Positions 1 through 64,000 of a stretch of DNA of 64,000 nt are shown here, piece by piece. The first letter of the stretch is position 1. Each line of letters opens with the position of its first letter. Under the pieces are notes generated by a model. The model ran no database searches and was not told the origin of the DNA. It saw only the letters and a list, made by a program, of their open reading frames with translations. The stretch comes from Thiomonas arsenitoxydans. Lineage in GTDB: Bacteria > Pseudomonadota > Gammaproteobacteria > Burkholderiales > Burkholderiaceae_C. The position numbers and the translations under genes are program-made. The stretch spans positions 1,798,001 through 1,862,000 of the forward strand of contig NC_014145.1 in the NCBI RefSeq assembly GCF_000253115.1, written 5' to 3'.

Positions 1-64
1 GCACGATGGCGCGATGTTCGGCAAAGTCGGTGGCGGTGGTCTCGAAAGTGTGGTGAAGCAGCAT
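1..64 (-). CDS. 5' end of an unidentified gene, cut by the window edge
   Basis: An ATG on the minus strand at position 64 opens a frame of 21 codons without a stop to the window edge. The peptide starts MLLHHTF and continues with ATDFAEHRAIV. This loosely resembles the opening of AMP-forming acyl-CoA synthetases, where a His-x-x-Phe-Glu stretch precedes an Ala-rich helix, but 21 residues cannot settle it. There is no clear ribosome-binding site. It would be divergent from the CinA-like gene. Confidence 0.35.
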   Translation of the reverse strand, partial: MLLHHTFETTATDFAEHRAIV

Positions 65-228
65 GAGCGTCCATTAAAAACGAGGTAACCCAGCATAAAG
101 GCGGAGTGTGCTGAAGCGTCACCCCGCAATCGCACGGAAAGCGCCAGAGTGTGATTTTTTTGGGGGGTTTGGTGGCGCGAAAGCGACGGCGCCCCGCTAT
201 GCTTGGATTTTCAATTCAGAGCACAAGC

Positions 229-999
229 ATGGGACTGGGGCTATACATCATCGGCGACGAAATCCTGTCGGGAAAGCGGCAGGACAAACATTTCCCTCAG
301 ATCCTGGCTCTCCTCAAAGCGCGAGAGATGCGGCTGGACTGGGTGAGCTATCTGGGTGACGATCCCGCCCAGCTGACCGAGGCATTTGCCGCCAGTTTCC
401 GGCGCGGCGATGTGGCGCTGAGCTGCGGCGGCATCGGTGCCACGCCAGACGATCACACTCGGCAGAGCGCCGCAGCCGCGCTGGGCCTGCCGCTGGAGTT
501 ACACCCCGAGGCCAAGGCGCTGATTCAGCAGCGGGTCATCGAAGCCGGGCTGGGCGATGTGGACAGCCCCGCCAACCAGCAGCGTTTGAACATGGGCATG
601 TTTCCGCAGGGCAGCGCCATCATTCCCAACCCTTACAACCGCATTCCGGGCTTTTCCATCCGGCAGCACTACTTCGTCCCGGGCTTTCCGGTCATGGCGT
701 GGCCGATGCTCGAATGGGCGCTGGATGGTCCGCTGGCGCATCTGCACGGCCAGGGTCATCAGGTTGAACGGGCCGTGATCGTGCGCCACGCAATGGAGTC
801 CGACCTCACGCCCTTGATGGAAGACATCGAGCAGCGGTATGCGGGCGTCAAGGTTTTCAGCCTCCCCAGCGTGGATCACCCGGTTTGGGGGCGGCACATT
901 GAACTCGGCGTGAAGGGCGACTCGGCGGCCGTAAGTGAGGCTTTCGACTATTTGCGAGCCCACCTCCCGGAAGGCAGTTGGGAAGATGCACCAAAATGA
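229..999 (+). CDS. CinA N-terminal-like / molybdopterin-binding domain protein
   Basis: The product of about 256 residues matches the MoCF-biosynthesis (MoaB/CinA N-terminal) fold. It opens with LYIIGDEILSGKRQDKHF, the usual GDEIL-G motif, and contains the SCGGIGATPDDHT loop that binds the ligand phosphate in this family. It lacks the C-terminal nicotinamide-nucleotide amidase domain of full CinA, so it is the short stand-alone form common in betaproteobacteria; its reaction is not established. The frame is open upstream to a GTG at 151 and an ATG at 199. The ATG at 229 was chosen because homologues begin just before the GDEIL motif. Its stop lies only 8 bases before the first NtrC-type site of glnA. 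Confidence 0.8.
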   Translation: MGLGLYIIGDEILSGKRQDKHFPQILALLKAREMRLDWVSYLGDDPAQLTEAFAASFRRGDVALSCGGIGATPDDHTRQSAAAALGLPLELHPEAKALIQQRVIEAGLGDVDSPANQQRLNMGMFPQGSAIIPNPYNRIPGFSIRQHYFVPGFPVMAWPMLEWALDGPLAHLHGQGHQVERAVIVRHAMESDLTPLMEDIEQRYAGVKVFSLPSVDHPVWGRHIELGVKGDSAAVSEAFDYLRAHLPEGSWEDAPK

Positions 1000-1007
1000 G
1001 CTGAATC

Positions 1008-1022
1008 GCACCGAGAAAGTGC
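1008..1022 (+). promoter_or_regulatory. NtrC-type binding site 1 upstream of glnA
   Basis: The sequence is GCAC, seven bases, GTGC, a perfect match to the NtrC enhancer core GCAC-N7-GTGC. Its centre lies about 126 bases before the transcription start predicted from the sigma-54 promoter, close to the enhancer spacing of enterobacterial glnA. Confidence 0.75.
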
Positions 1023-1035
1023 ATGAGAGTTTTCG

Positions 1036-1050
1036 GCACGTTTTTGGTGC
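1036..1050 (+). promoter_or_regulatory. NtrC-type binding site 2 upstream of glnA
   Basis: A second perfect GCAC-N7-GTGC palindrome, extended to TGCA on its right side, lies 28 bases (centre to centre) after the first. Paired sites allow cooperative NtrC oligomer binding. The NtrC gene itself begins at 4464. Confidence 0.8.
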
Positions 1051-1114
1051 ATTTTCCGCCGTCTGCAAACCCCGTCTTTTCTCCTGGTGGGAGGCGCTGG
1101 GTTTCAAACGATCT

Positions 1115-1130
1115 GGGCACGCTTTCTGCT
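1115..1130 (+). promoter_or_regulatory. Sigma-54 promoter of glnA
   Basis: GGGCACGCTTTCTGCT matches the -24/-12 consensus with the invariant GG at 1116-1117 and GC at 1128-1129 separated by exactly 10 bases. Two of the less conserved positions differ (G for the first T, C for the first T of TTGC). Transcription should start near 1141, giving a leader of about 95 bases before the glnA ATG. Confidence 0.75.
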
Positions 1131-1235
1131 AGATTCCCTGCACTGCGCGGAGCATTGCAGCAAACGATGTCAAGTGGCGTCTTCAGCACGGCCGATGACC
1201 ACCCCCAACGCATTTCAACCTGACAGGAGATTTTT

Positions 1236-2651
1236 ATGAGCAAAACAGTCGCCGACGTGATGGGCCTGGTGAAAGAGCACGATGTCAAATTCGTGGATTT
1301 CCGTTTCACCGACACCCGCGGCAAAGAGCAGCACGTCACGGTGCCTGTCTCGCATTTCGATGAAGGCAAGTTCTCCGATGGTCACGCCTTCGACGGCTCG
1401 TCCATCGCTGGCTGGAAGGGCATCGAAGCCTCGGACATGCTGCTCATGCCCGACCCGAACACCGCCAATATCGACCCGTTCTACGAAGAAACCACGCTGC
1501 TGCTGAGCTGCGATGTGCTCGAACCCGGTGATGGCAAACCCTACGACCGCGATCCGCGCTCCATCGCCAAAAAGGCCGAGGCTTATCTGAAAGCATCGGG
1601 CATCGGCGATACCGCCTATTTCGGTCCGGAACCCGAGTTTTTCATTTTCGACCAGGTCCGCTGGAATGTGGACATGTCGGGCTGCTTCGTCAAGATCGAC
1701 TCCAACGAAGCCGCCTGGGCCACCGGCGACAAGATGGAAGGCGGCAATATGGGCCACCGCCCGTCGGTGAAGGGCGGCTATTTCCCGGTGCCCCCGGTTG
1801 ACAGTCTGCAGGACATCCGCTCGGAAATGTGCCTGCTGCTCGAACAAATGGGCGTGCCGGTCGAAGTGCATCACCACGAAGTGGCCAACGCCGGCCAGTG
1901 CGAAATCGGCACCAAATTCTCCACTCTGGTGGAGCGTGCCGACTGGACGCAGATCATGAAGTATGTGATCCAAAACGTCGCCCACGCCTACGGCAAGACC
2001 GCGACCTTCATGCCCAAGCCCATCGTCGGCGACAACGGCTCGGGCATGCATGTGCACCAGTCCATCTGGAAAGACGGCAAGAACCTGTTTGCTGGCAATG
2101 GCTACGCCGGTCTGAGCGACTTTGCGCTGTATTACATCGGCGGCATCATCAAGCACGCCCGCGCGCTCAACGCCATCACTAACCCTGGCACCAATTCCTA
2201 CAAGCGTCTGGTGCCCGGCTTCGAGGCCCCGGTGATGCTGGCTTACTCGGCGCGCAACCGTTCGGCTTCGATCCGCGTGCCGTTCGTGCAGAGCGACAAG
2301 GCCCGCCGCATCGAAGTGCGTTTCCCCGATCCGACTGCCAACCCTTATCTGGCCTTCTCCGCCATGATGATGGCCGGCCTGGACGGCGTGGAAAACAAGA
2401 TCCACCCGGGCGAAGCCGCGAGCAAGAACCTCTACGACCTGCCGCCGGAAGAAGAAGCCAAGATCCCGACCGTGTGCTCCAGCCTCGATCAGGCACTGGA
2501 CTATCTGGACAAGGATCGCGCCTTCCTGACCAAGGGCGGAGTGTTCAGCGACGACTTCATCAGCGCCTACATCGAGCTGAAGATGGAAGAGGTCACCCGC
2601 TTCCGCATGACCACGCACCCGGTCGAGTTCGATATGTACTACTCGCTGTAA
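1236..2651 (+). CDS. glnA: Glutamine synthetase type I
   Basis: This cytoplasmic enzyme makes glutamine from glutamate, ammonia and ATP, the main route of ammonium assimilation. The 471 residues match the usual length of GlnA type I-beta. Visible marks are the N-terminal DGSSIAGW loop (residues 53-60), the ATP-site stretch around [10 protein letters not shown], and the adenylylation loop NLYDLPPEE with the target Tyr near residue 400, so it should be controlled by GlnE and PII. The GlnD uridylyltransferase is also in this window. The ATG follows the ribosome-binding site AGGAGA. Expression is predicted to be NtrC/sigma-54 dependent, and the gene ends in a strong terminator. Confidence 0.98.
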
Positions 2652-2670
2652 GGTGGGATGGTTTTCAAAT

Positions 2671-2694
2671 GCGGCCTTCGGGCCGCTTTTTTTT
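2671..2694 (+). terminator. Rho-independent terminator of glnA
   Basis: A perfect 6-bp GC stem (GCGGCC, loop TTCG, GGCCGC) is followed by eight T. It separates glnA from the ntrBC group. Confidence 0.93.
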
Positions 2695-2771
2695 GGCAAT
2701 TCCGCCACGTCCTGTCGGCCGGGTGTGCGGCACGCGCGTTGCCAGACTTACACTGACCGCTGATTTTTTGA

Positions 2772-3350
2772 ATGCGTGCCACCATGACCTTGTTTGCCCA
2801 ATTGACTTCCCGATCAAGCGTTCGTTACGCCGCGTTTGCTTTGTTCGCGTCCCTGGCGGGCGCCTCTGCCGCTGTGGCGCAGACCGACCCGCAGCGCGTT
2901 TACCGCTGCCCGGACAACTCCTACACCAACGATCTTTCCGAGGTGAAGGCGAAGAACTGCAAGCTGATCGATAACGCCAATGTGAGCATCCTCTCCAGTC
3001 CGGGCATGACGCCCAAGGTCATCGGATCGGGCAGCAAACCCAGCGCGCAAAATGCAGAGCCGAGCGGCAACCAGGCCGCGCGGGTTGCGCCCTCCACGCA
3101 AAAAGAGCGCGATCTCGAGGCGCGGCGCATTCTGGAGCAGGAATTGCAGCAACAGCAGGCGCGGCTCGAGCAGCAACTCAAGGCCTACAACAATGGCCAG
3201 CCCGATTACCTGCCCAGCGAACGGCTGGTGGGCGGCGGGGTCAAGGGCGGCGAATACGCCCAGCGCGTGGCGCAGATGAAAGACCAGATCGCCATGACGC
3301 AGGCCAATATTGCCGCCTTGCAGCGCGAGTTGCAAAAGTATCCGCAATGA
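2772..3350 (+). CDS. Secreted DUF4124-like protein with coiled-coil tail
   Basis: This 192-residue protein has an N-terminal signal peptide ending near AVAQT (about residue 37). A short DUF4124-type segment follows, with RVYRCPDN and a second Cys in KNCKLID about 20 residues later. The second half is a Gln/Arg/Glu-rich helix (about residues 110-145) and another helical stretch at the end, both likely coiled coils. The function is unknown; such proteins are found before ntrB in related betaproteobacteria. Its stop overlaps the ntrB start as ATGA, so the genes are probably translated together. An in-frame ATG at 2784 is an alternative start. Confidence 0.75.
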   Translation: MRATMTLFAQLTSRSSVRYAAFALFASLAGASAAVAQTDPQRVYRCPDNSYTNDLSEVKAKNCKLIDNANVSILSSPGMTPKVIGSGSKPSAQNAEPSGNQAARVAPSTQKERDLEARRILEQELQQQQARLEQQLKAYNNGQPDYLPSERLVGGGVKGGEYAQRVAQMKDQIAMTQANIAALQRELQKYPQ

Positions 3351-4432
3351 ACGCCGCAGCGGTCGGCCAGCCGGGCGCGACCGAGTATCCCGGCCTGGAG
3401 TGGCTGGCCTCGATGGCCGCTCTGGTGGATGCCGAAGGCGCGATTGAATACGCCAATCCGGCGCTGGAAAACGGGCTGGGCGTGTCCCGCCGACTTTTGA
3501 ACGGGCAAAACCTGAGCCACTGGATGGACTGCCCCGCCCTCTGGCAGGAGTCTTTGCTCCAGGTGCGCAGCAATGAGTTCAGCAGCAAGCGCTTCGACTG
3601 CATGATGCGGCTGCGCGATTTGCGTGAGGCGGTGCAAGTGCAGCTGATCGTGGCGCGCACCGATCATCCTCAGGGCCTGCTGCTCGCCGAGGTGGTGGAG
3701 ATCAGTCAGCAGTCGCGTCTTGAGCGCGAGGAGCAGTGGCACAACCAGGCGCAAGCCAACAAAGAGCTGATTCGCAATCTGGCGCACGAGATCAAAAACC
3801 CGCTGGGCGGCCTACGCGGTGCAGCGCAGTTGCTGCACGCCGAGCTGCCGTCTGCGGAATTGCAGGAGTACACCCAGGTCATCATCGCCGAGGCCGACCG
3901 GCTGCAAACCCTGGTGGACCGCCTGCTGGCACCGCATCGCAAGCCGCATGTGGTGGGCGACGTGAACATCCACGAAGTGTGTGAGCATGTGCGCACCCTG
4001 CTGCAGGCCGAGTTTCCGCAAGGGCTGACCATCGAGCAGGACTACGACGCCAGCCTGCCCGAATTCCGCGGCGACAAGGAACAGCTCATCCAGGCGGTGC
4101 TCAACATCGCCCACAACGCGGCGCAGGCCTTGCAACAGCGTATCGTGCAGGGCGATGCGAGCATCGTGTTCCGCACCCGCGTGGCGCGGCAGATGACGCT
4201 GGCCCGTCAGCGCTATAAGCTGGCACTGGTCTTGCATATCGTGGACAACGGCCCCGGGGTGCCAGCGGAACTGAAGGATCGCATTTTTTTTCCGCTGATC
4301 TCGGGCCGAGAAGGAGGGAGTGGACTGGGGCTCACCCTGGCCCAGACCTTCGTCCAGCAACATCAGGGAACCATCGAATGCGACAGCCAGCCCGGCCACA
4401 CAGAATTCCGCATTACCCTTCCGCTGCCTTGA
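3347..4432 (+). CDS. glnL: Nitrogen regulation sensor kinase NtrB
   Basis: This is a cytoplasmic histidine kinase and phosphatase that sets the phosphorylation of NtrC in response to PII. It has 361 residues without membrane segments. A PAS-like sensor region covers about residues 15-130. The H-box NLAHEIKNPLGG has the phospho-accepting His at about 147, the N-box is NIAHNAAQA, and the ATP lid regions are VDNGPGVP and GSGLGL. These are the normal NtrB marks. The ATG overlaps the stop of the upstream gene, and ntrC starts 31 bases downstream. Confidence 0.95.
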   Translation: MNAAAVGQPGATEYPGLEWLASMAALVDAEGAIEYANPALENGLGVSRRLLNGQNLSHWMDCPALWQESLLQVRSNEFSSKRFDCMMRLRDLREAVQVQLIVARTDHPQGLLLAEVVEISQQSRLEREEQWHNQAQANKELIRNLAHEIKNPLGGLRGAAQLLHAELPSAELQEYTQVIIAEADRLQTLVDRLLAPHRKPHVVGDVNIHEVCEHVRTLLQAEFPQGLTIEQDYDASLPEFRGDKEQLIQAVLNIAHNAAQALQQRIVQGDASIVFRTRVARQMTLARQRYKLALVLHIVDNGPGVPAELKDRIFFPLISGREGGSGLGLTLAQTFVQQHQGTIECDSQPGHTEFRITLPLP

Positions 4433-4463
4433 AGGCAGGGCTTTCGTCGCAAGGGAGCGCGCG

Positions 4464-5939
4464 ATGAAACCGATCTGGCTGGTTGACGACGACGCCTCGA
4501 TCCGCTTCGTGCTGGAAAAGGCGCTGCAGAAGTCGGGCATGGAAGTGCGCAGTTTTTCCAATCCGCGCGACGTGCTCAGCGCCTTTGCCGAAGGCTGCCC
4601 GCAAGTGCTCATCAGCGACATCCGCATGCCGGGCGGCAACGGTATCGACTTGCTGCAACAAATCCGCCAATCGCATCCAGGCCTGCCCGTCATCATCATG
4701 ACGGCCTACTCCGATCTCGATAGCGCGGTGGCCTCGCTGCAGGGCGGCGCGTTCGACTATCTGAGCAAGCCCTTCGATGTGGACAAAGCGGTCGAACTGA
4801 TCCAGCGGGCCGTCGATGAAAGCCTGCGCGAAGAGCAGGCCGATGAAGCACACAACGAAGCCCCCGAGCTGCTCGGTCAGGCCCCGGCCATGCAAGATGT
4901 GTTCCGCGCCATTGGTCGGCTTGCGCATTCGCAGGTCACCGTGCTGATCACGGGAGAGTCGGGTTCGGGCAAGGAGCTCGTCGCCCGCGCTCTGCACAAG
5001 CACAGCCCGCGCTCGGGCGGGCCGTTTGTCGCCATCAACACCGCGGCCATTCCGAAGGATCTGCTGGAAAGCGAGCTGTTCGGCCACGAGCGCGGCGCCT
5101 TCACCGGCGCGCAGACCCTGCGGCGCGGCCGCTTCGAGCAGGCTGAAGGCGGCACCTTGTTCCTCGACGAAATCGGCGACATGCCGCTTGAACTGCAGAC
5201 CCGCCTGCTGCGCGTGCTATCCGATGGACACTATTATCGCGTGGGCGGGCACAGCGCGATCAAGTCGCATGTGCGGGTCATTGCCGCCACGCACCAGAAC
5301 CTCGAACAACGTGTGACCCAGGGCCAGTTCCGCGAGGATCTGTTTCACCGCCTCAACGTCATTCGCCTGCGCCTTCCGGCCCTGCGCGAGCGCAGCGAAG
5401 ACATTGCTCCGCTGACCAAACATTTCCTGCAGCGCAGCGCGCAGGAACTCGGCGTCGAGGCCAAGCGCATCTCCGCCGAGGCCCTGCGCGTGCTGCAGCA
5501 GTTCCCCTTTCCCGGCAATGTGCGGCAGCTGGAGAACCTGTGTCAGTGGCTGACCGTCATGGCGCCGGCGCAGACCATTCAGGTCAAAGACCTGCCAGAC
5601 GATGTAAAAACGGAAGTGCGCTCTGAGCAAGCGCCGATGCCTGCTGTGGCGGCAACAGCGTCGGCCGATATCCCTTTTATTGCGGCTTCAAACCCCGATT
5701 CAACGGCGATTGAGCCGTCGAACGAGGACTGGGAGCACCGCGTCGAACAGGTGGCCCAGGGCTTGATCCGCAGGGGCGAGCCCGACGTCATGCACCATCT
5801 GACCCAGCGATTCGAACGCGCGGTGATCGCCGCCGCGCTGGCGCAAACTCACGGTCGGCGCATCGAAGCGGCGCAAAAACTCGGCATCGGTCGCAACACC
5901 ATCACCCGAAAAATTCAGGAACTGGGAATGGAAGAATGA
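4464..5939 (+). CDS. glnG: Nitrogen regulator NtrC, sigma-54 activator
   Basis: NtrC is the response regulator that activates sigma-54 promoters under nitrogen limitation, here most directly the glnA promoter at 1115. The 491 residues hold a receiver domain with acidic pocket D8-D9-D10 and phospho-acceptor D52 (ISDIRMPGG). A central AAA+ domain follows with Walker A GESGSGKE, the sigma-54 contact motif GAFTGA and Walker B FLDEIGD. A C-terminal Fis-type helix-turn-helix ends the protein (GIGRNTITRKI). The open frame extends upstream to 4320. The ATG at 4464, preceded by AAGGGAG, is chosen because it starts exactly at the receiver domain. Confidence 0.96.
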   Translation: MKPIWLVDDDASIRFVLEKALQKSGMEVRSFSNPRDVLSAFAEGCPQVLISDIRMPGGNGIDLLQQIRQSHPGLPVIIMTAYSDLDSAVASLQGGAFDYLSKPFDVDKAVELIQRAVDESLREEQADEAHNEAPELLGQAPAMQDVFRAIGRLAHSQVTVLITGESGSGKELVARALHKHSPRSGGPFVAINTAAIPKDLLESELFGHERGAFTGAQTLRRGRFEQAEGGTLFLDEIGDMPLELQTRLLRVLSDGHYYRVGGHSAIKSHVRVIAATHQNLEQRVTQGQFREDLFHRLNVIRLRLPALRERSEDIAPLTKHFLQRSAQELGVEAKRISAEALRVLQQFPFPGNVRQLENLCQWLTVMAPAQTIQVKDLPDDVKTEVRSEQAPMPAVAATASADIPFIAASNPDSTAIEPSNEDWEHRVEQVAQGLIRRGEPDVMHHLTQRFERAVIAAALAQTHGRRIEAAQKLGIGRNTITRKIQELGMEE

Positions 5940-5945
5940 GCTGGG

Positions 5946-6707
5946 TCACACGACGGCAATCACCGGCGCGTGATCGCTGGGGCGCTCGTTCTTGCGCGGC
6001 GCCTTGTCGATGACGCAGCTCTGCAGCGAATCGCGCAAGCCCTCGCTCACCAGAATGTGGTCGATGCGCAGGCCCTGATTTTTGCGGAAGGCCAGATTGC
6101 GGTAATCCCACCAGCTCCAGCTCTTGGGAGGCTGGTCAAAGGCGCGGAAAGCGTCGATCAGACCGAGCCCGAGCAGCGCCTTGAAATGCCCTCGCTCTTC
6201 GGGCGTGCAGTGAATCTGCCCGGCCCAGGCGACCGGATCAAACACATCACGATCTTCCGGGGCAATGTTGAAGTCGCCCATCAGCGCCACTTTCGCATAA
6301 CGCTGCAGTTCCGCAGCGACCCATGCCTGCAGCGCATCGAGCCAGCGCATTTTGTAGGCGAACTTGTCGCTATCCGGAGCTTGCCCATTGGGAAAATAGG
6401 CGCCGATCACCCGCAGATCGCCAAACGTCGCGGCGATCACGCGGGCCTGCGCATCCTCGAAGCCGGGAATGCCGCGCTGCACCTCCGCCGCTTCGCGGCG
6501 ACTGAGCAGGGCCACGCCGTTGTAGGTCGGCTGCCCGAGGCACACGCTGTGATAACCCGCGTTCAGCAACTCGGCATGCGGAAACCGATCGTCGGTCAGC
6601 TTGGTTTCCTGCAACGCCAGCACGTCGGGCGACTGGGCCTGCAACCAGTCGAGCACCTGCGGCAGGCGCACGGAGAGGGAGTTCACATTCCAGGTGGCAA
6701 TTTTCAT
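5946..6707 (-). CDS. xth: Exodeoxyribonuclease III
   Basis: This is an AP endonuclease and 3'-5' exonuclease of base-excision repair, from the exonuclease-endonuclease-phosphatase family. The 253 residues start MKIATWNVNSL, include the metal ligand in LALQETKL, the catalytic GDFNIAPEDRDVF, RIDHILVS and the C-terminal SDHAPV, all typical of ExoIII/XthA. The frame runs 23 codons further upstream, but the family N-terminus fixes the start at 6707. It converges on ntrC with only 6 bases between stops and no visible terminator. Confidence 0.95.
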   Translation of the reverse strand: MKIATWNVNSLSVRLPQVLDWLQAQSPDVLALQETKLTDDRFPHAELLNAGYHSVCLGQPTYNGVALLSRREAAEVQRGIPGFEDAQARVIAATFGDLRVIGAYFPNGQAPDSDKFAYKMRWLDALQAWVAAELQRYAKVALMGDFNIAPEDRDVFDPVAWAGQIHCTPEERGHFKALLGLGLIDAFRAFDQPPKSWSWWDYRNLAFRKNQGLRIDHILVSEGLRDSLQSCVIDKAPRKNERPSDHAPVIAVV

Positions 6708-6792
6708 GGTCGTCGCTTTTTCAAACGTCCTATTCTGCCTGCGACGCACCAGCGGAAAACTTGCATCTGGATACATTCGCTTTATTTGAGAT

Positions 6793-6805
6793 GTTATAAA
6801 GTAAC
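6793..6805. promoter_or_regulatory. Zur-like palindrome before the metal ABC transporter
   Basis: GTTATAAAGTAAC is an inverted repeat of GTTA and TAAC around five bases, inside an AT-rich promoter region 27 bases before the substrate-binding-protein gene. Zur boxes of proteobacteria share the GTTATA core. The match is suggestive only. Confidence 0.45.
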
Positions 6806-6831
6806 TCCTGTTTTGTCCTCAGAGATTTCCC

Positions 6832-7719
6832 ATGAAAGCCCGATCCTTCCTGCTTTACCTCGCTCTTTTGTCGCCGCTCTCGCAGCTGTTCGCCAGCGGC
6901 GCGCAGGCGGCGCCGATTTCCATCGTGGCGGCAGAAAGTACCTATGGCGTCATTGCGCAGGCCATCGGCGGCGATGAGGTGAAGGTGGACAGCATCATCA
7001 GCAATCCGAACGTCGATCCGCACAGCTTCGAGGCGACGCCGGCCGTAGCGCGCAAGGTGGCGAAGGCGCAGATCGCCATTCTCAACGGCATCGGCTACGA
7101 CGAGTGGATGAGCAAAATGCTGGCCGCCAATCCCGCCCCGCAGCGGCAGGTGATCGTGGCCGCCGAACTCGACCCCGCGCTGATCATGGCCGATCGCAAT
7201 CCGCATGTGTTCTACGATCCGCTGATCGCGCTCAAGGTGGCGGAAAAACTCACGCAACTGCTGCAGCGAGCCGATCCGGCGCATCGCCAAGTCTTTGCCG
7301 CGAATCTGCAGGGTTTCAAAGCGCAGTTGAGTCGGCTAAACGAAGCGCAGACCGCGCTGAAAAAGCAATATCCGCAGCTCAAAGTCACGGCCACGGAGCC
7401 GGTGGTCGGCTATCTGCTGCGGCAACTGGGTTGGATCAGTGTGGGTGAGAAATTTCAATTCGACGTGATGAACGACACCGAGCCCTCTCCCGCCGAAGTG
7501 GCGCGCTACGAAGACCGTCTGCGTCAGCACAAAGTGGCGCTGCTGCTCTACAACCGCCAGGTGACCGATCCGCTGACGGATCGCCTGCGCAGGGTCGCGC
7601 TGGATTCCGGGGTGCCGGTGGTGGGGGTGGATGAATTCGTGCCGCCCAAGACCGGCTATGTGCAGTGGCAACTGCAAACCCTCGCAGCGATCGAGCGTGC
7701 GCTGGGCAAATCGCATTGA
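6832..7719 (+). CDS. Zn/Mn-type ABC transporter substrate-binding protein
   Basis: This periplasmic metal-binding protein of the cluster A-I (ZnuA/TroA-like) family has 295 residues. A signal peptide of about 26 residues ends at AQAAPI. Probable metal ligands are the His residues in NVDPHSFE and NPHVFYDP and a later Glu/Asp in VVGVDEFVPPKTG. The His-rich loop of classical ZnuA is absent, so zinc versus manganese is open; the Zur-like palindrome favours zinc. It is the first gene of a compact three-gene operon with the ATPase and permease that follow. Confidence 0.88.
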   Translation: MKARSFLLYLALLSPLSQLFASGAQAAPISIVAAESTYGVIAQAIGGDEVKVDSIISNPNVDPHSFEATPAVARKVAKAQIAILNGIGYDEWMSKMLAANPAPQRQVIVAAELDPALIMADRNPHVFYDPLIALKVAEKLTQLLQRADPAHRQVFAANLQGFKAQLSRLNEAQTALKKQYPQLKVTATEPVVGYLLRQLGWISVGEKFQFDVMNDTEPSPAEVARYEDRLRQHKVALLLYNRQVTDPLTDRLRRVALDSGVPVVGVDEFVPPKTGYVQWQLQTLAAIERALGKSH

Positions 7720-7742
7720 CCGTGTCGGCTCAACCTTCCGCG

Positions 7743-8588
7743 ATGAACCTTCCGACCGAGTGGGCGGTGCAAGCACAGGGCCTGCGCTGCGCACTCGGGG
7801 GGCGCACCGTGCTCGAAGGACTGGATCTGCACATCCGCGCTGGGCAGTTTGTCGGCGTGTTCGGCGCCAACGGTGCGGGCAAAACCACCTTGCTGCGCGC
7901 CCTGCTGGGTTTGCAGCCGCTGGAGTCGGGGCGCTTGCGTTTGCTGGGGCAGGAGGGCGTTTCCGCGCGGGCTCGCATCGGCTATGTCTCGCAGCGCGAC
8001 CCGGTGGGCGCCGACAGTTTTCTGCGGGTGCGCAGCTTTGTCGCCACGGCCTGGCAGGGCGAACGCTGGGGGCTGGGGCTCGGAGGTGCGCAGCAGTGTG
8101 CGCAGGCCGTCGATGCGGCGCTGAAGGCGATGGAAATGGGGTCGCTTGCCGAACGCGGCATGGACGCGCTCTCCGGCGGGCAGCGCCAGCGGGCGCGCAT
8201 CGCCCAGGCGCTGGTCAACCCGGTGCGCATGTTGCTGCTGGATGAACCGCTCTCGAATCTCGACCCCCAGGCGCAGCAGCGCATTTTGCAAACGGCGCGC
8301 CGGTTGTGTACCGAGCAGGGCATGACGGTGTTGATGACCGCGCACGACATCAATCCGCTGCTGCCGCACATGGATCAGGTGCTCTACCTCGCGGGCGGCC
8401 GGGGGCGGCTAGGCACGGTGGATGAGGTGGTCAACGCACCGGCGCTCTCGGCGCTGTATGGTCTGCCAATGGCCGTAGCGCGCGAAGGCGGCTATCTGTT
8501 CATTCATCCCGCCGGTGGCTTCATGCCCGAAGAGGCCGCACATTGCGGGCACGATCACGGTCATGCCGGCGAAGGAGAGGGCGCGTGA
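7743..8588 (+). CDS. Metal ABC transporter ATP-binding protein
   Basis: This cytoplasmic ATPase energises the importer. It carries Walker A GANGAGKTT, signature LSGGQRQRARIAQAL, Walker B LLLDEPLSNLDP and the switch His in MTAHDIN. The C-terminus ends in a His-rich tail, HCGHDHGH, which may bind metal as in some ZnuC proteins. The start at ATG 7743 gives 281 residues. A GTG at 7722, just after the upstream stop, would add seven residues and is a real alternative. Its stop overlaps the permease start as GTGA. Confidence 0.88.
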   Translation: MNLPTEWAVQAQGLRCALGGRTVLEGLDLHIRAGQFVGVFGANGAGKTTLLRALLGLQPLESGRLRLLGQEGVSARARIGYVSQRDPVGADSFLRVRSFVATAWQGERWGLGLGGAQQCAQAVDAALKAMEMGSLAERGMDALSGGQRQRARIAQALVNPVRMLLLDEPLSNLDPQAQQRILQTARRLCTEQGMTVLMTAHDINPLLPHMDQVLYLAGGRGRLGTVDEVVNAPALSALYGLPMAVAREGGYLFIHPAGGFMPEEAAHCGHDHGHAGEGEGA

Positions 8589-9394
8589 TCCTCGGTCTGG
8601 AATATGGCTTCATGCGGCATGCACTGCTGGCGGGCAGCGCGATTGCGGTGTTGAGCGCCGCCGTGGGCTATTTCATCACCTTGCGGCGGCAGGCGTTTGC
8701 CGCGCATGCGCTGTCGCATGTTGGCTTCACCGGCGCGGCGGGGGCCATTCTGCTGGGCCTGAGCCCTTATCTCGGCCTCTTTGCGTTTACGCTGACCAGC
8801 GGCGTTGCCCTGGCGCTAACGGGCGGGCGCATCCGCCAGCGCGACATTGGCATCGGCATGGTGCTCATGTTCGCCTTGGGGCTGGGCGTGCTGTTTCTCA
8901 ATCTCTACACCGCCAACGCGCAGTCGGCGATGAGCATTCTGTTCGGCAGTATTGTGGGCATTACCGCGGAGCAGGCGGGTTTGTCGTTGCTGGTGTGTGT
9001 GGCCGGTCTGGCGGGGCTGGCCTTGCTGTATCGCCCGCTGTGCTTCGCCAGTTTCAACCCCGAAGGCGCTCAGGCGCGCGGGGTAAATACCCGCCTGCTC
9101 GACCTGCTGTTCATCTTGCTGGTGGCGGCCACGGTGGCGATTGCCGTGCCGGTGATCGGAGCCTTGCTGATTTTCGCTTTGCTCATCGGCCCCGCGGCCA
9201 CGGCGCAGACCGTGAGCCGCAGCATCGCGGGCGGCGTCGGCCTGTCGATGGCGCTCGGGCTGGCGGTGACCTGGGGCGGGCTGGCGGCGGCGTATTACAT
9301 CGGTTATCCGGCCAGCACCTGGATTGCCTCGCTGAGCTTTGGCCTGTATTTGCTCGGCCACGCCTGGCGCGCCTGGCAGGGCGGTTCGGGTTGA
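8585..9394 (+). CDS. Metal ABC transporter permease
   Basis: This inner-membrane permease of the ABC-3 (ZnuB/TroB-like) family has 269 residues and about eight hydrophobic helices. The family hallmark is the RGVNTRLLD cytoplasmic loop followed by a helix ending in VIGALLIFALLIGPAATA. The GTG at 8585 overlaps the ATPase stop, so translational coupling is likely. It converges on ilvD with 21 bases between the stops. Confidence 0.88.
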   Translation: MILGLEYGFMRHALLAGSAIAVLSAAVGYFITLRRQAFAAHALSHVGFTGAAGAILLGLSPYLGLFAFTLTSGVALALTGGRIRQRDIGIGMVLMFALGLGVLFLNLYTANAQSAMSILFGSIVGITAEQAGLSLLVCVAGLAGLALLYRPLCFASFNPEGAQARGVNTRLLDLLFILLVAATVAIAVPVIGALLIFALLIGPAATAQTVSRSIAGGVGLSMALGLAVTWGGLAAAYYIGYPASTWIASLSFGLYLLGHAWRAWQGGSG

Positions 9395-9415
9395 GGTGAG
9401 CGCGCCCCGGCTGCG

Positions 9416-11101
9416 TCAGCCCAGATCGGCATCGAGCACCGCGCCGCGATGCGAACTGCCGACCAGCGCCGCGAACTTGGCCATCACGCCGCGGGTGTAG
9501 CGTCTGGCGGGCGGCGTCCAGGCAGCGCGGCGGCGGGCGAGTTCTTCATCGCCGACGTGCAGGGTCAGGCTCAGGGAAGGCGCGTCGATGGTGATGCGGT
9601 CACCTTCCTGCACCAGGGCGATGGAGCCGCCCACCATGGCTTCGGGGGCGACGTGGCCGACGACCATGCCCCAGGTGCCGCCGGAGAACCGGCCGTCGGT
9701 GATAAGCCCAACCGACTCACCCAACCCCGCGCCCACAAGTGCCGACGTGGGCGCGAGCATCTCGGGCATGCCGGGGCCGCCCTTGGGCCCAAGGTAGCGC
9801 AGCACCATGATGTCGCCGGCCTTGATCTTGCCGGCCAGAATGGCTTCGAGCGCGCTTTGCTCGTCGTCGAACACGCGCGCGGGGCCGGTCATGCTGGGTT
9901 TTTTCAGCCCGGTGATCTTGGCCACGCAGCCGTCTTCGGCCAGATTGCCCTTGAGGATGGCCAGGTGGCCGTGGGCGTACATCGGCTTGTCGATGGGGCG
10001 AATCACGTCTTGCTCCGCGCTGGGCTGGGCGGGAACGTCCCTGAGATTCTCGGCCACAGTCTTGCCGTTGATGGTGATGCAGTCGCCATGCAGTACACCG
10101 GCTTCAAGCAGAATTTTCATCACTTGCGGAATGCCGCCAGCGCGGTGCAGATCGGTGGCGACATATCGGCCCGAGGGCTTCATGTCGCAGAGCACTGGGG
10201 TGCGCTTGCGAATCACCTCGAAGTCTTCGATGGCAAACGGCACTTCGGCGGCATGCGCAATGGCCAGCAGATGCAGCACCGCGTTGGTCGAGCCGCCCGT
10301 GGCCATGACCACGGCAGCAGCGTTTTCCAGCGCCTTGCGGGTGACGATGTCGCGCGGCTTCAGCCCGGCGCGCACCGCGGCGAGCAGCGCCTGGCCAGAA
10401 TCGCGCGCGGACTGCACTTTTTCCTCATGCACATTCGCCATGGTGGACGAGTAAGGCAGCGACATGCCCATGGCCTCGATGGCGCTGGACATGGTGTTGG
10501 CGGTGTACATGCCGCCGCAGGAGCCGCTGGTGGGCACAGAGCACTGCTCGATGGCGTCGAAATCGGCATCGCTCATACGCCCGGCGGCGTGTTCGCCCAC
10601 GGCCTCGAAGACCGAGACGATGTTCAGATCCTTGCCCTTGTAATGGCCCGGCAGAATGGTGCCGCCATAGACGAAAATACCCGGCACATTGCAGCGCAGC
10701 ATACCGATCATGGCGCCGGGCATGTTTTTGTCGCAGCCGCCCACGGTGACCACGCCGTCCATCCACTGGCCCTGCACGCAGGTCTCGACGCAGTCGGCAA
10801 TGACTTCGCGCGACACCAGCGAGTACTTCATGCCCTCGGTGCCCATGGACATGCCGTCGGCAATGGTCGGCGTGCCGAACATCTGCGGATTGCCGCCAGC
10901 GGCGCGCACGCCCTCGATGGCGGCGTCGGCCAGGCGCTGCAGGCCGGAGTTGCACGGGGTGATGGTGGAGTGCGCGTTGGCAATGCCGATCATCGGATTG
11001 CTGAAGTCCGACTTCTTGTAGCCCATGGCATAGAACATGGAGCGATTGGGCGCACGCGATGCGCCCACGGTGATGTTTTCGGAACGCAGTTTCTGGGGCA
11101 T
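9416..11101 (-). CDS. ilvD: Dihydroxy-acid dehydratase
   Basis: IlvD converts 2,3-dihydroxy-isovalerate and its methyl homologue to the 2-keto acids in valine and isoleucine synthesis, in the cytoplasm, using an iron-sulfur cluster. The 561 residues show [11 protein letters not shown], the cluster-region Cys motifs GGCDKNMPG and [12 protein letters not shown], and the C-terminal [11 protein letters not shown]. The frame can be extended to a TTG at 11149, but the ATG at 11101 ([10 protein letters not shown]) gives the usual family N-terminus. It is divergent from lgt. Confidence 0.95.
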
Positions 11102-11262
11102 GGCAGGCAGTGGGAGCGGGTCGACAATAACGTCATTGTCGTGCGGCAAGCGGCGGCGCGCACCGTCATGGAAGCGGCGCAGTAGTATCCAAAGGTAAAT
11201 ATTGGTTTGCCCGCGCGCCGCTTGAAAGGATTGCTCAAGGCAAGCCCGTACACTTCACGCCC

Positions 11263-12090
11263 ATGCTGATCCACCCCGACTTCAATCCCATCGCCCTGCA
11301 ACTTGGCCCAATCAAGGTGCATTGGTACGGCATCATGTACCTGCTGGGCTTCATCACTTTTTGGCTGCTGGCGCAAAAGCGCCTCAAAGACCAGCCTTAT
11401 GCGCGCCAAGGCTGGACCTCGCGCGATATTGAAGACTTGCTGTTTGCCGGTGTGTTGGGCGTGATTCTGGGGGGGCGCACCGGCTACGTGCTGTTCTATC
11501 AGCCGGACTATTACTTCTCTCATCCGGCGCAGATCGTCGCGGTGTGGGACGGCGGCATGTCCTTCCACGGCGGGCTGCTCGGCGTGATGGTGGCGGCCTA
11601 CTGGTTTGCGCGCACCCGGCGCTATTCGTGGCTGCAGATCATGGACTTTGTCGCTCCGCTCATTCCGCCGGGCCTGGCGTTCGGGCGCATCGGCAACTTC
11701 ATCAACGGCGAGTTGTGGGGACGGCCAGCGCCCGCTTGGTGGCCGGGGGCGATGATCTACCCCAAGTCCGGCAGCATGGTGCCGCGCTTTCCCTCCGAGC
11801 TCTACGAAATGTTCCTCGAAGGCATTGTGTTGTTCGTGGTGCTGTGGTGGCTGTCGCGCAAAGAGCGGCCGCGCGGTTTCATTGCCGGGTGCTTCGCGCT
11901 CGGCTATGGGCTGGCGCGTTTCACCGATGAATTTTTCCGCCAGCCCGATGCGTTTCTCGGCTATCTCTGGTTTCACCTCACCATGGGGCAGTTGCTGTCG
12001 ATCCCGCTGATCATTCTGGGCAGCGGCATGATCTGGTGGTCGCTGCGGCGCAAAAACCGTCTGCTGGCGCTGGGGCAGTCGGCTTCTTGA
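11263..12090 (+). CDS. lgt: Prolipoprotein diacylglyceryl transferase
   Basis: Lgt moves a diacylglyceryl group from phosphatidylglycerol to the lipobox Cys of prolipoproteins in the inner membrane. The 275 residues contain about seven membrane helices, the conserved HGGLLG, the Lgt signature GRIGNFINGELWGRP and PSELYEMFLEG. Length and motifs are those of the family. It ends 8 bases before the convergent PIN-domain gene. Confidence 0.96.
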   Translation: MLIHPDFNPIALQLGPIKVHWYGIMYLLGFITFWLLAQKRLKDQPYARQGWTSRDIEDLLFAGVLGVILGGRTGYVLFYQPDYYFSHPAQIVAVWDGGMSFHGGLLGVMVAAYWFARTRRYSWLQIMDFVAPLIPPGLAFGRIGNFINGELWGRPAPAWWPGAMIYPKSGSMVPRFPSELYEMFLEGIVLFVVLWWLSRKERPRGFIAGCFALGYGLARFTDEFFRQPDAFLGYLWFHLTMGQLLSIPLIILGSGMIWWSLRRKNRLLALGQSAS

Positions 12091-12098
12091 CATCGGTT

Positions 12099-12545
12099 TC
12101 AGCCTGGCGCCGACGCGCTCTCGGGCGGGCCGATGTGCAGGCCGAGCGGCCTGGCGCGCCGCGCCAATTGCAGCACTGCGCGGTCGCGGCTCAACAGGTT
12201 TGCTGCATGCTGCGCCAAGGCAAGGTCGAGAAACATTTGGTCGTCAGGATCGGCACACACCAAGCAGTGCTGCGTGGGCGGTGTGGCGCAGCACTGCCCC
12301 CAACGCGCAAAACAATCGGCCAACTTATCGGCTGATGCCTGGGGGTCGAACCGCCTGGCCAGCGCCGGATAGTGCACCACGCGCAAGGCCTCGACCTGCA
12401 TGGCGGCACAGTAAATCCAGCGCACGCTGCCGCGCTGTATGGCCTCGGCCCAAGGACGCACGCGCGGGTCGTCGAACAGCGCCCAGTCGAGCAGCACCTG
12501 GGTGTCGAGAACGCACAGGGCAGGGCGAAGCAAAGGGGAGGTCAT
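12099..12545 (-). CDS. PIN-domain protein, VapC-like but solitary
   Basis: This 148-residue protein has a PIN nuclease layout: an N-terminal Asp in VLDTQVLLDW, a central Glu in QVEALRV, and a C-terminal acidic cluster CADPDDQMFLDLA followed by LLSRDRAVL. These residues would bind Mg2+ for RNA cleavage. It resembles the family annotated as a putative toxin component of the PIN type. No antitoxin-sized gene lies next to it; the flanks are lgt and the candidate 6S RNA. Whether it is a toxin or a housekeeping RNase is unknown. Confidence 0.75.
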   Translation of the reverse strand: MTSPLLRPALCVLDTQVLLDWALFDDPRVRPWAEAIQRGSVRWIYCAAMQVEALRVVHYPALARRFDPQASADKLADCFARWGQCCATPPTQHCLVCADPDDQMFLDLALAQHAANLLSRDRAVLQLARRARPLGLHIGPPESASAPG

Positions 12546-12559
12546 GCGGGGGAGGTGTC

Positions 12560-12730
12560 TGCCGGAACCTGATTGAGCGTTGATCCCTGAACCCTACTGG
12601 GACAGGTGGGCAAGGTCACTGCGCTTTGGGGACGTCTGCGCGAGACGTCACGCGCACACACAGAATTTCCAAGCCCGAGGCACAAATTTATCGGTTCAGG
12701 AAATGCCGACCCAACCAAACCCGACAGACG
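12560..12730 (-). ncRNA. ssrS: Candidate 6S RNA
   Basis: Downstream of zapA on the same strand lies a -10 box TACAAT (12742-12737), then a structured stretch. An outer stem pairs CCTGAACC (12700-12693) with GGTTCAGG (12593-12586). A bubble-like GATAAATTTGTG follows the left arm. Next, GGGC-TT-GG pairs with CC-TT-GCCC, and an apical hairpin has arms GACGTCT and AGACGTC. The left arm CCTGAACCGATAAATTT resembles CCUGAGCCGAUAUUU of E. coli 6S RNA, and zapA-ssrS synteny is common. 6S RNA mimics an open promoter and sequesters sigma-70 polymerase. The exact ends are estimates. Confidence 0.65.
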
Positions 12731-12769
12731 AGACTGATTGTAGGGCGATGAATCGCGGCCGGGGAAGAA

Positions 12770-13102
12770 TCAGAGCAATTTGCCCTCGGCGCCCAGGGCA
12801 TCGTCGAGCTGACGGGTGAGTTGGGCCACGGCCTGCGCATCTTCTTCAAACGCCAGCGACGCCTGCGCCGAAGCGCCTGCGGCCTTGTTCGCATTGCGCG
12901 ACTCGATCAGGCTGTGCGCCAGATTGAGCGCGGCAAGCACGGCGATCCGCTCGCGGGCGCGCACCTTGCCCATATCGCGAATGGCGCACATCTCGGTGTC
13001 CACTTCGCGCACGGCGGCCAGCAGCGCGGCTTGCTCGTCGGCGGGGCAGGCCAGGGTGTAGATCTGGCCCATGATGTTCACATCCAGCGTGGTCGTGCTC
13101 AT
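12770..13102 (-). CDS. zapA: Cell division protein ZapA
   Basis: ZapA is a small cytoplasmic protein that crosslinks FtsZ filaments at the division ring. The 110 residues have the typical N-terminal strand region (LDVNIMGQIYTLACPADEQ) and a long C-terminal coiled coil starting around RARERIAVLAALNLAH. The gene overlaps the upstream coiled-coil gene by 4 bases (ATGA), which points to co-translation. Confidence 0.92.
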   Translation of the reverse strand: MSTTTLDVNIMGQIYTLACPADEQAALLAAVREVDTEMCAIRDMGKVRARERIAVLAALNLAHSLIESRNANKAAGASAQASLAFEEDAQAVAQLTRQLDDALGAEGKLL

Positions 13103-13350
13103 GCGTGTGGGTCGGGCTCGCCCGAAATGGAAGGGGTCTGATCCAGCCGTGCCAGCAATCGGTCGATGCGCTGGGTGGCATCGTGCAGGCGCTGACGCAT
13201 CTGGTCGCGCTCGGCTTCGAGCGATTGCACCCGCTCGGCCAGCAAGGCGTTGGTGCGCAGCAACTCGTTGTGACGCAGCAGCAGCCGCTCAACGCGCGAT
13301 TGCAACTGAGCGATGGCGGGGGAGGGCTGTCGTTCGTCCATGCGAGGCAT
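13099..13350 (-). CDS. Small coiled-coil protein, ZapB-like (TIGR02449 type)
   Basis: This short protein of about 83 residues is almost all heptad-like helix (ARG/LEU-rich, with LQSRVERLLLRHNELLR and VQSLEAERDQMRQRL). Genes of this kind sit directly before zapA in beta- and gammaproteobacteria, so a role beside FtsZ is inferred. Starts at ATG 13350 or 13341 are both possible; a GTG at 13365 is less likely. Its stop overlaps the zapA ATG. Confidence 0.75.
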   Translation of the reverse strand: MPRMDERQPSPAIAQLQSRVERLLLRHNELLRTNALLAERVQSLEAERDQMRQRLHDATQRIDRLLARLDQTPSISGEPDPHA

Positions 13351-13411
13351 TCTAAAGTCGGCCACCCGAGAGTCGGCAAAACGACGCTGTCGCCCGGCTA
13401 AGATGACGGTT

Positions 13412-13620
13412 GTTGGTGCTCGCGCGGTGGTTCACGCTGCGCAGTTAAACGGGAAACAGGAAGAGCCATGCCCCCGGCAGATGCTCCGGCCTGTGCTGCC
13501 CCCGCAACGGTCAGCGACCGAAGGCGCAAGCCTTCCGTTCGGACAAGCTCTCCACTGAATTTTCGGATTTGGGAAGGAGGTTCGGATCGCGTCGCCAGCC
13601 CGGATACCGGCCAACGACGA
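13412..13620 (+). promoter_or_regulatory. Cobalamin (AdoCbl-type) riboswitch
   Basis: The region has the ordered hallmarks of a cobalamin riboswitch: GGTGCTCGCGC, then GTTAAACGGGAA, then the core GCTGCCCCCGCAAC (about 13496-13509), and the 3' B12 box AGCCCGGATACCGGCC at 13597-13612. It lies before a BtuB-like receptor, so cobalamin should repress the uptake genes. A hairpin (GCCGTG / CACGGC, 13740-13759) close to the start codon of the receptor could be part of the expression platform. Confidence 0.92.
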
Positions 13621-13786
13621 GAAGACGCGCAGCTTCGGGGCGAAGGGGCGCATCAAGGCCAGCCGGGTGCGCGCAGCGCAGCGCCTGCGAAGGTTGAGAT
13701 GCGCTCTGGGCCCTGCCGCGGCGCACTTCAGCCGCGCCAGCCGTGCGGGGGAACACGGCAGCGCTCATTCATCCGGAAATTCAGTC

Positions 13787-15718
13787 ATGTCTCAGCAGTT
13801 CCCTTCAAACGGCGTTGCTCCAGCCTCGTCTGGGCCTCGCGTGGTCCACTCATCTCAACCGATTTTCTTTCGCACCGCGCTGGCCGCGGCCATCAGTCTG
13901 GTCGGGCTGAACGCGCAGGCGCAGACCGCTCCGGCCGACGCCACCACGCTGCCGCCGGTGGTGGTGTCGGCCACGGGCTACCCGCAGCCGCTGGCCGATG
14001 CCTTGCCGGGCGTCAGCGTGATCACCCGCGAGCAGATCGAGCAAAGCGGTGCGCAAAACCTCACGACCTTGCTGCAGGTGGCTGGCGTGCAGGTGACGAG
14101 CAACGGTGGCCCTGGGCAGTCGGGCAATGTGTATGTGCGCGGTTTTGGCGGGCCGGATGTACTGGTGCTGCTCGACGGCGTGCCCATGAACGCACAAGAC
14201 GCCACGGGCGTCGCGTATCTCAACAACTTCACCACCGATCAGATTCAGCGCATCGAGATCATCCGCGGCAATGTGTCGGCCATCTACGGCTCGGGCGCGA
14301 TCGGCGGAGTGGTGCTGATCACCACACGCGCGGGCAGCAAAAAGCCGCAGGCCTCGATCTCGGTCACCGCGGGCAGCCGCAATACGGCCACCGTGTCGGC
14401 CAATGCCAGCGGACAGGTCGGCAACACGGCCTTGCAGGCAGGGGTCAGCCGTTATACGACGCAGGGTGTCAGTGCAATCAACCCCGCCCAGCTCAGCAAT
14501 GCCAACCCGAACAACAACGGCTACGGCAACACGACGATGAACGGCTCGATCGTGCAGACCCTGGCACCGGGGCAGTCGCTGGGCCTGCGCGCATTCAGTA
14601 GCAAGGGCCGCGCCAGCTACGACAGCTATGGCGCCTACGCCAGTCCGACCGATACCAATCTCAGCAGCACCTCGCAGGACCTGTATCAACTGTTCAGCGA
14701 CAACCAATTGACCGCCGCTTGGAAGTCTCATCTGAGCGTCTCGCAGCAGAGCACCACCAACACGACCGAGAACTTCAGCGCCTACCCCTACAGCGGTACT
14801 TATCGCACCCGGGTTCAGCAACTGCTGTGGCGCAATGTGGTGCAACTCGGCAGCGGCTGGACGGCCACGGGTGGGCTGGAATGGCAGAGCCAGGGCATCA
14901 GTTCGATCACCGGTTCGATTCCCTCCAGGGATCGCCAAGCCAAGGCGGCCTTCGTCGGACTGGACGGCAGCGTCAACGGCAACGAGTTTCAATTGAATCT
15001 GCGCCATGACGCGATTGACGGCTACTCGGGCCAGAACACCGGCTATTTCGGCTACGGACGAGAACTGGGCAGCGGTTTCAAAGCGATTGCCAGCTATTCC
15101 ACCGCTTTCAATGCGGCGCCGCTGGGCTATCTGTACGCGCCTTACTACGGCAACGCCAATCTGAAGGCGGAGAAGGCGCACTCTGTCGAGGCCGGTTTGC
15201 AGTGGTCACAAGGGGCGAACGTGCTGCGGGCCACGCTGTTCCAGACCAAGGCGACCGACCAGTGGCAGTATGACTTCACGACCAGCACCTTCCAGAACAT
15301 CGCCAGCAGCCGCACGCGGGGGTTGGAGTTGACCGGGCGCGGCGCGTGGAAGGGCTGGGCGTATGACGCCAACCTCACGCTGCAACAACCCGTGAATACC
15401 AGTCTGCCCGGCGACCCGACGCTGCAGCGCCGCGCCCGCAGTCTGGCCAATGTCTCGGTCAACCACGAGCTCGCCTCAGTGCTTTATGGCGCTGCGGTGC
15501 ATTACAGCGGCCCCCGTTGGGATAATGGTTCGACCGGCCGGGTCACGCTAGGGAGCTACACCACGGTCGACCTCACCGCCAGCGGCGCGGTGTCGAAAGA
15601 CTGGAGCTGGAATGCGCGGGTGCAGAACCTGTTCAACAAGAAGTATCAGACGGTTTACGGCTACAACCGCGAACCGCTGGGCGTGTTCGTCGGTCTGACC
15701 TGGCGGCCCGCGTTCTGA
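13787..15718 (+). CDS. btuB: TonB-dependent outer-membrane cobalamin receptor, BtuB-like
   Basis: This 643-residue TonB-dependent receptor has a signal sequence ending near LNAQAQ. A TonB-box-like PPVVVSATG follows, then the plug domain with VYVRGFGGPDVLVLLDGVPM and RIEIIRGNVSAIYGSGAIGG. A beta-barrel ends in a terminal Phe, as outer-membrane barrels do. The riboswitch upstream and BtuCD downstream identify the substrate as a corrinoid. The open frame reaches back to 13667, but that extension would run into the leader, so the ATG at 13787, just before the signal peptide, was chosen. Confidence 0.9.
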   Translation: MSQQFPSNGVAPASSGPRVVHSSQPIFFRTALAAAISLVGLNAQAQTAPADATTLPPVVVSATGYPQPLADALPGVSVITREQIEQSGAQNLTTLLQVAGVQVTSNGGPGQSGNVYVRGFGGPDVLVLLDGVPMNAQDATGVAYLNNFTTDQIQRIEIIRGNVSAIYGSGAIGGVVLITTRAGSKKPQASISVTAGSRNTATVSANASGQVGNTALQAGVSRYTTQGVSAINPAQLSNANPNNNGYGNTTMNGSIVQTLAPGQSLGLRAFSSKGRASYDSYGAYASPTDTNLSSTSQDLYQLFSDNQLTAAWKSHLSVSQQSTTNTTENFSAYPYSGTYRTRVQQLLWRNVVQLGSGWTATGGLEWQSQGISSITGSIPSRDRQAKAAFVGLDGSVNGNEFQLNLRHDAIDGYSGQNTGYFGYGRELGSGFKAIASYSTAFNAAPLGYLYAPYYGNANLKAEKAHSVEAGLQWSQGANVLRATLFQTKATDQWQYDFTTSTFQNIASSRTRGLELTGRGAWKGWAYDANLTLQQPVNTSLPGDPTLQRRARSLANVSVNHELASVLYGAAVHYSGPRWDNGSTGRVTLGSYTTVDLTASGAVSKDWSWNARVQNLFNKKYQTVYGYNREPLGVFVGLTWRPAF

Positions 15719-15739
15719 GAGGGCGTGAACAAATCCGCC

Positions 15740-16693
15740 ATGCGCTTTGAACGCTCAGTAAGCCCCGGTGCACGCAGTTTGTCGCTGTGGCGCTGGGGCT
15801 TGCCGCTGCTGCTCGCCGCGGTCGTCGCGGTGGCGCTGTCGGTCGGGGAGGGTGGCTGGAATGCGGACATCGTCTGGCAGTTGCGCCTGCCGCGGGTGCT
15901 GGCCGGCATGGGGGTGGGCGCGTTGCTGGCGCAGGCGGGGCTGGCCATGCAGATTCTGCTGCGCAATCCGCTGGCCGATCCCTATGTGCTCGGGGCATCC
16001 GGCGGCGCAGGCTTGGGTGCCATCGTGGCGCTGCTGCTGGGCGCGGCCTTGTGGCTGGGCAGCGTGATCGGGGCGGGCGCGGCGCTGCTTGCGCTGCTGC
16101 TCATGGGGCGACGCATCATGGCGAGCCGCGATGATGAAGCCTCGGCCCAGCTCATTCTGATTGGCGCCATGTTGGCCGCAATGGCCGGGGCGCTGTCCAC
16201 CCTGCTGCTGACCCTGGTGCCCGATCAACAATTGCGCGGGGCGATGTTCTGGCTGGTGGGTAATCTTTCGGGGGCCACGCATGGCCTGTGGCTGTGCGGG
16301 CTGGCTTTGTTGGGCGCCGTGTGGCTGCTGTGGCGTCAGCGCCGCTATGACCGGCTGTTGCTCGGCAGCGAGGCCGCGTGGCTGCTCGGCGAGCCGGTGA
16401 CGCGGGCGCGGTTGGAACTCGTGCTCTTGGCCGCTTTGGCCACAGGCGCTTCGGTGGCGGTGGCCGGGGCGGTGGCGTTTGTCGGGCTGGTCGTGCCGCA
16501 GGCCTTGCGGCTGGTCGGTCTGCAGCGCATGCGCGATCAGGCCTGGGCCGCTCCCCTGGCCGGGGCGGCTCTGGTCGTGGCCGCCGACACGCTGGCTCGC
16601 GGGGTCGTCATGCCCTATGAGCTGCCGGTCGGTGCGGTCACGGCACTGGTTGGCGCGCCCGTGTTCATTCTTATGTTGCGGCGGGCGCGATGA
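15740..16693 (+). CDS. btuC: Cobalamin ABC transporter permease BtuC
   Basis: This inner-membrane permease of the FecCD/BtuC family is about 317 residues long with nine or ten hydrophobic helices. Family signatures are LRLPRVLAGMGVGALLAQAG, NPLADPYVLGASGGAGLGA and the C-terminal AFVGLVVPQALRL followed by the PYELPVGAVTALVGAP segment. It follows the receptor gene closely. A GTG at 15725 sits too near the GAGAGGG ribosome-binding site, so the ATG at 15740 is preferred. It overlaps btuD by 4 bases. Confidence 0.9.
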   Translation: MRFERSVSPGARSLSLWRWGLPLLLAAVVAVALSVGEGGWNADIVWQLRLPRVLAGMGVGALLAQAGLAMQILLRNPLADPYVLGASGGAGLGAIVALLLGAALWLGSVIGAGAALLALLLMGRRIMASRDDEASAQLILIGAMLAAMAGALSTLLLTLVPDQQLRGAMFWLVGNLSGATHGLWLCGLALLGAVWLLWRQRRYDRLLLGSEAAWLLGEPVTRARLELVLLAALATGASVAVAGAVAFVGLVVPQALRLVGLQRMRDQAWAAPLAGAALVVAADTLARGVVMPYELPVGAVTALVGAPVFILMLRRAR

Positions 16694-17451
16694 AGTCGGA
16701 CGCCTGGCTGCAGGTCGATGCGCTCGATGTCGTGGCCGCAGCGCATCAGCCGGCCTTGGCCCGCAATCTGTCGTTTCGCCTGCAGCCGGGACAGCGGCTG
16801 GGGCTGATTGGTCGCAATGGCGCGGGCAAGTCCACCTTGCTGCGTCAACTGGCCGGGCTACTTCCTTTGCATGGCGAGCGCGCCGCGGTTCAGCTGGCCG
16901 GGCAGCCCTTGTCTGAACTGGGCCCGGAGCGTCTGGCAGCGCTGCGCACCCTCATGCCAGCCCAGCCGCGCGACCGCTTCAACCTGTCGGCGCTCGCCCT
17001 GCTCGAACTCTCGCAGCCGGAACCAGACGGGCCCTCCGCCCATGAGGCACTGCGCCGGGTGGATGCCTGGGCGCTGCGTGATCGCCCGGTGCTCGACCTG
17101 TCCGCCGGTGAGCGGCAAAGGGTGAGCCTGGCGCAGGCGCTGGTGCAAGGCGCAACCCTGCTGCTGCTCGACGAGCCGGTGGCGTTTCAAGATCCTGGGC
17201 ATCAGTCTCTCGTGGGTACGGTGCTGTCCAACCTGAGCGACCGCGTGGTGGTGTTCTGTGCGCACGATGTGAACTGGGTCGCGCGTTGCGCCACTCATGT
17301 GCTGGGCCTCGGCTTGCAGCAGCAGGCGCAAGGCTGGTTCTTCGACACCTGCGAGGCTGCTCTGCAAGCCGAGCGGCTGCATCATCTGTACGACTGCCGC
17401 TGGACGCAGTTGCGCGACGCCAACGGTCTCAGCGCCTGGGTGGCCCTGTAG
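16690..17451 (+). CDS. btuD: Cobalamin ABC transporter ATPase BtuD
   Basis: This ATPase of 253 residues powers corrinoid import with BtuC. Walker A is GRNGAGKST, the signature is LSAGERQRVSLAQAL (Ala in place of the usual second Gly), Walker B is LLLLDEPV and the switch His is in CAHDVNW. The ATG overlaps the btuC stop. No BtuF substrate-binding protein is present in the window, so it must be encoded elsewhere or be dispensable. Confidence 0.88.
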   Translation: MKSDAWLQVDALDVVAAAHQPALARNLSFRLQPGQRLGLIGRNGAGKSTLLRQLAGLLPLHGERAAVQLAGQPLSELGPERLAALRTLMPAQPRDRFNLSALALLELSQPEPDGPSAHEALRRVDAWALRDRPVLDLSAGERQRVSLAQALVQGATLLLLDEPVAFQDPGHQSLVGTVLSNLSDRVVVFCAHDVNWVARCATHVLGLGLQQQAQGWFFDTCEAALQAERLHHLYDCRWTQLRDANGLSAWVAL

Positions 17452-17495
17452 CGCTCGATTCAAGGCTGCGGCTGCGAATCGCCGATACTTACGCC

Positions 17496-18746
17496 ATGGC
17501 AACAACGATCTCGCACCCGGATACCCCCAAACCCCCGCTGCCTAGGGCCAGCCGCTGGCGTGTGCTCAAGGCCAAGGTGAGCACGGCGACGCGGCGGCTG
17601 CTGAGCAAGCTGGGGCAAAACGGGCCACAGTGGCTGATCGCCTTTCTGGCGCTGGCAACAGGCGTGGTGCAGATCAGCCCGCAATTCGTGCAGATGCGCC
17701 AAGCCGTGCTCGACATCCTGGCGCAGGGCGCCGACGGCATCTCAGGTCTGGCCGATCTGGCCGCGTTTCCGCATGTGATCATTGGCATCGGGCTCATTCT
17801 CATGGTGCCGGGGTTGCTGCTGCGGGCACGGGTGGCCTGGGTGCTCGGGGTGCTGCTCAGCGCCCTGTCGGCCGGGCTGGCACTGTGGGCCGCTCATGGT
17901 GGAATCAACGCCACCGTTGCGCTCTCGGGCCTGTTGCTGCTGGCGCTGCTGCTTTACACCAGCCGCTTTGCCCGCAGCAGCCTGGCCGCCAGCTCACTAT
18001 TTGCCCTGCTGGGCGTGGGCAGCTTGCTGATCTACGGCACGCTGGGCAGCCTGTGGTTCGGCGCGGGATACACGCCGCCGATTCACAGCCTGCCCACGGC
18101 GTTTTATTACACCATCGAGACCATGTCCACGGTCGGCTATGGCGACATCGTGCCGCACACAGTGCAGGCGCGAATGTTCACCGTATCGATGATCGTGATG
18201 GGCATTTCGGTGTTTGCCACCACGCTGTCGGTCGTGATCGGGCCGCTGATCGGGGGCAGTCTCAAACGGACTCTGGAGGGAAAAATGCAACGCGAACAGC
18301 GCAAGAACCATTACGTCATCATCGGCGCGTCGAGCCTGGCTTATGCCATGTGGAAGGAGCTGAGCAGCCGGGGCGTGCCGGTCACCATCATCGCTCCCAG
18401 CGGCCACCCCTCGCCGTTTCCCGAAACCGCCGACGTTATCACCGCCGACGCCACGCGCAGCGAAACGCTCGAACTCGCCGGTGTGCCCAAGGCCAAGGCC
18501 GTGCTCACCCTGCGCGACGACGATGCCGAAAACGCCTTCGCCGTGCTCGCGGTGAAGGAATTGGCCCCGGGCGTGAAGACCATCGCCGGGGTCAACGACG
18601 TGCGGCACGTCAACAAAATCCGGCGGGTGCAACCCGACGTGCTGTTCGCCCCGCAGCTCCTCGGCAGCCAGTTGCTCGCGCGCGATCTGTTCGACGAGCC
18701 CATCGACAACAGCACCGTTCACAAACTGTTGTTTCCAGAGACTTGA
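17496..18746 (+). CDS. Voltage-gated K+ channel with RCK/TrkA-N domain
   Basis: This 416-residue inner-membrane protein has several hydrophobic helices, then a pore loop with the K+ selectivity filter TVGYGD (about residues 212-217). The C-terminal Rossmann RCK/TrkA-N domain begins near HYVIIGASSLA and includes VITADATRSETLELAGV. The layout is that of Kch-type two-domain channels, which gate in response to voltage or nucleotides. The open frame extends upstream into btuD, but the ATG at 17496 gives a sensible cytoplasmic N-terminus. It ends just before a bidirectional terminator. Confidence 0.88.
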   Translation: MATTISHPDTPKPPLPRASRWRVLKAKVSTATRRLLSKLGQNGPQWLIAFLALATGVVQISPQFVQMRQAVLDILAQGADGISGLADLAAFPHVIIGIGLILMVPGLLLRARVAWVLGVLLSALSAGLALWAAHGGINATVALSGLLLLALLLYTSRFARSSLAASSLFALLGVGSLLIYGTLGSLWFGAGYTPPIHSLPTAFYYTIETMSTVGYGDIVPHTVQARMFTVSMIVMGISVFATTLSVVIGPLIGGSLKRTLEGKMQREQRKNHYVIIGASSLAYAMWKELSSRGVPVTIIAPSGHPSPFPETADVITADATRSETLELAGVPKAKAVLTLRDDDAENAFAVLAVKELAPGVKTIAGVNDVRHVNKIRRVQPDVLFAPQLLGSQLLARDLFDEPIDNSTVHKLLFPET

Positions 18747-18771
18747 GGCATGAGCTGAACAAGCCATGAAA

Positions 18772-18793
18772 AACGCCCGCAGATGCGGGCGTT
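18772..18793. terminator. Bidirectional terminator between K+ channel and PPIase genes
   Basis: The stem AACGCCCGC / GCGGGCGTT is closed by the loop AGAT, flanked by A-rich sequence on the left and TTTT on the right. It can stop transcription from both convergent genes. Confidence 0.9.
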
Positions 18794-18815
18794 TTGTTGC
18801 AGGGCCGAAGCCGGA

Positions 18816-19604
18816 TCACTCGGTAATCTTGGCTTTGGCGCGCAGTTCGTCCTGATACTTGGTGACTTCCTGGCGCTGCAGTTCGGCCTGGATTTGCGGC
18901 TTGAGTTGATCGAGCGTCGGGGCCTTGGCCGGGCGGGTGGCGTCGAGCTTGATCACATGCCAGCCGAACTGGCTCTGCACCGGCGTCTGGGTGTACTGGC
19001 CGGGCTTGAGGGCTTCAAGCGCCTTGGCGAACGGCGGCACATAGTTGTTGGGGGTGGACCAACCCAGATCGCCGCCATTGGCTGCGCTGCCGGTGTCCTT
19101 GGAGTATTTCTTCGCCAGCTCGGAGAACTTGGCGCCCTTTTTCAGCTGGGCGATGATGTCCTGAGCTTCTTTTTCGCTCGGCACCAGGATGTGCTGCGCC
19201 TTGTATTCGGTGGAGCCGAAGCTCTTGACGAATTTGTCGTATTCGGCCTTGATCTGGGCATCGGTGATGGGATGCTTTTGCAGATAGGCGTTGAACAGCG
19301 CGCGGATGAGGATGTTCTGACGCGCGATGCGAATCTCGTCTTGCACTGCGGTTTCTTTGTCCAGGCCGAGCTTGTCGGCTTCCTGCACCATCACTTCACG
19401 GCTGATCAGCTCGTTTTTCACCATCTCTTTGAGTTGGGGCGTGACGGCCTGGCCCTGTTGCTTGGCCATGCTGTTGGCGACGGAGTCGGCCAGGGACTGC
19501 GGAATGGGTTTGCCATTCACAGTGGCGATGTTCTGTGCCCAGACGGGGGCGGCAAACGCGCAGCTCAATGCGGCAACGGCCAGAATGCGGGAGAGTTTCA
19601 ACAT
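18816..19604 (-). CDS. Periplasmic parvulin-type peptidyl-prolyl isomerase
   Basis: This 262-residue folding catalyst has a signal peptide ending near APVWAQ. A SurA-like N-terminal helical region follows, then a single parvulin domain (about residues 135-225) with YKAQHILV, GAKFSELAKKYSKD, NGGDLGW and the closing SQFGWHVIKLD. It should isomerise prolyl bonds of outer-membrane proteins in the periplasm. The ATG at 19604 was chosen because it starts the signal peptide; the longer frame upstream lacks one. It lies downstream of bolA and yciB on the same strand. Confidence 0.92.
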   Translation of the reverse strand: MLKLSRILAVAALSCAFAAPVWAQNIATVNGKPIPQSLADSVANSMAKQQGQAVTPQLKEMVKNELISREVMVQEADKLGLDKETAVQDEIRIARQNILIRALFNAYLQKHPITDAQIKAEYDKFVKSFGSTEYKAQHILVPSEKEAQDIIAQLKKGAKFSELAKKYSKDTGSAANGGDLGWSTPNNYVPPFAKALEALKPGQYTQTPVQSQFGWHVIKLDATRPAKAPTLDQLKPQIQAELQRQEVTKYQDELRAKAKITE

Positions 19605-19656
19605 GAAGTCATCCAGAAGGGGAGGGAACAAACGACCAGGGCGCACGGTCAAGTTT

Positions 19657-19953
19657 TCAGTGTGCGCTGACCTCGGGAGGGTCTCCGGGGGCCTGGCAAT
19701 CGAGCACCAACGCATGAATCTCATGGTGCATCATCGAAGCCAAGGCATCATACACGAGGCGGTGTCGCGCGAGACGCGAGGCGCCAGCGAAACGCGCGCT
19801 GACGATGCGCACGCGGAAATGGCTGCCCATCGCATCGAATCCGCCATGCCCGGCGTGAGCGGCAGAGTCGTCGGTCACCTGCAGTGTTTCGGGCTTGAAC
19901 GCCTGCTGCAACAGGGCCTCGATGCGATCTCGGCGGGAAATCGGCCCGGACAT
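19657..19953 (-). CDS. bolA: BolA family protein
   Basis: This small protein of 98 residues has the BolA fold signature: RIEALLQQAFKPETLQVTDDSAAHAGH, then GSHFRVRIVSARFAGASRLARHRLVYDAL. BolA proteins work with monothiol glutaredoxins in iron-sulfur and iron signalling; the conserved His of RHRLVY is the likely cluster ligand. The ATG at 19953 shares one base with the yciB stop (TGATG). The bolA/yciB/parvulin order is common in Burkholderiales. Confidence 0.9.
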   Translation of the reverse strand: MSGPISRRDRIEALLQQAFKPETLQVTDDSAAHAGHGGFDAMGSHFRVRIVSARFAGASRLARHRLVYDALASMMHHEIHALVLDCQAPGDPPEVSAH

Positions 19954-20495
19954 CAAGCGTTCTCGTCCAGCTTCATATGTTTGGCCAGCAGCAGCGACTG
20001 CCCGAGCACGAACACCAGCGTCAGCGCCAGACTACCGAACAGCTTGAAGTCCACCCAGAGGTTGGTGGAGAAGTTGTAGGCGATCACGATGTTGAGCACG
20101 CCCATCAGCGCGAAAAAAACCACCCACGACCAGTTGACGCGGTTCCAGATCGGATCGGGGAGTTGCATCTGCTTGCCCATGAGGGCGCGCATCAGGTTCT
20201 TGCCCTGAAACACTTGCGTCCCGGCGAGGATAAGGGCAAACAGCCAGTACAGCACGGTGGGTTTCCACTTGATGAAGGTGTCGTTGTGGAACAGCAAGGT
20301 CGCGCCGCCGAAGACGACGACCACGGCCAGACTCATCCACAGCATCGGCTCGACCTTACGGTGCTTGAACCAGACCCAGCCAATTTGCGCAAAGGTCGCG
20401 GCGATGGTCACCGCCGTGGCGGCGTAAATGCCCGCCACCTTGAATACGATGAAAAACAGGATGATGGGGAAGAAATCAAAAATCAGTTTAGGCAT
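19953..20495 (-). CDS. yciB: Inner-membrane septation protein YciB
   Basis: This 180-residue integral membrane protein has five or six helices and the YciB/IspZ marks: MPKLIFDFFPIILFFIVFK at the start, FHNDTFIKWKPTVLYWLFA and WNRVNWSWVVFFALMGVLN. YciB helps to maintain the envelope and division apparatus in the inner membrane. The gene shares one base with bolA and is probably transcribed with it. Confidence 0.93.
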   Translation of the reverse strand: MPKLIFDFFPIILFFIVFKVAGIYAATAVTIAATFAQIGWVWFKHRKVEPMLWMSLAVVVVFGGATLLFHNDTFIKWKPTVLYWLFALILAGTQVFQGKNLMRALMGKQMQLPDPIWNRVNWSWVVFFALMGVLNIVIAYNFSTNLWVDFKLFGSLALTLVFVLGQSLLLAKHMKLDENA

Positions 20496-20684
20496 ATGAA
20501 AAATAAAAAATAGATTTTTTGGGCCGCAGAAAATTGCCTCAAAGATTGAATGGGTTGCTGGCGCCGGCGGAATAGCAATTGGTCGATGGTATCGGCTTAC
20601 CGAAGGTACTCCTACCTGCGTCCCTACACCTGGCGGTGGCCGCTCCCATCATCTGGTTAGCGGGATTGTTGCCCGCGGTCCGGG

Positions 20685-20825
20685 TCATGAGGCGTTCTCC
20701 ATGTCAGCCTGGACCGGTAGTTTGCGGGCGGATGCGGCGATCTCGGCCCCCGCCCCGGCAAAGCGGCTGTCTTGTTCAGCGATGAGCACATGGCAGTTTT
20801 CAAGTTCGTGGTAAAGCGGGATCAG
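20685..20825 (-). pseudogene. Short unidentified coding remnant between yciB and the beta-CASP gene
   Basis: The 326 bases from 20496 to 20821 hold no recognisable complete gene. On the minus strand one frame reads through 47 codons from the end of the beta-CASP nuclease gene (CTG overlapping its stop) to a TGA at 20685. The peptide contains LYHELENCHVLIAEQDSRF and ends PVQADMENAS. It looks protein-like but has no normal start codon, and a further small frame overlaps its stop as ATGA. I read it as the tail of a lost gene; the family is unknown. The rest of the gap, 20496-20684, shows nothing. Confidence 0.3.
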
Positions 20826-22204
20826 AGATCGATCACATCGCCTTGTTTCGGGCGTTGTACCCGGGTGTTTTTGAGCAGCGCGGCAAACACGTCCATGCTG
20901 TCCGGATCGCCGTGAACCAGGATGGTCTGCTCGGGTTTGAGTGCTTGCTGCCAGGCGAGCAGTTCGCGCTGATCGGCGTGTGCCGAGAAACCGTTGATGG
21001 TGTAGAGCCGCGCGTGCACCGGAATCTCTTCACCAAACAGCTTGACCTTCTTGGCGCCATCGATCAGCAGCCGCGCGAGGGTGCCGCGCGCGGCGTATCC
21101 GACAAACACCACACTCGACTCGTGCCGCCCCAGGTTGTGACGCAGGTGATGCCGCACCCGCCCGCCGGTGGCCATGCCCGAGCCGGCCATGATGACCGCG
21201 CCGCCCACCAGACGGTTGAGGGCGATGGAATCGGCGGCTTCGCGGGTGAAGCGCAGCCCCGGCAAGGAAAACGGGTCGCTGCCTGCGCGAAACAAAGCGT
21301 CAATGGCGTTGCCGTAGCACTCGGGGTGGTGGCGAAAGATTTCGGTGGCGGAAATCGCCATCGGGGAATCGAGAAAGACCGGCAAGGTGCGAGGCAGTTT
21401 GCCCGCCTCGAGGCCTTCGCGCAGGTAAAAGAGAATCTCCTGCGCGCGCTCGAGTGCAAATGTCGGAATGACGACATTTCCCCCGCGCTTGAGGGTCTCG
21501 CTGATGGCCGCGAATAACTCGGCGATCGAGGGCTCGATGGGTTTGTGCAAACGGTCGCCGTAGGTCGTCTCCATCACCACCGAGTCGGCGCGGGGCGGCA
21601 GTTGCGGGTCGCGCAGCACGGCGTGGCCGCCATTGCCCAGGTCGCCAGAAAAAATCACCGAGCGGTGCGCCCCCGATGCGGTCTGTTCAATGCGGATGCT
21701 GGCTGAGCCCAGAATGTGTCCGGCATCGAAAAAGGTGGCGCTCAGGCCCGGTGCGAGCTCCAGCGTCTGCCCATAGACCGCGGTGCGGCCGAAAAACTCC
21801 AGGGCATTGAGCGCATCGAGCGTGGTGTAGAGCGGCTGTGCCTGGGCGTCGCCGCGACGGTGGGCGTGACGCGTGTTGCGCTCGGCCTCCTCTTCCTGCA
21901 GATGGGCGGCGTCGAGTAGCACCACACGGGTGAGTTCACGCGTGGCTGCCGTGGTGATGATCTCGCCGCGAAACCCGCGCTTGACCAACAGCGGAATGCG
22001 GCCGCAGTGATCGAGGTGCGCATGGGTGAGCAGCAACAGGTCGATCGACTTGGGGTCGAAGCCGAAGTCCTCGGCGTTTTCCTCGTCGAGTTCATGGCTG
22101 CCCTGGAACATGCCGCAGTCGATGAGCACTCGTTTGCCCTGCGCATGCAGCAGATGGCAGGAGCCGGTGACATTGCGATCGGCGCCGTGGAAGGAGAGTT
22201 TCAT
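20822..22204 (-). CDS. MBL-fold beta-CASP ribonuclease / exonuclease
   Basis: This 460-residue metallo-beta-lactamase protein belongs to the CPSF73-like beta-CASP group (COG1236). The zinc motif HAHLDH lies at residues 61-66. Further ligands lie in DAGHILGS, SGDLG and the late SAHADQ, and the beta-CASP stretch is about residues 220-370 with DSPMAI. The likely activity is endo- or exonucleolytic RNA processing in the cytoplasm. The ATG at 22204 begins MKLSFHGADRNVTGSCH, the normal N-terminus; the frame runs further upstream without support. It follows the LOG gene by 2 bases. Confidence 0.9.
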   Translation of the reverse strand: MKLSFHGADRNVTGSCHLLHAQGKRVLIDCGMFQGSHELDEENAEDFGFDPKSIDLLLLTHAHLDHCGRIPLLVKRGFRGEIITTAATRELTRVVLLDAAHLQEEEAERNTRHAHRRGDAQAQPLYTTLDALNALEFFGRTAVYGQTLELAPGLSATFFDAGHILGSASIRIEQTASGAHRSVIFSGDLGNGGHAVLRDPQLPPRADSVVMETTYGDRLHKPIEPSIAELFAAISETLKRGGNVVIPTFALERAQEILFYLREGLEAGKLPRTLPVFLDSPMAISATEIFRHHPECYGNAIDALFRAGSDPFSLPGLRFTREAADSIALNRLVGGAVIMAGSGMATGGRVRHHLRHNLGRHESSVVFVGYAARGTLARLLIDGAKKVKLFGEEIPVHARLYTINGFSAHADQRELLAWQQALKPEQTILVHGDPDSMDVFAALLKNTRVQRPKQGDVIDL

Positions 22205-22206
22205 GG

Positions 22207-23166
22207 TTATTGTCCTTGTGGTGACTCGGTTGCGGAGCCTTCCAGCGGCGAGCCGTTGCGGGCATGCCAGGTGCAAATGCCCTCCCAGGCCTCCCGCGCG
22301 TCTTCGGCAAACCAGAACAGCCGGGCATCTTCTTCGTCGATGCTGCCGGCTTCGAGCAGAAAGTCGACGTTGAACACGCCGCGCCAGTACGACTCGCCGA
22401 TCAGCACGATGGGAATGGGGGCGGATTTGCGGGTCTGGATCAGCGTGAGTGCGCCGAACAGTTCATCGAGTGTGCCGAAGCCGCCCGGCAGCGCGACGAT
22501 GGCTGCGGCGCGCTGCATGAAGTGCAGCTTGCGCAGCGCGAAGTAATGAAACTGAAAACACAGCCCCGGCGTCAGGTAGGGGTTGGGGTATTGCTCGCGC
22601 GGCAGGGAGATGTTCAAACCCAGGGTTTCAGCCCCTGCCTCGAACGCGCCGCGATTGGCTGCCTCCATGCCGCCAGGGCCGCCGCCGGTCATCACCGCGA
22701 GCCCTGGAATCCGTGCCGCGCCGATCATCTGGCCGAGTTCGAAGCCGATTTGGTAATAGCGCGACAGCGCCATGCGGCGCTCGGCCAGACGCAGCGCCCG
22801 GGCGACGGCTGCGTCGTGCGGTTGCTCGGCAGCCTGATGCCGGGCTTGTTCGAACTCGCTTCGCGCCGTCTGCGGCTCGCGCAGCCGCGTGCTGCCGAAG
22901 ACCACGATGGTGCGAGTGATGCCGTGCGCCTGCAACGCCTGCTCGGCTTTCTCATAGTCGAGCTGCAATCGCAGGCCGCGGTGCGCGTCGGTATGGAGAA
23001 AGGCCACATCGCGGTCGGCCTCGACATACGATGGATGCTCCATGATGGCGCGCAGCCGGGCCTGCGCCTGTGCCTCTTCTTCGACCGGTTTGGGACGTTC
23101 CCAAGGCAGCGGTTGGGTACGCTTCGTTCGATGGGGCGGTTGCGGGATGCGGGTTGAATCACTCAT
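22207..23166 (-). CDS. LOG-family (TIGR00730-like) Rossmann-fold protein
   Basis: The 319-residue product has the lysine-decarboxylase-like LOG fold, with GGGPGGMEAAN (161-171) and PGGFGTLDE (227-235), the nucleotide-binding signature. Related enzymes are cytokinin-riboside monophosphate phosphoribohydrolases or PpnN-type nucleosidases. The N-terminal 90 residues are longer than in plant LOG proteins, as in the larger bacterial subgroup. The substrate is unknown. It is probably co-transcribed with the beta-CASP gene downstream. Confidence 0.87.
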   Translation of the reverse strand: MSDSTRIPQPPHRTKRTQPLPWERPKPVEEEAQAQARLRAIMEHPSYVEADRDVAFLHTDAHRGLRLQLDYEKAEQALQAHGITRTIVVFGSTRLREPQTARSEFEQARHQAAEQPHDAAVARALRLAERRMALSRYYQIGFELGQMIGAARIPGLAVMTGGGPGGMEAANRGAFEAGAETLGLNISLPREQYPNPYLTPGLCFQFHYFALRKLHFMQRAAAIVALPGGFGTLDELFGALTLIQTRKSAPIPIVLIGESYWRGVFNVDFLLEAGSIDEEDARLFWFAEDAREAWEGICTWHARNGSPLEGSATESPQGQ

Positions 23167-23351
23167 CGCTGGGCCACCTCGGCGCTGGGCTTGTCATCGG
23201 CCTGCTTGATGCGGCGCACGAAGGCAGCATCAGAATGACGTTGCTCAGCCCCATCTCCTCGCGCACCTGTTTCATCGCCAGACACTTCAGGTCAAAACCC
23301 TCGGCATGGGCCAGGTCTTCACCGAGGATGCGACGCAACTGTGATGCTTCG
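23163..23351 (-). pseudogene. Remnant of phosphoenolpyruvate synthase (ppsA)
   Basis: On the minus strand a frame encodes LKCLAMKQVREEMGLSNV followed by ILMLP. A shift of one base then gives FVRRIKQADDKPSAEVAQR and a stop. PEP synthases have a conserved segment of the form VREEMGLxNVxxMxPFVR in the C-terminal domain, so the piece looks like ppsA with a one-base deletion in the Pro codon. The rest of the roughly 790-residue enzyme is absent. Its stop overlaps the LOG-gene start (ATGA). Confidence 0.5.
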
Positions 23352-23380
23352 CGGGGTGAGCTGAGAAGCAGCCCCGCAAC

Positions 23381-23575
23381 TCACTTCTTGCGCATCGGGC
23401 AGGTGCGAATGCCGAGCACCATGTAGAGCGGACAAATGCCCACCGCCCCCGCGACCAAAGGCACAACGCCAATCCAGCCCCAGAGTCCAATCACATGGGT
23501 CAGCGTCAGGGCGATAAGCACCAGACCCACTATCACGCGCAAAGCGCGATCCAAGGTTCCTTCATTGACTGACAT
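23381..23575 (-). CDS. Small DUF2892 membrane protein
   Basis: The 64-residue protein starts MSVNEGTLDRALRVIVG and has two hydrophobic stretches separated by a short turn, then CPLYMVLGIRTCPMRKK. This is the DUF2892 (YgaP-type inner-membrane) pattern, with two Cys residues about eight positions apart at the end. The role is unknown; relatives often occur with rhodanese or stress genes. The frame continues upstream to 23650, but the ATG at 23575 matches the family start. Confidence 0.8.
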   Translation of the reverse strand: MSVNEGTLDRALRVIVGLVLIALTLTHVIGLWGWIGVVPLVAGAVGICPLYMVLGIRTCPMRKK

Positions 23576-23752
23576 GAGTGTGTTTCTCCAGTTGTGTTCA
23601 GCGATTACGCCAAACTGATCGACTTTGACTCTAGCAGCATCCTGATACATCAGGGCTTATCGGAAATCCGTACGCTGTGCATGCATGCTGGAGCATGCTG
23701 CAGAGCATGACAGGTATTGCGCCCCGACTTTTTCATCACTCCACGTTTTCCC

Positions 23753-24769
23753 ATGACTGTAGACGACCTCAAAACCCAATTTCGCCAGCAATCCCAGGCC
23801 GCGCTTAGCCTGAACATCGCTTACATCGGCGTCGTCAATGGCCTCTTCAGCACGCTGCATCGCCTGGGCACGGCGTCTGCCGCCACCTTGGCCGATGCGG
23901 CCGGGCTGGATTCTGCCTATGTGCTGCGCTGGTGCGACGCCGCCTACGCCTTCGGTTATCTGGAGTCGCAGGGCGACGTCTTCCGTCTTACGACGACAGG
24001 CGAAGCCATGCGCCCCGATGCGCCGGGCACGCTTATGCCGATGGCCGTGCAATCCGTCCTGTCGGCGCACATGGCCGAGCGCGCGGCAGGACTGATGCGC
24101 ACTGGGGAACGCCCGGGCGAGCAGGTTTTGGCCGAGCGCGACACCGTGTTGCCCTGGTTCGGGCCGATGCTAGAGGCGAATTTCGCCTCGATGTTCGAAC
24201 AAACGATTTGTCCGGCAGTACCCGCTTTCGCCGATGTGGACGCCCGCGGAGGTCTTGCCGTCGACCTGGGCTGCGGCAATGGCTGGTATTTGCGTGCACT
24301 GGCGCGGCGTTGTGGCAAGCTGCGGGGGTTGGGCATCGACGGTTTCCAGGAGAACATCGCCCAAGCCGAAGACATTGCGCGGCAGCAGGGCTTGGCCGAC
24401 AGGCTGCGTTTCATCCAGGGTGACATCCACGCGCTCACGCTGGAAGAACCTGCCGACCTGATTGCGATGAACCGCGCCCTGCATCATGTATGGGAGAAAG
24501 ACACCCACACGCTGTTCACCTGGCTGCACGGCAATCTCAAGCCGGGCGGTTATGTGGTGATCTGGGAACCGGCCTGGCCGGCAGACCGCACCGCCCTGCG
24601 CGAACCCAGCCGTAAGGGGTTGGCGTTTCAGAATCTCAGCGAACATGTGCAGGGCAACCATTTTCTGCGGCCGGACGAAATCCAGGCGGCTTTTGCCCAG
24701 GCGGGTCTGCAGTCGCAGGTGCACCTCTTCGCACAGGGCAACGAGGCCGTGATCGTCGCACAGAGATAA
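23753..24769 (+). CDS. Class I SAM-dependent methyltransferase with winged-helix N-terminus
   Basis: The 338-residue protein begins with a helical winged-helix-like region of about 100 residues (LADAAGLDSAYVLRWCDAA, FRLTTTGEAM), as in O-methyltransferase-type dimerisation domains. The SAM-binding motif VDLGCGNG is at 170-177, and DLIAMNRALHHV and GGYVVIWEP follow as later Rossmann motifs. The substrate cannot be told. The ATG at 23753 is preferred over a TTG at 23717. Confidence 0.82.
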   Translation: MTVDDLKTQFRQQSQAALSLNIAYIGVVNGLFSTLHRLGTASAATLADAAGLDSAYVLRWCDAAYAFGYLESQGDVFRLTTTGEAMRPDAPGTLMPMAVQSVLSAHMAERAAGLMRTGERPGEQVLAERDTVLPWFGPMLEANFASMFEQTICPAVPAFADVDARGGLAVDLGCGNGWYLRALARRCGKLRGLGIDGFQENIAQAEDIARQQGLADRLRFIQGDIHALTLEEPADLIAMNRALHHVWEKDTHTLFTWLHGNLKPGGYVVIWEPAWPADRTALREPSRKGLAFQNLSEHVQGNHFLRPDEIQAAFAQAGLQSQVHLFAQGNEAVIVAQR

Positions 24770-24914
24770 AGCCGTAGCGAACCTGCGGCGTTGATCCTTT
24801 GCTCGCCGGCCCAGCCGCGAGGGCTCTCAAGTTGAACGGTTGGTGCGAGCCGCGGCCAATGCTCGCCTCGGCCGAGATGAGGACGTCGGCGCGGCGGTTT
24901 TGTGCGTCAGCAAG

Positions 24915-25154
24915 CACGTCGGCACGCCTGGCCTGTGCTGATCGGGCTGATTGGGGCCGCTGATCCTGGAGTTTGCTCCGCATGACATCGGCTGGCCGTT
25001 GCCGGTGATCCGCGGTATGGCATTCTCGGCGCCGCTTACCATGTTCACAAGTCGCATCGCCCCGGCGCACTGGCTGCGGCGGCTTCGGTTGCTGCTGACC
25101 CCGGAAGAGACCGATCCGCCAGCAAGCTCGCCGTACTGCAGACCCCGCCCCTGA
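24915..25154 (+). pseudogene. C-terminal remnant of glucan glucosyltransferase opgH
   Basis: The 451 bases between the methyltransferase and opgD hold a broken OpgH tail. One frame gives RRHAWPVLIGLIGA. After a frameshift near 24960 the other frame gives EFAPHDIGWPLPVIRGMAF, then SAPLTMFTSRI, then RLLLTPEETDPPASS and a stop at 25154. OpgH proteins end in exactly this pattern: a last membrane helix, a TSR motif, and LFLTPEE. Nothing upstream of 24915 back to 24770 is recognisable. An intact but short opgH lies on the opposite strand at 26882. Confidence 0.6.
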
Positions 25155-25220
25155 AGGGCGCCATCGCTGCACACCGATGGCGCAGGCCGATCCCCTGGCG
25201 CAAGAACTGAGGACACATTG

Positions 25221-26834
25221 ATGCATCGACGCGATTTTCTGCGCGGCAGTGCGGCGAATTTCGCCGCGCTGGCGCCCTGGCCAATGGAATTCAAGCAACA
25301 AAAGCGGTCGCCACCGGCGCCGGCGCGCGGCATCGCGCACTTCGGAGATCCGCAGCAGTTCTCCTTCGACTGGTTGAAGGGGCTGGCGCAAGCGAAGTCG
25401 CTCACCGCTTACAGCGAACCGGTCGCGCCGCTGCCGGCTGCGGTGCAGAAGCTCTCCTGGGACCAGTGGCAGTCGATCCGCTACCGTCCCGAGCGCACGC
25501 TGTGGTGTGAGGACGATCTCTTCTTTCGCATCCGCTTCGATCACCTCGGCTACACCATGAAGCGCTCGGTGCGCATGTACGCCGTGGAGCGCAATACCGC
25601 GCGCCAGATCCTGTTCGATCCGACACTGTTCGACTACAGCCGCTCGGGGCTGAAGCCGGGTGAGATTCCTAAGCAATTGGGCTTTTCCGGATTCAACGTG
25701 CTGTTTCACACCAACTGGGAGGACGACCGGGCGGTGTTCCAGGGTGCCTCCTACTTCCGCGCCGTCGACGCCAGTGGCCAGTACGGCATGTCACAGCGTG
25801 GACTGGCGATCGACACAGGCATGGCCCGGCCGGAGGAATTCCCTGACTTCGTCGCCTTCTACCTGCAGAAGCCCGCACCCGAATCGACGCTGCTCACCGT
25901 GTATGCCCTGCTCGACTCCCCGAGCGTCACCGGCGCTTATCGTTTCATCATCGATGTGGCGAGCACCCTGGTGATGGACGTGGACTTCACGCTCTACCCG
26001 CGCCGTCGGATCGAGCGGCTGGGCATCGCGCCGGGCACCAGCATGTATCTGGTCGGGGAGAACGACCACCGCGTGGCCGACGACTGGCGCCCGCAGATCC
26101 ACGACTCGGACGGCCTGCAGATGCACACCGGCGTCGGAGAGTGGATCTGGCGGCCGCTTACCAACCCGGCGCATCTTCAGGTCAATTCCTACCTCGACGA
26201 CAATCCGCGCGGTTTCGGCCTGATGCAGCGCGACCATAACTTCGCCGACTACCAGGACGACGGGGTCTGGTACGACCGGCGGCCGAGTTGCTGGGTCGCC
26301 CCGAAGGGCGCCTGGGGCAAGGGCGCGGTCATGCTGGTGGAAATCCCCACCATCGATGAGACGATGGACAACATCGTGGCGTTCTGGAATCCGGCCGAGG
26401 AAATCGTTCCAGGCCGCGACTACAGCTACGGCTACCGCCTGTACTGGTGCCGCGAGAATCCCTTCGCATCCCGACTCGGACACGTCCAAGCGACCCGCGA
26501 CGGCATCGGCGGAATCGTCGGTCAGAAGCGCAGTGAGTTCTCCTGGCGCTTCGTGATCGATTTCGTCGGCGGTGATCTGCCGATGCTGGTCGCCAGCGAC
26601 AAAGTCCGCGCCGTGGTCAGCACCTCGCAGGGCCAGGTACAACTCGTGTCGGCCCGCCCGTTGCTGCCCCTCAAGGGCTGGCGCGCGATGTTCGACCTGG
26701 TGCCCGGTGAGGCCGTAGAGCCGATCAACCTCAGGCTGTTCCTGCAGCTCGACGGCCAGGCGCTCACCGAAACTTGGATCTACCAATACACGCCGCCGCC
26801 GCTCGCCGTGCAGCGCAGTTACGTCCAGACCTGA
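25221..26834 (+). CDS. opgD: Glucan biosynthesis protein OpgD (Tat-exported)
   Basis: OpgD and OpgG shape osmoregulated periplasmic glucans; E. coli members are beta-1,2-glucan hydrolases (family GH186). This 537-residue protein begins MHRRDFLRGSAANFAALAPW, a twin-arginine signal like that of E. coli OpgD. The MdoG domain runs from about residue 50 with FAPxxF-type stretches such as QFSFDWLKGLAQ, then YFRAVDASGQYGMSQRGLAIDTG and GFGLMQRDHNFADYQDD, the most conserved family segment. The ATG at 25221 follows GAGGACACATTG; a TTG at 25218 is the alternative. It converges on opgH. Confidence 0.9.
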   Translation: MHRRDFLRGSAANFAALAPWPMEFKQQKRSPPAPARGIAHFGDPQQFSFDWLKGLAQAKSLTAYSEPVAPLPAAVQKLSWDQWQSIRYRPERTLWCEDDLFFRIRFDHLGYTMKRSVRMYAVERNTARQILFDPTLFDYSRSGLKPGEIPKQLGFSGFNVLFHTNWEDDRAVFQGASYFRAVDASGQYGMSQRGLAIDTGMARPEEFPDFVAFYLQKPAPESTLLTVYALLDSPSVTGAYRFIIDVASTLVMDVDFTLYPRRRIERLGIAPGTSMYLVGENDHRVADDWRPQIHDSDGLQMHTGVGEWIWRPLTNPAHLQVNSYLDDNPRGFGLMQRDHNFADYQDDGVWYDRRPSCWVAPKGAWGKGAVMLVEIPTIDETMDNIVAFWNPAEEIVPGRDYSYGYRLYWCRENPFASRLGHVQATRDGIGGIVGQKRSEFSWRFVIDFVGGDLPMLVASDKVRAVVSTSQGQVQLVSARPLLPLKGWRAMFDLVPGEAVEPINLRLFLQLDGQALTETWIYQYTPPPLAVQRSYVQT

Positions 26835-26881
26835 CCATGGCGCCGCGGGGGCCTGACGCGCAGCGGCTGGTCTGGGGACGC

Positions 26882-28678
26882 TCAGGAATCCGGCTCCGGC
26901 GTCTCTTCCCCCAGTTGCGGAGCTGGCACCCAGAAAAAGCCCAAGGCATGGGCTAGGCTTCCCAGGCGCTCGCTGGAGGTCCAGCTAATCAGCCAGGGCG
27001 AACTCAGCAGCCCGAGCGTGATCGGCGAGAACCACAGGCCGACCACCGGGTCGAACCAGGCCAGCGCGGCGAAGGCCAGACCGAGCACGAGGTGCTCGCG
27101 CAGGTCGGCAAGGGTCGACAGCACCGGGATGCGGCGAGCCTCGCGCACCTGGGCCGACCAGCCGGAGGGAATTCCCAGCGCCATTGCCAGCAAGCTCTTG
27201 GTCTGGGTCATCATGATCACCGGCGCCATCAGCATCGCCAGGGGAATATCGAGCGCCACGGATCGCACGATGCGCGCAGCGCCGCCGAAGCTGCGCCTGC
27301 GGGCGGCGGACGACAGCATCCAGGTCAATCCCATCAGCTTGGGGCCGAACAGCAGCAGCAGCGTGAGCCACAGCACCCAGGAAGTCGAGATCCCCATCAG
27401 CGTGGCCTCGCGGGAAAAGATCACCTGCAAGGCGCTGGTCAGCAGCAGCAACAGCCAACCCGGCGAGGTCAGGTAGGCCGAGGCGCCGAGCAGCAGGTGC
27501 AGCCGGCTGGCCCAGTGCAGCCCCGAGGTGCCGAGCAGCCGCAGGTGTTGGAGGTTACCCTGCATCCAGCGCCTGTCGCGCTTGGCGTAGTCGATGATCG
27601 ACGGCGGGAATTCCTCGTAGCTGCCGTCGATCATCACCATGTGAACCGCCCAGCCACGTCGGCGCAGCAGAGCCGACTCGAACATGTCGTGGCTCTGAAT
27701 ATGGCCGCCTAACGGATGCTTGCCCGGCAACTCGGGCAGGCCGCAGCTCTGCGCGAACGCGCGCGTGCGCACAATCGCGTTGTGGCCCCAGAAATTGGCT
27801 TCCGAGCCCGACCACCACAGCAGGCCCGCTGTGGCGATGGGGCCGTAGGCTTCGCTGGCGAACTGCATCCAGCGCTGGAACAGGGTGTGCGCGTTAGTGA
27901 TCATCGGCACCGTCTGCAGCAATCCGATCGACGGCCGTTCCTCCATGATCGACGCCATGCCCACGATGGCGTCACCGCTCATCAGGCTGTCGGCGTCGAG
28001 CACCAGCATGCACTCGTAGGCGGCGCCGAACCGGCGCACCCAATCGGCGATGTTGCCCGGTTTGCGTGCGGTGTTGTGCTCGCGCCGTCGGTAGTACACC
28101 GCGATGGGGGCCTCGCGCGCCAACGCGAGCCACGCCGCCTGCTCGCGCTCGCCGTTGTCCTCGCTCGAGTCGCTCAGCACGAAAAAGTCGATCCAGGCGG
28201 CTCCCCCTGCCGCAGCGATGGAGCGCGCCATGGTGCGCACGCGGCCGAAGGTGGCGTCGACATCCTCGTTGTAGATTGGCATCAGTACCGCGACGCGATG
28301 GCGCAGCGGCTGCGCCGGGCTGGGTACCGGCGTGAAGCCCGGATGATCCCCGCTGATCAGCTTGTAGAAGCCGATGGCCGAATTCACGAAACCGAAGGAG
28401 ATCCACCCGAACAGCGGCACGAACATCACCAGCAGCACGATGTCGAGCGCGTTGACCTGTTCGCGCGCGAGCACCATGCGCAGTTGCGTGGACGCCGCCA
28501 GCGCGAGCACGGCCGTCAGCGCGATGAGCAGCAGGCGCTTGATCAGCAGGCCGTGCGGCTGGGTTTTCACCTCGATCGCTCCCGGAGGCGGGCCGTCCAG
28601 GCGCTGGATGGGCATGTCCAGCGCGGCCTCGGGAGGCAGCATCGGGGGCGCGGGGTTTATCGCGTGATTAGCGGACAT
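26882..28678 (-). CDS. opgH: Short OpgH-type glucan glucosyltransferase
   Basis: OpgH is the inner-membrane GT2 enzyme that builds the beta-1,2-glucan backbone from UDP-glucose and passes it to the periplasm. The catalytic residues are visible: MPIYNEDVD (133-141), DAD (228-230), SHDMFE (329-334) and the RDRRW motif (367-371). Two helices precede and about five follow the catalytic domain. At 598 residues it is much shorter than E. coli OpgH (about 847), lacking most of the N-terminal cytoplasmic extension. It is the last gene of an overlapping four-gene operon. Confidence 0.9.
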   Translation of the reverse strand: MSANHAINPAPPMLPPEAALDMPIQRLDGPPPGAIEVKTQPHGLLIKRLLLIALTAVLALAASTQLRMVLAREQVNALDIVLLVMFVPLFGWISFGFVNSAIGFYKLISGDHPGFTPVPSPAQPLRHRVAVLMPIYNEDVDATFGRVRTMARSIAAAGGAAWIDFFVLSDSSEDNGEREQAAWLALAREAPIAVYYRRREHNTARKPGNIADWVRRFGAAYECMLVLDADSLMSGDAIVGMASIMEERPSIGLLQTVPMITNAHTLFQRWMQFASEAYGPIATAGLLWWSGSEANFWGHNAIVRTRAFAQSCGLPELPGKHPLGGHIQSHDMFESALLRRRGWAVHMVMIDGSYEEFPPSIIDYAKRDRRWMQGNLQHLRLLGTSGLHWASRLHLLLGASAYLTSPGWLLLLLTSALQVIFSREATLMGISTSWVLWLTLLLLFGPKLMGLTWMLSSAARRRSFGGAARIVRSVALDIPLAMLMAPVIMMTQTKSLLAMALGIPSGWSAQVREARRIPVLSTLADLREHLVLGLAFAALAWFDPVVGLWFSPITLGLLSSPWLISWTSSERLGSLAHALGFFWVPAPQLGEETPEPDS

Positions 28679-28699
28679 GGCGTATGCGTGCGCGGTGAC

Positions 28700-30229
28700 T
28701 CAATCCTCGAGCGTGACCACGACGGTCTCACTGAGCGCCTGCGTCCCGCGGCGCAGGAACAAGCGGAACTCCTTTTGCGCCAGCCCCGTCAGGCGCAGGT
28801 CCAGCACGACGCGCCAGGAATTTTTGCGGCCGTACAGGCGATGGGCGCGCAGGCCCATGACCGCGGAGGCCGGCAGGTTGGTCAGCGCCTGCACGCCGCT
28901 GGCATCATCCAGCCCGGCCAGCACATCGCCGCGGAAGTCGAACACGTACTTGCGCGTGGACGGATCGGGCGGGGTGTCGGCCTGGCCGGCCGGCCCGATC
29001 AACAGATTGCAGCAGTGCGCGTTGGCGTCGGTGCTGGGATCGGCGGATGTCCACGTCAACCGGTACGCCACGTCGCGGCGCTGTCCGGCACGCGCCGGTT
29101 CGTCGGCAACCCAGAATGCGCCGATGTTGTCCACGGTCTCCGAGACCGACGCCATCTCGTAGAGCATCACGCTGCCCGTGCCCCAGTCGCCCTGGGGCTG
29201 CACCCACAGCGAAGGCCGCAGTTCGTAGAACAATTCGTCGTCCTCGTAGTTGGTGAAATCGCGATCGCGCTGCATGAGGCCGAAGCCGCTCGGGTGATCG
29301 GCGCGGAAGGCGTTCACGCGCGCCTGAGCCGGGTTGTGGAGCGGGCGCCAGATGCGCTCGCCGGCTCCGGTGCGGATGGCCAGGCCCCCGGAGTCGTGCA
29401 CCTGCGGGCGCCAATCGCCGATCGGATGGGGGTGGGGCATGCCGTCAGCGCGCGTCTGGTCGTAGAGGAACATGCTGGTCTGCGGGGCGATGCCCAGGCG
29501 CTGCACATCGCGTCGCAGGAAGAGTGCACAACGCACGTCCTGCACCACGTCCACGCCCTCGTGACGCCAGGTGTCGATGGCGTAGGCCCCGGCCAGCGAA
29601 GGGCCGTCGAGTAGGGCGTGGGTGATCACGTGGTCGTCCGACGGCTGCTCGATCCAGAAGTCGGTGAATACTGGGAACTCCTCCGGCTCCGGCAGGCCGG
29701 TGTCCACCGAGATGGCCCGTGCCGAGAGGCCGTAACGGTTGGATGTCCCCGAGCAGCGAAAGTACGAGGCCCCGAGAAAAGCCATCCAGTCGGTGCGCGC
29801 GTCGGGCGCCAGCACGCGCCAGCCAGCCGGATCGGCGGTCTGTCCGCCGCCGAACAGCCCGTGCGTGTCGATCAGTCTCCTGGCCACGCCGTGGTCGACG
29901 ACATGGATCGACACGGCCAGCGGCGCCACGCCACGGCGCGGCGGGAACAGGCGCACCGTGCCCGTCACCGCTTCGGCGGCGCCGTAGGCCAGGCGCACGA
30001 AGGCGCCGGAGTCCAATGCCGCGTGCGCCGACGGCCGGGGCGCCACGTAGGGACGGCCCGCGAGCCGGCGCGCGCGCTCGACCAGCAGATCCCAGGAAAA
30101 CGGCCGCGGCGCCCCCCAGCGGCCGCCGCCTGCGGCGAAGGCCATGCCGGGTTGCAGCAGCCCGGCGGCCAGCGAAGCAAGCGCGCCGCCGGCCTGGCGG
30201 CGGGTGAACTTGGGAGCGGAGGGGGTCAT
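28700..30229 (-). CDS. opgG: Glucan biosynthesis protein of the OpgG/OpgD family
   Basis: This 509-residue MdoG-domain protein is a second copy of the family in the window. The N-terminus has FTRRQAGGALASLAAG, a twin-arginine-like export signal, with cleavage after about FAAGGG. The domain includes PFSWDLLVERARRLAG, YFRCSGTSNRYGLSARAISVDTG and FGLMQRDRDFTNYEDDE. Its ATG overlaps the stop of the periplasmic adaptor gene (ATGA), and opgH follows 21 bases later. Whether it is functionally OpgG or OpgD cannot be decided; the opgG symbol rests on its place before opgH. Confidence 0.85.
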   Translation of the reverse strand: MTPSAPKFTRRQAGGALASLAAGLLQPGMAFAAGGGRWGAPRPFSWDLLVERARRLAGRPYVAPRPSAHAALDSGAFVRLAYGAAEAVTGTVRLFPPRRGVAPLAVSIHVVDHGVARRLIDTHGLFGGGQTADPAGWRVLAPDARTDWMAFLGASYFRCSGTSNRYGLSARAISVDTGLPEPEEFPVFTDFWIEQPSDDHVITHALLDGPSLAGAYAIDTWRHEGVDVVQDVRCALFLRRDVQRLGIAPQTSMFLYDQTRADGMPHPHPIGDWRPQVHDSGGLAIRTGAGERIWRPLHNPAQARVNAFRADHPSGFGLMQRDRDFTNYEDDELFYELRPSLWVQPQGDWGTGSVMLYEMASVSETVDNIGAFWVADEPARAGQRRDVAYRLTWTSADPSTDANAHCCNLLIGPAGQADTPPDPSTRKYVFDFRGDVLAGLDDASGVQALTNLPASAVMGLRAHRLYGRKNSWRVVLDLRLTGLAQKEFRLFLRRGTQALSETVVVTLED

Positions 30230-31461
30230 GGTGCCGTGGGGGTCGATGGCGCGATGGCTGGGTCACGGATCGGAAGACCGGGTTTCGGGCCTGACGCGCC
30301 CGGCGCCGCGCGCCAGCCGATGATCGCCAGTTGTCCCGGACGCACCGGCCCGCCGAGGATCTGCGTGCGATGGCCGTCGCTGGGACCGGCGATGATGGAC
30401 ACGCTGCGCGCCGTGCCGTCGCGATCGAGCAGGCAGAGGCTGCTGCGTTCGAGTTCGGGTTGCGTCGAGCAATGGGGGGCGAAGGCCAGCGCCGTGTTCG
30501 GCGCCAGCAGCACATGGTGGCGAACCGGCAGGGTCATTTTGAGCGTGGCCGCGGCGGCCGGCGGAATGCGCGGATCGGGCGCCAGCGCGAACTCGGCCTG
30601 GCGCACACCCGCCGGGTCGGTGGTGGTACGCAGCAAAGTGGCAGCGCGCTCTGCGCCATCGATACCGGAGATGACCACCTGTGCCGACTGCCCCGCGGGC
30701 AGCGTCCCGATACCAGGGGGCAGCGGCACGATTACGCGCGCGGGGGCGTCCAGCGGCGCCAGTTGGAGCAGCGGCTGTCCGGCCCGGACCTGACTGCCCG
30801 GCGCCACCAGCGGCCGGACCACCACCCCGGCGATGGGAGCGCGCGGCAGCGTGGCCTGCAGATTGGCCATGTCGTCGTCGAGGCGGCGCTGGGCCGCAGC
30901 GAGCAGCACACGATCCCGCCGCACCGCGAGTGCCGCGCTGCGCACCGCCGCGAGCGCGGTGTCCATCTCGTCCAGCGAGGGCACGCGGTGGGCCGACTCG
31001 TGCCACACCTTGTCGTACCGCGCGATCCGGGCGTCGGCCAGCCTGGACTCCACGAAGGCACGCGCCAGTTGGTCGCGCGCGGCGGCCAGCGTCAGGCGGT
31101 CGGCATCGATAGCCTGTGCAAAAGCGCTGGTATCCACCACGGCCAGCGCCTGGCCGGGCGCCACCGTGTCGCCCGGAGCCACCGGTACTGCGGTGATCAA
31201 GGCATCTCGCGGCGCGCGCACCGTAATTTCGCCGACCAGGTAGGCCCGGCCTTTGATGGACAGCTGCGGACGCAGGTCGCCGCGAATGATCGGCGCCATG
31301 TAGTACGGGGTCGTGTTGCCCTCGAGAAAACGCAGCAGCAAGCTGCCCGCCACCCCCAGCGCCAGCAGCAGCAGCGTGATGCTGATCCAGCGCCGCGCGC
31401 GACTGCGTGGGCGCGCGTCGAGCAGCACATCGACCTGCGAGGCGTCGTTCGGCTCAGTCAC
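30226..31461 (-). CDS. HlyD/RND-type periplasmic adaptor (membrane fusion protein)
   Basis: The 411-residue protein has a short cytoplasmic start, one membrane anchor (about residues 25-45, ITLLLLALGVAGSLLLRFL) and a lipoyl/biotinyl-like half-motif (ITVRAPRDALITAVPVAPGD). An alpha-helical hairpin of about 90 residues follows, then the second half-motif APIAGVVVRPLVAPGSQV and beta-barrel domains. Such adaptors bridge an inner-membrane pump to an outer-membrane factor. The GTG start at 31461 overlaps the stop of the outer-membrane factor gene by 8 bases; the longer frame upstream is a shadow of that gene. No pump gene is adjacent. Confidence 0.82.
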   Translation of the reverse strand: MTEPNDASQVDVLLDARPRSRARRWISITLLLLALGVAGSLLLRFLEGNTTPYYMAPIIRGDLRPQLSIKGRAYLVGEITVRAPRDALITAVPVAPGDTVAPGQALAVVDTSAFAQAIDADRLTLAAARDQLARAFVESRLADARIARYDKVWHESAHRVPSLDEMDTALAAVRSAALAVRRDRVLLAAAQRRLDDDMANLQATLPRAPIAGVVVRPLVAPGSQVRAGQPLLQLAPLDAPARVIVPLPPGIGTLPAGQSAQVVISGIDGAERAATLLRTTTDPAGVRQAEFALAPDPRIPPAAAATLKMTLPVRHHVLLAPNTALAFAPHCSTQPELERSSLCLLDRDGTARSVSIIAGPSDGHRTQILGGPVRPGQLAIIGWRAAPGASGPKPGLPIRDPAIAPSTPTAP

Positions 31462-32482
31462 TGCATGCTCCGACTGCCAACGGCATGTCTCCGACCGAGC
31501 TGCGCGTCGGCTCGCGCAGTCTGGCCTGGTTCCTGCGCAGACCGACGTCGGTCCACAGATCGATCGCCGCGCGCGCCAGCCGCGCCCGGGTGTCGATGCG
31601 CGCCTCGCGCACCGACAGTTGCGCGGTTTGCGCCACGTACAGCGAGGCGAAATCGCCGGTTCCCAGACGGTAGGCGGCGCGCGCATCGTCCGCGGTGCGT
31701 TCAGCGTCGCGCTCGAGCTCGGGCAGTGCGGCCTCGCGCGCCTGCACCTCGGCCAGCGCGGCGCGCAGGCCAGCCGCTTGCGCGTCGTCGCATGCCGCCG
31801 CGGCCGCGCCGTCGGCGTCGAGCCAAGGCACTTGAGCGCCGTCGGCGATCCACAATCCCAGTTGCCATGGCGCGACCGCCGCACGCCGCGCCAGCGTCGC
31901 TTCTGCCGCGGCCAGGCGAGCGCGCGTGTCGGCAAGCGCGCTCGCATTGGTGCCGATCAGCGACGCCGCCAGTCCGCTGTCAACCCCCGAGACCAGCCCG
32001 GCCTCGTAGCGCCAGCGCGCGAAATCGGCATCGTCGTGGAACCGATCCTGGAACGCCTGGCGCAAGGCGAGGTTCCATTGCAGGCGGCGCACCTCGACGT
32101 AGGCGCGCGCGATGCGCGCGGCCTTGCGCTGGCGCACGTCGGCCAGCCGCACGGCCTGCACTTCGGGGGAATCGGGCATCTGCTGCAGCATGCGGCCGAC
32201 CCAGCGGGCAAGGCGGAAGCGCCACTGTTGCGAGCGCGCCTGCAGGTCGGCCAGGGCGCGGGCTTCGCTGACCAGCAGCGGGTCCGCCGCCAGCCCGTGG
32301 TTGATCAGCCGAGCCAGCAAGGGGTCGTCGACCTCTGTCCACCACGGCACACTGGGAGCCGAGTCGGCGCTCACTGCGGCTTCGGATATCTGTGCACCGG
32401 CGGGGCTTTGCAGCGAGGCGCAACCGCCCAACGTGCACAGCACGAGTAACCCGATCCAAAGGGCTTGGAATGTTCTGAACAA
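31454..32482 (-). CDS. Outer-membrane efflux factor (TolC/NodT type), lipoprotein
   Basis: A lipoprotein signal, RTFQALWIGLLVLCTLGGC, ends in the lipobox Cys. The rest is two repeats of long Ala/Arg/Leu helices (ARALADLQARSQQWRFRL; YRLGTGDFASLYVAQTAQLS) typical of outer-membrane factors. About 342 residues from the TTG at 32482 is shorter than the usual 450-480, so the barrel or one helical pair may be reduced. The longer GTG start at 32602 would place 40 residues before the signal, so it was not used. It heads the operon with the adaptor, opgG and opgH. Confidence 0.72.
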   Translation of the reverse strand: MFRTFQALWIGLLVLCTLGGCASLQSPAGAQISEAAVSADSAPSVPWWTEVDDPLLARLINHGLAADPLLVSEARALADLQARSQQWRFRLARWVGRMLQQMPDSPEVQAVRLADVRQRKAARIARAYVEVRRLQWNLALRQAFQDRFHDDADFARWRYEAGLVSGVDSGLAASLIGTNASALADTRARLAAAEATLARRAAVAPWQLGLWIADGAQVPWLDADGAAAAACDDAQAAGLRAALAEVQAREAALPELERDAERTADDARAAYRLGTGDFASLYVAQTAQLSVREARIDTRARLARAAIDLWTDVGLRRNQARLREPTRSSVGDMPLAVGACSD

Positions 32483-32576
32483 GGGGCGTCGGAATCTGAA
32501 ACAGGAGGCAAAAATCGATGCCGTGATGGGGGAATGGTACGAAGTGTCGCGGCCTGCACCCGCGCCGACGACGCTT

Positions 32577-32744
32577 TCATGTGCCAACCGGAACGCGCTC
32601 ACGGTAGGGCATGAGTGTACCTACCGCCGCGAGCACAAAGTCGCTTCTGGCGGAGTCGAACCAGACTTCGTCGTAGCCGCCGACCTGATTGAAAGCCCTC
32701 AGAATCTTGTCCGAAACGGGATCGAGCAGTAATGCAACTGCCTT
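32577..32744 (-). pseudogene. Remnant of a YVTN-type beta-propeller gene
   Basis: The 365 bases between the efflux factor and the MazG-like gene hold one protein-like stretch. A frame without a start codon reads KAVALLLDPVSDKILRAF, then GGYDEVWFDSARSDFVLAAV, and stops at 32577. The GGYDEVW motif followed by hydrophobic strands recalls YncE/SMP-30 beta-propeller repeats. It is probably a residue of a lost gene. Elsewhere in the gap (32483-32576 and 32745-32847) I see only a weak CCGGG/CCCGG hairpin near 32794-32815. Confidence 0.35.
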
Positions 32745-32847
32745 GAAACTGGAAGTGGGTGGCGCAGCGAGGGATAGACGGTTTCAGGGGAGCCGGGTAA
32801 CGCAAAAATGCCCGGTCGGAAATAATCCTATTTTCAGCGGGCGGCGC

Positions 32848-33162
32848 TCAGCTTGCTGGATATTTCAGGGCGTTTTTGCCGATTTTCTGTTCCACCGCCT
32901 GTTGTAGATCCACGCCGGTGTGATCGGCGATCTGCACGAGATAGATCAGCACGTCGGCGATTTCGTCGGCGAGGTGCTGTTGAATTTCAGGGTCTTGTCC
33001 GGCCTGCTGCGATTGCTCGGGCGTCATCCACTGGAAAATTTCCACCAGTTCGCCAGCCTCGACGATCATTGCCATCGCCAGGTTTTTCGGCGTTTGATAG
33101 GGCGCCCAATTGCGGTCGGCGGAAAACTGTCGCAAGCGGGCTTGCAGGGCGGGAATGTCCAA
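32848..33162 (-). CDS. MazG-like nucleotide pyrophosphohydrolase
   Basis: The 104-residue protein is a single MazG-like domain of the RS21-C6/dCTPase type. It shows the metal-binding EAGELVEIFQWM and DEIADVLIYLVQIAD, with Glu and Asp residues that hold Mg2+. It should hydrolyse non-canonical or excess dNTPs to the monophosphates. No ATG lies near; a TTG at 33162 preceded by AGAGGAGC at the right distance was chosen. It follows glnD by 19 bases on the same strand. Confidence 0.8.
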   Translation of the reverse strand: MDIPALQARLRQFSADRNWAPYQTPKNLAMAMIVEAGELVEIFQWMTPEQSQQAGQDPEIQQHLADEIADVLIYLVQIADHTGVDLQQAVEQKIGKNALKYPAS

Positions 33163-33181
33163 GCGGTGTGCTCCTCTGACG

Positions 33182-35794
33182 CTAATCCATGATCGCCTGC
33201 AGCAGCTCGTTTTCGAGTGTGTTCTGAATCCGGGCGTCACCCAGACCGGGGCCGGAAACCAGAAACGTATCTTCCACCCGCTCGCCGAGGGTGGTGATCT
33301 TGGCCAGTTGCAGGTCGATGTGGTGTTTGGCCAGCACCTGCGCAATGCCGAACAGCAGCCCGGCCCGGTCGTGCGCGGTCACGTTGAGAATCCAGCGCTG
33401 CCCGCGCTCGTCGGGGCGCAGACCGACGCGGGGGCTGACGGGAAAGTTGCGCACCCGCCGCGACAGTCGCCCGTGATGCGGGGGCGGCAGTGGCGCGGCA
33501 CTGCCCAGTTCGGCAAGCAGCGAGGTTTCGATCACGCCGGTCATCGCCCGGTCGTGCACTTTGGTGTGGGGTGACACCACGACGAAGCTGTCGAGCGCCC
33601 AGCCGTTGTTGGCGGTGTGGATCTTGGCGTCGAGAATGTTGAAGTTCTGATGATCGAAGTAGCCGCAGATGCGCGCGAACAGATCGGGTTGGTCGGGCGC
33701 GTACACCAGCACCTCCAGCCCCTCGCCTTCGGGCGCCAGTCGCGCGCTGATCACGGGCGACTGGCTGGCCACGCGGGCGTAGAGCTTGCGGGTGTGCCAG
33801 GCAATGTCTTGCGGATCGTTGCGCAGGAAATAGCCCATGTCCAGCGTGTCCCAGAGCGGCTTTTGTGCGCCCTGGGGCAGGGCGTAAAGGTTGAGAATGC
33901 GCTGCGCCTCGCGCTGGCGCAGCTGCAGTTCGGCCTCGGGTTGCGGCGTCTGGCCGCCGAGTGCGCGCAAGGTGGCGCGGTAGAGGTTTTCGAGCAGCTT
34001 GCCTTTCCAGGCGTTCCAAACTTTGGGGCTGGTACCGCGAATGTCGGCTACGGTCAGCAGGTACAGGGCGACGAGGTGACGCTCATCGCCCACGCGCCGG
34101 GCGAAGGCGGCGATGACCTCGGGGTCGCTCAAGTCTTCTTTCTGCGCCACGCGCGACATCTGCAGGTGCTCGCGCACGAGGAACACGGCCAGCTCGGTGT
34201 GTTCGGCGCTGATGCCGTGCGCCTTGCAGAACTTGCGGGTTTCGACGGCGCCCAGCTCGGAGTGATCGCCGCCGCGGCCCTTGGCGATATCGTGGAACAG
34301 CGCCGCGAGGATGAGCACCCACGGCGGATCGAAGTGTGCCGCCAGCTCCGAGCACAGCGGATATTCGTGGGCATGTTCGGGCATGAAAAAACGCCGCACA
34401 TTGCGCACGACCATCAGAATGTGCTGATCGACGGTATAGACGTGAAACAGGTCGTGCTGCATCTGCCCGACGATGCGGCGAAACGCCCACAGGTAGCGCC
34501 CGAGCACGCTGGTGCGGTTCATCAGCCGCAGGGCGTGAACGATGCCTTGCGGCGCCTGCAGGATGCGCACGAACTGCTCCCGGCTGCGCGGATCGTGGCG
34601 GAAGGCGCTGTCCATCCGGTGGCGCGCCAGGTAGATGGCGCGTAGTGCAGCGGGCGAAAGCCCCCGAGCGCCGGGCGCGCGCTGGAACACCGCAAAAATT
34701 TCCAGCAGCGTCCAAGGCTCTTGCTCGAAAAGCTGGAGATCGGCGGGCTCGATCATGCCGTCGCGCAGCACATAGCGCCCGTCTTGCACACCCTTGAGCC
34801 CGACAATCGCCTGCGCCATGGCCACCGACTGCGGCCAGAGCCGCCCCTCGATATCGAGCAGCACGATCTGGTTGATCTGCTCGACGGCTTTCGCCGCCCA
34901 GTAGTAGCGCTGCATCAGACGTTCGCCAGCCCGCTTGGTCGGCGTGGGCGCAAAGCCGAGCACCTTGGCAACGGCCGATTGCTGGTCGAACACCAGACGG
35001 TCTTCGCGCCGTCCGGCCAGCACATGCAGGTGCGCGCGGATGCGCTTGATCACGGTCTCGTTGCGCTGAATCTGGCGCACGGTATTGACATGGATGATTC
35101 CATGCGCCGCCAATTCCTTCCAGCTGCGCGCCAGACCGCTGGCCTGCGCCACCCAGAGCACGACCTGCAGATCGCGCAGACCGCCGGGGCTTTCCTTGCA
35201 ATTGGGCTCCAGCGCGTAGGGAGTATCTTCGAATTTGAGATGGCGCTGCTGCTGCTCGCGCATTTTGGCCTGAAAGAAGGCGCGGGCATCGAGATGAGCG
35301 AAAAACGCGCGGTTCAGCGAATCAGCCAAGGCGCGGTTGCCGCACAAAAAGCGCGATTCCAGCAGGGCCGTCTGCACCGTGATGTCCTTGTCGGCTTCGT
35401 CGATGCAGGCCTCGATGGTGCGCACACTCGGGCCGATTTCCAGGCCGATATCCCAGCAGGCGGTGATGAAGCCTGAGGCGGCCGCATCGATGGCGGCGTT
35501 GCTGCCCTGGGTCTGCTCAAGCAGCAGAAGCAGATCGATGTCGGAGAACGGAAACAGCTCGCCGCGTCCGTAGCCGCCTACGGCGATCAGCGCCGCATCG
35601 GGCGGCATGCCGCTTGTCGTCCACAGGGTCTGCAGCGTCTGATCGGCAAGGCGGGTAAGCCCGTGCAGCAGCGGCGTGACCTGCTGCGGGTGCTGCCCGA
35701 AGTGGTCGAGTAGCGCGGCACGTCCCTGTTTCCAGCTCAGGCGAATGTCGCTCAGCGCAACCTCAGCCGGATGGGAGGCGGCAGATGCGGTCAT
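33182..35794 (-). CDS. glnD: [Protein-PII] uridylyltransferase / uridylyl-removing enzyme
   Basis: GlnD senses glutamine and adds or removes UMP on PII, upstream of NtrB and of GlnA adenylylation. The 870 residues contain the nucleotidyltransferase motif GGYGRGELFPFSDIDLL (73-89). A PII-uridylyltransferase middle region follows, then an HD domain with AALFHDIAKGRGGDHSELG, and two C-terminal ACT domains (LEVLVYAPDQPDLFARICGY; NVTAHDRAGLLFGIAQ). Order and length are those of the family. The ATG at 35794 is used instead of the GTG at 35809. Confidence 0.96.
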   Translation of the reverse strand: MTASAASHPAEVALSDIRLSWKQGRAALLDHFGQHPQQVTPLLHGLTRLADQTLQTLWTTSGMPPDAALIAVGGYGRGELFPFSDIDLLLLLEQTQGSNAAIDAAASGFITACWDIGLEIGPSVRTIEACIDEADKDITVQTALLESRFLCGNRALADSLNRAFFAHLDARAFFQAKMREQQQRHLKFEDTPYALEPNCKESPGGLRDLQVVLWVAQASGLARSWKELAAHGIIHVNTVRQIQRNETVIKRIRAHLHVLAGRREDRLVFDQQSAVAKVLGFAPTPTKRAGERLMQRYYWAAKAVEQINQIVLLDIEGRLWPQSVAMAQAIVGLKGVQDGRYVLRDGMIEPADLQLFEQEPWTLLEIFAVFQRAPGARGLSPAALRAIYLARHRMDSAFRHDPRSREQFVRILQAPQGIVHALRLMNRTSVLGRYLWAFRRIVGQMQHDLFHVYTVDQHILMVVRNVRRFFMPEHAHEYPLCSELAAHFDPPWVLILAALFHDIAKGRGGDHSELGAVETRKFCKAHGISAEHTELAVFLVREHLQMSRVAQKEDLSDPEVIAAFARRVGDERHLVALYLLTVADIRGTSPKVWNAWKGKLLENLYRATLRALGGQTPQPEAELQLRQREAQRILNLYALPQGAQKPLWDTLDMGYFLRNDPQDIAWHTRKLYARVASQSPVISARLAPEGEGLEVLVYAPDQPDLFARICGYFDHQNFNILDAKIHTANNGWALDSFVVVSPHTKVHDRAMTGVIETSLLAELGSAAPLPPPHHGRLSRRVRNFPVSPRVGLRPDERGQRWILNVTAHDRAGLLFGIAQVLAKHHIDLQLAKITTLGERVEDTFLVSGPGLGDARIQNTLENELLQAIMD

Positions 35795-35840
35795 GGGCCT
35801 AACGTGCACGAAGTCACGATGACGGCCAGCGCAGCGCCGC

Positions 35841-36659
35841 TCAGGCGGCTAGGGCAGGCTGGCGAACGAAGGCGGGCGCGGGCTGGCAACCCGCCGAAGT
35901 GGTCAGCACTTCAAAGCCGGTGGAGGTGACCAGCACCGTGTGCTCCCACTGTGCAGACAGCGAACGGTCTTTGGTGACGATAGTCCAGCCGTCGGCCATT
36001 TCGCGGATGTCGCGACGCCCGGCGTTGATCATGGGCTCGATGGTGAAGGTCATGCCTTCGCGCAGCACTTCTCCCGTGCCCGCCTTGCCGTAGTGCAGCA
36101 CTTGCGGGTCTTCGTGGAAGTTGCGGCCGATGCCATGGCCGCAGAATTCGCGCACGATGCTGTAGCCCGCGCTCTCGGCGAAGGTCTGGATGACGTGGCC
36201 GATGTCGCCCAGCCGCGCACCCGGTTTGACCAGCGCGATGCCATGCCACATGGCCTCGAAGGTGATGTCAACCAGCCGCTGCACATGCTTGGGTACGGTG
36301 CCGATACTGAACATGCGGCTGCTGTCGCCGTGGAATCCGTCCTTGATGACGGTGACGTCGATGTTGATCACATCGCCGCTCTTCAGCGGTTTGTCGTTCG
36401 GAATGCCGTGGCAGATGACATTGTTGACCGAGGTGCAGATCGACGCGGGGTAGGGCGTGTAGCCCGGCGGCGCGTAATTTAGCGGGGCCGGAATGGCCTG
36501 CTGCACCTGGGTGATGTAGTCATACGCCAGCTTGTCGATCGCCTTGGTGGTGACGCCAGGCTGCACATGCGGGGTCAGGTAATCGAGCAATTCGGAGGCC
36601 AGTCGCCCGGCCACGCGCATTTTCTCGATTTCTTCAGGGGTTTTGATGGTGATGCTCAT
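35841..36659 (-). CDS. map: Methionine aminopeptidase type I
   Basis: Map removes the initiator Met from nascent proteins in the cytoplasm using two metal ions. The 272 residues show HGIPND, the metal ligands in INIDVTVIKDGFHGDSSRMF, then GHGIGRNFHEDP, FTIEPMIN and the final QWEHTVLV, which together form the Asp-Asp-His-Glu-Glu site. The ATG at 36659 gives MSITIKTPEEIEKMRVAGRL, the normal start; the upstream extension of the frame lies over purL. It is divergent from purL. Confidence 0.96.
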   Translation of the reverse strand: MSITIKTPEEIEKMRVAGRLASELLDYLTPHVQPGVTTKAIDKLAYDYITQVQQAIPAPLNYAPPGYTPYPASICTSVNNVICHGIPNDKPLKSGDVINIDVTVIKDGFHGDSSRMFSIGTVPKHVQRLVDITFEAMWHGIALVKPGARLGDIGHVIQTFAESAGYSIVREFCGHGIGRNFHEDPQVLHYGKAGTGEVLREGMTFTIEPMINAGRRDIREMADGWTIVTKDRSLSAQWEHTVLVTSTGFEVLTTSAGCQPAPAFVRQPALAA

Positions 36660-36721
36660 GGCGCAATTATCACACTCCTGACATGTGTTCGTGAGCCGCC
36701 TGTGTGCGTCATGGCGATTTC

Positions 36722-36727
36722 TATAAT
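36722..36727 (+). promoter_or_regulatory. Probable -10 box of purL
   Basis: A perfect TATAAT lies 51 bases before the purL ATG in the 119-base divergent gap with map. No convincing -35 box stands at the correct distance. Confidence 0.5.
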
Positions 36728-36778
36728 CTGCCGCTGACCGCCATCTCCCACCCCGCCCAGCCCGTTCAGGCTTCCCGC

Positions 36779-39700
36779 ATGCACATCCTTTTCTTTGAAG
36801 GCGCCAGCGCCTTGTCCGCGTTTCGCCAGGACGCATTGCAGGCCCGCCTGCGCCAGACCGCGCCGGAGATCGCCGATCGCGTGCGCCGTATTCATGCCCG
36901 CTATGTGCATGCGGTGGCGCTCGACGCCGCCCCGACTCCCGCGCTTCACGACAAACTCGAAGGCCTGCTGCGCTATGGCGATCCTTACGCCGGTCCCGCA
37001 CAGGGTCAGAGCCTGTATGTCATGCCGCGCCTGGGCACCCTTTCGCCCTGGGCTTCCAAGGCCACCGACATCGCTCGCTTGTGCGGCGCCGAGGTGCACC
37101 GGGTGGAACGCACGGTGCAATACCGCCTTGAGGCGGAGAGCGGGCTGCTGCGCGCCGCCAAACCGTTGACCGAGACCGAACTGCTTCAGCTCGCCGCCCT
37201 GCTGCACGACCGCATGACCGAAACCGTGGCGCTGCAGCGCAGCGAGCTGGAGCGTCTTTTTTCCGAACTGCCACCCCAGCCGCTGCAGCACGTGGACGTG
37301 CTCTCCGGCACGCTTGACGCCGGCCGCGCGGCGCTCGCGCGTGCCAATGTGGAGCAGGGACTGGCGCTGTCGGATGACGAGATCGACTATCTGCTCGACG
37401 CCTACCGCAAGCTCGGCCGCAACCCCACCGATGTCGAGCTGATGATGTTCGCCCAGGCCAACAGCGAACATTGCCGCCACAAAATTTTCAATGCTCGCTT
37501 CACCATCGATGGCGTCGATCAGCCGCACACCCTGTTCCAGATGATCCGCAACACCCACGCGGTGTCGCCGCAGGGCACGGTGGTGGCCTATGCCGACAAT
37601 GCCTCGGTGATGGAAGGCGGCACGGTGCAGGCCTGGCAACCCGATCCCGCCACGCACCGCTACGGCGCACAAGAAGGGCTCAAGCATGTGCTGATGAAGG
37701 TGGAAACGCACAATCACCCCACCGCCATTTCGCCGTTTCCCGGTGCGGCCACCGGAGCCGGTGGAGAGATTCGCGACGAGGGCGCCACCGGCCGTGGCTC
37801 GCGCCCCAAGGCGGGGCTCACCGGGTTTTCGGTCTCCAATCTGCGGCTGCCGGGCGCTGGCGAACCTTGGGAGGCGGCCACAGAAACATTCGGCAAGCCC
37901 GGTCACACCGCCAGCCCGCTGCAGATCATGCTCGACGGGCCGCTGGGCGGCGCGGCGTTCAACAACGAGTTCGGCCGTCCCAATCTTGCCGGGTACTTCC
38001 GCGTGTTCGAACAACCGGTGGACGGCAAGGTCTGGGGTTATCACAAGCCCATCATGCTCGCCGGTGGCTTGGGCTCCATCGATGCCCGCATGACGCACAA
38101 AAAGGCATTTCCCGCAGGCACGCTGCTGGTGCAGCTTGGCGGCCCGGGCATGCGCATCGGCTTGGGCGGCGGCGCGGCGTCGAGTCTGGCCACCGGCAGC
38201 AACGCCACCCATCTCGATTTCGATTCGGTGCAGCGCGGCAACCCGGAAATTCAGCGCCGGGCGCAAGAAGTCATCAACGCCTGCTGCGCGCTAGGCGAGG
38301 CCAATCCCATTCTGTCGATTCACGATGTGGGCGCTGGCGGACTGTCCAACGCCTTTCCTGAGTTGGTGGAGGGCGCGGGCCGTGGCGCGGTGTTCCAGTT
38401 GCGCGATGTTCCACTTGAAGAGTCTGGCCTAAGTCCAAGAGAAATATGGAGTAACGAAAGCCAGGAGCGCTATGTTCTGGCCATTGCTCCTGATCAGCAA
38501 GAGGCTTTCGCCGCGCTGTGCGCCCGCGAGCGCTGCCCCTTTGCGGTGGTGGGCGTCGCCACGCAAGAGCAAACGTTGATCGTGAATGACAGCCTGCACG
38601 CTGACCAGCCCGATCTGGCCCGTCCGGTCGATCTGCCGCTGGACGTGCTGCTGGGCAAGCCGCCGCGCGTGCATCGTCAGGCGCAGCGGCAGTTGCCGCA
38701 AGGCGAGGCGCTTGATCTGGCTGAGGTCGATCTGGCGCAGGCCTGCGAAGCGGTGCTGCGCCACCCCACGGTAGCGAGCAAGCGCTTTCTCATCACCATT
38801 GGCGACCGCACGGTAGGCGGCATGAGCCACCGCGATCCCATGGTCGGCCCCTGGCAGGTGCCGGTGGCCGACTGTGCCGTCACGCTCGCTGACTACGCCG
38901 GATTTCGGGGCGAGGCGATGAGCGTGGCCGAGCGTGCGCCCGTTGCGGTGCTCAACCCCGCCGCGTCGGGTCGGCTGGCGGTGAGCGAGGCGGTGCTCAA
39001 TCTGCTGGCCGCCCCGGTGCAACGTCTGGCCGACATCAAGCTGTCGTGCAACTGGATGGCCGCCTGCGGCCAGCCAGGGCAGGACGCCGCGCTGTACGAC
39101 ACCGTGCACGCCATCGGCATGGAACTCTGTCCCGCTCTGGGTATTTCGGTGCCCGTGGGCAAGGATTCGCTGTCGATGCATACGCGCTGGGAAGACGCGG
39201 GTCAGGCCAAGAGCGTGACTTCGCCGGTCTCGCTGGTGGTCTCCGCCTTCGCCACGCTGCCCGACGTGCGCGGCACGCTTACGCCGCAGCTGCGCACCGA
39301 TGCGCCGAGCAGCCTGATTCTGGTCGATCTGGGCCAGGGCAAAAGGCGCATGGGCGCGAGCATCCTGGCGCAGACGCTCGGGAAGATCGGCGACATCACC
39401 CCCGATCTCAACAGCCCGGACTTGCTGAAATCGTTTGCGGAAGCGCTGGCTGAATTGCGCACGGCAGGTCAAGTCTGGGCCTATCACGACCGATCCGACG
39501 GCGGCCTGTGGGCGGCTGCCTGCGAAATGGCCTTCGCCGGGCATTGCGGCCTCAGCCTGAATGTGGACGTGCTCACGCTCGAAGGCAACGAAGCCGACGA
39601 CTGGGGCGACGCCAAAGACTGGGCCAAGCAGGTCGGCCCGCGCCGTCACATTCAAACCTTGCGCGCACTGTTCAACGAAGAGCCCGGCTTGCTGCTGCAA

Positions 39701-40786
39701 GTGCCCGCAACGCAGCGCGACGCCGTGCTGCAGACCCTGCGGCAGCATGGCCTGTCGGCGCACAGCCACGCCATCGGCACGGTCAACGACGGCGACGTCA
39801 TCGAGATCTGGCGCGACACGCAGCGCATTTACACCGCACCTCGCACCCAATTGCAGCAAGTGTGGGACCGCGTGTCGTGGCGCATGGCGATGTTGCGCGA
39901 CAACCCCGAGTGCGCCCAAGCCGAGCACGACGCGCTGGCCGACGCCGCCGATCCGGGGCTGCACTTGCACCTGACTTTCGACGCCCAGCAAGACATCGCC
40001 GCGCCTTTCATCGCCAGCGGGGCGCGGCCGCAAGTCGCCATCCTGCGTGAGCAGGGCGTCAACTCGCAGGTGGAAATGGCCTACGCCATGCACCGCGCCG
40101 GGTTCGACGCGGTGGACGTGCATATGAGCGACCTGATGGCAGGCCGCGCCCGGCTGGGCGATTTCCGCGGCTTTGTCGCCTGCGGCGGTTTCAGCTACGG
40201 CGACGTGCTCGGCGCGGGCGAGGGCTGGGCGCGTTCCATTCTGTTCAACCCCGAGCTCGCCGATCAATTCGCACGCTTTTTCGGCCGTACCGATACCTTC
40301 GCGCTGGGCGTGTGCAACGGCTGCCAGATGCTGGCCGCACTCGCCCCCATGATTCCTGGCGCCCGCGCCTGGCCGCGCTTCACCCGCAACCGCTCGGAGC
40401 AGTTCGAGGCGCGGTTGTCGCTGGTGGAAGTCGCCGAGTCGCCGTCCCTCTTTTTTCAGGGCATGGCTGGCAGCCGCGCGCCCATCGCTGTGGCGCATGG
40501 CGAAGGGCGGGCCGATTTTTCGCAGCAGGGCGACGCGAAGCTGCTGCAGGTGGCCATGCGCTTTGTCGATCATCAGGGCCAACCCACGGAGCGTTATCCC
40601 TACAACCCCAACGGCAGCCCCGAGGGCATCACCGCCGTGACCACGCCCGATGGCCGCTTTACCGCGCTGATGCCGCACCCGGAGCGGGTGTTCCGCAGCG
40701 TGCAGATGAGCTGGACCGCCGAAGACCAGGGCGACGACAGCCCGTGGATGCGCATGTTCCGCAATGCGCGGGCCTGGTGTGAGTGA
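36779..40786 (+). CDS. purL: Phosphoribosylformylglycinamidine synthase, large single-chain type
   Basis: This enzyme performs step four of purine synthesis, turning FGAR into FGAM with ATP and glutamine. The 1335 residues correspond to the fused gammaproteobacterial/betaproteobacterial form. An N-terminal PurS-like region comes first. The two AIRS-type halves follow ([47 protein letters not shown]). The C-terminal glutaminase has the nucleophile in GVCNGCQML and the closing [16 protein letters not shown]. The ATG at 36779 ([16 protein letters not shown]) is the family start; the frame is open 25 codons upstream. GC-rich tandem repeats begin directly after its stop. Confidence 0.97.
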
Positions 40787-40787
40787 A

Positions 40788-41030
40788 GTGGCCCCCACGC
40801 TCCCGCTGCGCGGTCGCTGCCCCCCGAGGGGGCGCACCCCGCCTTGGGGCGGCCCGGCGGCGGGGTGGGTGGCCCCCACGCTCCCGCTGCGCGGTTGCTG
40901 CCCCCCGAGGGGGCCCACCCCGCCTTGGGGCGGCCCGGCGGCGGGGTGGGTGGCCCCCACGCTCCCGCTGCGCGGTTGCTGCCCCCCGAGGGGGCCCACC
41001 CCGCCTTGGGGCGGCCCGGCGGCGGGGTGG
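40788..41030. repeat. Three tandem copies of an 81-bp GC-rich repeat
   Basis: Copies lie at 40788-40868, 40869-40949 and 40950-41030, almost identical. Copy 1 differs from the others by single bases (GGTCGC against GGTTGC, GGCGCAC against GGCCCAC). Each unit starts GTGGCCCCCACGCTCCCGC and contains inverted repeats: GCCCCC-GAG-GGGGC, and CACCCCGCC against GGCGGGGTG. The hairpins may end purL transcription. Similar GC-rich palindromic elements are scattered through Comamonadaceae and Burkholderiales genomes from memory, but I could not check this. 81 bases is 27 codons, so an open frame passes through all copies; it is not regarded as coding. Confidence 0.9.
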
Positions 41031-41041
41031 ACGCGTTGATC

Positions 41042-41761
41042 ATGGCGGGAAGCCGAATCAGCCGCTACGGCGGCGTCGATACCCTGCGCGGCCTGGCCGT
41101 GCTGTGGATGATGTCGTTTCATTTCAGTTTCGACCTGAACTGGTTCGGCTTCATCCACACCGACTTCTACACCAGCCCCTGGTGGCTCGATCAGCGTATT
41201 GCCATCGTGAGCCTGTTTGTTTTCACCGTCGGACTGACGCAGACCTTCACTGACGCGAGCGGCCGCCCGGCGCGGCATTTCTGGAAGCGCTGGGCGCAAA
41301 TCGTGGGCGCTTCGCTACTGGTCACGGCAGGCAGCTACGCCGCGTTTCCGCACAGCTTCATCTACTTCGGCATTCTTCAGGGCATCGCGGCCATGTTGCT
41401 GTTGCACCGGCTGGTGTTCCGCCACTTCGGCGCCTGGGTGCTGCTGCTCGCCCCCATCGCCATTGCCGCGCCTCAGCTTTGGGGGCACGCTTTTTTCAAT
41501 TCGCCGTGGTGGAACTGGACCGGGCTGATCACGCAAAAACCCATCACCGAAGACTACGCGCCACTGCTGCCGTGGATCGGTGTGCTGTGGATCGGCGCCG
41601 GCACAGGCTGGCTGCTGGCGCGGGTGCAATTCCGGCCCTTGCGCCATCTGCCCGAAATTCGTCCGCTGTCTTTCCTTGGGCGCTGGCCCTTGACCATTTA
41701 CCTGCTGCATCAACCCGTTTTCGTCGGCCTGGTCTGGCTGGCCGCACATCTGCGGGGGTGA
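41042..41761 (+). CDS. DUF1624 / HGSNAT-like membrane acyltransferase-type protein
   Basis: The 239-residue integral membrane protein has about seven helices and the DUF1624 opening RYGGVDTLRGLAVLWMMSFH followed by FDLNWFG. The conserved late segment is FLGRWPLTIYLLHQPVFVGL. The family is related to heparan-alpha-glucosaminide N-acetyltransferase catalytic domains and to OpgC-like acyltransferases; its own substrate is unknown. The open frame runs back into the repeats, but the ATG at 41042, right after the third copy, is the plausible start. Confidence 0.82.
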   Translation: MAGSRISRYGGVDTLRGLAVLWMMSFHFSFDLNWFGFIHTDFYTSPWWLDQRIAIVSLFVFTVGLTQTFTDASGRPARHFWKRWAQIVGASLLVTAGSYAAFPHSFIYFGILQGIAAMLLLHRLVFRHFGAWVLLLAPIAIAAPQLWGHAFFNSPWWNWTGLITQKPITEDYAPLLPWIGVLWIGAGTGWLLARVQFRPLRHLPEIRPLSFLGRWPLTIYLLHQPVFVGLVWLAAHLRG

Positions 41762-41764
41762 TTC

Positions 41765-42045
41765 GTGGAAGAACTTGTCGACGCCTCCATCGACTACCTG
41801 CTGCATTACGGCGACAGCGATCACTGGTTTTTCATTCCGCAGGCGAAGGATGAAGAAGACGCGCTGCGCTACTTTTTCTGCATCGAAGGCTACGGCCAGA
41901 GCCGCCAGTTCGGCACCCTGCAGCGCGAGTTGTGCCTGCTCGTGCCGCTGCAGCACTTCTGCAGGATCGCGACGCCATCGAGCGCCGAGTCGAGCGTCTG
42001 CGACGGGACATTCGCGCACGCCGAGAAGCAGAAGAGGGGCTTTGA
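41765..42045 (+). pseudogene. Small acidic protein gene with a probable frameshift
   Basis: A GTG at 41765 starts a frame coding for DASIDYLLHYGDSDHWFFIP and ALRYFFCIEGYGQSRQFGTL. After about 41940 this frame turns into improbable sequence. An alternative frame continues a believable helix, LLQDRDAIERRVERLRRDI then RARREAEEGL, and stops at 42045. The simplest reading is a single gene of about 93 residues broken by an indel between 41938 and 41962, or a sequencing error. No family is recognised. It follows the DUF1624 gene by 3 bases. Confidence 0.5.
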
Positions 42046-42062
42046 GACGTCAGCGCAGCGAT

Positions 42063-42515
42063 TCAGCCGAAACCGTGGCTCATCAGCGTCGCCAGCAAGG
42101 GGATGATGACCATCACATGCGATTGCGCCATCAGCCAGCGGCGCTCTTTTTTCACTTCTTCTACGGCGGGCTGCCACGCTACCATTGCCCGAGCCTGAAG
42201 GCCCCAGCGCCCCAGCCGCTGCGTAGACGGCCAGGACATCACCGCCATCAGCGCCAGCAACACCACCTTGGCCCACAACAAGGGGTTGTGCAGCAGCCAC
42301 TGCGGGCCTTTGATGCCCCAGAACACCAGCGCCAGCCCGCTGGCCAGCACCGCGGCAAAGCTGCCCCAGACCCACACATCCAGCCTGCGAAGGCGAGCCA
42401 GCACCTGGGCATCGACGGCGCCCACCCGGGTCAGGCTGGTCTTGGCGGTGAGAAAAACCGCCAGCCCCAGCATGGCGGAGAGATGAAGGTAAAGCAGCAG
42501 AGCATCGGTCAACAT
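42063..42515 (-). CDS. DUF2214-type membrane protein
   Basis: The 150-residue protein has four hydrophobic helices: LLYLHLSAMLGLAVFLT, WGSFAAVLASGLALVFWG, AKVVLLALMAVMSW and HVMVIIPLLATLMSHGFG. The pattern and spacing (His in the first helix, W/K region in the middle) match the DUF2214 family of unknown function, related in shape to CopD-like proteins. The ATG at 42515 lies 6 bases from the stop of the Rrf2 regulator on the same strand, so the two are probably one operon. Confidence 0.75.
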   Translation of the reverse strand: MLTDALLLYLHLSAMLGLAVFLTAKTSLTRVGAVDAQVLARLRRLDVWVWGSFAAVLASGLALVFWGIKGPQWLLHNPLLWAKVVLLALMAVMSWPSTQRLGRWGLQARAMVAWQPAVEEVKKERRWLMAQSHVMVIIPLLATLMSHGFG

Positions 42516-42521
42516 GGCGGG

Positions 42522-42986
42522 TCAGTCCGGTTTGAGATGGATCATCTCGGTTTTTCTGGTCTGCAGGGTGATGAAGTGCTGCAGCGGCGGGTGCAGGCAA
42601 TCCGCCAGAGTCGAGGTATTGAGCCGCGCGTAAAACGCCTCTGCGGCGTCGCTCAGCAAGGGCCGCAGCAGGCACAACGGAGTGAGATTGCAATGGCCGC
42701 CGTCGGGGCGAAGGCATTCCACCAGGCCCTGGCCGTCTTCCAGCCAGCGCACGACATTCCCAAGAAGTATTTCTGAAGCGTCTTTATCAAGACGAACGCC
42801 ACCATTGGCGCCGCGTTGATTCTGCACGTAGCCACCGGCAGCAAGACGCTGGAGCACCTTGATAAGATGCTCACGCGAGATATCAAGAATCCTCGCTAAT
42901 TCTTTGCTATTTAATGATTGATCTGGGTTTTCTGCCAGCACCATCAAGGCGCGCAGTCCAAAGTCTGTGAACTGGGTCAGTTTCAA
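42522..42986 (-). CDS. Rrf2-family iron-sulfur regulator, NsrR-like
   Basis: The 154-residue protein has a winged helix-turn-helix (MKLTQFTDFGLRALMVLAE, SREHLIKVLQRLAAGGYV). Three Cys lie at 91, 99 and 105, the arrangement that holds the cluster in NsrR. NsrR senses nitric oxide and represses NO-detoxifying genes. Here it is divergent from a truncated globin with a 67-base shared promoter region. It starts at a TTG, fixed by the conserved N-terminus. An IscR or RsrR-like role is possible, though the Cys spacing fits NsrR better. Confidence 0.85.
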   Translation of the reverse strand: MKLTQFTDFGLRALMVLAENPDQSLNSKELARILDISREHLIKVLQRLAAGGYVQNQRGANGGVRLDKDASEILLGNVVRWLEDGQGLVECLRPDGGHCNLTPLCLLRPLLSDAAEAFYARLNTSTLADCLHPPLQHFITLQTRKTEMIHLKPD

Positions 42987-43053
42987 TTCGTGGCTTGCCT
43001 GTCTAGTCGTGTGAAGCTATAGTGAAATTAAATAGTCCACATAAGAGGTTGTC

Positions 43054-43542
43054 ATGACGCATCCTACCGCGAGTCGAATCACAATGCCAGAAAGCCAGCA
43101 AAGCTTGTTCAGGCAAGTGCTGGACGCAACGCCAGCCGAGATTGCGCCTGAGGATCGCCGCAGCGCTCTGGCCGAACAGCTCCGCACACAGACGGGGCTC
43201 GACGAGCGCGCCCTCGATCGCTTGGTGCGTCGGTTTTATGCACATGCCCGGCTTGATCCAGATCTCGGTCCGATGTTTGAGGCGCATGTGACCGACTGGG
43301 AGGCGCATTACGCCCGGATGGTGGATTTCTGGGCCTCGGTCGGCCTGCTTGCTGGACGCTATCACCGCAATGCCTTGCAGGCGCATCGCCCCTTGCCTCT
43401 GCACCCTGCGCACTTCGCCCGCTGGCTGGATCTGTTCGACCAGACGCTGCAGGAAGAAGTCTCACCTGCGGCACGCGCGCACCTGATGACCATTGCGCAG
43501 CGCATAGCGGCAACTCTGAACAGCCGCCTGTGTTCGCGATGA
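43054..43542 (+). CDS. Group III truncated hemoglobin
   Basis: The 162-residue protein has an N-terminal extension of about 45 residues and a globin core with RLVRRFYAHARLDPDLGPMF, WEAHYARMVDFWASV and AHRPLPLHPAHFARWL. The last contains the probable proximal His (about 111). Group III globins bind oxygen or NO. The NsrR-like regulator on the other strand suggests NO control. The ATG at 43054 follows AAGAGG. Confidence 0.83.
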   Translation: MTHPTASRITMPESQQSLFRQVLDATPAEIAPEDRRSALAEQLRTQTGLDERALDRLVRRFYAHARLDPDLGPMFEAHVTDWEAHYARMVDFWASVGLLAGRYHRNALQAHRPLPLHPAHFARWLDLFDQTLQEEVSPAARAHLMTIAQRIAATLNSRLCSR

Positions 43543-43668
43543 CGGCAATATCAGGGTTTACCCGCGAGATTTTTACATGCAGTGACAAAAGATACACGAC
43601 CTATCTGCGCAGCTTGATCCATCGCAAGCGGCTGCATAAGTTCCTGCTTATTCTGCCAACCATACATG

Positions 43669-43685
43669 TGCGACATTCTGTCGCA
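43669..43685. promoter_or_regulatory. Perfect inverted repeat before the ba3-type oxidase genes
   Basis: TGCGACA, three bases, TGTCGCA, lies 21 bases before the first oxidase ATG and next to the ribosome-binding site GAGGAG. A protein bound here would block the start. The 164-base gap also contains TTGATCCATCGCAA (about 43615-43628), a weak match to an FNR-type box. Confidence 0.5.
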
Positions 43686-43706
43686 TCACTCTGAGGAGAA
43701 AAACCA

Positions 43707-43901
43707 ATGCCTGACGAGATGCCTTACCTGCCGATGCCGGTTACAGACCCTGCGGGTCGAACGCATGCGCAATCGGACATGCCGCTGCCTGACATGCAAT
43801 ACGCCCGGCCAATGGGGGCATGGGTCATCGTAGCCGCGCTCTTTATCGTCGTTGTCGGCTTGTGGGCGACGGTTGCGGTCTATTTCTCCATCCATGCCTG
43901 A
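43707..43901 (+). CDS. Small single-helix subunit of the ba3-type oxidase
   Basis: The 64-residue protein has a soluble Pro/Met-rich start and one hydrophobic helix (GAWVIVAALFIVVVGLWATV). It precedes subunit II by 8 bases. ba3-type oxidases have small one-helix subunits (IIa), and the position suggests this role. The ATG follows GAGGAG. Confidence 0.7.
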   Translation: MPDEMPYLPMPVTDPAGRTHAQSDMPLPDMQYARPMGAWVIVAALFIVVVGLWATVAVYFSIHA

Positions 43902-43909
43902 GGCACGTC

Positions 43910-44446
43910 ATGTCAACTTCAACTCCCGACGCCTTTGAAGATCGGTTCCATCATGTCGCGCTGCGGCACGAGCGCATCTGGATCTTCATCGCCCTGTCCC
44001 TGATCGCCGTACTGTTCATCGTGGCGGTGTGGTTCGTGGTGCACGACTACGGCCTGGTGGCCAAGACCTCGCAGTTCTACTCCAACCCCAACACACCGGC
44101 CGAAACGGCCAACTACCAGGGTTCCGGCGTGAAGCAAACCGGGCCGAACAGCTATGAGGTCTATGAAGTCGGCCGCGCCTGGAGTTGGACGCCGGGCACC
44201 GCCACGCCGCTGACCCTCCCGGTGGGCGCTCACGTCACGTTCAACGTTACCAGCGGCGATGTGATCCATGGCTTCGAAGTGCAGGGCACGAGCATCAACC
44301 TCACCGCCATTCCCGGCGTGGTGGGACATGTCAGCTACACCTTCAACAAACCTGGCACGTTCTACATCATCTGCAACGAGTATTGCGGTGCCGGCCATCA
44401 GGCCATGATCGGCAGGATCATCATCACCGGAGCAAAACAATCATGA
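43910..44446 (+). CDS. Cytochrome c oxidase subunit II, ba3-type
   Basis: The 178-residue subunit has one membrane anchor (WIFIALSLIAVLFIVAVWFV) and a periplasmic cupredoxin. The CuA ligands are all visible: His 120, Cys 155, Glu 157, Cys 159, His 163 and Met 166 (CNEYCGAGHQAM). It accepts electrons from cytochrome c. With a single helix it matches the short ba3/type B subunit II. Its stop overlaps the start of subunit I as ATGA. Confidence 0.92.
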   Translation: MSTSTPDAFEDRFHHVALRHERIWIFIALSLIAVLFIVAVWFVVHDYGLVAKTSQFYSNPNTPAETANYQGSGVKQTGPNSYEVYEVGRAWSWTPGTATPLTLPVGAHVTFNVTSGDVIHGFEVQGTSINLTAIPGVVGHVSYTFNKPGTFYIICNEYCGAGHQAMIGRIIITGAKQS

Positions 44447-46146
44447 GCGCAACCCTGAGCAACAACGCCCCGCGCATTCTGGCGACGCCGACAGCCGGTG
44501 AGATTGCCGGTGAAAAAACCATGCTGCTGGCCTTCTGGGTCACGGGTTTTCTGGCACTCGCCGTGGGCATCGCCATTGGCGTGCTCCAGAGCAGCAACTA
44601 TGCCGGAATCAATCTCTATCCTTATCTCCAGCCTTTCCTCAAGTCGTACTACCAAGGGCTGACCATGCACGGCGTGCTCAACGCCTACGTGTTCACCTTT
44701 TTCACCATTTCCGGCTGGCTGATGTACCTGCCGGCGCGTGAACTCAAACTCAAGCCCAATATGGGGCTGGCCTGGTTTACTTACGCGCTGATGCTCATCG
44801 GCACGTTGATGGCGGCTTACGGTATGTTCGACAACTCGTCGAGCGTGCTCTACACCATGTACGCGCCGCTCAAGGGCAGTGCCTGGTTTTACCTGGGCAT
44901 CACGCTAGTCGTGGTGGCGAGCATTCTCCCGCTGTTCGTCGTGCTGGAGATGCGGGCTCGCTGGAAGCGCGCCAATCCCGGTCAGCTCACGCCGCTGGTC
45001 ACCTATATGAGCGCCACCACGCTGCTGATGTGGCTGCTCGCCGCGCTCGGCGCGGGCACCGAGGCCGTGTTCCTGCTCGATCCCTGGTCGCTCGGGATGA
45101 CGCAGACCATCGATCCGTTGCTGGCCCGCACCTTGTTCTGGTGGACCGGCCACCCCATCGTGTATTTCTGGCTGATGCCGGGCTATGTCTCCATCTATGC
45201 GTTGCTGCCACGGCAGGCAGGAGGGAAACTGATTTCGGACCCGCTGGCCCGTCTGGCCTTTTTGCTGCTGTTCGTGTTCTCCTTGCCGGTGGGCACCCAC
45301 CATCAGTACACCGATCCGGGCATCTCCCCGGTGATTAAAGGGATCGTGACGGCGCTGACGCTGTCGGTTGCGATTCCCAGCCTGATCACCGCCTTCACCA
45401 TCGCGCTCAGCCTGGAATACGGCGGACGTCGTCGCGGCGGCAAAGGGCTGATGGGCTGGTGGACGGCCTTGCCCTGGAAAGACCCCTCGGTGGCCGCGCA
45501 GGTTCTGGCGCTGGTGAGTTTCATCTTCGGCGGAGCAGGGGGCATCGTCAACGCCAGTTGGCAGCTCGACAACGTGGTGCACAACACCCTGTGGATTCCG
45601 GCGCACTTTCACCTCACCGTGGGCACCATGACCACCCTTGTCTTCATGGGCGTGAGTTTCTGGCTGCTGCCGCACCTGACCGGCCGCAAACTCTACAGCT
45701 CGAAACTTGCCCTCTGGAGCGTGTGGCTGTGGTTCCTCGGCCTGATGACCTGGGGCTTCGCCGGACACTGGGCCGGCATGGACGGCGTGCCGCGACGCGC
45801 CTGGGTCTCGTCCTTGCCGCATGATCAATACATGCAACTTTATGGCGCAGTGCATCCGGCGCTCATCATCGTGGGCATAGGCGGCGTCATTGCAGCCCTC
45901 GGTGCGGTTCTCTACTACATCGTGTTCTTCGGCACCTTGTTCGGCCAGAAAGACTCCAAGGCGATGGTCGAGATTCCGTTCACCGAGTACATCACCAGCA
46001 GCGAGGGCTCCTTGCTGGCGCGCGTGGCCGAACCGCTGGGCCTTTGGACGCTGATCACCTTTGTCATCACTCTGGCGGTCTATATCCCCGTGTTCTGGCC
46101 CATGCTCACCCATCCGATCCACGCGCCGGGCTTCGTGCTCTGGTGA
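44443..46146 (+). CDS. Cytochrome c oxidase subunit I, ba3-type (type B heme-copper oxidase)
   Basis: This 567-residue integral membrane subunit, with about 13 helices, reduces oxygen to water. Marks of the heme-copper family are TMHGVLNAYVFTFF (low-spin heme His), WWTGHPIVYFWLMPGY (CuB His, Tyr crosslink region), GTHHQYTDPG and the heme ligands in NTLWIPAHFHLTVGT. The sequence pattern is that of type B oxidases, which work at low oxygen. The ATG at 44443 is fixed by overlap with subunit II. Confidence 0.94.
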   Translation: MSATLSNNAPRILATPTAGEIAGEKTMLLAFWVTGFLALAVGIAIGVLQSSNYAGINLYPYLQPFLKSYYQGLTMHGVLNAYVFTFFTISGWLMYLPARELKLKPNMGLAWFTYALMLIGTLMAAYGMFDNSSSVLYTMYAPLKGSAWFYLGITLVVVASILPLFVVLEMRARWKRANPGQLTPLVTYMSATTLLMWLLAALGAGTEAVFLLDPWSLGMTQTIDPLLARTLFWWTGHPIVYFWLMPGYVSIYALLPRQAGGKLISDPLARLAFLLLFVFSLPVGTHHQYTDPGISPVIKGIVTALTLSVAIPSLITAFTIALSLEYGGRRRGGKGLMGWWTALPWKDPSVAAQVLALVSFIFGGAGGIVNASWQLDNVVHNTLWIPAHFHLTVGTMTTLVFMGVSFWLLPHLTGRKLYSSKLALWSVWLWFLGLMTWGFAGHWAGMDGVPRRAWVSSLPHDQYMQLYGAVHPALIIVGIGGVIAALGAVLYYIVFFGTLFGQKDSKAMVEIPFTEYITSSEGSLLARVAEPLGLWTLITFVITLAVYIPVFWPMLTHPIHAPGFVLW

Positions 46147-46150
46147 TCGG

Positions 46151-46816
46151 ATGAAGGGAGTCGGCATTGCATCCCCAGCCACCCCGCTGCAACCGCAGCG
46201 AGGCGGCTGGAAGGATTCGGCGCGGCGGGCGGCGCTGGTCTCCGCCCTGCTGTTGGCTGCGGTCTGGGCCTGGTCACATTTCCAACAACACTCCGCGGCT
46301 CTCCATGGATCTCCGCTCAAACCCGTCCCGGCGCCTTCGCTGTCTGGATTCACGGACACCCAGGGCAGGGCGTTCTCCTGGACGCGTGAACGCGGCCGGG
46401 CGGTGCTGGTGTTTTTCGGCTACACGCACTGTCCCGATGTCTGCCCGCTCACCCTGGCCGCATTGGCGCAAAGCCTGGAACGACTCGGACCGCTGCGCAA
46501 ACAGGTGCGCGTGGTGTTCGTCACCCTCGATCCAGCGCGCGACACGGCGCCGGTGCTGCGCGCCTATCTCGATGCCTTCCTGCCGGACACCATCGGCTTG
46601 CGAGCTGCTATGCCCGCGGTGCGCGTCTCTGCGCGGCAATGGGGCATTACCTGGCGGCGCGTCGATACGGCGGACGGAGCCTACTGGATCGATCACACCG
46701 CGGCGGTCACCCTGGTTGGACCAGACGGGCGATTGGTCGCGCGATATGGCTACGGACAACTCACAGATCCCTCCTGGCTTGCAGACGACTTGCGCACCGT
46801 CCTGGAGCGCGGATGA
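46151..46816 (+). CDS. SCO1/SenC-type copper chaperone
   Basis: The 221-residue protein has one N-terminal anchor (AALVSALLLAAVWAWSHF) and a periplasmic thioredoxin-like domain with CPDVCP (Cys 94, Cys 98) and a late His 182 in DHTAAV. These three residues bind copper for delivery to CuA. It is the fourth gene of the oxidase operon, starts 4 bases after subunit I and overlaps the next gene by 4 bases. Confidence 0.92.
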   Translation: MKGVGIASPATPLQPQRGGWKDSARRAALVSALLLAAVWAWSHFQQHSAALHGSPLKPVPAPSLSGFTDTQGRAFSWTRERGRAVLVFFGYTHCPDVCPLTLAALAQSLERLGPLRKQVRVVFVTLDPARDTAPVLRAYLDAFLPDTIGLRAAMPAVRVSARQWGITWRRVDTADGAYWIDHTAAVTLVGPDGRLVARYGYGQLTDPSWLADDLRTVLERG

Positions 46817-47544
46817 CAAGCACTTGGCCGCTCGCGGCATGGGCGGGATGGTTCGTATTGGCCGGCCTGGCGCTGGCGGGCTACAGCCTGGCCGCTTGGC
46901 GCGGGCGCTGGCCATGGTGGCGGGTGATGGTCTTTGCGGTCGGCTGCGCGCTGACGCTGCTTTGCACCTGGGGATTGAACAACCCGCTGGCCTCGATGAC
47001 GGGCTACACCATCGCCTTGATGACCCTGGGTCAGATCGTGTCGCCGCTGCTCCTGATCGGATTTCCTCCGCAGGTACGCGCGCAATGGCGCGCACCAAGG
47101 CAGAGTTGGTGGAGCCTCTGGGTGCTCGACGCCTGGGTCGCAGCGGCGGTGTTCATCATTCTGACCCTGGGAGTGAATCTGCCCGGCGTGTTCAACACCG
47201 CGCTCGCCAACGCCTTCTTTTCCGGCCCGATCGGCCTGTTTCTGCTGCTCTCCGGGTTGATGTTCTGGGCGCAGTTGCTGCCGGGTTGCACCAGCATTGC
47301 CCATCGCTGGATTGTCGGCATCTACGGCTGGCTGGGCAGTCTGCCGATGATGATCATCGCAGCAGTCTGGGTGTGGAGCGGCCATGTGCTCTACACCCCT
47401 TACCTCGACGTGCTGTGCCTGTGGAACCTCAGTCCGCTGGACGACCAACACTACGCCGGGCTGGTGATGTTCATTGCCGGATTGCCGCTGCAACTGCGCG
47501 CGGCATGGCTGCTCATCATGCCGGGCGAGGAGGAGCCAAGCTGA
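46813..47544 (+). CDS. CtaG (caa3-type) cytochrome oxidase assembly protein
   Basis: The 243-residue integral membrane protein has about seven helices. GPIGLFLLLSGLMFWAQLLP and LGSLPMMIIAAVWVWSGHVLY are typical of the caa3_CtaG family, which helps to insert copper into oxidase subunit I. It is the fifth oxidase gene in the run, overlapping the SCO gene as ATGA. Confidence 0.88.
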   Translation: MTSTWPLAAWAGWFVLAGLALAGYSLAAWRGRWPWWRVMVFAVGCALTLLCTWGLNNPLASMTGYTIALMTLGQIVSPLLLIGFPPQVRAQWRAPRQSWWSLWVLDAWVAAAVFIILTLGVNLPGVFNTALANAFFSGPIGLFLLLSGLMFWAQLLPGCTSIAHRWIVGIYGWLGSLPMMIIAAVWVWSGHVLYTPYLDVLCLWNLSPLDDQHYAGLVMFIAGLPLQLRAAWLLIMPGEEEPS

Positions 47545-47649
47545 TGCGCCCCTGTGCTGCAGCCCATCGCCGCCATCGGGCAATTCCCGATCGGCACATG
47601 CGGCCGAGCTGTCTATGCTCTCCCCGGTATTCCCCGTGGAGACCCGCAC

Positions 47650-48180
47650 ATGCTCGCGATTCCGACCATCAATATTGCCTCAGGCCAGCCGCCGTCTCTT
47701 GCGTCTGTACGCAGCGCCTGCCGCAAGATGAAACTTTGCATCGCCGCGTCCTACGCGGTTCTTGCCTATTTCATCGCCCGCAGCCTGATTGCGCTGGGTC
47801 AGTCGCACATGCGCAGCACGCCCGCTGCGCTGGGCGTCGGCAGCCTGCTGGCGATCGTCAAAGATCTTGGGATCATCGCGCTGCTCCTGGGCGCCGCCTA
47901 CGCGTTGTATCGCTCGCTGACGATCTACCAAAGCCTGCGCTTGTGCGACGACAGCAAGATCTGCCGCGTGGTCTACGCCGTCTGCCGGGTCAATCCCGCG
48001 GCGGATCGCTACCGCATCGCGGTTTTGCACAGTGGCAGGGGGTTCCTCACTGCCGAGATCGACGGATTTTTCAGACTCTGCCCGCCCGAGCTCTGGACTC
48101 AGAGCTGGCCCCAGGATCTCAAGGCCAGAATCCAGTCGCCCGAGCCATTGGCCGTCATGGCAAAGCTCACGGCAGAGTAA
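47650..48180 (+). CDS. Hypothetical membrane protein with two helices
   Basis: The 176-residue protein has two hydrophobic helices (LCIAASYAVLAYFIARSLIAL; DLGIIALLLGAAYALYRSL) and a soluble C-terminal half with three Cys (LCDDSKICRVVYAVCRV). I recognise no family. It lies between the oxidase assembly genes and the small cytochromes, so a link to respiration is possible. The ATG at 47650 is chosen over a GTG at 47554; GTGGAG stands before it. Confidence 0.55.
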   Translation: MLAIPTINIASGQPPSLASVRSACRKMKLCIAASYAVLAYFIARSLIALGQSHMRSTPAALGVGSLLAIVKDLGIIALLLGAAYALYRSLTIYQSLRLCDDSKICRVVYAVCRVNPAADRYRIAVLHSGRGFLTAEIDGFFRLCPPELWTQSWPQDLKARIQSPEPLAVMAKLTAE

Positions 48181-48355
48181 CGCAGCCCTTTCGCTGGCTG
48201 CAACCCGATCCCCGCGCCGCACCCACCCTGCACGCACTGCCCGCAGTCGCGCGGGAGCGGTGTTCCGCGCGCCGTTCATGCCCCCATCTTTGTCATAGGA
48301 GTTGCCGCAGCGCAATTCCACACTGTCCCTCATGCACACCCATTCAGGACTACTC

Positions 48356-48703
48356 ATGAAACATCATTCAATTGGTCTGATTTTGATGACTTTTTTTCTC
48401 GCCGCCAGCGCGCAGGCGCAAACGCCTGCGGGCAACGCCGCCGCAGGCAAGTATGAATCCTCCATGTGCGAAGGCTGCCATAACGCCGCTCACGGCGGCT
48501 TCAAAACCGATTTCCCCGAGGTGTACCGCGCGCCCAAACTCAACGGGCAAAGCGCCGCCTACATCGCGCAGTGCCTGGAGGATTACCGCAGCGGCGCGCG
48601 CCGCAACCCGACGATGAAAGCCGTGGCCGACATCCTGACTCCGCAGCAGATCGCCAACCTGTCGGCGTATTACGCCGTTCCCAAAAATCAAAGCGTCAAG
48701 TGA
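48356..48703 (+). CDS. Periplasmic monoheme c-type cytochrome (class I)
   Basis: The 115-residue protein has a signal peptide ending SAQAQ. The heme motif CEGCH (38-42) is followed by class I features such as YRAPKLNGQSAAYIAQCLEDY and RNPTMKAVADILTPQQIANLSAYY, where Met is the probable sixth ligand. It is a good candidate electron carrier to or from SorAB and the oxidase. The ATG at 48356 starts the signal peptide; the open frame is longer upstream. Confidence 0.88.
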   Translation: MKHHSIGLILMTFFLAASAQAQTPAGNAAAGKYESSMCEGCHNAAHGGFKTDFPEVYRAPKLNGQSAAYIAQCLEDYRSGARRNPTMKAVADILTPQQIANLSAYYAVPKNQSVK

Positions 48704-48714
48704 GGAGCACACAT

Positions 48715-49080
48715 ATGAAACGACTGACTGCATCGCTGGCTGCGGCAGCCACAGCCCTGGCTTTTGCTGGCGCGGCCCATGCCGCCGACCTCAAAAAGGG
48801 GGAAGAACTGGTGAACAAAGGCGGCTGCATTGCCTGCCACGGCGCCGGTCTCGACAAGCCCATCGCCCCCAACTACCCCAAGCTGGCCGGGCAATATCAA
48901 AGCTATCTGTTCCACGCCCTGCAGCAATACCAGGCCAAGCACCAGACCCCGCTGTATGGCCGCAACAACGCCATCATGAGCGGCATGGTGGCGCAGTACA
49001 ACACGCAAGACCTGCAGGACATCGCGGCCTATATCGCCAGCCTGAAGGGCGATCTCTACATCCGCGACGAAATGCATTGA
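48715..49080 (+). CDS. Second periplasmic monoheme c-type cytochrome
   Basis: The 121-residue protein has a signal peptide ending AHAAD, the heme motif CIACH (38-42), and the later APNYPKLAGQYQSYLFHALQ and MSGMVAQYNTQDLQDIAAYI typical of c553/c4-like cytochromes. It follows the first cytochrome by 11 bases with GAGGAG before the ATG. The pair are paralogues and likely share a transcript. Confidence 0.88.
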   Translation: MKRLTASLAAAATALAFAGAAHAADLKKGEELVNKGGCIACHGAGLDKPIAPNYPKLAGQYQSYLFHALQQYQAKHQTPLYGRNNAIMSGMVAQYNTQDLQDIAAYIASLKGDLYIRDEMH

Positions 49081-49095
49081 AATTCAGTGATCTGC

Positions 49096-49129
49096 GTGCA
49101 GCGGGCCCGTTGACCTGAGCCCGCTGCGC
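49096..49129. terminator. Strong hairpin between convergent cytochrome and sorB genes
   Basis: An 11-bp stem, GTGCAGCGGGC against GCCCGCTGCGC with one G-T pair, encloses a 12-base loop. There is no clear T run, but it stands between the two convergent stops and could serve both directions. Confidence 0.55.
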
Positions 49130-49136
49130 ACATGCC

Positions 49137-49481
49137 CTATTTCTTGCCTTTGATGCTATCGAGATAGTCGGCGATCACGGGCACCTGGTCCTCGGGAATC
49201 GGCGCCTTGAACGCATTTTTCATTTTGTTGACCTCGACCAGCCAGGCGGCTTTGGGCAGATCGGGTTGATTCATCACCATGCCCACCGAGTGGCACATCA
49301 GGCAATAGGTATTGGCGGCCTTGGCACCAGGACCATCACCCGGAAATACGCGGGTGCTGCTGGGCAGCGCAATGGTCTGGGTCTTGAGGGTGAGTGCGTG
49401 CGCGGGTGCTGCGGCGCATGCGCCGAAAATCAGTGCGGCGCCCAGGGCGCGCAGCGTGGCGCCGGTCGTGCTCTTAGTCAT
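49137..49481 (-). CDS. sorB: Sulfite:cytochrome c oxidoreductase subunit B (c-type cytochrome)
   Basis: SorB is the heme subunit that takes electrons from the molybdenum subunit and hands them to a soluble cytochrome c. The 114 residues have a signal peptide ending APAHA. The heme motif CLMCH (60-64) is followed by SVGMVMNQPDLPKAAWLVEV and VPVIADYLDSI, as in SorB proteins. It follows sorA on the same strand by 14 bases, with AGGGAG before the ATG. Confidence 0.87.
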   Translation of the reverse strand: MTKSTTGATLRALGAALIFGACAAAPAHALTLKTQTIALPSSTRVFPGDGPGAKAANTYCLMCHSVGMVMNQPDLPKAAWLVEVNKMKNAFKAPIPEDQVPVIADYLDSIKGKK

Positions 49482-49495
49482 GTGTGTTCTCCCTT

Positions 49496-50737
49496 TCAAA
49501 CGGCTATCAGCCGGGTGGACTCGACGACGTTGCGCATGAAACCACCGGGGTTCCAGTTGGGCGTCATGGGCTGCTGCAGGCCGTCCGTATTGGTGCAGCG
49601 AACCATCACGGTCTGGTCGCCCTTGGCAAACTTGAGATGTGTGTTCCATTGACGGAAGCTGAACTTGCCGTAGTCACGTCCGAGTTCGGTCGCCGTCCAG
49701 GTCTTGCCGCCGTCGATCGAGACGTCGACCGCCTTGACGCCGGTATCGCCCCCGAAAGCGATGCCGCGCACCAGTTCCGGACGACCGGCACCGACTGACG
49801 CGCCGTCCTTCAGATTGGTGATGAAGGATCGCGGCACCATGCGGTTGATGGGCACGAACTTCACACCCTGCTCCCCCGGAGTCATATTGGCCTGCGGCCA
49901 GTTGTCGGGAATGGTGTAGGCCGGCTTCATCCAGAAATTGGTGTCTTCCTCGTTGAGAACGCGCACGTGCTGCAGCATCTTGGTCCAGTAGATCGCATAC
50001 CAGCCCGGCACCACGAGACGGAAGGGGAAGCCGTTGAGCAGCGGCAGCGCCTGGCCGTTCATTTCCCAGGCGATCATCACGTCGCCATCCCGCGCGTGAT
50101 CCACAGACAGCGACTTTTTCAGATTCGGCGCCGTCGCCACGACCGGACGCTCGGAACCCTCGAACTGCACCTGCACCGCACCGGCCTTGACGCCCGCGGC
50201 ATCGAGCACGTCCTTGAGCCGCACGCCGACCCAGCGCGCATTGCCCATCGCGCCATTGCTCCATTCGCCACCGGGCACGCGGGGCTGGAAATAGCCGCGG
50301 GAATTGCCCGAGCACTGATTGACCGCCGCCAGTTCGACATGTTTGAAATGCTTCATCAGGTCGAACACGGTGAACTCCAGCACCTTGTCCACATGGCCGC
50401 TGATCCGCACCTTGTGGGTGTGCGGGTTCATGGTCGTGGGAATGTCCGCCCAATGCCAGCGCACATAGAACTGATCGACCGGCGTGAAGACCCCCTTGTC
50501 GAACACTGACCAGGGTGTTTCCAGCAGCGGCGGGCGGGTGCGCTGCAGAATCATCTCGCCTTTGCCAGGGAATGCCGTCGTGAGCTGGCGCTCATCGGGG
50601 CCGCCCGGAAGCGGCAGTCTGGTCATCTCCGCGGCCAGGCTGGTGCGGACGAGCGTCAAAGCGCCCAGCCCGGCAGCGGCAGTTTGCAAAAAATGCCGCC
50701 GCGCCTGCGTGTCAGGGTTGTAGTCGGTCTGTTTCAT
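49496..50737 (-). CDS. sorA: Sulfite dehydrogenase molybdenum subunit
   Basis: SorA oxidises sulfite to sulfate in the periplasm at a molybdopterin centre. The 413 residues begin with a twin-arginine signal (ARRHFLQTAAAG). The Mo-ligand Cys 142 sits in NQCSGNSRG, and the sulfite-oxidase fold runs on with WHWADIPTTMNPHTHKVRISG. The dimerisation domain near the end has VDVSIDGGKTW and QWNTHLKF. The ATG at 50737 follows GAGGAGGAA, so the longer frame upstream was rejected. Sulfite oxidation fits a sulfur-oxidising lifestyle. Confidence 0.93.
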   Translation of the reverse strand: MKQTDYNPDTQARRHFLQTAAAGLGALTLVRTSLAAEMTRLPLPGGPDERQLTTAFPGKGEMILQRTRPPLLETPWSVFDKGVFTPVDQFYVRWHWADIPTTMNPHTHKVRISGHVDKVLEFTVFDLMKHFKHVELAAVNQCSGNSRGYFQPRVPGGEWSNGAMGNARWVGVRLKDVLDAAGVKAGAVQVQFEGSERPVVATAPNLKKSLSVDHARDGDVMIAWEMNGQALPLLNGFPFRLVVPGWYAIYWTKMLQHVRVLNEEDTNFWMKPAYTIPDNWPQANMTPGEQGVKFVPINRMVPRSFITNLKDGASVGAGRPELVRGIAFGGDTGVKAVDVSIDGGKTWTATELGRDYGKFSFRQWNTHLKFAKGDQTVMVRCTNTDGLQQPMTPNWNPGGFMRNVVESTRLIAV

Positions 50738-51144
50738 GCCATTCCTCCTCGGTGTTATGGACAGACGCGTCGCATTTCGTCGCGTCATGTTGTGATTTAT
50801 AACCAAGCGAGCAAGGCCTGAATAATGAATTAAACCTGTTGATCAAAGGAATTATTTTGATGAAAAATCAGCGAAGCACCGATATATTCTTTCGAACATA
50901 TTAAATTTCTAACATATTGAATATCCAGGGGAAATTTCACAGACGTGGAGAGTATTTTGCAATATTCGAATGAAATAAAATAGATTTTTATATAGCGTTG
51001 CGTTCCAGTGCAAAAAACAGTCGTACTTTGTCGTTTTTATTACATTTTGTCTTTCATAGAAATAGAACCTGAAGATCGAGACCGCCAGCGTGCGCGCCCC
51101 TATCAACAGGCTATGCTTGTCGCAACATGCGCGAGGAGAGCTCC
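50738..51144. other. AT-rich intergenic region between sorA and ftsH
   Basis: This 407-base gap is much more AT-rich than the rest of the window, above all at 50880-51060, and no gene is supported. Next to sorA it holds GACGCG and CGCGTC (50764-50786) with a GCGACG repeat on the sorA strand at 10-base spacing. In the centre AACATATT occurs twice (50895-50902, 50911-50918). It is probably the divergent promoter region of sorA and ftsH. Confidence 0.6.
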
Positions 51145-53034
51145 ATGACAGACGAACAGAACCCGCCGCCGTCCGGGGGCGGGAAAAACCGGCCCAAGAT
51201 CAATCCCAAGACGCAGGTGCATCTGGGCTATTGGCTGCTGGCCATTGCCTTGATGTTCATGGTGCAAAGTCTGTGGTCGTCTTACAGCAATGTGCAGACG
51301 GTGCCGTACAGCGAGTTCCAGACCTATCTCAAAGAAGGCAGGATCAAGGACGTGGTGATCGGCGGCCAGACCATCACCGGCACGCTGAAATCGCCCGATG
51401 CCAATGGCAAGAGCCTGGTGGTCGCGGTGCGCGTGGAGCCGCAGCTCGCCAGTGAGTTGCAGAAGTACGGGGTGACGTATTCGCAGCAATACACCGACAC
51501 CTGGCTCTCCGACATTCTCTCGTGGGTGTTGCCCGCGCTGATCTTCGTCGGGCTATGGTTTTTTCTGGTGCGCAAGTTTGCCGACAAGGCCGGGAGTATG
51601 GGCATGGGGGGTTTCATGTCCATCGGCAAGAGCCGGGCGAAGGTTTATATGGAAAACCGCACCGGGGTGACTTTTGCCGACGTCGCCGGGGTGGACGAAG
51701 CCAAGGCCGAGCTGGAAGAAGTGGTCGATTTTCTGAAGAACCCCGTCGAGCACAGCCGCCTCGGCGCCCGTGCGCCCAAGGGCGTGCTGCTGGTGGGGCC
51801 GCCCGGCGTAGGCAAGACGCTGCTGGCGCGCGCCGTGGCCGGGGAGGCCGGGGTGCCGTTTTTCTCCATCAGCGGCTCGGAATTTGTGGAGATGTTCGTC
51901 GGCGTGGGCGCGGCGCGGGTGCGCGACCTGTTCGAGCAGGCGCGGGAAAAATCGCCGGCCATCATTTTCATCGACGAGCTCGATGCGCTGGGCCGCGCCC
52001 GCAGCGCCGCGCCGTTCGGCGGCGGGCACGATGAAAAAGAGCAGACGCTCAATCAGTTGCTGGTCGAACTCGACGGCTTCGACTCCACCTCGTCCATTGT
52101 GATTCTCGCGGCCACCAACCGGCCGGAGATTCTCGATCCCGCCCTGCTGCGCGCCGGGCGATTTGACCGACAGGTGCTGGTGGAGCGGCCCGACAAGGTA
52201 GGGCGGGTGCAGATTCTCAAGGTGCATGCGGTCAAGATCCGGCTCGATCCCAGCGTCGATCTGGAGCAGGTGGCAGCGCTCACGCCCGGGTTCTCCGGCG
52301 CCGATCTGGCCAATCTGGTGAACGAGGCGGCCTTGCTGGCCACGCGGGAAAACGCGCGCACCGTCACCTTGTCGCACTTTACCCGCGCGGTCGAGCGCAT
52401 CGTCGCCGGGCTGGAAAAGCGCAACCGACTGCTCAACCCGAAAGAGCGCGACATCGTGGCGCATCACGAAATGGGGCATACGCTGGTGGCGATGAGCCTG
52501 CCGGGCAGCGATGCGGTGCACAAGGTGTCCATCATTCCGCGCGGCATCGGCTCGCTGGGCTACACCATCCAGCGGCCCACCGAAGACCGCTATCTGATGA
52601 CCCGAGAAGAGTTGAAAAACAAGATGACCGTGCTCATGGGCGGGCGGGCCGCCGAGCATCTGGTGTACGGGCATTGGTCAACCGGCGCGGCGGACGATCT
52701 GGCGAAAGTCACCGACATCGCCCGCAGCATGGTGACGCGCTACGGCATGGCCGAAAAGCTCGGCGGCGTCAGTCTGGAAGAAACCCAGCAGCCTGTGCCG
52801 GGCATGCCGGGCCTTCCGCCGCAGCACGAATACAGCGAACAGACCGCGCGGGAAATCGATTGCGCTGTGCGCGATCTGGTGAATGACGCCTTCAACCGTG
52901 CGCAAGACATTCTGCAACGCGAACGCGCCGTGCTGGAGGAGGGCGCGCGGCAACTGCTCGCGAAGGAAACCCTGAGCGAAGCCGATCTCAAGGCGCTGTT
53001 CGCACCGCTGGCCGCTGCGCAGACCCAGGCTTAG
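51145..53034 (+). CDS. ftsH: ATP-dependent zinc metalloprotease FtsH
   Basis: FtsH is a membrane-anchored AAA+ protease that degrades membrane and regulatory proteins. The 629 residues have two helices (about 28-46 and 122-143) around a periplasmic loop. Walker A is GPPGVGKT (218-225), Walker [10 protein letters not shown], the second region of homology [19 protein letters not shown], and the zinc site HEMGH (441-445), where most FtsH have HEAGH. The ATG at 51145 follows GAGGAGAG; the one at 51127 would leave no spacing for it. It is a stand-alone gene, so it may be a paralogue of the usual ftsJ-ftsH pair. Confidence 0.93.
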
Positions 53035-53072
53035 GGCGTTCCCAGGCGCAGGCCGTTGCGGCCGCAGTTTGC

Positions 53073-54365
53073 TCAGGCGTGGCTGGAATGCAGCACTTTG
53101 GGCGGCGTGGCCGGGCGGTCGTAGCGCTCGATACCCAGTCCGGCGATGCTGATCTCCGGCTTGCGGTTGAGCACCAGATCACTCACGACCCGCCCTGAGC
53201 CGCAGGCCATGGTCCACCCCAGGGTGCCGTGGCCGGTGTTGAGGTAGAGGTTGGGATAGCGCGTGGCGCCGACGATGGGCGTGCTGTCGGGCGTCATCGG
53301 GCGCAGGCCGGTCCAGAAGGTGGCAGCGGCGAGGTCGCCACAGGGGAACAGGTCACGGGTGACCATTTCCAGCGTTTCGCGCCGACGCGGGTTGAGCCGC
53401 AGATCAAATCCGCCCAGCTCCGCCATGCCGCCCACGCGGATGCGTTGATCGAAGCGGGTGAGGGCGATTTTGTAGGTTTCGTCCAGCACGGTGGACCGCG
53501 GCGCGAGCGCCTCGTCGGTCAACGGCACGGTGAGCGAATAGCCCTTGACCGGATAGACCGGCAGATCGAGGCCCAGCGGCGCCAGAAAGTCGCGGGTGTA
53601 ACTGCCCAGCGCCAGCACATAGCGATCCGCGGTGAGGACGGCGCCCCCCGCCTGTACGCCAGTGATGCTCTGGCCATCGCTCGACAGTCCGCGGATCGTC
53701 TGGCCGAACTCGAATTTCACGCCCAGTTCGCGCGCCGTCTCACCCAGACGGGTGGTGAATATCTGGCAATCCCCGGTTTCGTCGTGCGGTAGGCGCAGGC
53801 CGCCGACAAGCCGGTCGCGGGCGTGCGCCAGACCGGGCTCGACCTGGGCGAGCTGGTCGCGGTCGAGCAGTTCGTAGGGCACGCCGCATTCTTCGAGCAC
53901 GGTCACGTCGCGCTGCACCGCATCGAGTTGCGCCTGGCTGCGAAACACCTGCAGCGTGCCGCCGGTGCGCTGCTCGTAGGCGATGCCGGTTTCCGTGCGC
54001 AGCTCTTGCAGGCTAGCGCGGCTGTACTCGGCCAGACGCATCATGCGCTCTTTATTCACCGCATAGCGTTCGGCGCTGCAGTTGCGCAGCATTTGCGCCA
54101 TCCAGTGCAATTGCCACAGCGTGCCGTCTGGGCGAATCGCCAGCGGCGCGTGGCGCTGAAACATCCACTTCACCGCCTTGAGCGGAATGCTGGGCGCTGC
54201 CCAGGGCGTGGAGTAGCCCGGCGATACCTGGCCGGCATTGGCGAAGCTGGTTTCCATCGCGCAGGCGTTTTGGCGGTCGATCACCGTCACTTCCGCGCCG
54301 GCCTTGGCGAGGTAGTACGCCGTGGTGGTTCCGATCACGCCGGCGCCGAGAACGATGACTTTCAT
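53073..54365 (-). CDS. dadA: D-amino acid dehydrogenase, DadA type
   Basis: This FAD enzyme of 430 residues oxidises D-amino acids (typically D-alanine) to keto acids and feeds electrons to the respiratory chain. The N-terminal FAD motif is [20 protein letters not shown]; further marks are [32 protein letters not shown] and the late [18 protein letters not shown]. Length and motifs fit DadA. It is divergent from an Lrp/AsnC regulator, a common pairing. Confidence 0.92.
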
Positions 54366-54493
54366 GGCAAACACCTGTTTAATAACTAGATGGGCGAAAT
54401 TTAGTCGGTCACCAGCAAAAAAATTCATTGTTTTTTTGGTATTTCACAGTGAAAATCGCTGAAACCGCTTCCTCTTTTGGTGCGCCAGCCGCC

Positions 54494-54961
54494 ATGTACG
54501 AACTCGATCGCATCGACCGCCGCATTCTGGATCTCCTGCAGCGCAACGGCCGCATCTCCATGACCGATCTGGCCAGCGAAGTCGGGCTGTCGGCCTCGCC
54601 GTGTACCGAGCGGGTCAAGCGCATGGAGCGTGCCGGGGTGATCACCGGCTACAACGCCCGCATCAACCCGGAGGCGCTGGGCAAGACCCTGCTGGTTTTT
54701 GTGGAAATCAAACTGGCGTCCAAGTCGGGCGATGTGTTCGACCGCGTGCGCCAGGAGTTGCTGCACATGCCCGACGTGCTGGAATGTCACCTCGTTTCGG
54801 GCAGCTTCGACTATCTGGTGAAGTTCCGCCTGCGCGGCATGAAGGAATACCGCCATCTGCTGGGAGACATTCTCAAACGGCTGCCGGTCTCGGCCGAGTC
54901 GCATAGCTATGTGGTGATGGAAGAGATCAAGGAAAGTCTGTATTTGCCGACCGACCGATAG
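54494..54961 (+). CDS. Lrp/AsnC family transcriptional regulator
   Basis: The 155-residue protein has the winged helix-turn-helix LDRIDRRILDLLQRNGRI through SASPCTERVKRMERAGVI and an effector-binding RAM domain with SGSFDYLVKFRLRGMKEYRHL. Position next to dadA on the opposite strand implies control of D-amino acid use, as in Lrp-controlled dad genes. The ATG at 54494 is preferred over a GTG at 54449. The 128-base gap between the two genes should hold both promoters. Confidence 0.88.
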   Translation: MYELDRIDRRILDLLQRNGRISMTDLASEVGLSASPCTERVKRMERAGVITGYNARINPEALGKTLLVFVEIKLASKSGDVFDRVRQELLHMPDVLECHLVSGSFDYLVKFRLRGMKEYRHLLGDILKRLPVSAESHSYVVMEEIKESLYLPTDR

Positions 54962-55075
54962 CGCGCTCTCCGGAGTGACGCATCGAGATCGTGGTGGCAG
55001 CAAGACAGATCACGCAGCCATCGGCGTCATAGGCCCCGGCCTGCAAGACGCGCGCATCCGCCGCAAAATGCGCTC

Positions 55076-56074
55076 ATGCACTCTCTGAAAAACATCGCTT
55101 TATCTCTGCTCGATCTTGTCGCCGTGCGCGAAAACGGCACCGTAGCCGAGGCGCTGCAGATCGCCCTGCGCACCGCGCAACATGCCGAAGCACTGGGATT
55201 CAAACGGTACTGGTTGGCCGAACATCACAATCTGGCTGGCGTGGCCAGTTCGGCCACGGCGGTGCTGGTGGGTTATGTGGTCGGCGGCACGCAACGCATC
55301 CGCGTGGGGTCGGGGGGCGTCATGCTGCCCAATCACGCGCCGCTGGTCGTGGCCGAAGCCTTTGGCACCCTCGCCGAGCTGTATCCGGGGCGCATCGACC
55401 TGGGTCTTGGACGCGCGCCGGGCACCGATCCGCTGACCATGCGCGCCCTGCGCCGCGACCGCATCGAGCGCGAAGAAGACTTTCCGCGCGATGTGGCCGA
55501 GCTGCAGCATCTGCTCGCTCCGGCCGAGCCCGGTCAGCGTCTGGTCGCCATGCCCGGTGCGGGAACACAGGTGCCCATCTGGCTGCTGGGCTCCAGCCTG
55601 TTTTCTGCGCGGCTTGCGGCGCAGCGGGGGTTGCCTTATGCCTTCGCCTCGCACTTCGCGCCGCGCTTGCTGCATCAGGCGCTGGAGTTGTATCGGCAAG
55701 AGTTCCGGCCTTCGCCCGCGCTGGCGCGTCCCTACGTCATCATCGGCGTGCCCCTGATCGCCGCGCCAACCGACGAAGAGGCGCAATTTCTCGCCAGCAG
55801 CACCTATCAGCGCGTGCTGGGCATTCTCACCGGGCAGCGCGGCCGACTGCCGCCGCCGGTGGCGCACTATCTGGAACAGCTTCACCCGCAGGAGCGCGCC
55901 GCGATTCAAGACTTTCTCGCTGCCGCCGTCATCGGCAGCCCCGAGACGGTACGGCAGGGCTTTGCCGCGCTGGCCGAGTCTACGCAAGCGGACGAATTCA
56001 TGCTGGTCTGCGATGTGTTTGATGCACCGCTGCGGCTGCGCGCGCTCGACATCGCCGCGCAAGCGATGACATGA
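55076..56074 (+). CDS. Luciferase-like (LLM class) flavin-dependent monooxygenase
   Basis: The 332-residue TIM-barrel protein is of the MsnO8/YhbW subgroup: [60 protein letters not shown] and [14 protein letters not shown]. It probably uses reduced FMN or F420; the substrate is unknown. Its stop overlaps the Hsp15 gene as ATGA. Confidence 0.85.
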
Positions 56075-56499
56075 GCGCCAAGGCGCGTTCCACACCCGCC
56101 ACGTCGGCAGCCGCCGCATCGCAGCGCCTCGACAAATGGCTTTGGGCGGCGCGCTGGTGCAAGACGCGCGCGCTCGCGGCTTCGCAATGTGAACTGGGCC
56201 GCGTGTGGGTGAACGGCGCTCCGGCGAAACCGGCCAAAGAGGTGCGCATCGGCGATGTGCTGGTGATTCAGCAGGAGCGAGAGCGCCGGGAAGTGGAGGT
56301 GCTGCAGGTTGGCTTGCAGCGGCAGTCCGCACCGCTGGCGCAAGCCCTGTACCGCGAGACCGAGGCCAGCCGCCTACAGCGCGAAAGGCAGGCCGAGTTG
56401 CGGCGCTTGAGCCCGGAGCCGGAAGCGGTGCGTCAGGGGCGACCGAGCAAACTCGATCGCCGGGAGTTGCAGCGTATGCTCGACAGCAACCTCGATTGA
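56071..56499 (+). CDS. hslR: Ribosome-associated heat shock protein Hsp15 (S4 domain)
   Basis: Hsp15 binds stalled 50S subunits that still carry peptidyl-tRNA. The 142 residues have the S4 RNA-binding domain ([38 protein letters not shown]) and a basic, Arg-rich tail. The ATG overlaps the upstream stop, fixing the start. Confidence 0.88.
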
Positions 56500-56515
56500 G
56501 CCACCCTTGCAACCC

Positions 56516-57382
56516 ATGCCGGACACCGCACGTCTCTACCCCCGTCATCCCCGAAATTACAAGCCGCTGAGTGGCGTACGCATCGTCACTCTGGCGCTCA
56601 ACCTGCCGGGCCCGGCCGCCGCTGCCCGCCTGCGCGCGCTGGGCGCCAAGGTGCTGAAAATCGAGCCGCCCGGCGGCGATCCGATGGCGCAGATGTCGCC
56701 CGCGCTCTACCGCGCCATGCACATGGCAGTGCCGGTGCGCAAGCTCGATCTGAAAACCGCCGAAGGCCAGACGGCGCTGCACGAACAGCTGCAACAAAGC
56801 GATCTGCTGCTCACAGCGTTCCGCCCCGCAGCGCTCAAGCGGCTGGGGCTGGACCGGCGCAGTCTGGCCGCGCGCCATCCCCACCTCAGCGCCGTGTTCG
56901 TCGTCGGTTATCCGGGGGCGCAGGGGCAGCTGCCGGGGCATGATCTCACCTTCCAGGCCGAGGCAGGGCTGATCGATGCCGCGAAGCCGCCCGCCACGCT
57001 GCTGGCCGACATGACGGGTGCGCTGCTGGTGAGCGAGGCCGCCCTGGGCGCGCTGCTGCACCAACGCGCGCAGGGCAGGGGCGCGATGCTGGACATTGCG
57101 CTGTCCGACGCGGCCGGTTTTGTCGCCGTGCCCCGCGCGCTGGGCATGACCGCGCCGGGGCAACTGCTCGGCGGCGCCTTGCCCGAATATGGCGTCTATG
57201 CCTGTGCCGACGGGCTGGTGGCGATTGCGGCGTTGGAGCCCCACTTCAAACAGGCGCTGGCGCTGGCGGCGCAAGGGGCGACGCACCGCGCCATCGCCCG
57301 CTGGTGCAAATCGCACACCGCCGCGCAGCTCACCGCGCTGGCGCAGCAACACGATGTGCCGCTGTGGGCATGGACGACCTGA
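56516..57382 (+). CDS. Short CaiB/BaiF-type CoA transferase
   Basis: The 288-residue protein has the family III CoA-transferase pattern: PLSGVRIVTLALNLPGPAAA, LGAKVLKIEPPGGDPM, LDLKTAEG, a GHDLTFQAEAGLID loop and GRGAMLDIALSDAA. Typical members have 360-400 residues, so about 90 C-terminal residues are missing or replaced. The catalytic Asp is probably in the GHDL loop. It overlaps the esterase gene by 13 bases. Racemase-type and transferase-type activities cannot be told apart. Confidence 0.75.
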   Translation: MPDTARLYPRHPRNYKPLSGVRIVTLALNLPGPAAAARLRALGAKVLKIEPPGGDPMAQMSPALYRAMHMAVPVRKLDLKTAEGQTALHEQLQQSDLLLTAFRPAALKRLGLDRRSLAARHPHLSAVFVVGYPGAQGQLPGHDLTFQAEAGLIDAAKPPATLLADMTGALLVSEAALGALLHQRAQGRGAMLDIALSDAAGFVAVPRALGMTAPGQLLGGALPEYGVYACADGLVAIAALEPHFKQALALAAQGATHRAIARWCKSHTAAQLTALAQQHDVPLWAWTT

Positions 57383-58365
57383 AGCCCCAAGGCCCGCCCG
57401 AGGCCGACCTCACGCCGCGCATGCGCGAACTGCTGCAGCGCATTGCTCGTGCGGGGCAGCCTGCGTTTGAGCAACTCACCCCGGCAGCCGCCCGCGCGGC
57501 CTATGCGCGCATGGCCGAAGTGCTCGACTTTCCCCCGGCCGACCTGCCGCTGTGCGACACGCTCGATTGCCCGAGCCGCGATGGCGAGCGCCTCACGCTG
57601 CGCCGCTACGCCCCCCGGCTGGCTGACTGGCAGGCGCCGCAACCCGCCTTGCTCTACTTGCACGGCGGCGGCTTTGTCATCGGCAGCGCGGCCACGCACG
57701 ATGCGCTGTGCCGCCAACTCGCCCTTCGCTCAGGCTGGATGGTGCTGTCGCTCGATTACCGGCTCGCCCCGGAACACCGCTTTCCCACCGCATTCAACGA
57801 CAGCTGGGATGCGCTGCAATGGCTGCACACCCACGGCGAGATGCTCGGCGTGGACACGCACTGCCTCGCCGTCGGCGGAGACAGCGCCGGAGGCACGCTG
57901 GCTGCGGCCTGCGCCCTGGCGGCACGCGACGCCGCGCTGCCGCTGGCCTTGCAACTGCTGTTTTATCCCGGCATGGGTTGCGGGCATGAAACGCTGTCGC
58001 AACAGCGCTATGGGCACGGCTTTTTGCTCGACCGGGAACAGATCGACTGGTTTTTCGGACACTACCTGCGCGACCCGCGCGATGGCGCCGACTGGCGTTT
58101 TGCCCCGCAACTGGCGACTCAACACCAAGGCGTGGCTGCGGCGTGGATCGCGGTTGCCGGCTGCGATCCACTACGCGATGAGGGCCTGGCCTACGGCGCG
58201 TTGTTGCGCCACGCCGGGGTGAAGGTCGAGATGACGCAATGGCCGGGTGTCACTCACAATTTCATCAAAATGAGCCGGGCCTTGCCCGAGGCGGTGCAGG
58301 CGGTGGCAGCCGCCGCGCTGGCGCTACGGAAGGCGCAGGCTCAATCGGGCGCGGTGAGCGCGTAG
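57370..58365 (+). CDS. Alpha/beta hydrolase, HSL-type esterase
   Basis: The 331-residue protein has the hormone-sensitive-lipase signature: the oxyanion-hole HGGGF (98-102), nucleophile Ser 172 in GDSAGG, acid Asp 266 in GCDPLRDEG and His 296 in VTHNFIK. It should hydrolyse short-chain esters. It overlaps the CaiB-like gene and, at its 3' end, the convergent ygfZ by 25 bases. The ATG at 57370 fits; the frame is open further upstream. Confidence 0.87.
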   Translation: MDDLKPQGPPEADLTPRMRELLQRIARAGQPAFEQLTPAAARAAYARMAEVLDFPPADLPLCDTLDCPSRDGERLTLRRYAPRLADWQAPQPALLYLHGGGFVIGSAATHDALCRQLALRSGWMVLSLDYRLAPEHRFPTAFNDSWDALQWLHTHGEMLGVDTHCLAVGGDSAGGTLAAACALAARDAALPLALQLLFYPGMGCGHETLSQQRYGHGFLLDREQIDWFFGHYLRDPRDGADWRFAPQLATQHQGVAAAWIAVAGCDPLRDEGLAYGALLRHAGVKVEMTQWPGVTHNFIKMSRALPEAVQAVAAAALALRKAQAQSGAVSA

Positions 58366-59294
58366 GGCAGGGCGCCCAGCTTCAGTTCGGGGCCTTCGGC
58401 GCTGCCCAGATGCAGGCCCGGCTGTTCGGCGAGGGCGATTTTCAGCTCGGCCAGCGCCCACCACACGCCAGCGGCATCGGCCGCGGCATTCACCACCACG
58501 CCACAGGGCTGGCCGGGATCGGCCGCGTGCACCAATTCCTGCCCCGGCTGCATGGCGGCCGGGCCGCTCACCACGTACATGCGCCGCTTGAGGGTGCCAC
58601 GGTATTGGCTGCGCGCCACCACTTCCTGCCCCGGATAGCAGCCCTTTTTGAAATTCACCCCGCCGATCAATTCAAAGTTGAGCATTTGCGGCACAAATAA
58701 CTGCTGCGTCGCAGCGGTGAGGTGCGGCAGCCCTGCGCGAATATCCTGCAGCGCCCACTCAGACGGCGACAGCGCGGGCAATGCGGCAAGCTCTGCCCGC
58801 AGCGCAGCCTGCTCGGCCTGCGTAGCTTGATCCCGCTCGGTCAGCAGCACGCAGCGCACCGCTGAGCCCGCTTGCGGCAGGCGCAGCAAAAGCGCGCCGC
58901 TTTCCAGCCTTCGCACGCCCCAGGGCTGGGCGGGGGGGGTGAGCGAGGCCGGATAGTCGGCGGCGGTATCGCCCAAGAGCCCGTGCCGCGCCCACTGCGC
59001 GCTGGCGTCGTCGAGGGTGCATTTCAGGCGCAGCACAAACATCCGCAGGCGTTGCAGTGCGGCGGCGGCAATCGAGACGTCGAGCAGCAGGCCGATCTGC
59101 TCGGGCGCCAGGCGCACCGCGATGAAGTCGGCCAGCATCCGCCCCTGCGGGTTGAGCAGCGCGGCCAGTCGCGCCTGCTCGTCCGGCCAATGCTGGAAAT
59201 CCTGGCTGAGTTGGGCATGAAGCAAGTCGGCGCCCTGCGGCCCCGAGACACGCAAGAGGGAGAGTTGATCGAGAGGACAGGAGAGCAGAGGCAT
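58341..59294 (-). CDS. ygfZ: Folate-binding YgfZ family protein
   Basis: YgfZ supports iron-sulfur enzymes such as MiaB in a folate-dependent way. The 317 residues have the aminomethyltransferase-like fold (LLRVSGPQGADLLHAQLSQD, NPQGRMLADFIAVRL) and the signature KGCYPGQE at 217-224 with the essential Cys. It is divergent from mltG by 118 bases and overlaps the esterase gene tail to tail. Confidence 0.92.
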   Translation of the reverse strand: MPLLSCPLDQLSLLRVSGPQGADLLHAQLSQDFQHWPDEQARLAALLNPQGRMLADFIAVRLAPEQIGLLLDVSIAAAALQRLRMFVLRLKCTLDDASAQWARHGLLGDTAADYPASLTPPAQPWGVRRLESGALLLRLPQAGSAVRCVLLTERDQATQAEQAALRAELAALPALSPSEWALQDIRAGLPHLTAATQQLFVPQMLNFELIGGVNFKKGCYPGQEVVARSQYRGTLKRRMYVVSGPAAMQPGQELVHAADPGQPCGVVVNAAADAAGVWWALAELKIALAEQPGLHLGSAEGPELKLGALPYALTAPD

Positions 59295-59412
59295 GAGCGG
59301 CTGATGGTTAAGCCCCCTGGAATGGGGGTTCGGCTAGGCTAGTATAGGAAGCTTACCCGCCACCGGCGCGCGGCGGTCCGCGCCCCGGCGGCAACTTCCC
59401 TCCACTTGCAAC

Positions 59413-60411
59413 GTGCGTTTTCTGCGAAAACTCCTTCTTCTCGGTTTAATCGCTCTGGCCTTGGCGGCCGGGGCGTTTGTCTGGTGGGCCAACCAGCCCA
59501 TCGCTCTGCGCGAGAGCCCGCTCGACTTTTCGGTGCGTCCCGGAAGTTCCGCCCTGTCGGCGGCGCAACAGATCAGGGCGCAGGGCGCCGACCTACAGCC
59601 GCGCCTGTTCTATTGGCTGGCCCGTCTGAGCGGGCGCGGTACGGAACTCAAGGCCGGCAGCTACGAAATCAGCACCGGCATGACGCCGTGGGTGTTGCTC
59701 GAACGTATGGCGCGCGGCGATCAGACGCTGCTCTCGGTCACCATTCCCGAGGGCTGGACTTTTGAGCAGATGCTGCAGTGGCTGGCGAAGGCACCCGGTC
59801 TGCAGCATGACGTGGGCGATCTCACCCCTGAGCAGATCATGCAGCGCATCGGCGCTCCGGCGCAGACGCCGCCCGAGGGTGAGTTTTTCCCCGATACCTA
59901 TCTGTATGCGCGAGGCTCGTCAGAGCTGGACGTGCTGCGCCGCGCCTATCAGGCGATGCAAAAACGCCTGGCCGCCGCGTGGGCGCAGCGCGCGCCCGAT
60001 CTGCCGCTGAAAACGCCGCAGCAGGCGCTCATTCTGGCTTCGATCATCGAGAAAGAAACCGGCAAGCCGTCTGATCGCGAAAAAATCGCCGCCGTGTTCA
60101 TCAACCGTCTGCGCGCGGGCATGCCGCTGCAGAGCGATCCCACCGTGATCTACGGCATGGGCGCGCGCTACAACGGCAATATCACCAAACGTGACCTGCA
60201 AACGCTCACGCCCTACAACACCTACATCATCAACGGCCTGCCGCCCACGCCCATCGCGCTTCCGGGCGAGGCGTCGCTGCAGGCGGCATTGCATCCCGCG
60301 CCGATCAAGGCGCTGTATTTCGTGGCTCGTGGCAACGGCGCCAGCCAGTTTTCCGACACGCTTGCCCAGCACAACGCGGCTGTGGCGCGTTACATCCTCA
60401 AGACTCCATGA
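59413..60411 (+). CDS. mltG: Endolytic murein transglycosylase MltG
   Basis: MltG cuts nascent peptidoglycan strands at the inner membrane. The 332 residues have one N-terminal anchor (LLLLGLIALALAAGAFVWW), a LysM-like region and the YceG domain with the catalytic Glu about 213 in ASIIEKETG, then LQSDPTVIYG and YNTYIINGLPPTPI. The start is a GTG at 59413, consistent with the signal anchor. Its stop overlaps tmk. Confidence 0.93.
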   Translation: MRFLRKLLLLGLIALALAAGAFVWWANQPIALRESPLDFSVRPGSSALSAAQQIRAQGADLQPRLFYWLARLSGRGTELKAGSYEISTGMTPWVLLERMARGDQTLLSVTIPEGWTFEQMLQWLAKAPGLQHDVGDLTPEQIMQRIGAPAQTPPEGEFFPDTYLYARGSSELDVLRRAYQAMQKRLAAAWAQRAPDLPLKTPQQALILASIIEKETGKPSDREKIAAVFINRLRAGMPLQSDPTVIYGMGARYNGNITKRDLQTLTPYNTYIINGLPPTPIALPGEASLQAALHPAPIKALYFVARGNGASQFSDTLAQHNAAVARYILKTP

Positions 60412-61055
60412 GCGCACTCAATCCCTACCGTCCCGGCCTGTTCATCTCTCTCGAGGGCATCGACGGCGCCGGCAAATCGACCCAGTTGCAGACCGTGGTC
60501 GATGTGCTACGTGCAGCCAACCGCCAGGTCATGCTCACCCGCGAGCCGGGCGGCACCGAAATCGGCGAAAAAATCCGCGAACTGCTGCTGCACGAGACCA
60601 TGCGCCCGGCAACCGAAGCCCTGCTGATGTTCGCGGCGCGGCAGGAGCATGTGCTGCGTGTCATCGAGCCGGCCTTGCTGGGCGGCACCGACGTGGTTTG
60701 CGACCGTTTCACCGCGGCGACGCTCGCTTATCAGGGTGGCGGCAAGGGCATTCCCACCGAGCGGCTCGAAGCCCTGGCCCGCTGGGTGCATCCGGGGTTG
60801 TGCCCGGACTGCATCATCCTGATCGATGTGCCGCCCGAGGTGGCCGCGCAGCGTCTGGAGCAGACGCGGCAGCGCGACCGTTTCGAGCAGGAAAGCGTTG
60901 ATTTTTTTGCCCGGGTACGCGCCAACTACCTGCAACAGGCCGCCAGTTCGCCCGAAAAATGGCGTGTGATCGATGGCACGCAAACCCCGGAAGCGGTACA
61001 AAAAACCATCACAGGTTACTTGAACAAAGTTTTACAAGAGTTTGATTCAAAATGA
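60408..61055 (+). CDS. tmk: Thymidylate kinase
   Basis: Tmk phosphorylates dTMP to dTDP. The 215 residues have the P-loop GIDGAGKST (17-25), TREPGGTEIGEKIRELLL, the DR motif CDRFTAATLAYQGGG and a lid with Arg residues (RLEQTRQRDRFEQES). The start overlaps mltG and the stop overlaps holB, both as ATGA, so this is one operon. Confidence 0.96.
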   Translation: MSALNPYRPGLFISLEGIDGAGKSTQLQTVVDVLRAANRQVMLTREPGGTEIGEKIRELLLHETMRPATEALLMFAARQEHVLRVIEPALLGGTDVVCDRFTAATLAYQGGGKGIPTERLEALARWVHPGLCPDCIILIDVPPEVAAQRLEQTRQRDRFEQESVDFFARVRANYLQQAASSPEKWRVIDGTQTPEAVQKTITGYLNKVLQEFDSK

Positions 61056-62056
61056 ATTCTGCCTGGCTGATCCACGCGCCGCAGGGTTATGGCAAATGGC
61101 TGCTGCTGCAGCGCACGGCTAACGCGCTGCTGTGCGAATCGCCCCAGTCGCTCGCAGCCTCCGAGCGTGAGGCGGCCCGGCTTCCTGCTGTCCTGTCTAC
61201 TTCCAAGGCCTGTGGGCACTGCGCCAGTTGCGCGCTGCTGGCGGCGGGCACGCACCCCGATTTACTGATCGCAGCGCCCGAGGCGATGTGGCCCGAACTC
61301 GGCCTGAACCCGTCTGAAGAGGCCGCGCCGCGCTCCGAAACCAAGACGGCGAGCCAGGAGATCCGCATCGAGCAGATCCGCCGCCTCAACGACTGGTCGG
61401 TGAGCACCAGCCACCGCGGCCGCGCCAAGGTGGCGCTGATCTATCCGGTCGATGCGCTTAATGCGGCCGCGGCCAACGCGCTGCTCAAGACCCTCGAAGA
61501 ACCGCCGGAAGACGTGCAGTTTCTGCTCGGCGCCCACCGGCTCGACGCCTTGCTGCCCACGATTCGCAGCCGCTGTCGCCTGGCGGCGCTGCCGCGCCCG
61601 GGGGCTGCCGAGGCGCAGCAACAACTCGGCGGGAAGACGGTGGCGGCGGGGGCGCAGCAGGCCGTGCTGGCTTGGAGCCAGGGTGCGGTCTATCAGGCCA
61701 ACCCGGCGCTGGGGCTGGAATGGGCCGAAAGCCTGTTGGACGCCTTGTCGCGCCAAGCCGCCCGTCCGCAGTCGTCCACCCTGCCGCCGCCGCCCGATCA
61801 GGCGGCTGGCGTCGCAAGCCTGCTGAAAATCGGCAGCGATCTGCAGCGCGTGCAGGTTGGCGCACCCCCGCTTTATCTGCCGCAAAAATTGCCAGCTCTG
61901 ACCGCACTCGCCCAGCGCATCGCACCGCTGAAACTGGCTGATGCCTTGGACGGCTGGCGCCAGAAACAACGGCTGGCGGGTTTTCCATTGCACCAGGCAC
62001 TCGCCAGCGATGCACTGCTCCTAGAATTTGCCCAGATTTTCTCCCGAGGAGATTGA
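61052..62056 (+). CDS. holB: DNA polymerase III delta' subunit
   Basis: HolB is part of the clamp loader. The 334 residues begin with a degenerate nucleotide site (HAPQGYGKWLLL) and a zinc-type Cys cluster ACGHCASC. The AAA core has LIYPVDALNAAAANALLKTL, EEPPEDVQFLLGAH and the SRC motif RSRCR. The mltG-tmk-holB-pilZ-tatD order is standard in proteobacteria. Confidence 0.93.
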   Translation: MNSAWLIHAPQGYGKWLLLQRTANALLCESPQSLAASEREAARLPAVLSTSKACGHCASCALLAAGTHPDLLIAAPEAMWPELGLNPSEEAAPRSETKTASQEIRIEQIRRLNDWSVSTSHRGRAKVALIYPVDALNAAAANALLKTLEEPPEDVQFLLGAHRLDALLPTIRSRCRLAALPRPGAAEAQQQLGGKTVAAGAQQAVLAWSQGAVYQANPALGLEWAESLLDALSRQAARPQSSTLPPPPDQAAGVASLLKIGSDLQRVQVGAPPLYLPQKLPALTALAQRIAPLKLADALDGWRQKQRLAGFPLHQALASDALLLEFAQIFSRGD

Positions 62057-62059
62057 TTC

Positions 62060-62434
62060 ATGGCTACCGCACCCCGCGCCGCAAGCGTTGCCGCCAACAA
62101 GCCCCGCGTCCTTCAGTTGGCCATCAAGGAAAAACCGGCGCTGTATGCCTCGTACATTTCCTTCTTCCCCGAGGGCGGCATTTTTGTGCCCACGCCGCAC
62201 GAGTATCGACTGGGGGAGGGCGTTTATCTGCTGCTCACCATTGTGGACGACCCGCAGCGCTATCCGGTCGAAGGCAAAGTCGCCTGGATCAACCCGGCCA
62301 ATGCCGCCAACCACCGCCCGCAGGGCATCGGCGTGCGTTTTCCCGCCGACGACAAGGCGCGGCACCTGAAGGTGAAAATCGAAGAAGCGCTGGGCGCCGC
62401 AGAGGCCAGCGGCAAGCCGACCAACACTATTTGA
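62060..62434 (+). CDS. PilZ domain protein, type IV pilus related
   Basis: The 124-residue protein is the PilZ type found between holB and tatD. It has the FPEGGIFVPTPHEY and LLLTIVDDPQRYPVEGKVAWI stretches and the close HRPQGIGVRF. The RxxxR c-di-GMP motif is not obvious, as in PilZ proper, which acts in pilus biogenesis by binding FimX/PilB-type partners. The ATG follows CGAGGAG, and its stop shares one base with the tatD ATG. Confidence 0.88.
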   Translation: MATAPRAASVAANKPRVLQLAIKEKPALYASYISFFPEGGIFVPTPHEYRLGEGVYLLLTIVDDPQRYPVEGKVAWINPANAANHRPQGIGVRFPADDKARHLKVKIEEALGAAEASGKPTNTI

Positions 62435-63240
62435 TGCCGCCCGAAATACCGCTTGAAATGACCGCTGCACTGACCGATTCTCACTGCCACTTGGCCTATC
62501 CGGGCCTGGAAGAACGCCTCGACGACGTGCTTGCGCATATGCACGAAAAAGGCGTGACGCGTGCGCTCAACATCTGCACCACGCTCGAAGAATTCGACGC
62601 GGTGCACGCCATCGCACAGCGTTACCCCGGGGTTTGGGCCTCTGTGGGGGTGCACCCCGACAACGAAGGCGTGCGCGAGCCCGCGGTTGAAGACCTCACG
62701 CGCCTGGCTCAATTGCCGCGCGTGGTCGGCATCGGTGAAACCGGGCTCGACTATTTCCGTCTGGGCGAGCGCACCGTGGCTGAGATGGAATGGCAGCGCG
62801 AGCGCTTTCGGGTGCATATTCGCGCCGCCATGCAGCTCGACAAACCGCTGATCATTCACACCCGCGCCAGCGCCGAAGACACCCTCGCCATTCTGGCCGA
62901 GGAAGGGCAGGGACGTGCGCGGGGCGTGATGCATTGCTTCACCGAAAACTGGGAGGTCGCACAGCGCGCCCTCGATCTGGGCTTCTACATATCCATCGCG
63001 GGCATCGTCACTTTCAAGAACGCCCAGGCGCTGCACGATGTGGCGGTACAAATTCCGGCCGACCGCTTACTGATCGAAACCGATAGCCCGTATCTGGCCC
63101 CCATGCCGCACCGCGGCAAGACCAATGAACCGGCCTACGTGAGTTACGTCGCCGACTATCTGGCCGAATTGCGCGGCGTGGATCGGGAGGCGCTGGCAGA
63201 ACAGACCAGCGATAATTTCACCCGGCTATTTCTACAATAA
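62434..63240 (+). CDS. tatD: TatD-family metal-dependent hydrolase / DNase
   Basis: The 268-residue TIM-barrel hydrolase has the metal pair His 17 and His 19 (TDSHCHL), GIGETGLDYF, KPLIIHTRAS, MHCFTENW and the closing ETDSPYLAPMPHRGK. TatD proteins act as 3'-5' DNases. The ATG at 62434 overlaps the pilZ stop as TGATG; ATG 62458 is an alternative start giving 260 residues. Confidence 0.93.
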   Translation: MPPEIPLEMTAALTDSHCHLAYPGLEERLDDVLAHMHEKGVTRALNICTTLEEFDAVHAIAQRYPGVWASVGVHPDNEGVREPAVEDLTRLAQLPRVVGIGETGLDYFRLGERTVAEMEWQRERFRVHIRAAMQLDKPLIIHTRASAEDTLAILAEEGQGRARGVMHCFTENWEVAQRALDLGFYISIAGIVTFKNAQALHDVAVQIPADRLLIETDSPYLAPMPHRGKTNEPAYVSYVADYLAELRGVDREALAEQTSDNFTRLFLQ

Positions 63241-63274
63241 ATCATAGTGTTAAGAATAATAATTAAGGTGTTTT

Positions 63275-63949
63275 ATGAATAGAGCTCGGCGCCAATTTCT
63301 CCAATCTACCGCCGTGGCCGCGCTGCTCGCGGGCTCGGGTGGTTGGGCTTACGCCGGGGCTTACACCGACTTTTTCCGCGCCGTCAATATCGACGACGTG
63401 GGCGCCGTGCGCAGTCTGCTGGCGCAGGGTTTCGACCCGAACGCGGTGGACAGCAAAGGCAATTCGGCGCTGTATCTGGCGCTGCGCTACAACTCACTCA
63501 AGGTCGCCAAGGTATTGATCGATGATCCGCATATTCATCTCAATTACCTGAACCCGTCCGACGAAAATGCGCTGATGATCGCCTGCCTTCAGGGCGATCT
63601 TGGCATCGTCAAGCTTATGGTCGAAAAAGGCGCGGAAATCAACAAACCGGGCTGGACGCCGTTGTCTTATGCCGCCACCCGGGGGCGTACCGAAGTCGTC
63701 AAGTATCTGCTCGAACATTCCGCCTACATAGACGCCGCCGCGCCCAACGGCTCCACGCCGCTGATGATGGCTGCGTATTTTGGCTATGACAGCACGGTGA
63801 AGCTGCTGCTGGAAGAAGGCGCCGATCCGAAGCTCAAAAATGCCATGGGCTACACCGCGCTGACCTTGGCAACCCAAATGAACCACAAGGACATCGCCAA
63901 CATGATCGCCAAGGCGCTGGGCAAGGATAGACCACAGGGCTCCTGGTAA
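63275..63949 (+). CDS. Exported ankyrin-repeat protein
   Basis: The 224-residue protein has an N-terminal signal with RRQFLQSTAVAALLAGSGGW (possible Tat or Sec signal, cleavage after AYAGA). About five ankyrin repeats follow (AVRSLLAQGFDPNAVDSKG, NALMIACLQGDLGIVKLMV, GWTPLSYAATRGRTEVVKYL, GSTPLMMAAYFGYDSTVKLL, GYTALTLATQMNHKDIANMI). It is probably a periplasmic protein-protein interaction module; in Burkholderiales such genes often follow tatD. From 63950 to the end of the window there is only a CCAGCC/GGCTGG hairpin at 63960-63975 without a T run. Confidence 0.9.
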   Translation: MNRARRQFLQSTAVAALLAGSGGWAYAGAYTDFFRAVNIDDVGAVRSLLAQGFDPNAVDSKGNSALYLALRYNSLKVAKVLIDDPHIHLNYLNPSDENALMIACLQGDLGIVKLMVEKGAEINKPGWTPLSYAATRGRTEVVKYLLEHSAYIDAAAPNGSTPLMMAAYFGYDSTVKLLLEEGADPKLKNAMGYTALTLATQMNHKDIANMIAKALGKDRPQGSW

Positions 63950-64000
63950 GAGCGCCATTCCAGCCTCGTGGCTGGGCATCAATTAGAGAACATATGTGCA

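What the first reader, a model, noticed from the sequence alone, without database searches (positions are those of the whole stretch)
26882..32482. Operon fusing glucan synthesis (OpgG-OpgH) to a TolC/HlyD-type export pair
Four minus-strand genes in a row encode an outer-membrane factor, a periplasmic adaptor, an OpgG/OpgD protein and a short OpgH. The first junctions overlap (GTGACTGA and ATGA) and the last gap is 21 bases, so they look co-translated. No RND, MFS or ABC pump is present. Osmoregulated glucans normally stay in the periplasm. Here OpgH could act as the inner-membrane extruder and the adaptor and outer-membrane factor could carry the glucan across the envelope, giving a secreted beta-1,2-glucan. 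I know of no standard system with this gene set.
Basis: partly seen in the sequence, partly recalled or inferred. Interest (0 to 1): 0.82.

Follow-up and report, generated by a model that had tools for sequence, protein, structure and literature searches.

The report
Barrel-less TolC paired with glucan synthase
Thiomonas-type and Novosphingobium-type bacteria share an operon that joins genes for a likely periplasmic sugar polymer to a pump-type adaptor and to a relative of the export channel TolC that is predicted to lack TolC's membrane-crossing barrel, so the complex they are predicted to form would span the space between the two membranes without itself opening a hole to the outside.

Summary
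In detail: four overlapping or nearly touching minus-strand genes encode a TolC/NodT-like lipoprotein, a MacA-type adaptor, an OpgD/OpgG (GH186) protein and a 598-aa OpgH; I found no pump gene nearby. The order recurs in Thiomonas-type genomes and in Novosphingobium/Sphingomonas: of 31 loci found by an independent scan, 29 have the adaptor and 26 OpgH, the rest ending at contig ends. In 346 Sphingomonadales genomes, 10 of 10 OpgH proteins close to this one have all four genes, 25 of 25 distant ones lack the TolC-like gene. OpgH proteins with the pair form one side of a branch (support 100).

So export through this protein is unlikely. Best reading: an envelope-spanning OpgH-adaptor-helical-tube complex, lipid-anchored at but not piercing the outer membrane, delivering glucan into the outer periplasm, or, as a rival, to an unlinked porin. 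This is prediction; I have no experimental evidence.

The parts
31454..32482 (-). barrel-less TolC/NodT-like lipoprotein (342 aa, lipobox LGGC)
30226..31461 (-). MacA-type periplasmic adaptor (411 aa; predicted N-terminal membrane helix and long helical hairpin)
28700..30229 (-). OpgD/OpgG-like GH186 protein with twin-arginine-like N-terminus (509 aa)
26882..28678 (-). OpgH glucan synthase, short form (598 aa)
31454..31461 (-). 8-base overlap GTGACTGA of the TolC-like and adaptor genes
   Evidence: kept in 26 of 29 related loci by my start choice
25218..26834 (+). OpgD1, convergent second GH186 protein, close to the Xanthomonas cyclase XccOpgD (accessory, in the window's lineage)
25147..32630 (.). 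7.5-kb module present twice in this genome at 97.8% identity (other copy G000:C2 about 698.7-706.1 kb)

Best explanation
The operon encodes an OpgH-type glucan synthase, an OpgD/OpgG-type protein, a MacA-type adaptor and a TolC-family protein that lacks most of the sequence of the outer-membrane barrel, and these are predicted to form one complex that would span the periplasm up to the outer membrane without itself piercing it. Shown by calls: the gene set, its conservation, its presence with one OpgH clade only, the shortened barrel regions. Inferred: OpgH takes the place that an ATPase pump has beside related adaptors and pushes nascent beta-1,2-glucan into the periplasm under a ring of adaptors; the adaptor's hairpin tips dock on the retained tips of the TolC-like helices; the TolC-like trimer, tied to the outer membrane only by its N-terminal lipids, forms a helical tube that guides glucan past the peptidoglycan and releases it at the inner face of the outer membrane; the OpgD-like protein trims or reshapes the chain; in the window's lineage OpgD1 may close chains into rings. 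I commit to delivery inside the periplasm; hand-over to an unlinked porin is the main rival.
Against: No contact between OpgH and adaptor, or adaptor and tube, is shown; only single chains were modelled. The genome has 4 MacB-like and 8 RND genes elsewhere, so the adaptor could serve another pump. The adaptor tip does not fit the published RxxxLxxxxxxS spacing exactly. Only the window's TolC-like protein was modelled; in sphingomonad members the second region is less shortened (143-190 residues), least in P0028, and residue composition of that region did not separate the two groups. 11 of 27 family members still match Pfam OEP at E <= 0.01.
Confidence: 0.46

Rival explanations
1. Composite translocon: the helical tube docks under a separate outer-membrane beta-barrel encoded elsewhere, and the glucan is secreted.
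For: A parallel is described: short OPX proteins without a membrane-spanning part work with a separate beta-barrel (PMC9601211, abstract). All other features of the best explanation fit.
Against: No shared neighbouring gene across the groups in 31 loci (crude ORF caller) and no barrel family among the ten flanking proteins scanned; genomes were not searched for a co-occurring barrel.
Confidence: 0.22
2. Tether: the adaptor and TolC-like protein hold OpgH and OpgD in place between the membranes, or sense envelope width; no glucan passes through the tube.
For: Loss of the barrel removes the need for an open channel; the helical tips and lipobox are kept.
Against: Helical spans are kept to the residue, which a mere tether would not need, though docking could also explain it.
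Confidence: 0.15
3. The adaptor and TolC-like protein serve an unlinked pump, or mix with a full-length channel; their place beside opgH is incidental.
For: MacB-like and RND genes exist elsewhere in the genome.
Against: 10 of 10 against 0 of 25 co-occurrence with one OpgH clade and conservation across two classes.
Confidence: 0.07
4. One reading: the TolC-like protein itself carries the glucan across the outer membrane.
For: Gene order and family names.
Against: Shortened barrel regions in 30 of 30 members and no strands in the model.
Confidence: 0.03

Closest known systems
MacA-MacB with TolC/NodT tripartite exporters
   Same: Adaptor nearest to MacA by sequence; TolC-like gene next to the adaptor gene; helical tips kept
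   Different: OpgD and OpgH stand in place of MacB, and the channel protein lacks most of its barrel sequence
OpgG-OpgH / OpgD osmoregulated periplasmic glucan synthesis (GT2-type OpgH, GH186)
   Same: OpgH passes a curated MdoH cut-off; GH186 protein with catalytic residues kept
   Different: Adaptor and barrel-less TolC-like genes added; 45 more distant opgH neighbourhoods examined lack the TolC-like gene
Composite OPX/beta-barrel translocon (EpsY-EpsX of Myxococcus; PMC9601211, abstract seen)
   Same: A polysaccharide-linked envelope protein that has lost its outer-membrane-spanning part
   Different: Different protein family, Wzx/Wzy pathway, and a barrel partner is known there but not here
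Synthase-dependent secretion (alginate, cellulose, PNAG; recalled)
   Same: A membrane synthase coupled to periplasmic and outer-membrane-anchored parts
   Different: Those use TPR proteins and dedicated beta-barrels; here an adaptor and a barrel-less TolC-like protein

Membership tests
TolC/NodT outer-membrane factors | sequence kinship to outer_NodT | tested here: met
   27 of 27 aligned members match TIGR01845 at E <= 0.001; the window's protein is far under the curated cut-off (23 of 210 bits)
TolC/NodT outer-membrane factors | helical hairpins of the alpha-barrel | tested here: met
   tip spans 34 and 44 residues in 35 of 35 rows; top 29 VIA rows are TolC family
TolC/NodT outer-membrane factors | two beta-hairpins forming the outer-membrane barrel | tested here: not met
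   both regions shortened in 30 of 30 rows; no strand in the model of the window's protein
MacA-type periplasmic adaptors | lipoyl, hairpin and beta domains with N-terminal membrane anchor | tested here: met
MacA-type periplasmic adaptors | RxxxLxxxxxxS tip motif | tested here: inconclusive
   R148, V152, S156, R159, P161 invariant in 24 rows, but spacing differs
ABC/RND/MFS tripartite exporters | energised inner-membrane pump encoded with the adaptor | tested here: not met
   none in the operon or the ten neighbouring ORFs scanned; MacB and RND matches lie outside the window; MFS not searched genome-wide
OpgH glucan synthases | curated MdoH model | tested here: met
   NF003962 828 bits, cut-off 328
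GH186 (OpgG/OpgD) | MdoG domain and catalytic D, R, D | tested here: met
   PF04349 E 1e-133; equivalents of EcOpgD D300, R359, D388 read off the alignments
GH186 clades 1-4 | loop A motif GXGG (GW in clade 2) | tested here: not met
   absent in the operon's protein; GIGG present in OpgD1
cyclic glucohexadecaose synthases (GH186 clade 3) | W76, D343, R477 of XccOpgD | tested here: met
   all three kept in OpgD1; in the operon's OpgD only D343; activity not tested
composite OPX/beta-barrel translocons | partner outer-membrane beta-barrel | tested here: inconclusive
   no shared neighbour and none in ten flanking proteins scanned; genomes not searched

The most novel reading that the evidence does not exclude
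A new kind of envelope-spanning machine: a polysaccharide synthase replaces the pump of a MacA-type tripartite exporter, and a TolC-family tube that has shed its beta-barrel stops at the inner face of the outer membrane, so the machine carries beta-1,2-glucan through the peptidoglycan into the outer periplasm. It would be the first TolC-family protein known without an outer-membrane pore and the first dedicated trans-periplasmic conduit for osmoregulated glucans.
Probability: 0.4. Interest if true: 0.88.

Novelty: new variant of a known kind. Interest (0 to 1): 0.78.

Why it matters
TolC-family proteins are understood as outer-membrane channels. A conserved lineage that keeps the helical tips to the residue but drops the membrane-crossing part separates the two functions by natural experiment. 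It also suggests that synthesis of osmoregulated glucans, thought to end with release into the periplasm, can be organised by exporter parts. Named isolates among the loci (for example Novosphingobium capsulatum NBRC 12533) and related Sphingomonadales without the pair make the question testable: where does the glucan go, and does the tube touch OpgH?

Tried and rejected
An apparent adaptor-OpgD fusion in L085 was an error of my script, which ran a frame past a stop; the stop is there. Dropped.

An amphipathic helix in place of the first hairpin: the segment is net positive in 26 of 27 members and in the window's protein its moment is in the top 4.3% of windows, but it is unremarkable in P0026, P0027, P0029, P0030 and P0031 (42-73%). 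A hint only.

Residue composition of the shortened regions did not separate the family from canonical channels; the case rests on length, alignment and one model. P0028 has a second region of 190 residues, close to canonical; its first region is 80; it was not modelled.

A conserved extra component: comparison of flanking ORFs in 31 loci showed no cluster shared by both groups in a steady position besides the operon's genes (my ORF caller was crude and chose wrong strands in places). An MFS gene just upstream in L074, a TRAP permease in L075, a transposase and TrbI in L071 and an integrase in L086 were each found in the one locus scanned. L083 has another adaptor-like frame about 4 kb past OpgH.

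Wider range: in 369 genomes of the window's class 58 have OpgH, in 385 of the class of G157 71; apart from G000 and G157 none passed 44% identity. Of those 127 genomes I fetched 20 neighbourhoods, none with the TolC-like gene. L125 has a distant adaptor-like frame (E 4e-11).

Canonical comparison set: 5 of 44 loci screened by motif gave a usable channel protein. P0032 was left out of alignment A1. In one search I used 25 of the 26 adaptor loci; the ATPase was recognised by its Walker A pattern, not by a family search.

Literature: opgH with HlyD or outer membrane factor (opgH occurs in none of the 20 listed of 21), Thiomonas with periplasmic glucan (one paper, on Halomonas), Novosphingobium with opgH (none), barrel-less TolC (20 and 8 listed of 50 each; listings only), mdoH with membrane fusion protein or TolC (12 listed of 597), polysaccharide OPX (8 of 17), OpgD/OpgG/GH186 (20 of 53). 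Nothing on this operon was seen in that open library; other journals were not searched. Papers: passages of PMC10514313, PMC11228985, PMC11842490, PMC4446572 and PMC3391258; abstract and outline of PMC9601211.

Full report
What is there. The TolC-like frame starts at TTG 32482; an orthologue in the same genus has a stop upstream of that codon and keeps 342 aa. OpgH passes a curated cut-off, the OpgD/OpgG protein has the MdoG domain, the adaptor matches HlyD/RND_mfp models, the TolC-like protein matches outer_NodT weakly. No pump was seen among ten neighbouring ORFs, and MacB-like and RND matches of the genome lie outside the window. The genus is Thiomonas: contigs of two same-genus genomes equal in length records titled Thiomonas, and the closest database protein is from Thiomonas sp. 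Bio17B3. From its size I recall the genome as Thiomonas sp. 3As.

The module is doubled. A 7.5-kb stretch from OpgD1 (25218-26834, plus strand) to the TolC-like gene is present twice at 97.8% identity. In the genus OpgH is found in 4 of 13 genomes, and these are the ones with the strong TolC-like matches (in G009 the contig cuts the gene). A close OpgD1 lies beside 4 of the 5 copies, not beside that of G009. OpgD1 is close to the Xanthomonas cyclase XccOpgD and keeps W76, D343 and R477, named as marks of cyclic glucohexadecaose synthases (passages). The operon's OpgD keeps the catalytic residues but not the loop A motifs of the studied clades.

The operon is conserved. A protein search gave 27 relatives of 298 to 441 aa. 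A genome scan with an alignment of 26 of them and the window's protein gave 31 loci in Thiomonas-type genomes and Novosphingobium/Sphingomonas. Of 31, 29 have the adaptor, 26 OpgD2 and 26 OpgH. L089 truly lacks OpgD2; the other gaps are at contig ends. Three loci (L068, L070, L078) are the same contigs as same-genus genomes found before. The 8-base overlap is kept in 26 of 29 loci with both genes, by a start choice guided by the window's protein.

One origin with one OpgH clade. In 346 Sphingomonadales genomes 35 have OpgH. All 10 at 61% identity or more have the four genes: L084 and L095, L109-L112, L147-L150. All 25 at 55% or less lack the TolC-like gene, 24 of 25 also lack any adaptor match, and 24 of 25 have OpgD beside OpgH. 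In a tree of 44 OpgH proteins the 30 with the pair are one side of a branch, support 100 (quick method, long branches among rows without the pair; the 15 loci are not in it). Profiles found no TolC-like gene in 45 distant neighbourhoods and both genes in 6 of 6 control loci, four of which were not rows of the adaptor profile. Each of 21 genomes has a single OpgH match, while the window's has two, one per copy.

How it likely works. OpgH is taken to make and extrude beta-1,2-glucan as its family does (review passages). Adaptor and tube would guide the chain from OpgH to the inner face of the outer membrane. Without a barrel the tube is not expected to pierce that membrane, so I predict delivery into the outer periplasm, with an unlinked porin as the main rival. 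None of the contacts is shown.

Novelty. I know of no TolC-family protein without a barrel, and my searches of the open library showed none and no report of opgH with such a pair (listings). Composite translocons with a pore-less OPX protein are a functional parallel, not relatives (PMC9601211, abstract).

Noticed in passing
window 25218-26834 (+): A second, convergent OpgD (OpgD1) close to XccOpgD that keeps all three residues named as marks of cyclic glucohexadecaose synthases; predicted glucan cyclase.
   Followed up: partly
window 25147-32630 and L056 8655-16141: The whole module is duplicated in the genome at 97.8% identity, with different neighbours.
   Followed up: partly
L071, L086: Transposase and TrbI genes (L071) and a phage integrase (L086) near the operon hint at movement between genomes.
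   Followed up: no
L089 9872-14044: A three-gene form without OpgD: TolC-like, adaptor, OpgH.
   Followed up: no
L074 943-2664: An MFS transporter gene ends 22 bases before the TolC-like gene as I called it; not seen in the other neighbours scanned.
   Followed up: no
P0028 (441 aa, Novosphingobium sp. 1949): A family member with a long, charged and proline-containing stretch at the second hairpin site; not modelled.
   Followed up: no
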